Assembly (NCBI GenBank): GCA_005239865.1
Contig: SBBC01000013.1
Span: 1 to 36,758 of the forward strand
Reading direction: 5' to 3'
Length of the DNA stretch: 36,758 bases
DNA from: Candidatus Microgenomatus auricola
Lineage (GTDB): Bacteria > Patescibacteriota > Patescibacteriia > SBBC01
Shown here piece after piece: positions 1 to 36,758 of the stretch. The notes under the pieces are model-generated. The model made no database searches. It had not been told where the DNA came from and saw nothing but the letters and a program-made list of their open reading frames with translations. The first letter of the stretch is position 1; every line of letters starts with the position of its first letter. The position numbers were made by a program, and so were the translations under genes.

Positions 1-123
1 GTTTGCAGCATTTATCACCAACTGATTTATACTGCATGTTTTGCTCGCATTGATAAAAGGAGGCGCTCAACAATTATGTCGTGGAGCATATTATGTTAGT
101 ATGAAGCTGTTACGTAAGAGCGT

Positions 124-891
124 ATGAAAAGAAGTGTCGCGTATCCGCCAACTTTGCTTAATTCGCTCTTTGGCGAATACGATTCAAAGCAGTCAAACTT
201 AATTATTCGTACCGTTGTTCGATTTACCACGCACCCAAAAGATATCAAGGGATTTCTCGCGGGAGTCAAACGCCGCGGTCTTGTAACTAAAGCACGAAAA
301 GCGTATCTCAACTTTTCAATCCATGATGAAATCAGGCGAGCGCTATTAGCCCTGAAGGGACAACGAGATCCTCTATGGCAAATGGTAAAAAAGTATCAAC
401 GATACTGGCGGGCAGAAGCACGGGCAGCTCGGTTAAACTCTCGGGATCGCGCGCTCTTTATTGGGTGTGGCCCGTACCCATATTCAGCGTTCTTTTATGC
501 CATGGATTTCGGCTGCAAGGTTGTCTGCCTTGAACGAAGCACGAAATGCTGCGCCATCGCACGACGGCTGATTGAAAAGAAGGGTCTTTCACGAGCCATC
601 AGCGTGGTTTGCGGCAATAGCGTCACATTCAATTATGGGAGGTTTCATAAAATTTTTTTCGCAACGCAGGTCGAAGATAAAGAAAGAAGTTTGCGACAAA
701 TCGAAAAAACCGCGCCTGATGGCGCACTGGTCGTCACCCGGACTTCTGACCGCAAGGGTTTGAATTCAATACTTTCGAAGCCGCTTGAACTAAAACGGGT
801 ACGCGGCTTTGAATATGTCCGAACGCTCACGTGGTCTCGCTATTTTACCCTTCCAACGTTTACTATTATTTTGCGCAAGCTTTCAACATAA
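124..891 (+). CDS. class I SAM-dependent methyltransferase-like protein resembling nicotianamine synthase (NAS/CntL-like)
   Basis: 255 aa ORF. Motif DRALFIGCGPYPYSAFFYAMDFGCKVVCLERSTKCCAIARRLIEKKGLSRAISVVCGN resembles the NAS/CntL nucleotide-binding block (GSGPLPxT... GL.. G). By-eye call. Confidence 0.55.
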   Translation: MKRSVAYPPTLLNSLFGEYDSKQSNLIIRTVVRFTTHPKDIKGFLAGVKRRGLVTKARKAYLNFSIHDEIRRALLALKGQRDPLWQMVKKYQRYWRAEARAARLNSRDRALFIGCGPYPYSAFFYAMDFGCKVVCLERSTKCCAIARRLIEKKGLSRAISVVCGNSVTFNYGRFHKIFFATQVEDKERSLRQIEKTAPDGALVVTRTSDRKGLNSILSKPLELKRVRGFEYVRTLTWSRYFTLPTFTIILRKLST

Positions 892-898
892 AGCCACT

Positions 899-1702
899 AT
901 GATTCAACAGCTTACGAGTTATCCTTCCGCGACCATAAAATTTCAAAATCCCGAGCGACCCAGACCGATTGTCGCGGTGGTCGGGATCATTCATGGCAAT
1001 GAACCCTGCGGCTGGCACGCGATCAAAACGACCGAGCGTGAACTTCGATCATCGCCGCTTCTCAAAGGCACCGTCTATCTCATTGGTGCCAATATGGCAG
1101 CCTACAGAAGAAGGTCTGCATTCGTAGATTGCGATTTGAATCGGGCATTCAATACGAGGCAAAAGCGACTGCACGAACAAAAAATTGTTTATCATTTGCG
1201 AAACATATTTTCACAGTGTGATTATATTTTAGACATTCACTCTTCAACCACAACCATCGAGCCTTTCGTGGCGCGATGCAACTCTCGATACAAGAAACTC
1301 GCACATCATCTCCTGGACAAATTTGTTGTCGTTGATAAATCCTTAGCTCGGGGAGCGCTTTTTACGGAATTTTCGAGGACGTTACTCGTCGAGTGCGGGC
1401 GAGATTTAGACCAGAAAACATTCAGACTAGCTGAAAAAATTCCGCTCCGTTTTCTCACCGCGCTCTTGATGATACGAGGCCAGCAATTCACCTCCAAAAA
1501 ACCAAAAGTGTATTTTGCTACTGAACGGCTTGCGCTCAAGGGATTTCGCGTAACCGGTTTCAAGTCTTTGAAGCGGGCCCAAAAAGTAGGCGAGAGCGCT
1601 TTAGTACGAATGACGACGAAACGCCAATTGTATCCTATGGTCATCGATGACATAAACGGTGAAAAAACTGTGTTGCTCGCGCAGCAAATTGGTCCAGGAT
1701 GA
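899..1702 (+). CDS. succinylglutamate desuccinylase/aspartoacylase-family zinc hydrolase (M14-like)
   Basis: ATG at 899, 7 nt after the upstream stop. Zn-site motifs GIIHGNEPCGWHA (HxxE), DIHSS and late VECGR are all present. Confidence 0.7.
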   Translation: MIQQLTSYPSATIKFQNPERPRPIVAVVGIIHGNEPCGWHAIKTTERELRSSPLLKGTVYLIGANMAAYRRRSAFVDCDLNRAFNTRQKRLHEQKIVYHLRNIFSQCDYILDIHSSTTTIEPFVARCNSRYKKLAHHLLDKFVVVDKSLARGALFTEFSRTLLVECGRDLDQKTFRLAEKIPLRFLTALLMIRGQQFTSKKPKVYFATERLALKGFRVTGFKSLKRAQKVGESALVRMTTKRQLYPMVIDDINGEKTVLLAQQIGPG

Positions 1703-1851
1703 GACTCTGCTACCTTTCAATATTCTAAGATGACCCACCGCAATTGGCGTTGCTTTGTGTTACCGCCGGTGCGAGGTAGGCGCGAGGCGGAACCAGTTCA
1801 TAATCGTTGACGGTCTGGGTGGACGCTATGCCGTTTGCCATTGTCGTACCA

Positions 1852-1880
1852 TTGACAATCCGTCAAAAACGCTTTACAGT
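1852..1880 (+). promoter_or_regulatory. sigma70-type promoter for the GHMP-like gene
   Basis: TTGACA (1852-1857), 17 nt, TACAGT (1875-1880), followed by ATG at 1901. Confidence 0.7.
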
Positions 1881-1900
1881 CTTGTGTAAGGCGAATCCCT

Positions 1901-3751
1901 ATGTCTCAGCGTCTGCCGATGAATTCGGGTGCGCTGCAAGAAAACTTCCCCGAGGTTTACGGAGAGTTTTTTCCGAGATGTGAATTGGTCGTGTCCGCGC
2001 CGGGAAGTTTCTACTGGTTCGGTGATCACGCCGATCGCTATGGCGAACTCGCGGTGAAGCAGAAGATTCCACTCCGCGCCTACGTCGGTCTGGAGGCGAC
2101 GGACGAGCCGACCTGGACGCTCGCGGACAGCATTTTTCTCGTTCCCAGCGAGCGGAAGTTCAGACGGTTCTCCCGCCACACGCCGCGGAACAAGCGTCTG
2201 CTGCAACTCCTCGCTGACTTCGCGCAAACGCTGGGCATGAAATCGCCGTATCGCGTGCATACGCTGACAGAAATTCCGATTGACTGTGGCATCTCGAGCT
2301 GGGCGGCGGTGAGCGCGGCGTTGAGTTTGGCGCTCCATTTGAAGACCGGTATTGTTACGGCTGCCGACGTTGAACGCTGGAATAGTGCGCCACTCGAGCA
2401 ATTGACGGTGGCAGGATCGTCATTCGATCAGGTGTTCAAAATGGCATGGAAGCTCGAATTAATCTTCAATGCAGATTCCTCTGCTGGGGCAGGCGTGTTT
2501 GCAGCCATGGCGAGCTCGGCGTTCCCGGTGATGTACATGACCGAAAAGCGGGTAGACGCACAGTCAGCAAAAGCGAGCAATCGGATGCCGATTGATTTCG
2601 GCGACGAGTACCATCTTCTTGATCACGTCAAGTACTGGGGATTCCGGCTTCATGAATTTTTCGGCTTGCGCAGCACGGAGAATTGGCCCCTGGATTTTGG
2701 ACTGCTCTATGCGGGGAGTACGACCAGCGCGGAGTTCGTCATTCGATCGGCGAATGACGCTCAACTCGCGCTCAAAGATGCGACAGAATCGTTTGTCGCA
2801 ATCGCCCAGAAAAAAATTCCGGACAATCACGAAACACTTCCACCGTTCCTCATGCGCACGCGGGAGAACTCGACAATCAGCGCATGGGATGCCATGCTTG
2901 CTGTTTTGGGAAATACGAGCATCGAAGGCGTTATCGCATTCCGTCAAATTTTCGATCGGGGATATACCGAAAAAGCGATCGACGACTTGTTTGACGCGAT
3001 TTATCGTTACAATTCGTTCCTTTCGCTTTTCCGCGTGACGACGCCAACACTGCGTTTAATTCGTCACTACTTAAAAAAAGCTGCAACGAAAGAAGAAACG
3101 ACGCTGGCGTCTAAAATCACCGGCGCCGGTCGTGGGGGCGACATTCTCTTTGCCACGCCGCTCCACACCTTTGAACACTCAATGGAGAGTTTGCTGAAGG
3201 CGCTCCGAGAAAAAGTTGATTCGAGGATTTGGTTGGACTACGCTTCATGGCTCGATGGATACGAAGAGCTCGGTCTGATCGTTGAACAGGATTTACAACG
3301 CGCGCACTACTCACAGTTCGTTTCGTCGGGGGGCGCGGTGGTTCGTACTTGGACGAACGATCGAACGTTCTCACAGATCGTCGGTTTGGATCGCTTAGAG
3401 TCGTCTCGGAAATCATTCGATCTCTTCCTCGATGCCGGTGAGCGGATGATCTATCTCAAAGGCAAGCCGCTCACTTCGAAAGAGCTTCATTCTCGCAAGA
3501 TGACAACTGCCATTCTGCGCGTGCTCTTAGACCACCTTGGGCAAAGTGTCCATTCACAGCAACTCCCAGCGTCGTCATACGTTGATCGGACGAGTATGCA
3601 GGGGAAAATCATCGGACCGCTGCGGGAAATTTTCGAAGCACGAACCGGCAAAAAGCTACCGTTGTCGATTAGCGGCGGGTTACGAAAAAACTTTACCCTC
3701 CGTCTCGAACCGAGCGATTTGACTATTGGCATGATCGAGAAGAAGATCTAA
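1901..3751 (+). CDS. GHMP-kinase-superfamily protein with C-terminal winged-helix (OmpR/PhoB-like) extension
   Basis: 616 aa. Motif 1 SAPGSFYWFGDHADRYGE, motif 2 IPIDCGISSWAAVSAALSLAL, motif 3 KITGAGRGGDILFAT. The C-terminal ~130 aa have a wHTH-like pattern (LDAGERMIYLKGKPLTSKE...ILRVLLDHLGQSVHSQQL...IGPLREIFEA). Confidence 0.7.
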   Translation: MSQRLPMNSGALQENFPEVYGEFFPRCELVVSAPGSFYWFGDHADRYGELAVKQKIPLRAYVGLEATDEPTWTLADSIFLVPSERKFRRFSRHTPRNKRLLQLLADFAQTLGMKSPYRVHTLTEIPIDCGISSWAAVSAALSLALHLKTGIVTAADVERWNSAPLEQLTVAGSSFDQVFKMAWKLELIFNADSSAGAGVFAAMASSAFPVMYMTEKRVDAQSAKASNRMPIDFGDEYHLLDHVKYWGFRLHEFFGLRSTENWPLDFGLLYAGSTTSAEFVIRSANDAQLALKDATESFVAIAQKKIPDNHETLPPFLMRTRENSTISAWDAMLAVLGNTSIEGVIAFRQIFDRGYTEKAIDDLFDAIYRYNSFLSLFRVTTPTLRLIRHYLKKAATKEETTLASKITGAGRGGDILFATPLHTFEHSMESLLKALREKVDSRIWLDYASWLDGYEELGLIVEQDLQRAHYSQFVSSGGAVVRTWTNDRTFSQIVGLDRLESSRKSFDLFLDAGERMIYLKGKPLTSKELHSRKMTTAILRVLLDHLGQSVHSQQLPASSYVDRTSMQGKIIGPLREIFEARTGKKLPLSISGGLRKNFTLRLEPSDLTIGMIEKKI

Positions 3752-3776
3752 TCTTACGTTCGGCGCTGGGTAATAG

Positions 3777-3800
3777 AATGGCTCAACACAGCCATTTTTT
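3777..3800 (+). terminator. Rho-independent terminator
   Basis: AATGGCT (3777-3783) / AGCCATT (3790-3796) stem followed by a T run, 26 nt after the GHMP stop. Confidence 0.7.
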
Positions 3801-3857
3801 ACTATTTCTGAATTTTTTCACTATTTTTCCGAGGGAGCCAACAGCTATGGTGAGAGC

Positions 3858-4094
3858 GTGAATGAGATCGGTAGGGAGGAACGCATCACGAAGATCGGGA
3901 GTGCCGTCCGACTACGTCTTGCTTCTGGAGTACGGGTCTACGTGATTGTTGCGAATGGCGGAAGTCCGAACGATGGCACCGTTTCTATGCACTCACCGCT
4001 TGGCCAGGCTGTCCTTGGGAAAAAGGTGCATGCGCGGGTGACAGTGAGGACGCCGGCAGGCGAACAGCAGTGCGAGATCCTGGAAATTCTCTAG
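3858..4094 (+). CDS. stand-alone GreA/GreB C-terminal-domain protein
   Basis: 78 aa, GTG start. VSMHSPLGQAVLGKKVHARVTVRTPAGEQQCEILEIL matches the GreA/B C-terminal pattern (iS..SPlG.AllGk..GD.v.v..p.G...yeIl.I). The N-terminal coiled coil is absent. Confidence 0.7.
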   Translation: MNEIGREERITKIGSAVRLRLASGVRVYVIVANGGSPNDGTVSMHSPLGQAVLGKKVHARVTVRTPAGEQQCEILEIL

Positions 4095-4113
4095 GAGGTG
4101 AGGGCTGTTTTCT

Positions 4114-4143
4114 AGCCACGGAGCAGCACAACCGCTCGTGGCT
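4114..4143 (+). promoter_or_regulatory. intercistronic RNA hairpin
   Basis: AGCCACG-(G)AGC (4114-4124) pairs with GCTCGTGGCT (4134-4143), one bulged G. No T tract follows; an SD-like AAAGGAG lies just downstream. Confidence 0.45.
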
Positions 4144-4228
4144 GGAAAGGAGTTCTTTGGTTCGTTGAAAAACAGGTACTCCGTTCACGGTTTCTGTTAC
4201 AACCGCGTGGAGAAAGGGGTCGATCATT

Positions 4229-4486
4229 GTGTGTCAAGCCGCGGAAACTAGTCATGTGTGTAGCGAGTGCGGATGTTTTTGCAGTTCGTCGATTTGTAGA
4301 GGATGCATAGACGTCGAGGAGCTGTATGAATCGTTGCTGCTCGATGATCTACGGACGAGTGCTATATCTCCGAAGCTGAAAGAGCAGGCGAGATTCAAGC
4401 TCGCTCGACTGTGGCAGATCAGAGTAAAGTGGAAGAGTGCGCCGACGCAGCGTTCCGCCCACGTCAGGAATAGAGCATTTTCCTGA
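4229..4486 (+). CDS. small zinc-ribbon-like protein
   Basis: 85 aa, GTG start. Cys cluster CSECGCFCSSSICRGCIDVEELYESL. Confidence 0.5.
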   Translation: MCQAAETSHVCSECGCFCSSSICRGCIDVEELYESLLLDDLRTSAISPKLKEQARFKLARLWQIRVKWKSAPTQRSAHVRNRAFS

Positions 4487-4516
4487 TTGGATGTTGACTA
4501 TGAGTGGAGGTCAGGC

Positions 4517-4858
4517 ATGGATACTATCCGACGATGGGGACTGGATTGGTATGATTGGCGGAGTGATGAGGAGATCCGCGAGGAAGATCGTCGGGAAGAG
4601 ATTCTGCTCAAGCTCTCCACGCAGGTCATTCAGAACTGCCTGAAGGCGGGAATCGGGATCGACCATTTCGCCTTCGTCAAGAAAACGAGTTTTTGGACGG
4701 ATGAAACGACGTACTGGGCGAGCGCCAACTTGGTGCCGCATACCGAAGCGACGCACAATCAGTTTCGTCGAATCGTCAAGGATGTGATTAACACTCATCG
4801 GTCAGAGCTGCAAACGTTCATGCGTTTGATCCCGCCATACATTACCATTGACGAATAA
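4517..4858 (+). CDS. hypothetical protein
   Basis: ATG at 4517 with SD-like TGGAGG at 4505-4510. Co-directional and closely spaced with its neighbours. Confidence 0.6.
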   Translation: MDTIRRWGLDWYDWRSDEEIREEDRREEILLKLSTQVIQNCLKAGIGIDHFAFVKKTSFWTDETTYWASANLVPHTEATHNQFRRIVKDVINTHRSELQTFMRLIPPYITIDE

Positions 4859-4915
4859 CTCCATGTCACTGTTAAGTTAACCCGCACGCCGGGCACCGGT
4901 AGAACGGAACATTCC

Positions 4916-5458
4916 ATGAACAGTCTTACACGACAGTTATTACCGACTGACTTGACCTATCTCGTGCCGAACAACTATGTTCTCCGAGGTGCGGAGTCGC
5001 CGATTCGAATCGTGCCGCCGAATGCCGAATCGGTAGTCGAGGCAGTTCGGACGCTGGCTCTGGCTCACCTTCGAGAAGTCTGGAGCGATAACTTCACGAC
5101 TCGCTACTTGGCCGAACAGGATGGGTATACCAGACGGTATATTGCCGGGAAAGAAAGTGATGCACGGGCCTCGATTGCGCGCGACGAAAGCTACACCAGG
5201 CGGTACATCGTCGATCGCGAGCATGATGCAAAGATCGAAGCCCTTGGCATGACTCTCAGGCATCAAGAGCGGATGGCGGAGGCTGAACGTCGCGCATTGA
5301 GGGACGCACGCAAGCTCGAAGCCGTTGCCGTGGTCTCTGGCAAGGCTCTCGAAGTGCTGCGAGATGAGGTTGATGTCCTGGTCTACGAGTACTCTCGCGG
5401 CTGGTTTAACACCGAACATGGGATCGGGATTCGTGTCCGTCGCGCTGCCCGTCGGTAG
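4916..5458 (+). CDS. hypothetical coiled-coil-like protein with internal repeats
   Basis: 180 aa. Tandem YTRRYIAGKESDA / YTRRYIVDREHDA repeats, then an Arg/Glu/Ala-rich helical region. Confidence 0.6.
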   Translation: MNSLTRQLLPTDLTYLVPNNYVLRGAESPIRIVPPNAESVVEAVRTLALAHLREVWSDNFTTRYLAEQDGYTRRYIAGKESDARASIARDESYTRRYIVDREHDAKIEALGMTLRHQERMAEAERRALRDARKLEAVAVVSGKALEVLRDEVDVLVYEYSRGWFNTEHGIGIRVRRAARR

Positions 5459-5490
5459 TGGTATTACTTCCCATAAAAGGAGAAGCTGTC

Positions 5491-5613
5491 ATGATAAAGA
5501 CGATTCTCGAACGCTCGCCGTGGCCGGACCCGCCTCCTAATACCGGCATTCCCGCCACCGCCGGGTTAGCACCATCAACTCACGCACGCTCGGTGGGCAG
5601 GCTCAAAAAGTGA
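5491..5613 (+). CDS. small ORF (40 aa), hypothetical
   Basis: ATG at 5491 preceded by AAAAGGAGAAGCTGTC. Reads MIKTILERSPWPDPPPNTGIPATAGLAPSTHARSVGRLKK*. Below the ORF-track length cutoff but has a good SD and spacing. Confidence 0.4.
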   Translation: MIKTILERSPWPDPPPNTGIPATAGLAPSTHARSVGRLKK

Positions 5614-5647
5614 CGTGGCCAGCTCACCTGAGTTTGGAGGGAAGTTT

Positions 5648-6067
5648 ATGGGACGTGAAGTGCTATGTCGTCGGTGTGGAAAGGTAATTGGCTGCGACAC
5701 CATCGCGAATCCGTACAGAGACCCATTCCTCCCGGCGTTCAAGCAACTCTGTGAGAACTGCCGGAATGCCGTCGGGCGAGAATTCGAAAAGCGATTCGAC
5801 GAATCCATGGGCGGGTATGAGCCTAAGAGCTATTGGGATAAACAGGATTGTGAATCGTTTAAGAATCGGATGCTCGAGGGTGCAACGTCCCGCACATTCC
5901 ATAATCGCGGCAGTGACATCTGCGACAGGTGCCATGGCGCAGGGGCGGTGGATAGGCAAGGCCTGTGTGGTTCCTGCGCCAACCACCGTAAGCGCGAGCT
6001 GGAGGAGTACGAAGAGCGGGTAAAAGCGGAGCGCCGTGTGCGGAAGACTGACTTTACGGATTTATAG
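5648..6067 (+). CDS. zinc-ribbon protein with two CxxC...CxxC modules
   Basis: ATG at 5648 with GGAGG-like SD. CRRCGK...CENC and CDRCHGAGAVDRQGLCGSC. Confidence 0.65.
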   Translation: MGREVLCRRCGKVIGCDTIANPYRDPFLPAFKQLCENCRNAVGREFEKRFDESMGGYEPKSYWDKQDCESFKNRMLEGATSRTFHNRGSDICDRCHGAGAVDRQGLCGSCANHRKRELEEYEERVKAERRVRKTDFTDL

Positions 6068-6222
6068 GATTACGTTTCGGATATCGCGGACTACCGCATA
6101 CGATTCCCATGCCCGTACGGCGCGAGTGGCAGGCGCCAACCCAAAGGAGGTGCGATCGGGCAGCACCAGAATGTGTAGTCCAGCGTTCACTAGTCCCACG
6201 GAACCCCAACAGGAGTGAAGCC

Positions 6223-6426
6223 ATGGCGGACCAGATCAAATGGGTTAATCCGAACACCGGTGAGATGCTCATTCACCGTGAGGGCGGTGACCGACGCGAG
6301 CTGTTGTTCGACATCTACGGGCCCGAGGGCGATGAACACAGTCACCTGGTCATCGAGGGTGGCAGGGTTCGGTATGTGAGAGACAAAAGCTCGATGACCA
6401 TCACGGACGACCGGATGTCGGAGTAG
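6223..6426 (+). CDS. hypothetical small protein
   Basis: 67 aa MADQIKWVNPNTGEMLIHREGG..., SD-like AACAGGAG upstream, terminator immediately downstream. Confidence 0.6.
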   Translation: MADQIKWVNPNTGEMLIHREGGDRRELLFDIYGPEGDEHSHLVIEGGRVRYVRDKSSMTITDDRMSE

Positions 6427-6438
6427 CTCCTGCACACC

Positions 6439-6473
6439 AGGCCTGTTCGCAAGAATGCGAGCAGGCCTTTTTC
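6439..6473 (+). terminator. Rho-independent terminator
   Basis: AGGCCTGTTCGCA (6439-6451) / TGCGAGCAGGCCT (6456-6468), 13 bp with one G-U pair, AGAA loop, then TTTTTCTTT. Confidence 0.9.
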
Positions 6474-6477
6474 TTTG

Positions 6478-6486
6478 TGCTACACT
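6478..6486 (+). promoter_or_regulatory. extended -10 promoter (TGC-TACACT)
   Basis: TGC TACACT ends 8 nt before the ATG at 6495. The predicted start site gives an almost leaderless mRNA. No good -35. Confidence 0.45.
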
Positions 6487-6494
6487 AGTCTCGT

Positions 6495-7046
6495 ATGTTC
6501 ACCGACGTTTTCTTATACGTGTTTATCAGCCTTGTTTTCATCGTGTTGGTGACCGCTGCTTTTGCCGGCTGGAAAGCCGCACCGTACGTACCGACCTGGC
6601 AGCGTGACGTGCGCCGGATGCTCCAGCTCGCCCAAGTCAAACCGGGCGAGCTAGTGGTTGACCTAGGGTCCGGCGACGGAAGATTTTTAGTGACGGCTTC
6701 GCAAGAGTTCGGCAGCCAGGCAGTCGGGTATGAACTCTCGTTGCTGCCGTACGTCGTGTCGCTGATCCGAAAGCGGATCTCCCGGGCCAATCGCATATCC
6801 GTGAAGTTCCGCGACTTCTATCGGGCTGATCTTTCACCGGCTGATGTGGTGGTTTGCTTCCTCACTCCGAAAGCGATGAAAAAACTTGAGCCGAAATTCG
6901 AGCGCGAACTTCGGCCGGGGACACGAGTTGTGTCATTTGCCTTTCGTCTTCCCGGTTGGCCATCCTCGTTGGTTGATAAACCGACTCCGCAATCGACCCC
7001 GGTCTTTGTCTATCGCGTTCAGGCAAACCCGCGACGAGGCACTTGA
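6495..7046 (+). CDS. membrane-anchored class I SAM-dependent methyltransferase
   Basis: N-terminal hydrophobic helix FLYVFISLVFIVLVTAAFAG, then LVVDLGSGDGRFLVTASQEFG...AVGYELS (motif I and acidic loop). Confidence 0.8.
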   Translation: MFTDVFLYVFISLVFIVLVTAAFAGWKAAPYVPTWQRDVRRMLQLAQVKPGELVVDLGSGDGRFLVTASQEFGSQAVGYELSLLPYVVSLIRKRISRANRISVKFRDFYRADLSPADVVVCFLTPKAMKKLEPKFERELRPGTRVVSFAFRLPGWPSSLVDKPTPQSTPVFVYRVQANPRRGT

Positions 7047-7071
7047 CGGACGTTCCAACTGGAGGTACACT
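7043..7071 (+). promoter_or_regulatory. sigma70-type promoter
   Basis: TTGACG (7043-7048), 17 nt, TACACT (7066-7071), upstream of the ATG at 7118. Confidence 0.6.
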
Positions 7072-7117
7072 ACGCCTACAACCAAAGAAACCAAAGGCCA
7101 GGTAAAGGAAAACAACC

Positions 7118-7726
7118 ATGAACGACAGCCGCGAAATTCTTCAAATCAAAAAACTCATAGTAGCCGCTGAAAGTAGCTTGCGGGAAGCGCGTGAACTTCT
7201 TAGCGTTTTGAGTGGCGAAATCCCGCCCTTACCGAACGCGGCGGAACAGGCAAAAGAAGTTGGTCGGGTGACGATGGGTGTCGACGGGAAGGTAATCGAA
7301 GGGATTTTCGACGGTCAGAACATGGTTGGACCGGACGGCAAGATGTACTCGGTCCCGGCGAACTACGCCTCGAAGTCGAAACTCGTCGAAGGTGACCGCT
7401 TGAAATTGACCATCACGAACGACGGCTCGTTCATCTACAAGCAAATCGGACCGGTTGAGCGACAACGCCTGATCGGCACGTTGACGAAGGACGAGACGTC
7501 AAATGAGTACCGGGTGGTGGCGGGCGACCGGACGTACCGCGTCCTCCTCGCTTCGGTGACGTACTTCAAAGGTGAGGCTGGCGACGAAGTCGTCATTCTC
7601 GTCCCGAAAGATAAGCCGAGTCGGTGGGGTGCAGTCGAAAACATCATCAAGCCAACGAGCTTCAGCGGTGAGGCGGCCGCTTCCCCCTCGGCCCCCAGTT
7701 CAGACGACCTCTCCCTGCAGCAGTAA
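7118..7726 (+). CDS. conserved hypothetical protein (beta-rich core)
   Basis: 202 aa with SD-like AAAGGAAAA upstream. Recurrent short beta-strand pattern (GKVIEGIFDGQNMVGPDGKMYSVPANYASKSKLVEGDRLKLTI). Confidence 0.65.
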   Translation: MNDSREILQIKKLIVAAESSLREARELLSVLSGEIPPLPNAAEQAKEVGRVTMGVDGKVIEGIFDGQNMVGPDGKMYSVPANYASKSKLVEGDRLKLTITNDGSFIYKQIGPVERQRLIGTLTKDETSNEYRVVAGDRTYRVLLASVTYFKGEAGDEVVILVPKDKPSRWGAVENIIKPTSFSGEAAASPSAPSSDDLSLQQ

Positions 7727-7734
7727 ACCGACCA

Positions 7735-7763
7735 TTGTCGAGCGCGAAAATCTCGGCTACACT
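7735..7763 (+). promoter_or_regulatory. sigma70-type promoter for dnaX
   Basis: TTGTCG (7735-7740), 17 nt, TACACT (7758-7763). ATG at 7774 is only 11 nt past the -10. Confidence 0.6.
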
Positions 7764-7773
7764 TATTGGTGGT

Positions 7774-9306
7774 ATGGCGACGCTTTACCGTAAATACCGG
7801 CCGCAACGGTTCAGTGAGTTGGTCGGGCAGGAGCACGTCCGGACGACGTTAACGTCGGAACTGGCCAGCGGAAAAATCACCCACGCCTATCTGTTTGTTG
7901 GTCCGCGCGGAATCGGGAAGACCACGACTGCCCGGTTATTGGCGAAAGCTCTTAATTGCTCAAACCGGAAAGGCGCCGAGCCGTGCAACCGTTGCACCTC
8001 GTGCACCGCCATGCAGCAAGGGCGGTCTCTGGACTTGGTGGAAATTGACGCCGCCTCGCATACCCAGGTTGACCACGTGCGCGAGAACATCCTGCCAGCC
8101 GCCCGGACGGCACCGGCGCTCGGGCAGTACAAGGTTTTTATCATTGACGAAGTCCACATGCTCTCGGCCTCGGCCTTCAGCGCCCTCTTGAAGATGCTGG
8201 AGGAACCGCCGGCCCACGTGGTCTTCATCCTGGCGACGACCGAGCCCCACCGCGTTCCCGAAACCATCGTGTCGCGTTGTCAACGCTTCGATTTCCACCG
8301 GATTGCGCCGACGGACATCGTCCATCGGTTGACGACGCTCGTCAGCCAGGAGAAGCTGCGCGCTGAAACGTTAGTGCTCGAACGGATTGCGCGATTGGCG
8401 CAAGGCTCGCTGCGTGACGCGGAAGGCATGCTCGGGCAACTGATCGGACTCGGAGAATCAACCTTGACGCACGAACTCGCTGATTTGGTGCTGCCGCGCT
8501 CAAACGTGACCACCGCTTTTGAGCTGATCGCTACGATTCTGGCGAAAGACGCGGTCAAAGGCATCGAACTCGTCCAGCGACTCGTTGACGACGGGATGCA
8601 TCTCGGGCATTTTCTCCACGAGTGCGTTGAGACGTCCCGGCTGCTGTTGCTGGCTAAGATTGGATCAACCGAAGGGTTGGCGGCTTTAGCCCCGGCTGAA
8701 CGGAAAACCGCCGAACAGTTGACGGAGCGTGGAACGACGCTGGATTTTCGTCTGATGCTCGAGGCCTTTCTGCGACGTGAACGGGAGGAGCGTTCGGTCA
8801 GCATTCCCCAACTGCCGCTGGAGCTGGCGATCGTCGAATTGACTGCCGCAACGGTTGTCGGATCGTTTCCGCCGATGCCGCCAGCGCGTCCGGCACGCCC
8901 CCAGAAGCCGAAAACTTCCGCCTGGCGCACCACCAGCAAAGGATCGGGCCAGGGTCTGGCCGAATGGCCAAAGGTGCTGGAGTTGGTGCGACAGTCGAAT
9001 CCATCGGTCGCGGTACTCTTGAAATCAGCCACGCCGCATGGTATAGTCAACGATGTCTTTCGGTTGTCGTTTCCCTTCCCGTTTCATTGCGAACGGGTGC
9101 TTGAAGTTAAAAACCGGAGGGTAGTTGAATCCTCGCTCGGTGTGGTGTTTGGTCGTCAGCTGCGAATTGAGGCGGTCTTGAATGAACCGTCGCCGGACGC
9201 GCAACGTCGCCCAGCTGGTCGGTCTGCGCTTCCGGATGAGGTGTGGCAACAAGCCTTGACGGCCTTCGGCGGTGAATCCACCGAAGGCAGAGAAAGCGTC
9301 TCCTAG
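7774..9306 (+). CDS. dnaX: DNA polymerase III subunit gamma/tau
   Basis: YRKYRPQRFSELVGQEHV, Walker A GPRGIGKTTTARLLAKALNC, Cys4 zinc module CNRCTSCTAM, IIDEVHMLSASAFSALLKMLEEPP, ATTEPHRVPETIVSRCQRF. Confidence 0.95.
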   Translation: MATLYRKYRPQRFSELVGQEHVRTTLTSELASGKITHAYLFVGPRGIGKTTTARLLAKALNCSNRKGAEPCNRCTSCTAMQQGRSLDLVEIDAASHTQVDHVRENILPAARTAPALGQYKVFIIDEVHMLSASAFSALLKMLEEPPAHVVFILATTEPHRVPETIVSRCQRFDFHRIAPTDIVHRLTTLVSQEKLRAETLVLERIARLAQGSLRDAEGMLGQLIGLGESTLTHELADLVLPRSNVTTAFELIATILAKDAVKGIELVQRLVDDGMHLGHFLHECVETSRLLLLAKIGSTEGLAALAPAERKTAEQLTERGTTLDFRLMLEAFLRREREERSVSIPQLPLELAIVELTAATVVGSFPPMPPARPARPQKPKTSAWRTTSKGSGQGLAEWPKVLELVRQSNPSVAVLLKSATPHGIVNDVFRLSFPFPFHCERVLEVKNRRVVESSLGVVFGRQLRIEAVLNEPSPDAQRRPAGRSALPDEVWQQALTAFGGESTEGRESVS

Positions 9307-9374
9307 GATGAGACGGGAACGCCGAGAAAATCGAGTTTCTTCAAAGGACTTATGATTCCGGGATCGTCTAATGG

Positions 9375-9403
9375 CCCCGCACCGGGCTTCGCTCGGTACG
9401 GGG
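9375..9403 (+). repeat. GC-rich hairpin A in outer tRNA D-loop
   Basis: CCCCGCACCGGGC-TTC-GCTCGGTACGGGG, 13 paired positions with one C/A mismatch, between TAATGG and (CAGG)TAG of the D-loop. Confidence 0.75.
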
Positions 9404-9416
9404 CAGGTAGGACGCC

Positions 9417-9445
9417 CCCCCCGCACCACCCTTGGGTGCGGGGGG
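9417..9445 (+). repeat. GC-rich hairpin B near the 5' side of the outer anticodon arm
   Basis: CCCCCCGCACC (9417-9427) / GGTGCGGGGGG (9435-9445), 11 bp perfect. Confidence 0.8.
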
Positions 9446-9503
9446 CCCGCTTCGCCTGGCGCCAAGAAACTTTTTACCTAACCGTCAGGCTTGGCCGCGT
9501 TGT

Positions 9504-9574
9504 TCCGGGATCGTCTAATGGTAGGACGCCAGGTTCTGGCCCTGGTAATCTAGGTTCGAATCCTGGTCCCGGAG
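9504..9574 (+). tRNA. tRNA-Gln (anticodon CUG), CCA not encoded
   Basis: Full cloverleaf by hand. Acceptor TCCGGGA/TCCCGGA, D stem GTC/GAC, anticodon arm CCAGG-TTCTGGC-CCTGG, T arm CTAGG-TTCGAAT-CCTGG, discriminator G, followed by CAAC. Confidence 0.95.
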
Positions 9575-9664
9575 CAACGCGGCTCAAGTCTAGGGCATGA
9601 TTACCAATTCCGAAAAAGCGAAGCAGGCGGGGCGGGCTGGCCCTGGTAATCGGGGTTCGCTTGT

Positions 9665-9706
9665 CCAGCACCCGACTCCGAGCCCATCGAGGAGGAGTGG
9701 TGCTGG
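9665..9706 (+). repeat. hairpin C inserted in outer tRNA T-loop
   Basis: CCAGCAC (9665-9671) / GTGCTGG (9700-9706) with an inner ACTCC/GGAGT helix, between TTCG and AGT of the T-loop. Confidence 0.7.
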
Positions 9707-9821
9707 GAGTCCCTGTCCCGGAGCCACAAGATCTTTGGCATTTTTTGGGATGGGCAGTCAAGCTGGGGTGGATCGGGATGGAACTTCATTCGGTCAAGCT
9801 GACCTTGACTGAACGTCGCGT

Positions 9822-10586
9822 ATGTATTTGTTGACGCGGCTGGTACCTTTACTGACAGCCATCATCCTAATGGTTGGAGGCGAGTTTGCGCTGGCTCAGC
9901 CGAGGTACTTCATTCACGTCTTCATCACTATGACGCTCCTCATCCTGGGTGCCGGTTTGTTCGTGCTTCGTCGAAGCTCGCGAAGCGAAAAAATTATCTT
10001 AACGGTTTCGCCGATGGTGTTTCTGGCTGGCAGTGCGTTTGTGATGTTTTTTTTATCGCCGTCGTGGCTGATTCACCCGGCGCTGGTGATTGTCGGTTTG
10101 AGCGGCTGGATCTACTTCGAAGAGCTCTATCGCTACGCCTTTGAGCCGGAACGGTACCATCAACATGCGATTGAGCACCTGACGAGCTACTTTGGCATCA
10201 TCGCTTTGGCTGGCAGCATGGCTGGGATTTTTGCCCTCCGTATTTTTCTGGATGTGCGTTTGATCTATCTTCTCCCCATTACCATGGTCGTCGCCACGCT
10301 GATCAGCGGTAGCATTTTCTCCGTCCTGCCTTTGTCGCGGGTCTCGCTGATTTCATCGGCGGTGGTCTTCGGTCTCCTGGCGACCGAAATGACCTGGGCC
10401 GTTCATTTCTTACCAACCCACTACTGGGTGGACAGTTTGATTGTGACGATCCCTTTTTACGTCGCCCTGCACCTGGTTCGTCATGAGCTCAACGGGACGT
10501 TGAACCGCGAGCTCATTCAACGCTATGCTGCCATTGGTGTGGTCGGATTGAGCGTCGTGCTGTTGACGGCACAATGGGTGGTGTGA
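9822..10586 (+). CDS. polytopic membrane protein, hypothetical
   Basis: 254 aa with several strongly hydrophobic segments. Ends 2 nt before the next gene. Confidence 0.75.
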   Translation: MYLLTRLVPLLTAIILMVGGEFALAQPRYFIHVFITMTLLILGAGLFVLRRSSRSEKIILTVSPMVFLAGSAFVMFFLSPSWLIHPALVIVGLSGWIYFEELYRYAFEPERYHQHAIEHLTSYFGIIALAGSMAGIFALRIFLDVRLIYLLPITMVVATLISGSIFSVLPLSRVSLISSAVVFGLLATEMTWAVHFLPTHYWVDSLIVTIPFYVALHLVRHELNGTLNRELIQRYAAIGVVGLSVVLLTAQWVV

Positions 10587-10587
10587 G

Positions 10588-11817
10588 ATGAAGCCGCGCC
10601 CGACCCCCACCTCCCCGAAACAGCAAACTCTCGGCCGTGAGCTCGAGGAGCTGTATCGAGTAGCGCCGACGATCACACGTCCGCAGCACCTCTCGGCCTC
10701 CGCGATCGTGGCGTTGGTGGCCGGCGTCATCGTCGTCACCCTGTCCGCGTTCGTTGGGCTACGCGGGCTGGCCGAGCGCTTCCCCGACATCAGGATTTTG
10801 CAATATTTTCGATCCGAAATTCTCCCGGGCGAACGGATCGTTATCCGTGAGGAGCGCCAAAACGCGAATACGACCAACATCGACATCGAGCGGGTCAAAC
10901 GGTCATTGGGCGTGCTTCTCAAACCATCACCGAGCGGTCCGTCGACACCAGACGATCGCCTCGGATTGGTGGTGTTTCTCTCCAATGACGGGGTTGGCCT
11001 GACGCTCAAGGCGAATCTCCCGAAAAAACCCGCGGCGGTCATTGGTCAAGCCAGCGGCGAACGGGTAAAGATTCTGAAGCAAACGGCTGATTCGGCCACA
11101 CCGCTTTCGCTCTTTAAAGTCGATGGCCAGACCGTCTCCATGTCGTTTGCCGATCTCGAACGTCTCGTTCCCGGAGACGAGGTGGTGGTGGTTCGCCATG
11201 ATCCGTTCAATGGCGGATTAGGGGTGTTGCACGTCCGGATTGCCTCGACGCGCGACCGCCTCTTGGCCGGTTCGTCACTTTCGGCGTTGCTCGAATCGTC
11301 CGAGGTGCTGACCAGGCGGATCCGACTTGATCGGACGCTTGATCCGACCTGGGACGGCGCGGCTGTGATTGATCGTGACGCCAGATTGATCGGAATCGTG
11401 GATGCCTCAAGCACCCGTGGTGGACAGGCCACGGTCGTGCCGATTGAGCCGCTCCGGAACCAATTGAGTGGGTTTACGCGTCACGGAGAGATTCGACGCC
11501 CCCTGCTCGGGGTCAGCTACCTCGACCTGGCCTTCGCCGCCCCGCTTCCAGACCGGCCGTCGAAGGGCGCCTATCTTATGGCGGGAGAGCAAGGCAAGCC
11601 GCCAGCGGTTCTGCCTCGTTCGCCAGCGGCGGTGGCCGGATTGCGGCCGGAAGATGTCATCACCGGGGTCGAAGACGTCGTCGTGACTGACGCTCGCTCA
11701 CTGTCCGAGTTGCTGTTGTCGTACGATCCCGGTTCGAAGCTCGTGGTTCACATCCTTCGCAACCGTTCGCCATTGGATATCACGGTGACGCTCGGCGAGG
11801 CAACCGCTGGTAGTTAA
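10588..11817 (+). CDS. HtrA/DegP-like membrane-anchored PDZ protein, protease domain apparently degenerate
   Basis: N-terminal TM segment, trypsin-like beta pattern ending WDGAAVIDRDARLIGIVDASS where GNSGGPL would be expected, and a C-terminal PDZ (GAYLMAGEQGKPPAVLPRSPAAVAGLRPEDVITGVEDVVV). Confidence 0.65.
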   Translation: MKPRPTPTSPKQQTLGRELEELYRVAPTITRPQHLSASAIVALVAGVIVVTLSAFVGLRGLAERFPDIRILQYFRSEILPGERIVIREERQNANTTNIDIERVKRSLGVLLKPSPSGPSTPDDRLGLVVFLSNDGVGLTLKANLPKKPAAVIGQASGERVKILKQTADSATPLSLFKVDGQTVSMSFADLERLVPGDEVVVVRHDPFNGGLGVLHVRIASTRDRLLAGSSLSALLESSEVLTRRIRLDRTLDPTWDGAAVIDRDARLIGIVDASSTRGGQATVVPIEPLRNQLSGFTRHGEIRRPLLGVSYLDLAFAAPLPDRPSKGAYLMAGEQGKPPAVLPRSPAAVAGLRPEDVITGVEDVVVTDARSLSELLLSYDPGSKLVVHILRNRSPLDITVTLGEATAGS

Positions 11818-14585
11818 TGTTCATGACCAAACTTTTTTTTATCACGGTGGTGGTCGGCGCGAGCGGGCTATTCGGGTTGACTGTTCGGGCGGAAACAATG
11901 CCGGGTGAACTGATTGTGACCTTTCGCGAGCCGACGTCCGGAATTTTTCGCCAGGGTTCAGCGACGCGGGTACTCGGCCTCAAGGGAAGAGAAAAACTTC
12001 AACCGCTTTCTGGCCAGACTTTTTTGGTTCGGACTGAATCGGAGAACGTCGTTGACCTAGCGCAACGGCTTCGGCGTAACGTCCGCGTCGAACAGGTCCA
12101 GCCAAACTACGTCTACCACGCCTTGTTTGTACCGAATGACCCATCGTATCGCTACCAGTGGAATTTCGAGACGGTCAGGGCGCCAGCTGGCTGGGATTTT
12201 GACGCGACTGCGCCGTTGTATGGAGGCGACGCGAGCATTTTGGTCGCGGTGCTCGACACCGGTGCCGCCTATGAGGATTTTGGTGATTTTAAAAAAGCAC
12301 CGGATTTCGCAGGCACGACTTTCGTGGCCGGCCAGGACTTCGTCAACAATGACACCCATCCGAATGACGATAATGGACACGGTACGCACGTAACCATGAC
12401 GATTGCCGAGTCGACCAACAACGGGCTGGCGGCCGCTGGTCTGGCCTTTGCGAGTTCGATCATGCCCATCAAGGTGCTCGACGGCAGCGGCCTCGGATCA
12501 ACCGCCACCATTGCCGCCGGCGTCGACTTCGCCCGGCTGAACGGGGCGAAGGTCATAAACTTGAGCTTGGGCGGCACGAACGACGACCCGCTGCTCCACC
12601 AGTCCATCCAAAATGCCGTCAACGCTGGCATTGTCGTGGTGGCTGCCACCGGGAACGATGGTGCGGGTTCGGTCTACTACCCAGCGCGGTACGATGAGGT
12701 CATTGCCGTTGGCGCCACGCGATACGACAATCTCGTAACCACGTATTCAAACTTTGGAACCGGAATCGACCTGGTTGCGCCGGGCGGGGATCTTGATGTT
12801 GACCAGAACGGCGATGGCCAACCGGACGGAATCGTCCAACAGACCTGTGAAACGAAGGCCTGCGCAACGTTTAACGATTTCTTTTATGAAGGCACGTCGC
12901 AAGCCGCTCCCCACGTGTCGGCCACCGCCTCACTCCTGCTGGCGGCCGGTGTACAGGGCGCGAATGTAAAAACTGTGTTGGAAGGGTCAGCCAAAGATCT
13001 TGGCGCCGGTGGCTACGATTCGACCTATGGCTATGGACTGCTCGACATTAGCGCGGCCTTGACACTCGGACTCAACGATAAAAACCCGCCCACCGGATCA
13101 ATCACGATCAACAACGGATCGCCCTATACCAACGTCGCCACCGTCACGATCAACGTGAAGGCAAGTGATCCGGAAGGAACGGGGATTTTAATGTCATTTT
13201 CCAACGACGGAATATCGTATTCTGCATGGCAAACGTTGGCGGCCACGAAAAGCGCTTGGGACCTAACCACGTTCGGCGGCTCATCGTTGGAGGGTCCCCG
13301 GACGGTCTACGCCAGATTCAAGGACGCCGCTGGTAACGCCTCGTCAGCGGTTAGCGCCCAAGTCACACTTGATCAAACACCGCCCCCCGCACCGACCCTC
13401 GACGTCCACGCGCCACCGCCGAATGATCAGGTCAAACTTCTTTCCGGGGTAGCCACCTCGGTCAAGGACTTAGTCGCCGCATGGAATGAGCCGAGCGATA
13501 ACTTGAGCGGCATTGCCGGTTATCGCCTTGATTTCACGCCGCAATCCGAGCCGGATTTCTCCGTCATCCCGGTGACTACCGAACGAACCTACGCCGCCGC
13601 GACACAGTCCTCTTCACGCGTCCTTTACCTTCATGTGGTGGCCGTTGATCAAGCTGGTAATGTTTCAGCCACCCGGACGTTCACCTATGTCTATCAGTTG
13701 CTCCGGGTGGTGGCCGGAACGCGATCGCAAGGCGCCGTGGTTTCTTTCTATACACCAACCGGTTCGCTGAAGACAAAACTCCAACCGTTAGGGAAAGCCT
13801 CACTCGCCGGGGTCCGCGTCGCGGTCATGACGTACGAACTCGGCCGGCCGGATGCCCTCCTCGTTGGTTCTGGTTCCGGCCAGACGATCGTGAAAGTGGT
13901 TTCGGCCGATGGCCAGGAACTCTCCGCCTTCAAGCCCTATGGCGCTAGAGCGCGTCATGGAGTCAATGTCGCGGCTGGCGATTTTCAAGGCGACGGTCGA
14001 TCCGAGATCGCCGTCGCGCCGCAATCCGGTGCCCTTCCGATTCGGATATTTACGAACACGGGAGAGTTCATCCGCGAGTTTTTCCCCTTCGGGAAAAAGT
14101 ACAGCGGTGGTGTTTCTGTCTCAACCGGCGACGTTGATGGCGATAGCACTCAAGAACTGATTGTCAGTCAAATGGTGGACAAGCCCCTAGTTAGGATTTT
14201 CAGCGCCGGCGGTCAACGGCTTAAAGAATTCCGGGCCTTTCCAAAAGGAAAAAACTTCGGTATCCACGTCGCCAGTGGCGACGTGGATGGAGATGGGCGA
14301 GACGAGATTGTCGCCTCACCCGTGGCGGGCAGTTCGCAGGTTGTGATTCTCATGGCGAACGGGAAAAGGGTTAGCACCTTGACGGCCTTCAGTAAAAAGT
14401 ACCGCGGCGGAATTAATGTCAGCACCGGCGACGTCGACGGCGACGGCCGTGACGAGGTCATGACCGTACCAGTCGAAGGATATCCGAAGGTGCAGCTCTT
14501 TACTGGCCAGGGAAAATTTCAAAAAAGTTTCTACGCCATCGGCAAGAGTTTTCGCGGCGGCGTGCAATTGACGACGATTCGATGA
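11817..14585 (+). CDS. secreted S8 (subtilisin-like) serine protease with C-terminal FG-GAP/VCBS-like repeats
   Basis: Signal-like N-terminus; catalytic blocks VAVLDTG, NGHGTHV and GTSQAAPHVSA; C-terminal repeats of (S/A)TGDVDGDGRDE(I/V). Confidence 0.9.
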   Translation: MFMTKLFFITVVVGASGLFGLTVRAETMPGELIVTFREPTSGIFRQGSATRVLGLKGREKLQPLSGQTFLVRTESENVVDLAQRLRRNVRVEQVQPNYVYHALFVPNDPSYRYQWNFETVRAPAGWDFDATAPLYGGDASILVAVLDTGAAYEDFGDFKKAPDFAGTTFVAGQDFVNNDTHPNDDNGHGTHVTMTIAESTNNGLAAAGLAFASSIMPIKVLDGSGLGSTATIAAGVDFARLNGAKVINLSLGGTNDDPLLHQSIQNAVNAGIVVVAATGNDGAGSVYYPARYDEVIAVGATRYDNLVTTYSNFGTGIDLVAPGGDLDVDQNGDGQPDGIVQQTCETKACATFNDFFYEGTSQAAPHVSATASLLLAAGVQGANVKTVLEGSAKDLGAGGYDSTYGYGLLDISAALTLGLNDKNPPTGSITINNGSPYTNVATVTINVKASDPEGTGILMSFSNDGISYSAWQTLAATKSAWDLTTFGGSSLEGPRTVYARFKDAAGNASSAVSAQVTLDQTPPPAPTLDVHAPPPNDQVKLLSGVATSVKDLVAAWNEPSDNLSGIAGYRLDFTPQSEPDFSVIPVTTERTYAAATQSSSRVLYLHVVAVDQAGNVSATRTFTYVYQLLRVVAGTRSQGAVVSFYTPTGSLKTKLQPLGKASLAGVRVAVMTYELGRPDALLVGSGSGQTIVKVVSADGQELSAFKPYGARARHGVNVAAGDFQGDGRSEIAVAPQSGALPIRIFTNTGEFIREFFPFGKKYSGGVSVSTGDVDGDSTQELIVSQMVDKPLVRIFSAGGQRLKEFRAFPKGKNFGIHVASGDVDGDGRDEIVASPVAGSSQVVILMANGKRVSTLTAFSKKYRGGINVSTGDVDGDGRDEVMTVPVEGYPKVQLFTGQGKFQKSFYAIGKSFRGGVQLTTIR

Positions 14586-15028
14586 AGGAGTTTCTCGACG
14601 GCCTGTTGACCGCTGTTCGCTCGCCGCGGGCGGCATCGCAACTGCCGGTGATGCGCCAGTTCGTGAAATTTTCGCTAGTCGGAACCATAAACACTCTTGT
14701 CAGCACCGCCGTCTACACGCTCGCCACCCGACCATTCGGGCTCGATCCGTTGATCGGTAATGCTTTAGCCTTCGTCGTCGCAGTGACGGTCAGCTTTTTC
14801 TTGAACAAATTCTGGACCTTTGGCAACTGGGAGCGACGGTACGCTCGGCAATATTCGCGTTTCTTCACGATCAGCGGCGTCGGATTCTTGACCTCGGAAT
14901 TGGTCATCATCCTTTTGCACAAAATCGGCGGTTTGCACGACTTTATCGCTTTTTTCTTCGCCATCGCGATTGGGCTGCTCTGGAATTTTAATGCTAACCG
15001 TTCGTGGACTTTCCCCTGGCGAACCTAG
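14582..15028 (+). CDS. GtrA-family membrane protein
   Basis: VMRQFVKFSLVGTINTLVSTAVYTL...FFLNKFWTFG...LLWNFNANRSWTF. Confidence 0.85.
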   Translation: MKEFLDGLLTAVRSPRAASQLPVMRQFVKFSLVGTINTLVSTAVYTLATRPFGLDPLIGNALAFVVAVTVSFFLNKFWTFGNWERRYARQYSRFFTISGVGFLTSELVIILLHKIGGLHDFIAFFFAIAIGLLWNFNANRSWTFPWRT

Positions 15029-15057
15029 TTGCGTCGGGAGCGTCCATCTCGTATACT
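15029..15057 (+). promoter_or_regulatory. sigma70-type promoter
   Basis: TTGCGT (15029-15034), 17 nt, TATACT (15052-15057). ATG at 15064 lies about at the expected +1. Confidence 0.5.
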
Positions 15058-15063
15058 GCAGTC

Positions 15064-15825
15064 ATGGCGTTCTCTGCTCGCGGTGGGACAACGAAACGTA
15101 CGCCGGAGCTATCGATCGTTTTACCAGCGCATAACGAAGCGCGACGCATTACCCCGACCCTCAAAGCGTACGCCGACTATGTCGGCGACCGCGGCCAGAT
15201 TATCGTCGTCGTGAATGGTTGCACAGACGACACCTTGGCGGTCGTCCAACAACTTCAGCTAGATTACCCCCGGCGCATTGTGGTCGTGAATATCCCCGAG
15301 GCGATCGGAAAGGGCGGCGCGATCCGCACGGGGTTCGCAAACGCCCGTGGCCAGGTCATCGGGTTCGTCGATGCTGACGGCGCGACAACAGTCAAAGATT
15401 TCGATCGTCTGCGCCGGGCGCTCGACGGTCACGACGGGGTGATTGCCTCACGCTGGATGCTGGGATCACGCGTCTACAACCGGACCTCGGTCCTCCGCCG
15501 AATCGCGAGCAAGGCCTTTGTCCTCTTGACTCGAATCCTGTTTGGCTTACCGTACCACGACACGCAGTGTGGCGCCAAACTGTTTACGGCCAAGCTCGTG
15601 ACAACTGTCCAGCCGCACCTGCGGCATCGTGACATGACCTTCGACGTCGAGCTCCTGGTACTCGCCAGACGGTTCGGATTCGACGTCATCGAGCAGCCGA
15701 CGGTCTGGACCGATTATGCCAGCGCGACATTTACCTCGCCGACCGGCTTCATTCGCGCCAGTCTAGCGATGTTGCTTTCCCTCTTGAAACTCAAACTACG
15801 AATAATGCGTACACCAGTGGTATGA
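15064..15825 (+). CDS. family 2 glycosyltransferase (dolichyl-phosphate glucose synthase-like)
   Basis: ELSIVLPAHNEARRITPTLKAY, VVNGCTDDT, GKGGAIRTGFANARGQVIGFVDADGAT. Confidence 0.9.
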   Translation: MAFSARGGTTKRTPELSIVLPAHNEARRITPTLKAYADYVGDRGQIIVVVNGCTDDTLAVVQQLQLDYPRRIVVVNIPEAIGKGGAIRTGFANARGQVIGFVDADGATTVKDFDRLRRALDGHDGVIASRWMLGSRVYNRTSVLRRIASKAFVLLTRILFGLPYHDTQCGAKLFTAKLVTTVQPHLRHRDMTFDVELLVLARRFGFDVIEQPTVWTDYASATFTSPTGFIRASLAMLLSLLKLKLRIMRTPVV

Positions 15826-16853
15826 AAGACAAGCCGATTTTCGAACGGAAAAATATCCTCGTCACTGGCGGTGCCGGATTCATTGGTTCGCACCTGTGCG
15901 ACGAGTTGATCAAGAATCACAAGGTGATCTGCGTCGACAATTTTATTACCGGCGCGGAGGAGAACATCAATCACCTGTTGAAGCACCCCGACTTCGAGTT
16001 CATCCGACATGACATGAGCCAACCGCTTGACCTGGCCGCCCTCCCAGAGTTGCGTCCGTTCAAAGTGGCGTTCCAGGGCGTCCAGGAGGTCTATAATCTG
16101 GCTTGCCCGACCTCGCCGAAGGATTATCATACCTACCCGATCGAGACGCTACTGGCGAACGCGCTCGGGACAAGAAATGCGCTTGAGATTGCCGTTAAGT
16201 ACAGCGCCAAGTTCCTCCATGTTTCGACCTCGGCCGTCTACGGCGAACCGCTTGAAGCGACGCCATTCCCAGAGAACTACTGGGGGTACATTGATCCGAT
16301 TGGACCACGCTCCGCCTACAACGAAGGAAAGCGTTTCGCCGAATCGTTGGTCGTGAATTACCGCAAGAAATACCATCTCGATACGAAAATCATTCGGATG
16401 TTCAACACCTATGGCCCGCGCATGCGACTGACCGATGGCCGGATGATCCCGGATTTTATCAGAAGCGCCTTGAGCAACGAACCGCTCGTGATCTACGGTT
16501 CGGCGGACGATCGCAGCACGTTTTGTTACGTGACTGACATGATCGAGGGATTGCTCCGGATGATGAAGTCGGCCGAAGCCGGACCGGTCAATCTCGGGAA
16601 TCCCGAATCGTTGCGGCTGGCCGATGTGGCTAACTTAGTAGTTCAGCTAACGTCCTCGCGATCAACGATTCGTTACGAAACCCATCTTCCCTATACCGCT
16701 AAGCAGGGGATTCCGAACATCCGGTTGGCCAAGGAAAAGCTCGGCTGGTTCCCAGTCGTGCCGATGCCCGATGGCTTAACTCGCACGATTGATTATATGC
16801 GCGGTTCTCGCGCGCTCACGCTCGAAGCGGTCGAGCAGTCACCCACGAGATAA
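15822..16853 (+). CDS. NAD-dependent epimerase/dehydratase, UDP-glucuronate decarboxylase-like
   Basis: NILVTGGAGFIGSHLCDELI, VYNLACPTSPKDY, STSAVYGEP, YNEGKRFAE, FNTYGPRMRLTDGRMIPDF. Confidence 0.85.
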   Translation: MKDKPIFERKNILVTGGAGFIGSHLCDELIKNHKVICVDNFITGAEENINHLLKHPDFEFIRHDMSQPLDLAALPELRPFKVAFQGVQEVYNLACPTSPKDYHTYPIETLLANALGTRNALEIAVKYSAKFLHVSTSAVYGEPLEATPFPENYWGYIDPIGPRSAYNEGKRFAESLVVNYRKKYHLDTKIIRMFNTYGPRMRLTDGRMIPDFIRSALSNEPLVIYGSADDRSTFCYVTDMIEGLLRMMKSAEAGPVNLGNPESLRLADVANLVVQLTSSRSTIRYETHLPYTAKQGIPNIRLAKEKLGWFPVVPMPDGLTRTIDYMRGSRALTLEAVEQSPTR

Positions 16854-16861
16854 TATTCTCT

Positions 16862-18157
16862 ATGAGCTTGAATAAACAACGGCGCCAGGGAACAGTCGCG
16901 GTCGTCGGTCTTGGTTACGTCGGTCTGCCGTTGGCCTGTCTGGCGGCGGAAAAAGGTTGGCGGGTCTTCGGCATCGGGCGTGACCCAAGAAAAATCGAGG
17001 ACGTCAATCGGGGCATCAGCCCCGTGCCAGAGCCGGGATTGCAACGTTGGCTGAAGCGGGTGACGGTCACCGCCACCACCGATTACCGTGCTGTCAAGAA
17101 AGCCTCGGTGATCGTGATTTGCGTGCCCACGCCAGTCGATCATGCGTACAACCCCGATCTGACGCCGGTCCGTCAAGCGGTCGAAGGAATTCGCCAGCAC
17201 CTGAAGCGCGGACAGGTCATCATTTTAGAATCGACGGTCAATCCGGGTGTGAGCGAGGAGGTGGTCAAACCGATTTTGGAGAAGAGTGGATTCAGAGTGG
17301 GCAAACACGTATTTCTCGCGCACTGCCCAGAGCGAATCGACCCGGGTAATCGGAAGTGGACGGTTCGGAACATCCCCCGTGTTCTCGGCGCGACTGACGC
17401 CAAGGGGTTGAAACGTGCGGCTGCGTTCTACGCCAGCATCCTCGAGGCCCCAGTCAAACTCATGAAATCGATCAAGGAAGCCGAAGCCGTGAAGATCATC
17501 GAAAATGCCTTTCGCGATGTCAACATCGCCTTTGTCAACGAAATCGCTCGTTCCTTCGCCCGTTTAGGTATCGACACGCTTGACGTCATCGAAGGCGCGA
17601 AGACCAAGCCGTTTGCCTTCCTGGCGCATTACCCGTCGGTTGGCGTCGGCGGCCACTGTATTCCGGTCGATCCGTATTATCTCATCGAGCGGGCGAAACG
17701 GAGCGGCTTTAATCATCAGTTCCTCAAATTGGCGCGTGAGATCAACAACAGCATGCCGGCCTATACCGTTGATCTTCTGGTCCGCGCCCTGAATGAGAAA
17801 CGTCGCTCGTTGAGCAGTGTGCGTGTCGGCCTTCTCGGCCTGGCCTACAAAAAAAACGTGGCTGACACCCGGGAAAGCCCAACCTTTCGAGTTATGAAAA
17901 TTCTGACTGATGAGTATCGAGCAGCCTTTGAGGTCTTTGATCCACATCTTCCCGACCAGTCAACCGTGCCAACCCTCAACGATCTTCTCGATCGCTGCGA
18001 TGCACTTATCCTCATGACTGATCATGATGAGTTCCGCGCCATCAGGGTCAGGATATTCAAGGAGAAAAAGATTTTGGCGATCATTGACGGCAAGAACGCC
18101 CTGGACAAAGAAGCGATTACGAAGCTGGGAATTGTCTATCGGGGAATTGGTCGCTAA
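16862..18157 (+). CDS. nucleotide-sugar dehydrogenase (WecC/UDP-N-acetyl-hexosamine dehydrogenase family)
   Basis: VAVVGLGYVGLPLA, VPTPVD, ESTVNPGVSEEVV, NAFRDVNIAFVNE, GVGGHCIPVDPYYL. Confidence 0.9.
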   Translation: MSLNKQRRQGTVAVVGLGYVGLPLACLAAEKGWRVFGIGRDPRKIEDVNRGISPVPEPGLQRWLKRVTVTATTDYRAVKKASVIVICVPTPVDHAYNPDLTPVRQAVEGIRQHLKRGQVIILESTVNPGVSEEVVKPILEKSGFRVGKHVFLAHCPERIDPGNRKWTVRNIPRVLGATDAKGLKRAAAFYASILEAPVKLMKSIKEAEAVKIIENAFRDVNIAFVNEIARSFARLGIDTLDVIEGAKTKPFAFLAHYPSVGVGGHCIPVDPYYLIERAKRSGFNHQFLKLAREINNSMPAYTVDLLVRALNEKRRSLSSVRVGLLGLAYKKNVADTRESPTFRVMKILTDEYRAAFEVFDPHLPDQSTVPTLNDLLDRCDALILMTDHDEFRAIRVRIFKEKKILAIIDGKNALDKEAITKLGIVYRGIGR

Positions 18158-18162
18158 GGTTT

Positions 18163-18618
18163 ATGATCGAGGGAGTTCGAATCAAAGCCTTAACCACCCA
18201 CGCCGACGATCGCGGTTATTTCCGCGAAATTCTTCGCGACGATGACCACTTGCTATCGAGATTCGGGCAGTCTTCAGTGACGCTGACGTACCCGGGCGTG
18301 ATTAAGGCCTTCCACTGGCACGAACGGCAAGACGACCTGTGGTACGTGGCGTCCGGTATGGCCCAGGTCGTCTTGTACGATCAACGACAGAATTCTCCGT
18401 CCCGTGGTGAAACGCAGGTACTCTTTGCCGGTGAGACCAATCCCATACTTATTCTTATTCCGGCCGGCGTGATTCATGGGTATAAGGTTCTCGGGACATC
18501 ACCGGTCGTGCTCGTGTACTTCACGACTACTTCGTACGATCGGAAACAACCGGACGAGCACCGCGTACCTTTTAATGATCCGACTATTCATTTTGACTGG
18601 AGCACGCAGCATCGTTAG
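18163..18618 (+). CDS. dTDP-4-dehydrorhamnose 3,5-epimerase-like cupin protein
   Basis: DDRGYFREILR, GVIKAFHWHERQDDLWYVASGMAQVVLYD, IPAGVIHGYKVL. Confidence 0.8.
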   Translation: MIEGVRIKALTTHADDRGYFREILRDDDHLLSRFGQSSVTLTYPGVIKAFHWHERQDDLWYVASGMAQVVLYDQRQNSPSRGETQVLFAGETNPILILIPAGVIHGYKVLGTSPVVLVYFTTTSYDRKQPDEHRVPFNDPTIHFDWSTQHR

Positions 18619-19626
18619 ATGAGAATCCTCTTGACCGGTGGCGCAGGGTTCATGGGATCAAACATGGTCCGATTTCTGTTGAATAAGTATGCCGATGTCC
18701 TGGTGATCAACGTTGACAAACTGACGTATGCTGGCAACCTCGATAACCTCAAGGATGTCGTCGGCGACCGACGCTACGCCTTCGTTCAGGGCGATATTGC
18801 CGATCGACCAGTCATCGAACGCGTCTTCCGCGAGCATCAACCGGAAGCCGTTCTCAATTACGCCGCGGAAACGCATGTCGACCGCTCGATCCTTGAGCCC
18901 GGACAATTTGTGAAAACCGACGTCCTCGGAACATTTACATTGCTGGACGTCGCCCGGCAGCACGCTATCAAAAAATACATCCAGATCTCAACCGATGAAG
19001 TCTTTGGTTCGATTGCCGAAGGCGAATTCACCGAAACTTCGGCTTTCGAACCATCGAGTCCATACGCCGCCTCGAAAGCCGGCGCCGACCACCTGGTTAC
19101 GGCCTACGGGAAAACGTACGGTCTGCCGACGATTGTCACCCATGCCTGCAACGTTTTCGGGCCGTATCAGCACCCGGAAAAGTTCCTGCCCCTGATGATC
19201 ACCAATTTTCTGGAGGGTCGGAAATTCCCGCTGTACGGCGACGGATTGAACGTCCGGGAATGGCTCTACGTCCCTGATCACTGCATTGCCATTGACGGCA
19301 TCCTACAGCGCGGTATGCCCGGACAGGTCTACAACCTTGGGAGCGACGAGCGTCTGACCAATCTCGACGTTGTCCGAAAGGTTCTGACCGCTTTGGCGCT
19401 CGATGAAGACATGATCGAACGGGTCAATGACCGACCCGGGCATGATCGCCGCTATGCGGTCAATAGCACGAAGGTGCGGGTCGAACTCGGTTGGCGGCCG
19501 ACTAGGACGTTTGATCAGGGCTTGACCTCAACTATTCGCTGGTACCGTGAGAACGAATGGTGGTGGCGCAAGGTCAAGAACGAAGCATTCCGGCAGTACG
19601 AGCGCCGGCAGTATGGGACGAAGTAA
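18619..19626 (+). CDS. rfbB: dTDP-glucose 4,6-dehydratase
   Basis: ILLTGGAGFMGSNMVR, NYAAETHVDRSI, STDEVFGSI, PYAASKAGADHLV, NVFGPYQHPEKFLPL. Confidence 0.93.
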   Translation: MRILLTGGAGFMGSNMVRFLLNKYADVLVINVDKLTYAGNLDNLKDVVGDRRYAFVQGDIADRPVIERVFREHQPEAVLNYAAETHVDRSILEPGQFVKTDVLGTFTLLDVARQHAIKKYIQISTDEVFGSIAEGEFTETSAFEPSSPYAASKAGADHLVTAYGKTYGLPTIVTHACNVFGPYQHPEKFLPLMITNFLEGRKFPLYGDGLNVREWLYVPDHCIAIDGILQRGMPGQVYNLGSDERLTNLDVVRKVLTALALDEDMIERVNDRPGHDRRYAVNSTKVRVELGWRPTRTFDQGLTSTIRWYRENEWWWRKVKNEAFRQYERRQYGTK

Positions 19627-20473
19627 AGAACGTCTGCTTCTCCTTGGTGCGGCCGGTACCCTCGGTAGCGCCTTTCAGGCAATACTCAAAGGGTCTGACC
19701 TCGTGGCCTGGGATAAGGCCGATCTCCGACTTGATCACCTTGACCAGATCGAACCGGCCCTCCGCCAGGTCATGCCCACGGTCGTCATCAACGCCGCCGC
19801 CTTTACTCAAGTCGATGAAGCGGAGCGGCATGAGGACCAGGCTCGTCTGATCAACACCGAGGCCGTTGGCGAACTCGCACGGGTTTGCGCGAAACGGCGC
19901 GCCGTGATGGTGCAGTTTTCCACTGATTACGTTTTTGACGGAATGACGTCTTCCGGGTACGACGAGGATGCGGTTCCGCACCCGCTGAATGCCTATGGCA
20001 GAACGAAGCTGGCGGGAGAGCACTTGCTTCGCTCGAGCGGTTGCGAGTACTTACTAGTTCGGACTTCGCGTTTGTTCGGGCATTCGGGCAGTCCGAGGTC
20101 CAAGAAAAACTTCGTTGCCGCGATGATCGAACTGGCGCAGACTGATTCAACAATTGAGGTGGTTGACGACGAGATTGCAAGTCCCACCTACGCCCCCGAT
20201 CTGGCGGCCGCCACGCTCGCCCTGTTGCGGAAGAACGAACGGGGGATCGTTCATCGAACCAATCACGGCTCTTGCACCTGGTTCGGCTGGGCCCAGGAAA
20301 TCTTTGCACAACTTTCCAAACGTGTTACCCTAGTGCCAGTTCCGGCCTGGCGATTTCATCGTCCGGCGCGGCGCCCACGGTTTTCGGAGCTCACCTCTTC
20401 GCGTTTTCCGCCGCTCCGACCGTGGCCGGAGGCACTCCACGATTATCTCCAGGTTACAAACGCACGTTCATGA
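19613..20473 (+). CDS. rfbD: dTDP-4-dehydrorhamnose reductase
   Basis: LLLLGAAGTLGSAFQ, NAAAFTQVDEAE, STDYVFDG, NAYGRTKLAGE. Overlaps the rfbB end by 14 nt. Confidence 0.9.
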   Translation: MGRSKERLLLLGAAGTLGSAFQAILKGSDLVAWDKADLRLDHLDQIEPALRQVMPTVVINAAAFTQVDEAERHEDQARLINTEAVGELARVCAKRRAVMVQFSTDYVFDGMTSSGYDEDAVPHPLNAYGRTKLAGEHLLRSSGCEYLLVRTSRLFGHSGSPRSKKNFVAAMIELAQTDSTIEVVDDEIASPTYAPDLAAATLALLRKNERGIVHRTNHGSCTWFGWAQEIFAQLSKRVTLVPVPAWRFHRPARRPRFSELTSSRFPPLRPWPEALHDYLQVTNARS

Positions 20474-21243
20474 AAGGCATCATTCTCGCCGGTGGCGTCG
20501 GTACGCGGCTCGACCCGCTGACACGAGTGACGAACAAGCACCTCCTGCCGGTCTACGACAAGCCAATGATCTACTATCCGATCATGACCTTGGTTGAGGC
20601 TGGTATCACGGATATCATGATCGTTTCCGGCAAAGGTCATGCCGGTCATTTTCTCGAACTCCTTCGTTCCGGCGGTGATTTCGGTGCGCGTTTTTCCTAT
20701 GGCGTGCAAGAACGACCGGGCGGAATCGCCGAGGGATTAGGGTTGTGCGAGGGCTTCGCTGATCGACAGCCAGTGGTCGTCGTCCTCGGTGATAACATTC
20801 TTGAGGACAGCATCCGTCCGGCGGTCGAGCAGTTTCGCCGTCAAGCGCGGGGGGCAAAAATTTTCTTGAAGGCAGTGTCCAACCCAGGGTCATTTGGCGT
20901 GGCAGAAATCAAGGGCTCTCATATTGTCGACATCCAGGAAAAACCGAAACGTCCAAAGACAAACCTGGCCGTCATTGGAGTCTACTTGTACGACCGTCAG
21001 GTCTGGGAAGTGGTCAAAGCCCTCCGACCCTCGAACCGTGGCGAGCTCGAGATTACCGATGTCAACAATTTCTACGTGCAACAAGGGACCATGACCTATG
21101 AAGTTCTGGCTGGCTGGTGGGGCGACGGCGGCGAATCTTTTGATAGTTTACTCGAAGCTGGTAATCTCGTCGCCCAGCGCTGGCGACGGTCACCGCCTCC
21201 AGCTACGGTTCAAGATCGGGAAGCAGAACCGCTTTCGACGTGA
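20470..21243 (+). CDS. rfbA: glucose-1-phosphate thymidylyltransferase
   Basis: MKGIILAGGVGTRLDPLTRVTNKHLLPVYDKPMIYYPI, LGDNILED, NRGELEITDVNNFYVQQG. Confidence 0.93.
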   Translation: MKGIILAGGVGTRLDPLTRVTNKHLLPVYDKPMIYYPIMTLVEAGITDIMIVSGKGHAGHFLELLRSGGDFGARFSYGVQERPGGIAEGLGLCEGFADRQPVVVVLGDNILEDSIRPAVEQFRRQARGAKIFLKAVSNPGSFGVAEIKGSHIVDIQEKPKRPKTNLAVIGVYLYDRQVWEVVKALRPSNRGELEITDVNNFYVQQGTMTYEVLAGWWGDGGESFDSLLEAGNLVAQRWRRSPPPATVQDREAEPLST

Positions 21244-22522
21244 TAATGGCGACCGCGCTCGACGGGAGGGGGACCATCGCCGTGGCCTCATCGAACGGAC
21301 CGAACGAACCCGACGAGGCGACTGGCGCTTCGACGCTGACCTCTGTCAAGGTACCTTCGTGGAGAAGCAGCGCGACGGGGAAGGGTGAACGCCAGGCAGC
21401 ACCGTGGAGCGCGCCGAACCGTCCGAGGAGAGAAAAAGTAGCAGTCGCGAGGTCCGCCGACCAAGCTTCCGTCGACGTGGTGAACAGCAGATAGCGACCG
21501 GTCGGGTCGCGGCTGCTAACCGCGACCCGACCGTCAATTTGGGTTTCGCTTAAAGCCGCGCCGTCGACATCAAGCAGCGCCATGGCGGCTTGACCTTCGA
21601 CCAGGAGACGGTTTGATCCGATGAAGAGCAGACGTTCAATCGGCCAGTTCGTGTCGATGACGCGTTGCCGCGCGTTCGGGCTCTCCCGGTCAACTTCTTC
21701 AATGGTCGATTCCTCCCGTCCGCGTCGCACGATCCAGAGTGAGCCGTCGTAGACCGCCGCATCGACGATCCCAGGACTTGTTAGCACGCTGGCGCGGTGA
21801 GAGAATAAATCGATCTTCCACAACGTTTCGTCAGCCACCACATACAGGAAGTTGTCGTTTTGCGGGTCCCATACCATGCGGTCGATGCTCAATTGCGGAC
21901 TGGCTGGTAACGGCTCAAGTTGGCCGGTTGTGCCGTGGAGGACAACCACTTGGCCGACGGACGTTCGGACAGCCAGGAATCTGTCATTGGCCGACCACGC
22001 GAGCCGGCTGCTGACCACGTTTCCATCGAAAACGGCGAGGTCTTGGAAGACGCGCCGACGGCTATCATAGATGTTGATCCGGCCGCCGTTTCCGGACGAG
22101 GTCAAGACCGCGATTTTTGCGCCATCGTCGCTGGCCGCCAGGGTCACTACGTTGGTGACCGGCAGGGCGGTCAGGGAAAGAACCGTTGGCATCAGGAGCG
22201 CCTCGATTTTCGTTGAGACGTGCGACCGAACGCGGACGCGGCTCCGCCACGGTTGGTAACCAGTTTTCGTTAGGGTGACGTCATACTCACCCGGAACAAC
22301 GTTGAGAAGCGTCACTGGTGTAGTTTCGTTAAGTGCTTTACCGTCGAGGGTGACATGAGCGCGTTTTGGCTCGGATACCATCACCAGCCCACCTGTCCGT
22401 AAAAACCGCATCGCTGGAAAATCGAAACGATACCCTTGAGCGTAGAGGATGAGGATGGGAGCGAGTAGGACAAACAGCAACGTCGCCCCAGCGTAGAAGA
22501 GTCGTCGCTGCTGAAGTTTCAT
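21203..22522 (-). CDS. PEGA-domain membrane protein with beta-propeller-like region
   Basis: N-terminal TM segment, then GGLVMVSEPKRAHVTLDGKALNETTPVTLLNVVPGEYDVTLTKTGYQPWRSRV (PEGA), then repetitive beta segments. Confidence 0.8.
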   Translation of the reverse strand: MKLQQRRLFYAGATLLFVLLAPILILYAQGYRFDFPAMRFLRTGGLVMVSEPKRAHVTLDGKALNETTPVTLLNVVPGEYDVTLTKTGYQPWRSRVRVRSHVSTKIEALLMPTVLSLTALPVTNVVTLAASDDGAKIAVLTSSGNGGRINIYDSRRRVFQDLAVFDGNVVSSRLAWSANDRFLAVRTSVGQVVVLHGTTGQLEPLPASPQLSIDRMVWDPQNDNFLYVVADETLWKIDLFSHRASVLTSPGIVDAAVYDGSLWIVRRGREESTIEEVDRESPNARQRVIDTNWPIERLLFIGSNRLLVEGQAAMALLDVDGAALSETQIDGRVAVSSRDPTGRYLLFTTSTEAWSADLATATFSLLGRFGALHGAAWRSPFPVALLLHEGTLTEVSVEAPVASSGSFGPFDEATAMVPLPSSAVAIITSKAVLLPDLEP

Positions 22523-22617
22523 GGTCCGTTGACGGTCAGCCAGAACATGGTAGTATGAAAATATCTCACGACCATGAATTGTAGCAGGTGTCTCCCCTCG
22601 ATGCTACTGACATTCGC

Positions 22618-23922
22618 ATGACCACGTTTCGGATCATCGGACAGCAGCCACTCCACGGAGCGATCACGGTGGCGGGTTCGAAGAATGCGGCCACTCCAAT
22701 TTTAATGGCCACCGTATTGACGGCCGCTTCTTGTCACCTCAAGAACGTCCCCCGGATCGAAGACGTCTATCGCGTCGTTGAATTGCTGCAAAGCGTTGGG
22801 GCGACCGTGACCTGGAGCGGCGAACACGAACTGAACGTTGAAGTAAAAACGATCGAACCAGACACGCTCGCGGCTGAAACCGTCCGGCGTCTGCGTTCAT
22901 CAGTCCTTTTAATGGGTGCGTTGCTGGGGCGGGCCGGGCGCGTCCGCATTCCTGGACCGGGCGGCGATCAAATCGGCGCCCGGCCACTTGATGCGCATCT
23001 CCTGGCGTTTCGCGAACTCGGGATCGTGGTCGAGGATGAAGGCGGCATGTATACCCTGACTCAAGGTCGGCGCGGTGACGTGAGCTTGACGATGCCAGAG
23101 TTCAGCGTCACCGCGACGGAAAACGTCATCTTGGCGTCAGTCCTGGCGGTCGGGAAACGGACGACAATTTTTTGCGCTGCGGCTGATCCGTCAGTTCAAG
23201 ATCTGTGCTGGTTCCTGCAGGGACTGGGCGCGGAGATTTCGGGTATCGGAACGCATACGTTAACCATCGAGGGGGTCCGCGAGCTTGTCGGCACGACCGG
23301 GTACACGATCATCCCGGATCCCGTCGAAACTGGGACATTTCTCGCGCTGGCTGCAGCGGCGCGGGCCGAACTTCGGATCATCGGCGCGGCGCCCGATTTC
23401 TTGATGGCGGAGTTGCAGAAATTTCGAGAAGCGAATGTCAGTTTCGAACTCGCCAATCAGCGGAATGGTCCGGAGGGGCGCTATCGACTAGCTGATATCG
23501 TGACGCAGCGCGGCATCCCACTCCGGCCAGTCCGAAGTATTCACAATATGCCATACCCGGGAGTGAGCGCTGACGTCCTTCAACCATTTGCAGTCATGTT
23601 GACACAGGCGAACGGTACCAGCTTAGTGCATGACTGGATGTATGAAGGGCGTCTGAAATACGTTGAAGAGCTGAATAAAATGGGGGCTGACATTTTTATC
23701 GCTGATCCGCACCGGATTCTCGTGAATGGACCGTCCAACCTCTTCGGCGCGACCATCGCGAGCTATGACATCCGGACCGGTGCAGCCTTGCTGATTGCCG
23801 CGTTGATGGCCGAAGGGATCAGCACAATTGCCCCGGGCTATCAGGTTGATCGTGGGTACGAACGGTTGGATGAACGCTTGCGAGCACTCGGCGCCGTCAT
23901 TGAACGACTGGAGACGTCATGA
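22618..23922 (+). CDS. murA: UDP-N-acetylglucosamine 1-carboxyvinyltransferase
   Basis: FRIIGQQPLHGAITVAGSKNAATPILMA, RRLRSSVLLMGALLGRAG, PYPGVSADVLQPFAVMLTQANGTS. Confidence 0.93.
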   Translation: MTTFRIIGQQPLHGAITVAGSKNAATPILMATVLTAASCHLKNVPRIEDVYRVVELLQSVGATVTWSGEHELNVEVKTIEPDTLAAETVRRLRSSVLLMGALLGRAGRVRIPGPGGDQIGARPLDAHLLAFRELGIVVEDEGGMYTLTQGRRGDVSLTMPEFSVTATENVILASVLAVGKRTTIFCAAADPSVQDLCWFLQGLGAEISGIGTHTLTIEGVRELVGTTGYTIIPDPVETGTFLALAAAARAELRIIGAAPDFLMAELQKFREANVSFELANQRNGPEGRYRLADIVTQRGIPLRPVRSIHNMPYPGVSADVLQPFAVMLTQANGTSLVHDWMYEGRLKYVEELNKMGADIFIADPHRILVNGPSNLFGATIASYDIRTGAALLIAALMAEGISTIAPGYQVDRGYERLDERLRALGAVIERLETS

Positions 23923-25151
23923 CTCTGCCTGTTCTTGCGCCGTCATCCCGATCGAGATCACGAACGCGTTTGATGACCCTTGCGCTGGTGGTGCTCGTCT
24001 TTTTTATGGGCGCGTTGTTCGGAACAACGACCACCAGTTCGCCGGCGGTGGCTTCGCTCGGCGAGGCCATCAAACGTCTGTTGGTCAAACATCCAGAACT
24101 TGATTTTTCACAGCTGGAAACGACTTGGGACTTCGTCCAGACGAAGTACGTCGGCCGGCCGGTCGAACAAGAAAAGATTCTTCGCGGGGCGCTCCGCGGG
24201 ATACTTGAGAGCTTGGGCGATCCGTATTCATTTTACCTAAGCCCTGAAGAAGCTCGCTCGTTCGAGGAGGAGATCAATGGGAAGTTCGAAGGCATCGGCG
24301 CTGAACTCGGGCTGAAAGACAATCAGGTGGTCGTGATTGCGCCGCTGGCCGATACCCCAGCCGAACGGGCCGGCGTCCGGAGCGGCGATGTGATTGTGGC
24401 GATTGACAGTGACAGCACAGAGGGGATGACGCTCGAGCAGGCGGTTTTGAAGATTCGAGGACCAGCCGGGACATCGGTTGAGCTTGTGATCCAGCGGCGC
24501 AACGATCAACCGCAGACCATGACCATTCAACGGGCGCGCATTCGCCTGAAGAGCGTAACCAGCGAATTTCGAGTTATCAATGGAGTTACGCTGGCAGTGG
24601 TGAAGGTGGCCAGCTTCACGCCGACGACCGACGACGAATTCGACCAGGCGGTGCAGTCGATCCTCGTCCGGCAGCCGCACGGCCTCGTGCTCGATCTTCG
24701 TAATAACCCGGGTGGCTTTCTCGAGAGTGCGGTGGCGATGGCTGACGTGTGGCTGACTGATGGAACAATTGTGATCGAAGATTTTGGCGGCCAGCAACGG
24801 CGCACCACCGAGGCGACTGACGGCGCGCCGCTCTCGTCATTCCGCGGTGTTGTTCTCATGAACGGCGGCACCGCTTCGGCCGCCGAAATTCTGGCTGGCG
24901 CTCTCCATGATCGTTTGAACTTCCGACTGATTGGCGAACGCTCGTTCGGCAAGGGATCGGTTCAGGAAATCCAGGATTTACGCGACGGTTCCACGATCAA
25001 GCTGACGGTCGCGAAATGGTTGACGCCGAGCGGAGCCTCGATTGATGGCGTCGGCATCCAGCCCGATGAGAACATTCCCCGTACCGACGAGGACATTGAA
25101 CTCGGGCGTGATCCGCAGCTCAACCGCGCGTTCGAACTTTTAACGAAGTGA
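23919..25151 (+). CDS. S41 C-terminal processing peptidase
   Basis: LGDPYSFYLSPEEARSFEEEINGKFEGIGAELG, PDZ, LDLRNNPGGFLESAV, NGGTASAAEILAGAL, GERSFGKGSVQE. Confidence 0.93.
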   Translation: MTLPVLAPSSRSRSRTRLMTLALVVLVFFMGALFGTTTTSSPAVASLGEAIKRLLVKHPELDFSQLETTWDFVQTKYVGRPVEQEKILRGALRGILESLGDPYSFYLSPEEARSFEEEINGKFEGIGAELGLKDNQVVVIAPLADTPAERAGVRSGDVIVAIDSDSTEGMTLEQAVLKIRGPAGTSVELVIQRRNDQPQTMTIQRARIRLKSVTSEFRVINGVTLAVVKVASFTPTTDDEFDQAVQSILVRQPHGLVLDLRNNPGGFLESAVAMADVWLTDGTIVIEDFGGQQRRTTEATDGAPLSSFRGVVLMNGGTASAAEILAGALHDRLNFRLIGERSFGKGSVQEIQDLRDGSTIKLTVAKWLTPSGASIDGVGIQPDENIPRTDEDIELGRDPQLNRAFELLTK

Positions 25152-25158
25152 GCGAGCG

Positions 25159-25428
25159 ATGCAACGTGTGGTCATTACCCTGTCCGGACGTGTTCAGGGT
25201 GTCGGTTTAAGGTATGCCGTAAAAGAATATGCTAGATCGCAGAGAATTTGTGGGTTCGTTCGGAATGACCCTCGTGGGCGCGTGACAGTGGTGGCCGAGG
25301 GTGAGGTTCGTCAGATCGAATCCTTGCTGCGGTGGGTGCGGAGCCCGTCTCGACCGGGAGAGGTCGAGCGCTTGACGGTCCGAGAGGAAAAGGCGACCGG
25401 CAGATTCGCTGGTTTTTCCATTCAATGA
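25159..25428 (+). CDS. acylphosphatase
   Basis: VVITLSGRVQGVGLRYAVKEYARSQRICGFVRNDPRGRVTVVAEGE. Confidence 0.9.
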   Translation: MQRVVITLSGRVQGVGLRYAVKEYARSQRICGFVRNDPRGRVTVVAEGEVRQIESLLRWVRSPSRPGEVERLTVREEKATGRFAGFSIQ

Positions 25429-25441
25429 TAAACTGGAACGT

Positions 25442-25891
25442 ATGAAAGTGATTCTTCTTCGTGACCTCCCTGGCGCCGGATCGCGCGGCGCAGTCGTCAA
25501 CGTTCCCGACGGTTATGCGAGAAACTTTTTGCTGCCGCGGGGTTTGGCCGAAGTGGCGACGACGAACACGCTTAAGCGGATCGAAGCCGAACGACGGCAT
25601 CAGCAGAAACGCCAGGCGCGTCAACTCGAAGAACTCAGTCAGATCGCTGACCGGTTGCGGCGGATGCGTGTGACGATTCCTGCGCGGGCCAACGAGAAAG
25701 GTAAACTTTTTGGTCGGCTGACACCAATTGCGATTGTGGCCGCCTTGCAGAAACAGGGGGTAGCACTTCATGAATCAATGATCGTCCTCACGCAGCCGAT
25801 AGAATCGCTCGGTGATTTCCGCATCCCGATCCGAGTCGGACCAGACATTGAGGCGACGATGACACTAACGGTTGTGGCTAAACATGCGTAA
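25442..25891 (+). CDS. rplI: 50S ribosomal protein bL9
   Basis: MKVILLRDLPGAGSRGAVVNVPDGYARNFLLPRGLAEVAT, GKLFGRLTPIAIVAAL. Confidence 0.95.
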   Translation: MKVILLRDLPGAGSRGAVVNVPDGYARNFLLPRGLAEVATTNTLKRIEAERRHQQKRQARQLEELSQIADRLRRMRVTIPARANEKGKLFGRLTPIAIVAALQKQGVALHESMIVLTQPIESLGDFRIPIRVGPDIEATMTLTVVAKHA

Positions 25892-27530
25892 AAACACCAA
25901 ATTCATTTTCGTCATGGGCGGAGTGCTGTCCGGGTTGGGGAAGGGGATTGCCGTTTCTTCGATCGCCCGGATCCTCTACGGCAAGGGGTATCGGGTGTCG
26001 GCCATGAAGATCGATCCGTACGTCAATGTCGACGCGGGGACGATGAATCCGACGGAACATGGCGAGGTCTTCGTGACCAAGGACGGCTTGGAAACGGATC
26101 AGGATATTGGTAACTATGAACGATTCCTCCAGACCGAGCTGACACGCGAGAGTTACATGACGACCGGACAGGTCTACTTGTCCGTTATTCAACGCGAGCG
26201 TAACCTGGCCTACCATGGGAAGTCCGTCCAGGTTGTGCCCCATATTCCGGACGAAGTCATTCGGCGGATCCATCGAGCCGCTGCCACCACCAAGGCCGAA
26301 ATCCTCATCATTGAAATCGGGGGGACGGTTGGTGAATATGAAAATCTTCTGTTTTTAGAAGCGGCTCGGATGATGCGTCTGAAAACGCCCCAGCAGGTGC
26401 AATTTATTCTGGTCAGTTACTTACCGATTCCTTCGAAGTTGGGGGAGATGAAAACGAAACCGACCCAGCACGCAGTTCGCGCGCTCAACTCTGCCGGCAT
26501 CCATCCTGATTTTCTCTTATGCCGGGCCGAGCAGTCGCTCGATCAGCCACGTCGGGAACGCTTGTCTATCTTTTGCAACATGCGTGTCGAGGACATTCTG
26601 GCAGCGCCCGACGTTGATCTGGTCTATGAAGTGCCGTTGCGGTTTGAAGAGCAACGACTGGGTGAAAAGATCCTTCGTAAGTTTGGTCTGACCGTCCGAC
26701 GCAGGAATCTCCGCGATTGGCGCTCCTTGATCAATCGCGTCAAACGCTTACGCCGCGAGGTGACCATCGGTGTCATCGGCAAGTACTTTTCCAGCGGCCA
26801 CTTCACCTTAAGCGATTCGTATATTTCCGTGATCGAATCGATCAAACATGCGGCCTGGAGTATCGGCGTCCGACCGATGGTGACGTGGCTGAATGCGGAG
26901 GAGTTTGAGGAACGTCCCGCGGCCCTCCGGCAGCTCGACGGGTTCGACGGTCTGATCGTACCAGGTGGTTTTGGTGCACGTGGAGTGGAAGGAAAAATCG
27001 CAGCCATTGAGTATCTTCGCAAACATCAGATTCCGTTCCTGGGACTGTGTTACGGTTTGCAGCTGGCGGTGATCGAATTTGCCCGAAACGTCTTGAAGCT
27101 GCGCGGTGCGCAGACGACGGAAATAACGTCGTCGACGCCCTATCCGGTGATTGACGTCATGCCTGACCAACGGGTGAAGCTCGAGCGTCAAGAGTTCGGT
27201 GGCAGCATGCGTCTCGGCGAATTTGGCTGTCGATTGAAAACCGGATCACTGGCCCAGCGTTTGTATGGTCGCCGACAGACCCGGGAGCGGCACCGTCACC
27301 GCTACGAGGTGAATAATCGTTACCGCCATCGCTTTGCCGGCAAAGGATTTGTCCCGGTGGGATTTAATCCGGAACTCGACCTGGTCGAGATTATGGAGCT
27401 CGAAAGTCACCCCTTTTTCATCGGGGTACAATTTCATGCCGAGTTCAAATCCTACCCACTCAACCCGCACCCGCTGTTCCGCGGGTTTCTCCAAGCCGCT
27501 GTCAAACGCCGACAGGCACGTCGGCCGTGA
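25884..27530 (+). CDS. pyrG: CTP synthase
   Basis: KFIFVMGGVLSGLGKGIAVSSIARIL, MKIDPYVNVDAGTMNPTEHGEVFVTKDGLETDQDIGNYERF, glutamine amidotransferase GLCYGLQLAVIEFARN, GVQFHAEF. Confidence 0.95.
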   Translation: MRKNTKFIFVMGGVLSGLGKGIAVSSIARILYGKGYRVSAMKIDPYVNVDAGTMNPTEHGEVFVTKDGLETDQDIGNYERFLQTELTRESYMTTGQVYLSVIQRERNLAYHGKSVQVVPHIPDEVIRRIHRAAATTKAEILIIEIGGTVGEYENLLFLEAARMMRLKTPQQVQFILVSYLPIPSKLGEMKTKPTQHAVRALNSAGIHPDFLLCRAEQSLDQPRRERLSIFCNMRVEDILAAPDVDLVYEVPLRFEEQRLGEKILRKFGLTVRRRNLRDWRSLINRVKRLRREVTIGVIGKYFSSGHFTLSDSYISVIESIKHAAWSIGVRPMVTWLNAEEFEERPAALRQLDGFDGLIVPGGFGARGVEGKIAAIEYLRKHQIPFLGLCYGLQLAVIEFARNVLKLRGAQTTEITSSTPYPVIDVMPDQRVKLERQEFGGSMRLGEFGCRLKTGSLAQRLYGRRQTRERHRHRYEVNNRYRHRFAGKGFVPVGFNPELDLVEIMELESHPFFIGVQFHAEFKSYPLNPHPLFRGFLQAAVKRRQARRP

Positions 27531-27533
27531 ACG

Positions 27534-27815
27534 TCAAGCCGACGGTCGGACGTCAACGAATGTCCGCAACCTCAACTGGCCGTAGAAATTCTTGACCTTG
27601 CGATTGCGGAAGTGAACCACTCCCTGGCGAAGGGCGATCAGCGTGTCGTCAGCGCCACGTCGGACATTTTGTCCTTCATGAATTTTTGAACCGCGTTGAC
27701 GAACGATAATCATGCCAGGCGTAACGGAGCTGCCGCTTGGTCGCTTGACGCCGAGCCGTTTAGCCAAAGAATCGCGTCCGAGGCCTGTTGATCCACCTGA
27801 TTTGGTATGCGCCAT
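27534..27815 (-). CDS. rpmA: 50S ribosomal protein bL27
   Basis: [62 protein letters not shown]. Confidence 0.93.
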
Positions 27816-27849
27816 GTTGGGGGGAACTTCTGTTTAAGGAGACTTGACG

Positions 27850-27878
27850 AGTGTAGCGGCTTTCGGGTTGGCCGTCAA
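27850..27878 (-). promoter_or_regulatory. sigma70-type promoter for rpmA
   Basis: On the minus strand TTGACG, 17 nt, TACACT, about 35 nt upstream of the rpmA ATG. Confidence 0.75.
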
Positions 27879-27881
27879 GAG

Positions 27882-28145
27882 CTAAAAGGGGTCGCGCGAG
27901 ATGTCTGGCGGCTGTTGACTCTGGTCTTCGAGGGTTTTGATCAATGTTTTGAGTTTGTTCAGGGCGCTAGTATCGATCGGTTCCTGTTGTGAGCGAATCT
28001 GATCGGCTGACAGCGGTTGATCGATGACAAGGAGCATGGCTTGTCCGAGGAGCCAGGCACTGGCGAGGTAAACGACGACCAGGAGGATCGTGACGCCGCG
28101 CCGTCGCAGGAAAATCAACCAACGATTGGAGCCAAGGAATTTCAT
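27882..28145 (-). CDS. small membrane protein at the end of the pil operon
   Basis: MKFLGSNRWLIFLRRRGVTILLVVVYLASAWLLGQAML...; ATGA overlap with the pilO-like stop. Confidence 0.65.
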   Translation of the reverse strand: MKFLGSNRWLIFLRRRGVTILLVVVYLASAWLLGQAMLLVIDQPLSADQIRSQQEPIDTSALNKLKTLIKTLEDQSQQPPDISRDPF

Positions 28146-28684
28146 GATCGCGCCTCCTCCTCCCATGGGACTGTTCCATCAATCGTGATCGAGAGGGTGC
28201 GGCTGGTTCCTTCGGTCGCGTTCAGGGCAACCGTCTCAATGGTGATCAGTGGTTTCAATGAGCGCAGGGTGCGCAGGAGTGACAGGGTTTGCGAGAAGGT
28301 GGCTTTAAACGAGAGGTGGATCCCGACGGGTTGCATCGGCGTTCCCTTGATCGGCGTATCTATCCGAACCAGCGAGTCGTCAATGCCAGAACTCGCGAAC
28401 GCCTCATCCACCCGGTTAAAGAAATTGACTGATTCCGATTCGCGTAAAAATACCTCCTCGACTAATTGAGCATCGGCCTGGATTTTTTCAAAGTCCTGAC
28501 TGACCGCCTCAATATTCTCCTGTTGATTTTTGACGGAGGCGATGGCGATCCGGGTGGCATCAATGTTTTGACGGGTTTGTTGCAATTTTGCCAGGCGCGG
28601 GAGCACCCAGAAACCGACCGCCATGATGAGCAGCATTGCGCCAGTGGCAATGACGTAGAGTCGTGGGCGTTGAGCGGCAGTCAT
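28142..28684 (-). CDS. pilO: PilO-like type IV pilus assembly protein
   Basis: N-terminal TM, coiled coil, ferredoxin-like C-terminus; position after pilM and pilN. Confidence 0.65.
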   Translation of the reverse strand: MTAAQRPRLYVIATGAMLLIMAVGFWVLPRLAKLQQTRQNIDATRIAIASVKNQQENIEAVSQDFEKIQADAQLVEEVFLRESESVNFFNRVDEAFASSGIDDSLVRIDTPIKGTPMQPVGIHLSFKATFSQTLSLLRTLRSLKPLITIETVALNATEGTSRTLSITIDGTVPWEEEARS

Positions 28685-29223
28685 TTGATGGTGATGAAAT
28701 CGACGAGCGCGGTGGTGGTGAAGTTGATGTTGGTTCGCTCGTTGATGTTCGAATCCGTACGAATCTGCGAGAGCGTCGGCATTGACTCCAGCGCACGCTG
28801 GTAGTCGGGAATGTCATTTCTGGTACGGGCCGTTCCGTTGAGGGCAAGCTGTTTGGTTGTATGTGAAAGACTGATGCTGGTGAGCGTGATTCCGGTCGGA
28901 AGCCTTCTCGCCAGCTCGACCAAGATCGATTCAATCGCGTAGTCATCGAGCGCCAGCTTGAGGGTTTTCAAGCGGGCATTCAATTGTTTGACGGTTTGGG
29001 CGACCGGCAGCGTCTTGCCGCCGGCGACGATTTTAGAGGATGCCAGTTCGTCGAAGGCATTGGCTTGACGCTGCGACATCGCAGCATCGATGGTCAAGAG
29101 GATGGTGATCTGAAAAATCAGTAAAAGGAACAAGTGGATGAATAACCGGACCACCCGTCGTGTCCGGATTCGTTCACGCAAAATGAGTTTTCGCTGCGGG
29201 TCGAGGAGATTAAGTGAGTACAT
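28681..29223 (-). CDS. pilN: PilN-like type IV pilus assembly protein
   Basis: MYSLNLLDPQRKLILRERIRTRRVVRLFIHLFLLLIFQ..., short cytoplasmic N-terminus plus TM, adjacent to pilM. Confidence 0.75.
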   Translation of the reverse strand: MYSLNLLDPQRKLILRERIRTRRVVRLFIHLFLLLIFQITILLTIDAAMSQRQANAFDELASSKIVAGGKTLPVAQTVKQLNARLKTLKLALDDYAIESILVELARRLPTGITLTSISLSHTTKQLALNGTARTRNDIPDYQRALESMPTLSQIRTDSNINERTNINFTTTALVDFITIK

Positions 29224-30286
29224 TTTGGACCTCACGAGCATGTCGCGCCGCGCCCAACGCCACGGCGTATTCTGGTAGGACCCGCTGAAAATCGCGAACG
29301 TGTTTACTGACGATGATATCGGACGGAAGTTGAGCCGGTACGATCCGGGTTGAGAGGGCGGTCGTTAGCTCTTCTTCCAAGCCGGCGGTCGCGGCGCCAC
29401 TGCCGCAGACCAGGATCTGGCTTAGCGGTCGAGGGTCTTGGAGATGATCGTGGTAGAATTCTTGGATGTCCTTAATCCGTCGGGTCAGGGATCCAAGGAG
29501 GAGTTCTAAGGCGTGGCGGACCACGCCATGGGCGCGGGATTTTTGGTAACCGATTAAGACTCGGGCTTTTTGCGCCTCTTCGCGGTCGAGGCGGAACGTT
29601 TCTTGCAGCGAAGCGACCGTCGAGTTTGTGGTAAAGGGGAGAGCGACGCTCAATACCGGTTGCTGGTCGCGAATCAGAACAGCGGTACTTTCGTCATCGC
29701 CAAGAATCAACAGAAGGTCGACGCCGGCGGAAGAGAATTGGTGCTCGAAGAGTCGGGCCGCCGCCAGCGAGACGGGTTCAGCGGTCAACGGCATGAGTCC
29801 AGCGTCTTCAATGCTCTCAAAGAATGGGTCAGCCACACTCCGAGGAACGGCGGTCAAAAGGATTGAACTCGTCGTTGATGGCGCATGGTTGAGGATCGTC
29901 CAGTCAGCATACAGTTCGCTCAAATCGTAAGGGATGTGCTGGGCGGCCTCCCAGCGAATGGCTTCGTTGATTTCACGCGCTGGAAGCGATTTGAGTTCGA
30001 GATGCTTAAGGAAGGTATGCCGTTCCGGGAGGACCACACAAATTGAGTGGACTTGAAGCGCGTTGAGCAAGTGCTGAAGCGATTGTTTCAGGGTCGGCGG
30101 ATTGACGAGCTCACCGTTTCGAATTGTGGCGGCTGGAAGAATCAGGCTTCCGAAATGGACGAGTTCCTGTTTTTTTCCACGATGCTCACGGAGCTGAACA
30201 AAACGAATGACATTTCCGCTCACGTCAACGCCGGCGGCGTGCGTAACCGGGTTTCGAAACAACGATGAGACTGGAAATCTAGCCAA
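29210..30286 (-). CDS. pilM: PilM-like type IV pilus assembly ATPase-fold protein
   Basis: AAGVDVSGNVIRFVQLREHRGKKQELVHFG, LPARE INEAIRWEAAQHIPYDLSELYADW, ILVCGSGAATAGLEEEL. Confidence 0.85.
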   Translation of the reverse strand: MARFPVSSLFRNPVTHAAGVDVSGNVIRFVQLREHRGKKQELVHFGSLILPAATIRNGELVNPPTLKQSLQHLLNALQVHSICVVLPERHTFLKHLELKSLPAREINEAIRWEAAQHIPYDLSELYADWTILNHAPSTTSSILLTAVPRSVADPFFESIEDAGLMPLTAEPVSLAAARLFEHQFSSAGVDLLLILGDDESTAVLIRDQQPVLSVALPFTTNSTVASLQETFRLDREEAQKARVLIGYQKSRAHGVVRHALELLLGSLTRRIKDIQEFYHDHLQDPRPLSQILVCGSGAATAGLEEELTTALSTRIVPAQLPSDIIVSKHVRDFQRVLPEYAVALGAARHAREVQNVLT

Positions 30287-31490
30287 GTTGTTGCGAAAGT
30301 GAATAAATTGGCAGGATCACCGCTACCGCTAAGAGCGCTACGCCGACACCGAGCAGGAGCATCAGCACCGGCTCGATGACGGCGGAGAGGTTGGACATGG
30401 TCTGGTCGATTTCTTCTTCGTAAAACTGGGCCAGCTCACCGGCGATCGTGTCGAGTGAACCGCTTTCTTCGCCGACTGCGATCATTTGCGTAGTGATGGG
30501 TGGAAATAATTTCGGGTAGTGTTCCAGGACCTTGGCAATCGTACTGCCGGTTCGGAGCTTCGTCCCAGCTTCTTCAAGCGCTGAACGATAGAAAAAATTT
30601 CCCATTGTCCGACTGACGATCAGGAAGGTTTCGATGATCGGAATATTCGTTTCGAGAAGCGATGATAGCGACCGCGTGAAGCGAGCCAGATTGATCTTCT
30701 TGATGATCGGTCCGATGACCGGAGTCCGGAGGAGCGTTGCATCGAACAAGCGCTGACCATCCTTCGTTCGGCTGAAACGGAGCAGCAAAATCAGAACGAC
30801 CACCAAGACGATGACGGTCAAGACACCGTGAGTCAAGAGAAATCCGGAAAATCCGATCAGGACTTTGGTAGCGAACGGCAGCGTCGCTTCTGATTCTTCG
30901 AAAATTTCCGCTAGTTTTGGAATGACCACCACTGTCATCAAGATGGCGACCGCAATCATGGTGAAGATGATGATGATCGGATAAGTCAACGCGCCCTTGA
31001 CCTTGGATAGAAGGTTATGGTCCTTTTTCATCTTTAACGACAGACGCCCTAAGACGTCGTCTAATTTTCCGCTCGATTCTCCAGCCGCTACCATGTTGAC
31101 GTAGAGTTCGCTGAAGACCCGCGGATGTTTTGACAAACTTTTTGAAAACGCCATGCCGGATTCGACATCGGTCCGGATTTCTCCAATGACCTTCCGGAAA
31201 TACTTGTGGGTCGATTGCTGTGCCAAGGTATCGAGCGCGCGGGCAATTGAAAAGCCGGCGTGCAGGAGGACTTGCAGGTACTGCGTAAAGAACATTCTCT
31301 GGACCACCGGCACCGTCTGGAATCGATCTAAGACCGAGGCCTTGGTCTTTTTTTTCCCGATCGATGAAGCGGTCAAAGTTAAATCTCGGGCTCGGAGTTT
31401 TTTCTCGAGGTCCGGAACGTCCTGCGCAATCATCATCCCTTTTTCCGCCTGTCCATCGACGGTTTGGGCGGTGTATTCGAATTCTGGCAT
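30279..31490 (-). CDS. pilC: type II secretion F / PilC inner-membrane protein
   Basis: MPEFEYTAQTVDGQAEKGMM, FTQYLQVLLHAGFSIARALDTLAQQ, GALTYPIIIIF, ESGSLDTIAGELAQFYEEEID. Confidence 0.92.
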   Translation of the reverse strand: MPEFEYTAQTVDGQAEKGMMIAQDVPDLEKKLRARDLTLTASSIGKKKTKASVLDRFQTVPVVQRMFFTQYLQVLLHAGFSIARALDTLAQQSTHKYFRKVIGEIRTDVESGMAFSKSLSKHPRVFSELYVNMVAAGESSGKLDDVLGRLSLKMKKDHNLLSKVKGALTYPIIIIFTMIAVAILMTVVVIPKLAEIFEESEATLPFATKVLIGFSGFLLTHGVLTVIVLVVVLILLLRFSRTKDGQRLFDATLLRTPVIGPIIKKINLARFTRSLSSLLETNIPIIETFLIVSRTMGNFFYRSALEEAGTKLRTGSTIAKVLEHYPKLFPPITTQMIAVGEESGSLDTIAGELAQFYEEEIDQTMSNLSAVIEPVLMLLLGVGVALLAVAVILPIYSLSQQLG

Positions 31491-31572
31491 ATCGTGTAGC
31501 CCAGCTAACTAGTCAAATTGTGGCCAAGTTTTTCATGTTCGTTGCCAGGAATGGATTGGATGATCGGATATA

Positions 31573-33297
31573 TCACTCCTTCGAAACGCGGAGCACTTCC
31601 TCGATCGTCGTGATTCCGGACTTGGCCTTGAGGAAACCGTCGTGGAGCATCGTGATCATACCGTGCTTGAGGGCGGCTTGACGGAGCGCCTCGGTCGAGG
31701 CGTTACGGAGGATGAGTTCACTCACGTCAGGCGTGACTTCCACCGTTTCGTAAATCCCGATGCGTCCTTTGTATCCGGTATCGTTACACTGGCGGCAACC
31801 GCGGCCGCGGTAGAAGAGAAGTGTTTCCGGTGATTGCTTAGCCGAAGCAATGGCACCCTCACGCTCGAGAATCGTCAGAACGTTTTGCAGGTCAATTTGT
31901 TTCTCCATATTCCGAATGGCAGTCTTTGACAACGTGTAACTCTCGATGCAGTGGGTACATATTTTCCGGACGAGACGCTGGGCCACGACGAGGTTCGTCG
32001 TCGAGGCGACGAGAAAGCTCGGTATACCCATCTCGGTCAGTCGCGGTAAGCTCGTGACCGCGTCGTTCGTATGCAGCGTGGTCAGAACGAGGTGTCCGGT
32101 CATCGCCGCATGGGTCGCAATTTCCGCCGTTTCGGGGTCACGGATTTCACCGACCATGATGATATTGGGATCCTGGCGAAGGAGCGACCGTAGACCGGCT
32201 GCGAACGATAAACCGATTTTCGGATTAACTTGGGTTTGATTGACCCGCGGCATTCGGTATTCGATCGGGTCTTCGATTGTCGAAATGTTGACTGATGGTG
32301 TGCTGATTTTATTCACGATGGTGTAGAGGGTGGTCGTTTTTCCGGATCCGGTCGGACCGGTGACATAGATGATGCCGTGCGGTTTGGCGATGTTGCGCTG
32401 GAGGATTTCGAGCGAGCCTGGCTGCATCCCCAACTGTTCGAGTGACAGGACCTGCGCGGATTCATTCAGGACGCGAAGGACTATTTTTTCTCCGTCGTAG
32501 ACTGGCAGAATAGAGACACGAAAGGCGACTCGCTGCAATTCGGCTTCGATTTTGAAGCGCCCGTCCTGGGGTAGACGGTGTTCGTCGATTTTTAAGTTGG
32601 CGAGAATCTTGATGCGGGCCACGACCCCGGGTTGGATATTTTTTGGCAGGGTCATAACGTCACGCAGCACGCCATCAATCCGGTAGCGGACGACCGTATC
32701 TTTCTCCGTCGGCTCGATGTGGATATCAGAGGCGCTTTCGAAAATCGCGTGTTCGAGTAGGGTATCAACGATCCGGACGACCGGCACGTCCTCGGCTAGC
32801 TGTTTAAGGTTTTCAGCTTTTGAACTGACGGCTTGATCCGAGGTGATCTCGCGGAATTCGGCTTTTAAACCTTTATGATATTGTTTGAGGGCATTCTTGA
32901 TACCAGTGGGCGTCGTCAGGTAGAGCTCGGTTGGCAAGGCAATCTTTTTCTCGATGAATTGGAACGTTTCAATATCGTCTGGATCAAGCGTCGCGATCTT
33001 CACCACCCGGTCATTTTTCTCAAAGGGAATGACCTGGTGAAGCTGGGCAATCGGTTCGGGAACAATGTCGAGAATGTCACGTCGGATTTTGATTTCCGAC
33101 AAATCAACGAACGGAATCTTCAGCGCCGAGGCGATGGTTTCGTAGACAATAGTTTCCGACGCGAGATTCTTGGCGACCAGGAGTTGCACAACATCAGCGC
33201 GTTTTTCCTTCGCTTCCTTGGCCGCGGCTTCAAGCACGTCGGACGCAATCACGCTGCTCTTGTTGAGGATGCTGTAGAGTTTGGTTTGATTGATCAC
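31573..33297 (-). CDS. pilB: PilB/GspE type IV pilus assembly ATPase
   Basis: VPVVRIVDTLLEHAIFESASDIHIEP, GPTGSGKTTTLYTIV, IEDPIEYRMPRVNQTQVNPKIGLSFAAGLRSLLRQDPNIIMVGEIRDPETAEIATHAAMTGHLVLTTLHTNDA; GTG start. Confidence 0.95.
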   Translation of the reverse strand: MINQTKLYSILNKSSVIASDVLEAAAKEAKEKRADVVQLLVAKNLASETIVYETIASALKIPFVDLSEIKIRRDILDIVPEPIAQLHQVIPFEKNDRVVKIATLDPDDIETFQFIEKKIALPTELYLTTPTGIKNALKQYHKGLKAEFREITSDQAVSSKAENLKQLAEDVPVVRIVDTLLEHAIFESASDIHIEPTEKDTVVRYRIDGVLRDVMTLPKNIQPGVVARIKILANLKIDEHRLPQDGRFKIEAELQRVAFRVSILPVYDGEKIVLRVLNESAQVLSLEQLGMQPGSLEILQRNIAKPHGIIYVTGPTGSGKTTTLYTIVNKISTPSVNISTIEDPIEYRMPRVNQTQVNPKIGLSFAAGLRSLLRQDPNIIMVGEIRDPETAEIATHAAMTGHLVLTTLHTNDAVTSLPRLTEMGIPSFLVASTTNLVVAQRLVRKICTHCIESYTLSKTAIRNMEKQIDLQNVLTILEREGAIASAKQSPETLLFYRGRGCRQCNDTGYKGRIGIYETVEVTPDVSELILRNASTEALRQAALKHGMITMLHDGFLKAKSGITTIEEVLRVSKE

Positions 33298-33326
33298 ACA
33301 GTTTATTTGAGTTGCACGATGGGTTT

Positions 33327-33355
33327 ATTATAGCACGGAAAAACGGAAAAGTCAA
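33327..33355 (-). promoter_or_regulatory. near-consensus sigma70 promoter of the pilBCMNO operon
   Basis: On the minus strand TTGACT, 17 nt, TATAAT, ending 29 nt before the pilB GTG. Confidence 0.85.
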
Positions 33356-33386
33356 CATAAAAATGTTTAGCCGTCTTCCGTCGAAG

Positions 33387-35144
33387 TTACGGAAGCATAT
33401 ACAGATAGATGCTCGATCCGATTTTCTTGAGTGGCTGAAAATCCCAAAGCCAGCGGTATTCTCCGTCGTTTCGCCACAGCTGCCCAGCGCTAATGGCCAC
33501 CAGTCCCGATGGCAAGCCCGTGCGCTCGACCTCGCTGAACGTCGGCAACGGTATAGCTGAAGGGACGTAGTGAGCAACATTCGCCCGACCGTAGTAAGCG
33601 AAAGGCAGTCGGGTAATGCTGTGGTCCTTGACGTAGCGCGCGAGCTTGGGCAGGTCTTGACCCCAATCGAGATTCGAGTCGAGGAGAATACGTGGTCCGT
33701 TGCGTGACCCGCCCACGAGTGGACTGAAATATCCCATTTCGTTCGGATAGACGGCGGCCTGGACAATCACGATGTTCACGCTGATGAGCAGGGGAACGAA
33801 CATCCCAGGCCAACGTTGGCGGCCGAGCGCGGCTAAGGATCCGGCGAGGACATAGAGAAAAGGATAGATTGGCATGATATGACGCCAACCCAAATTGAGA
33901 TGGCTGAAGAGACTGAAGGCCACAAAGGCTAAGGGTGGAAGGCCGTAGATTATCCAACGGCGGTCGAGCGCTCGAAACGCTTGGTGCCAAGAGCCGCGAA
34001 GTTTTCTTTTTTGAGTGAGGATGGTCAGCCAGAGCATGAGTGTAGCCATCACCGCAATCACCGTTGGCAAGGGGGTTTTCGCTACGAAGGCCACGGGAAA
34101 ATAATACCACCAGCCCTTGTCATTGGTGTGGCCGAGGAGGTAGGCTTCTTGACCGCCAATACTATGTCCAATCACCGCAAACATGCCACGAAAAAAGGCG
34201 TAGGCCGGAACCGGCAGGCGGCTCCACTGTTCGAGTTTGGCACCAATGGTTGTAAGGCGATCGCCGAGCTGTTCGACAGCCAGCCGCTCAAGCGGCGGGA
34301 GGGTTGATGGATCGGTGGTTCGAAGCAAGGCCTCCCGTTCGCGGTACAATTGGGCGATTCTCGGGTCATCCATCGGTTTTCGTAGGTCGAATCCATACAG
34401 CGCCCAGGTGGTCATGGCCATCAGGGGAATGGCGATCGCCAGCCAATGTCGAAGTGGCCGTGCCCCGAGAACCGGGTGATGGCGGTCGTGAAACCTCAAG
34501 CACACAAGTCCGATGACAAGCACTAGGATGAAGACCAGCCCGGTGAATTTTGCCAACCCGGCGCTCAAGAGCGCCAGGCCAAACAGCAGACCGTTGGTCC
34601 GACTTGGTCGTTGCATCAGGCGGTCGAGCCGGTAGACGCTCCAGAAGGCGAAGGCGGTAAAAGCCAGATCGGTGGTGATGTAACGACTGTGTGCGATGAT
34701 GTTTGGATCGAAGGCATAGAGCGCCACACTGAACACGCCGGCCCAATCCCCGAACCAGCCGCGGACGGCATTGAAAATCCACCAGCCGAGGAGTATACTC
34801 AAGAGCATCACCGGCAATCGTCCAAGCATGAGGATGGTTTGGGGGTCCAACGTGTTGTGATAGAGGAACTCGTCGCCGAATTCCCATTCATTGAATGCCG
34901 CCCAGGACCAGTGTTCAAGTGGCAGACGGGTACTGGTAAAAATCAGCGGTCCACTGGCGAGGAGTTTCAGGAGCGGTGGATGCTCGGGATTCATGCGAAA
35001 ATCGCCGGTCCGCCAGTAACTCAGCCCGGCCGCCAGATGGACTCCCTCGTCGATGCTCTGCGATTCCTGATGCGAGCTGGTGACTTCAATCGTCAACATC
35101 AGCGCCAGTAGGATGATGACGATGGTTGTCGGTCTAAGTTTCAT
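33387..35144 (-). CDS. GT39/PMT-like integral-membrane glycosyltransferase
   Basis: SIDEGVHLAAGLSYWRTGDFRMNPEHPPLLKLLASGPL, many TM segments, SRYITTDLAFTAFAFWSVYRL. Confidence 0.8.
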   Translation of the reverse strand: MKLRPTTIVIILLALMLTIEVTSSHQESQSIDEGVHLAAGLSYWRTGDFRMNPEHPPLLKLLASGPLIFTSTRLPLEHWSWAAFNEWEFGDEFLYHNTLDPQTILMLGRLPVMLLSILLGWWIFNAVRGWFGDWAGVFSVALYAFDPNIIAHSRYITTDLAFTAFAFWSVYRLDRLMQRPSRTNGLLFGLALLSAGLAKFTGLVFILVLVIGLVCLRFHDRHHPVLGARPLRHWLAIAIPLMAMTTWALYGFDLRKPMDDPRIAQLYREREALLRTTDPSTLPPLERLAVEQLGDRLTTIGAKLEQWSRLPVPAYAFFRGMFAVIGHSIGGQEAYLLGHTNDKGWWYYFPVAFVAKTPLPTVIAVMATLMLWLTILTQKRKLRGSWHQAFRALDRRWIIYGLPPLAFVAFSLFSHLNLGWRHIMPIYPFLYVLAGSLAALGRQRWPGMFVPLLISVNIVIVQAAVYPNEMGYFSPLVGGSRNGPRILLDSNLDWGQDLPKLARYVKDHSITRLPFAYYGRANVAHYVPSAIPLPTFSEVERTGLPSGLVAISAGQLWRNDGEYRWLWDFQPLKKIGSSIYLYMLP

Positions 35145-35166
35145 GCGTTCTTGACGTCAACCGTCT

Positions 35167-35532
35167 ATGCAATTAACCTCCCCGCTCATTGGTCTAAGGA
35201 AAATACGAGCGATTCGCGGGATGGTGTTTGGCTTGAGCAGCACGGCCTTTCTCAATTTTCTCCAGTGGCTCTACATTTACCTGCGGGTGAAGCCGCAGGC
35301 CGAGCCAATTCCTCTTCATTATACCATCACTTTCGGGATCGATCGCATTGGCCCGTGGTACTCGGCCTACCTCCTGCCGCTCTCCGGTACGATGATTCTT
35401 TTTCTGAACACCCTGGTGGCCCTGATTGTTCTCGAGCACCATCGGGCGAGTGGTGTGTTCGTGGTCATTCTTTCAACTCTGATGCAACTCATTTTGTTAG
35501 CCGCTGCCTTTTTAGCGTTTCGATCGCTCTAG
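35167..35532 (+). CDS. small membrane protein, hypothetical
   Basis: 121 aa with hydrophobic segments and PIPLHYTITFGIDRIGPWYSAYLLPL. Confidence 0.65.
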   Translation: MQLTSPLIGLRKIRAIRGMVFGLSSTAFLNFLQWLYIYLRVKPQAEPIPLHYTITFGIDRIGPWYSAYLLPLSGTMILFLNTLVALIVLEHHRASGVFVVILSTLMQLILLAAAFLAFRSL

Positions 35533-35536
35533 GTCT

Positions 35537-36592
35537 ATGGAGCGTGTTGATTTGGCCGTAGTCGAAATCTTCGCCCTGACAACTCTGGCCTTTGCGATCG
35601 CGATTGTCTGGACGCCGCTCTTAACGAATTTCCTTTATCGTCATCGCCTCGGAAAACACATCCGAGATTCCGGGTCGACGCCGTTGTTTACGGCTCTCCA
35701 TGAGCAGAAGCGAGGGACGCCGACCATGGGCGGAGTTTTAGTTTGGGTGACGACGCTCGTTCTCGCGACTATTCCTTGGCTGCTTGATCGGGTTTTCAAA
35801 ATTAATTTTTTTCATGCTTTCAATTTCTTGACGCGATCAGAAACGCTGCTCCCCCTCGGCGCGTTAGTGGCTGCCTCACTCGTTGGTTTACTCGACGATT
35901 TTTACAACGTCAAACGGCGAGGGACTCATGATGGTGGTTTGAGGATGCGGCATCGTTTGCTGATCTACACGGTCATCGCCGTCGTCGGTGCCTGGTGGTT
36001 TGTCGCTAAACTCGACTGGACAACCATTCATCTGCCGTTTATCGGCAACTTCGACATCGGGTTGTGGTACTTTCCCATCTTCGTGTTCATCATTGTCGCG
36101 ACATCATTCTCGGTCAATGAGGCGGACGGTCTCGACGGTCTGGCCGGCGGAATGCTCCTTTCGGCGTTTGTGGCCTTCGGTGCAATTTCTTACGTTCAAG
36201 GACGATATGATTTAGCGACGCTGTGCGGAGTGATCGCCGGTTCGCTCCTGGCGTTTCTGTGGTTTAACATCCACCCGGCGCGGTTTTTCATGGGCGACAC
36301 CGGCGCGATGGGGTTGGGGACGACGCTCGGGGTGGTCGCGATGTTGACAAACTCGGCGCTCTTTCTGCCAGTCATCGGCCTCGTCTTCGCTCTCGAGTCG
36401 CTGTCGGTAATTATCCAAGTAGTCTCAAAAAGATTCCGCCGGCGAAAAATCTTTTTGTCGGCGCCGATTCACCATCACTTTCAGGCGAAGGGCTGGCCAG
36501 AACCAAAAGTGGTCATGCGCTTTTGGATCATCTCGGCCGTCAGCGCGGTGCTCGGCTTCGTTCTTTTTCTGATCGATCGCAATTTCCGCTAG
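35537..36592 (+). CDS. mraY: phospho-N-acetylmuramoyl-pentapeptide transferase
   Basis: HEQKRGTPTMGGVLVW, LGLLDDFYNVK-like (VGLLDDFYNVKRRGTHDGGLRMRHRLL), NEADGLDGLAGG, MGDTGAMGLGTTLG, SAPIHHHFQAKGWPE. Confidence 0.95.
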   Translation: MERVDLAVVEIFALTTLAFAIAIVWTPLLTNFLYRHRLGKHIRDSGSTPLFTALHEQKRGTPTMGGVLVWVTTLVLATIPWLLDRVFKINFFHAFNFLTRSETLLPLGALVAASLVGLLDDFYNVKRRGTHDGGLRMRHRLLIYTVIAVVGAWWFVAKLDWTTIHLPFIGNFDIGLWYFPIFVFIIVATSFSVNEADGLDGLAGGMLLSAFVAFGAISYVQGRYDLATLCGVIAGSLLAFLWFNIHPARFFMGDTGAMGLGTTLGVVAMLTNSALFLPVIGLVFALESLSVIIQVVSKRFRRRKIFLSAPIHHHFQAKGWPEPKVVMRFWIISAVSAVLGFVLFLIDRNFR

Positions 36593-36609
36593 CGCCGTTC
36601 GCTTCAGTG

Positions 36610-36618
36610 TGATATACT
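36610..36618 (+). promoter_or_regulatory. extended -10 promoter (TGA-TATACT)
   Basis: TGATATACT ends 12 nt before the ATG at 36631. No clear -35. Confidence 0.45.
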
Positions 36619-36630
36619 CGTGGCGATTGT

Positions 36631-36758
36631 ATGCCACGACGCAGACCAGTTCCGATATTGACGTCAAAATTGCTGCGTCGATTCCCGGAACTTGTCCACG
36701 GGATCGGGAGGGTAGCGGGTGGTTTTCGTTTTGGCGATCAAGATTACACCCGCGACAG
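36631..36758 (+). CDS. PgeF/YfiH-like (laccase-domain) protein, 5' part only, truncated by window end
   Basis: MPRRRPVPILTSKLLRRFPELVHGIGRVAGGFRFGDQDYTRD; the FPELVHGI...GG start resembles the family N-terminus. Confidence 0.45.
   Translation, partial: MPRRRPVPILTSKLLRRFPELVHGIGRVAGGFRFGDQDYTRD

Follow-up and report, generated by a model that had tools for sequence, protein, structure and literature searches.

Nested tRNA-Gln genes in a Patescibacteria genome point to a possible selfish element of the 'cut and rescue' kind with tRNA genes as targets

How does a complete tRNA gene come to lie between the two halves of another tRNA gene for the same amino acid? The question is raised by a stretch of 36,758 nt (the window) on a 119-kb contig of the genome of Candidatus Microgenomatus auricola (1.0 Mb, 99% complete, 58 contigs). 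The original prediction for this locus offered two answers, namely a new tRNA-scaffolded or tRNA-precursor RNA, or the relic of a tRNA gene invaded by its own duplicate and by palindromic elements. We consider it probable that the native tRNA-Gln(CUG) was split at its anticodon by a unit that carried a replacement tRNA, that belongs to a wider class of GIY-YIG-plus-tRNA units of the Patescibacteria, and that would have arrived by homing. In the following, G000 denotes the host genome and G001 to G004 members of the same family, while L and C numbers denote loci and contigs.

The nested anatomy can be read directly from the window, with all parts on the forward strand. The upstream landmark is dnaX, coding for DNA polymerase III gamma/tau (7735-9306; PF13177, E = 1.3e-42). 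The outer, native tRNA-Gln begins at 9357-9374 with nt 1-18 (acceptor 5' strand, D-stem 5' strand and start of the D-loop), and this repeat, TCCGGGATCGTCTAATGG, recurs at 9504-9521 as originally predicted; with a chance expectation of about 1e-8 (by arithmetic) for an exact 18-mer repeat within 400 bp, it is not a chance match. A palindromic hairpin within the outer D-loop (CCCCGCACC...GGTACGGGGCA; 9375-9405; fold z = -4.2) follows, and a related insert occupies the identical point of the outer D-loop in G003. After this hairpin of 31-33 nt the outer 5' half resumes, which had been missed before, and continues from nt 17/19 to about nt 27 with the remaining D-arm and the first bases of the anticodon stem (GGTAGGACGCC; 9406-9416; repeat family D4, 100%). 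The outer nt 28-32 or thereabouts, the 5' strand of the anticodon stem, are absent, and another hairpin stands in their place (CCCCCCGCACC/GGTGCGGGGGG; 9417-9445; inverted repeat I3, 11 bp, 100%). At L009 and L010 the equivalent hairpin is followed by AGGTTC/AGGCTC, bases that are gone in the window.

The insertion is enclosed by a left clamp (GCCCGCTTCGCCTGG...; 9445-9461), common to units in G005 and G009, and a right clamp (GCGAAGCAGGCGGGGCGGG; 9618-9636), which together form inverted repeat I5. Between them lies the intact inner tRNA-Gln(CUG), the replacement copy (9504-9574), which was recovered as predicted by ARAGORN (9504-9575, anticodon ctg) and Rfam (9504-9574, 60 bits) and is the only sequence at the locus that either program scored as a tRNA, the outer copy being unscored. 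Its leader arm (9494-9503) is complementary to its trailer arm (9575-9583; inverted repeat I2, 17 bp, 94%) and lengthens the acceptor stem. The inner tRNA is separated from the outer pieces by 88 nt and 62 nt, and it is the sole tRNA-Gln found in the G000 assembly. The outer 3' half starts with CTGGCCCTGGTAATC, present at 9536 and 9637 as noted before, and comprises nt 33-55 (anticodon 3' part, variable loop, T-stem 5' strand CGGGG and T-loop start; 9637-9659; repeat D1), with a T-stem as in the native genes of G001 and G004. A hairpin of 48 nt (9660-9707) sits within the outer T-loop, between TTCG (ending at 9659) and AGT (starting at 9708), and nt 56-71 plus CCA follow (9708-9726; repeat D3), so that the outer copy runs on to TCCCGGAG-CCA and ends at 9726, again as predicted. 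Downstream lies a gene for a DUF5656 protein (9822-10586; PF18900, E = 3.2e-7), found in the same order in G002, G003 and G004. Further along, the window holds a large subtilase-family protease with FG-GAP repeats (11817-14585) beside a PDZ protein and a GtrA protein, which is an ordinary surface-protein neighbourhood.

Could the outer copy still serve as a tRNA, or as part of a larger RNA? The 373-nt RNA is predicted to fold far more stably than its shuffles (z = -6.9), and the fold contains the acceptor stem claimed for the two outer halves, a clamp helix that closes the insertion, and an inner tRNA whose stem is greatly lengthened. The halves do not join into a complete functional tRNA, as nt 28-32 are missing and the D- and T-loops carry inserts; with no possible anticodon arm and no normal T-loop, the outer tRNA is dead as a tRNA. 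We therefore regard as very unlikely a functional nested precursor, in which the clamps would unite the outer halves after RNase P/Z had freed the inner tRNA and would yield a split, ligated or scaffold RNA. The stability of the nested fold would suit such a precursor, as would the clamps of several loci, which are long and free of mismatches (18 bp at tRNA-Phe, 16 bp in L008/L057), and the largely preserved outer stems of young loci, among them tRNA-Phe. Against it speak the defects of the window's outer copy, the fact that some hairpins elsewhere lie in D- and anticodon stems, and the clamps themselves, which, however striking at single loci, are not clearly commoner in nested tRNAs; leader/trailer clamps do not significantly distinguish nested tRNAs in G000 (P = 0.067), and the signal is missing from G015. 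Rfam cmscan of the window and 13 nested loci returned tRNA only and no group I or II intron. With half of the anticodon stem gone, hairpins in the D- and T-loops and no match to an intron family, the idea of a new scaffold or precursor RNA found no support.

The alleles of relatives point to an insertion. Most members of the class have tRNA-Gln next after dnaX, and the site is empty in G001, G002 and G004, where one intact tRNA-Gln lies 5-11 bp after dnaX; in G002 and G004 the DUF5656 gene, a downstream landmark of the empty sites, and a PDZ protein gene follow. The same place is occupied in G000 and G003. Since the outer 5' half is the first feature after dnaX in G000, 50 bp on, the outer tRNA occupies the place of the native gene. 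Elsewhere in the class the dnaX site is empty in, e.g., G014, G016, G018, G019 and G024, and occupied in G007, in G023 with a GIY-YIG gene inside, and in G013 with a 3' fragment only. A replacement insertion combines an interrupted target, with uninterrupted alleles at the same locus in relatives, and an insert that supplies a working copy of the gene; both are present here, the latter as the intact inner tRNA-Gln. An assembly artefact is unlikely, given that G003:C20 has the same arrangement at the same locus.

The next question is which of the two tRNAs is native. The outer and inner T-stems (CGGGG/CCCTG vs CTAGG/CCTGG) differ by two double, pair-preserving changes, so that simple copying of the inner tRNA does not account for the outer halves. 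At the positions compared, the latter show 95.5% identity to the native tRNA of G004, with which they share the T-stem CGGGG/CCCTG; the inner tRNA has its best match in the nested inner tRNA of G003 (98.5% identity) and its next ones outside the family. The relic proposed originally, a tRNA gene invaded and joined by palindromes, therefore holds in outline, but the invader was probably not the gene's own duplicate, because it is the outer halves, and not the inner tRNA, that match the native tRNA-Gln of sister genera at the same locus. The tRNA-Gln(UUG) of G004 shows the same polarity: its outer halves share 95.7% identity with the native gene of G003, and nothing sampled exceeds 87% identity to its inner tRNA. 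In the tRNA-Gln(UUG) of G009, both outer halves belong to an acceptor stem TCCGGGA/TCCCGGA, vs TCGGGGA/CCCCCGA in the inner tRNA; outer halves that share an acceptor stem unlike the inner one, as in G009 and in the G004 tRNA-Gln(UUG), are halves of one gene. A foreign replacement within a native, displaced gene is thus indicated at two loci, with moderate confidence given the short sequences compared (about 66 nt of tRNA). The outer anticodon of the G004 tRNA-Gln(UUG) now reads TTA, which also argues against a functional precursor. If it were expressed, this displaced tRNA-Gln (L057, on G004:C40) would read UAA stop codons.

A tandem duplication of tRNA-Gln followed by decay of opposite ends, with the outer pieces derived from two dead copies and no insertion at all, is an unlikely but not negligible alternative. 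It would account for the one-sided repeated pieces seen in neighbours (several 5' pieces at L055, several partial copies at L031), and for the absence of any difference between the window's outer and inner tRNA over nt 1-27. It does not agree with the outer T-stem, which is that of the native gene at the locus, nor with the shared non-inner acceptor stems in G009 and in the G004 tRNA-Gln(UUG). Across the two-sided cases, moreover, the outer pieces overlap less often than do pairs formed by shuffling (4 vs 6.7, P = 0.03). The halves abut within 3 nt in 7 of 21 (P = 0.054), which speaks against duplication but is also a low share for the insertion reading. Nuclease ORFs between the pieces also speak against duplication and for the insertion of a unit into a native gene.

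Such breaks are not confined to tRNA-Gln, a genome-wide pattern that, like the tie to GIY-YIG genes, was beyond the view of the original prediction. In G000, 16 of the 39 tRNAs have a partial self-copy on the same strand within 500 bp, and none (0 of 39) has one on the opposite strand; in G015, a relative assembled in two contigs, the count is 11 of 48 on the same strand and 0 on the opposite one. The isotypes with flanking partial copies include Phe, Thr, Pro, Asn, Arg, Leu, Lys, Met, Tyr and Gly. The tRNA-Phe locus retains a nearly complete outer gene, in which TTCGA and TTC of the T-loop directly flank the insertion and a perfect helix of 18 bp closes it. Partial copies beside intact genes were seen in G000 at L117, L118, L123, L127, L132, L135, L137, L142 and L149. 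G015, which has half-copies of the same kind, holds intact tRNAs for every amino acid, so the outer copies are not needed, a further point against a functional precursor. Functional split tRNAs were considered for G000, where Asp, Ala(UGC) and Gln(UUG) have no intact copy, and rejected; as a direct search of G000 gave no convincing pieces for Asp either, an assembly gap is likelier than a split tRNA. GIY-YIG/tRNA units often lie at contig ends (G000:C35, G000:C49, G013:C2, G048:C2 and G006:C68), a position that may help to explain the tRNAs missing from G000.

What might have carried these replacements? Small GIY-YIG ORFs (PF01541, E = 1e-12 to 2e-15) are present in every sampled genome, with up to 13 per genome in the class. 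They are about 80-100 aa long, with little beyond the catalytic domain, and their closest solved relatives are UPF0213 proteins; NCBIfam holds no name for them. The GIY-YIG homing enzymes that have been studied are larger, and the small size, which leaves little room for target recognition, counts against the homing reading. Of 30 GIY-YIG loci picked irrespective of tRNAs (L067-L096), 12 have a same-strand tRNA no more than 150 nt away, when about 0.5 would be expected (estimated from tRNA density). Units that appear young follow a plan in which a displaced 5' part of a tRNA with a palindrome is followed by 7-11 more tRNA bases, the GIY-YIG ORF and a complete tRNA. Plans of this 5'-displaced kind with a GIY-YIG ORF were found for Glu in G017 and G013, Trp in G015, Leu in G040 and Gln in G023, and the mirror plan, from complete tRNA through GIY-YIG to a displaced 3' part, for Val in G036 and Leu in G047. 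Two-sided nesting with a nuclease, as in the window's geometry, occurs at tRNA-Gln in G004, G015 and G028, and at tRNA-Cys in G076, a member of another class of the phylum. At L101, L103, L104 and L057 the GIY-YIG frames extend into the start of the complete tRNA; those of L103 and L104 reach some 20 nt into the tRNA, where the TAA/TAG of its D-loop (GTCTAA/GTCTAG) probably provides the stop.

The nuclease lineages also follow the tRNAs. When each nuclease is paired with its closest GIY-YIG relative in another genome, the tRNA isotypes of the two agree in 18 of 41 cases, vs 5.7 in shuffles (P = 0.0002), as target specificity would predict. The unit in the window contains no ORF with a GIY-YIG signature, a state shared by about half of the nested tRNA-Gln units, and this weighs against the homing reading; the window's unit is thus non-autonomous or decayed, and we class it as a nuclease-less relative or relic without autonomy.

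Integrases, too, frequently insert at tRNA genes and rebuild them from carried att sequence, and one-sided cases with a complete tRNA plus a 3' fragment look alike. Remnants of tRNA-targeting integrative elements of the tyrosine-integrase type, deleted down to their ends, are nevertheless a very improbable source of the units described here, which are short (often 200-400 bp) and whose internal ORF is GIY-YIG and not an integrase. Nor does a single integration leave displaced 5' fragments or two-sided nesting with a whole extra tRNA. The 88 nt and 62 nt between the inner tRNA and the displaced fragments in the window hold no integrase gene, and the nested units of relatives hold GIY-YIG ORFs.

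The hairpins require separate consideration. The palindromes beside breaks form hairpins with a median fold z of -3.4, and inspection by eye found a palindrome, often of the same kinds, close to the break in nearly every displaced piece so inspected. The CCTGCCTGCCGGCAGGCAGG palindrome recurs in displaced tRNA pieces at L053, L077 and L108, and palindromes of the type CCCCGnACC...GGTnCGGGG also recur within displaced pieces; the insert at 9375-9405 is one of these recurrent palindromes. A confinement of the hairpins to loops was rejected, as a stricter count showed enrichment in the D-arm, with some in D- and anticodon stems. L118 (on G000:C33) holds, downstream of tRNA-Lys(UUU), a Lys-like copy with D-loop and anticodon inserts, the latter being one hairpin nested in the loop of a second. 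Homing by itself does not explain why displaced halves contain hairpins, and this counts against a unit that homes and rescues. Their near ubiquity could suggest that the palindromic elements are the real invaders, and the GIY-YIG genes and extra tRNAs later passengers of insertion-tolerant loci. We consider this the least probable of the alternatives, because passengers would not track tRNA isotype as the GIY-YIG lineages do, and because hairpins alone would inactivate an essential tRNA, so that a rescue copy must precede or accompany them.

We hypothesize the following sequence of events for the replacement of a native tRNA by a carried one. The nuclease would cut its target tRNA gene, and recombinational repair would copy the nuclease together with a linked rescue tRNA into the cut, splitting the old gene. 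The carried tRNA, or a half that rebuilds one, would restore function and keep the cell alive, and the inner tRNA would be immune to cutting. The dead native halves would then decay and gather palindromes. Isotype tracking lends indirect support to cutting and self-copying by the endonuclease, and the recurrence of break and replacement, often with a small nuclease gene, suggests that a selfish element of the 'cut and rescue' kind exists in nature, with tRNA genes as its targets. We somewhat favour the broader view that an undescribed minimal selfish family, consisting of a GIY-YIG nuclease of ~80 aa and a rescue tRNA, replaces essential tRNA genes isotype by isotype; it would be a natural counterpart of home-and-rescue drives and a main cause of the turnover of tRNA genes in these genomes.

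If this is true, a function would be at hand for many of the small GIY-YIG genes that abound in Patescibacteria, essential tRNA genes would be repeatedly replaceable by foreign ones through a selfish element, and cut-and-rescue drive would have a natural example. The tRNA halves in such genomes would be insertion scars and not split functional tRNAs, tRNA genes would here be unreliable as markers of descent, and the units may add to assembly breaks and apparently missing tRNAs in Patescibacteria genomes.

In the open-access literature, preprints excluded, on GIY-YIG and tRNA in CPR, Parcubacteria or Patescibacteria, we found no description of this arrangement, and its parts have counterparts in several known systems. 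Group I introns occur in bacterial tRNA genes, often with homing endonucleases (PMC3984707), and tRNA introns of Patescibacteria are the subject of a 2025 preprint, as cited in PMC12641178. The units described here resemble them in inserting into tRNA genes, with the anticodon region among the sites, and in their association with homing endonucleases, but no intron ribozyme was found and the interrupted tRNA is replaced instead of spliced. For CPR rRNA-gene insertions, PMC11270868 reports GIY-YIG proteins only in insertions that are not group I or II introns. The phylum, the invasion of structural RNA genes and the GIY-YIG proteins are shared with our units; those insertions hit rRNA, however, the text of that paper mentions no tRNA, and no account of a rescue copy was found there.

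The nearest precedents are SegB of phage T4 and the mobile ORFs (mORFs) of fungal mitochondria. SegB of phages T4 and T6 is a free-standing GIY-YIG homing endonuclease encoded in a phage tRNA cluster that cuts within tRNA genes (PMC2988022, PMC13096335). RAWTSGAAC, the motif reported for this enzyme, corresponds on the opposite strand to GTTCSAWTY, the consensus of the T-loop (PMC13096335), and the T-loop is one of the break points seen here. SegB, too, is encoded beside tRNA genes, but it sits between them, splits none, has no nested rescue tRNA and belongs to a phage and not to a bacterial chromosome. The fungal mitochondrial mORFs replace the 3' end of a gene, as in atp6 of Allomyces and Glomus and also in atp9, cox2 and nad3 (PMC3630166). 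As in our units, an endonuclease ORF (LAGLIDADG, or GIY-YIG in atp9) enters an essential gene together with a foreign working segment, and the native segment is left displaced and dead (PMC3630166). The mORFs act on the C-terminal part of mitochondrial protein genes, whereas the units described here act on bacterial tRNA genes of many isotypes, can supply a whole tRNA and commonly have no nuclease. Endonuclease insertions that carry a replacement are thus a known class, and it is probably this class that is seen here, in bacterial tRNA genes.
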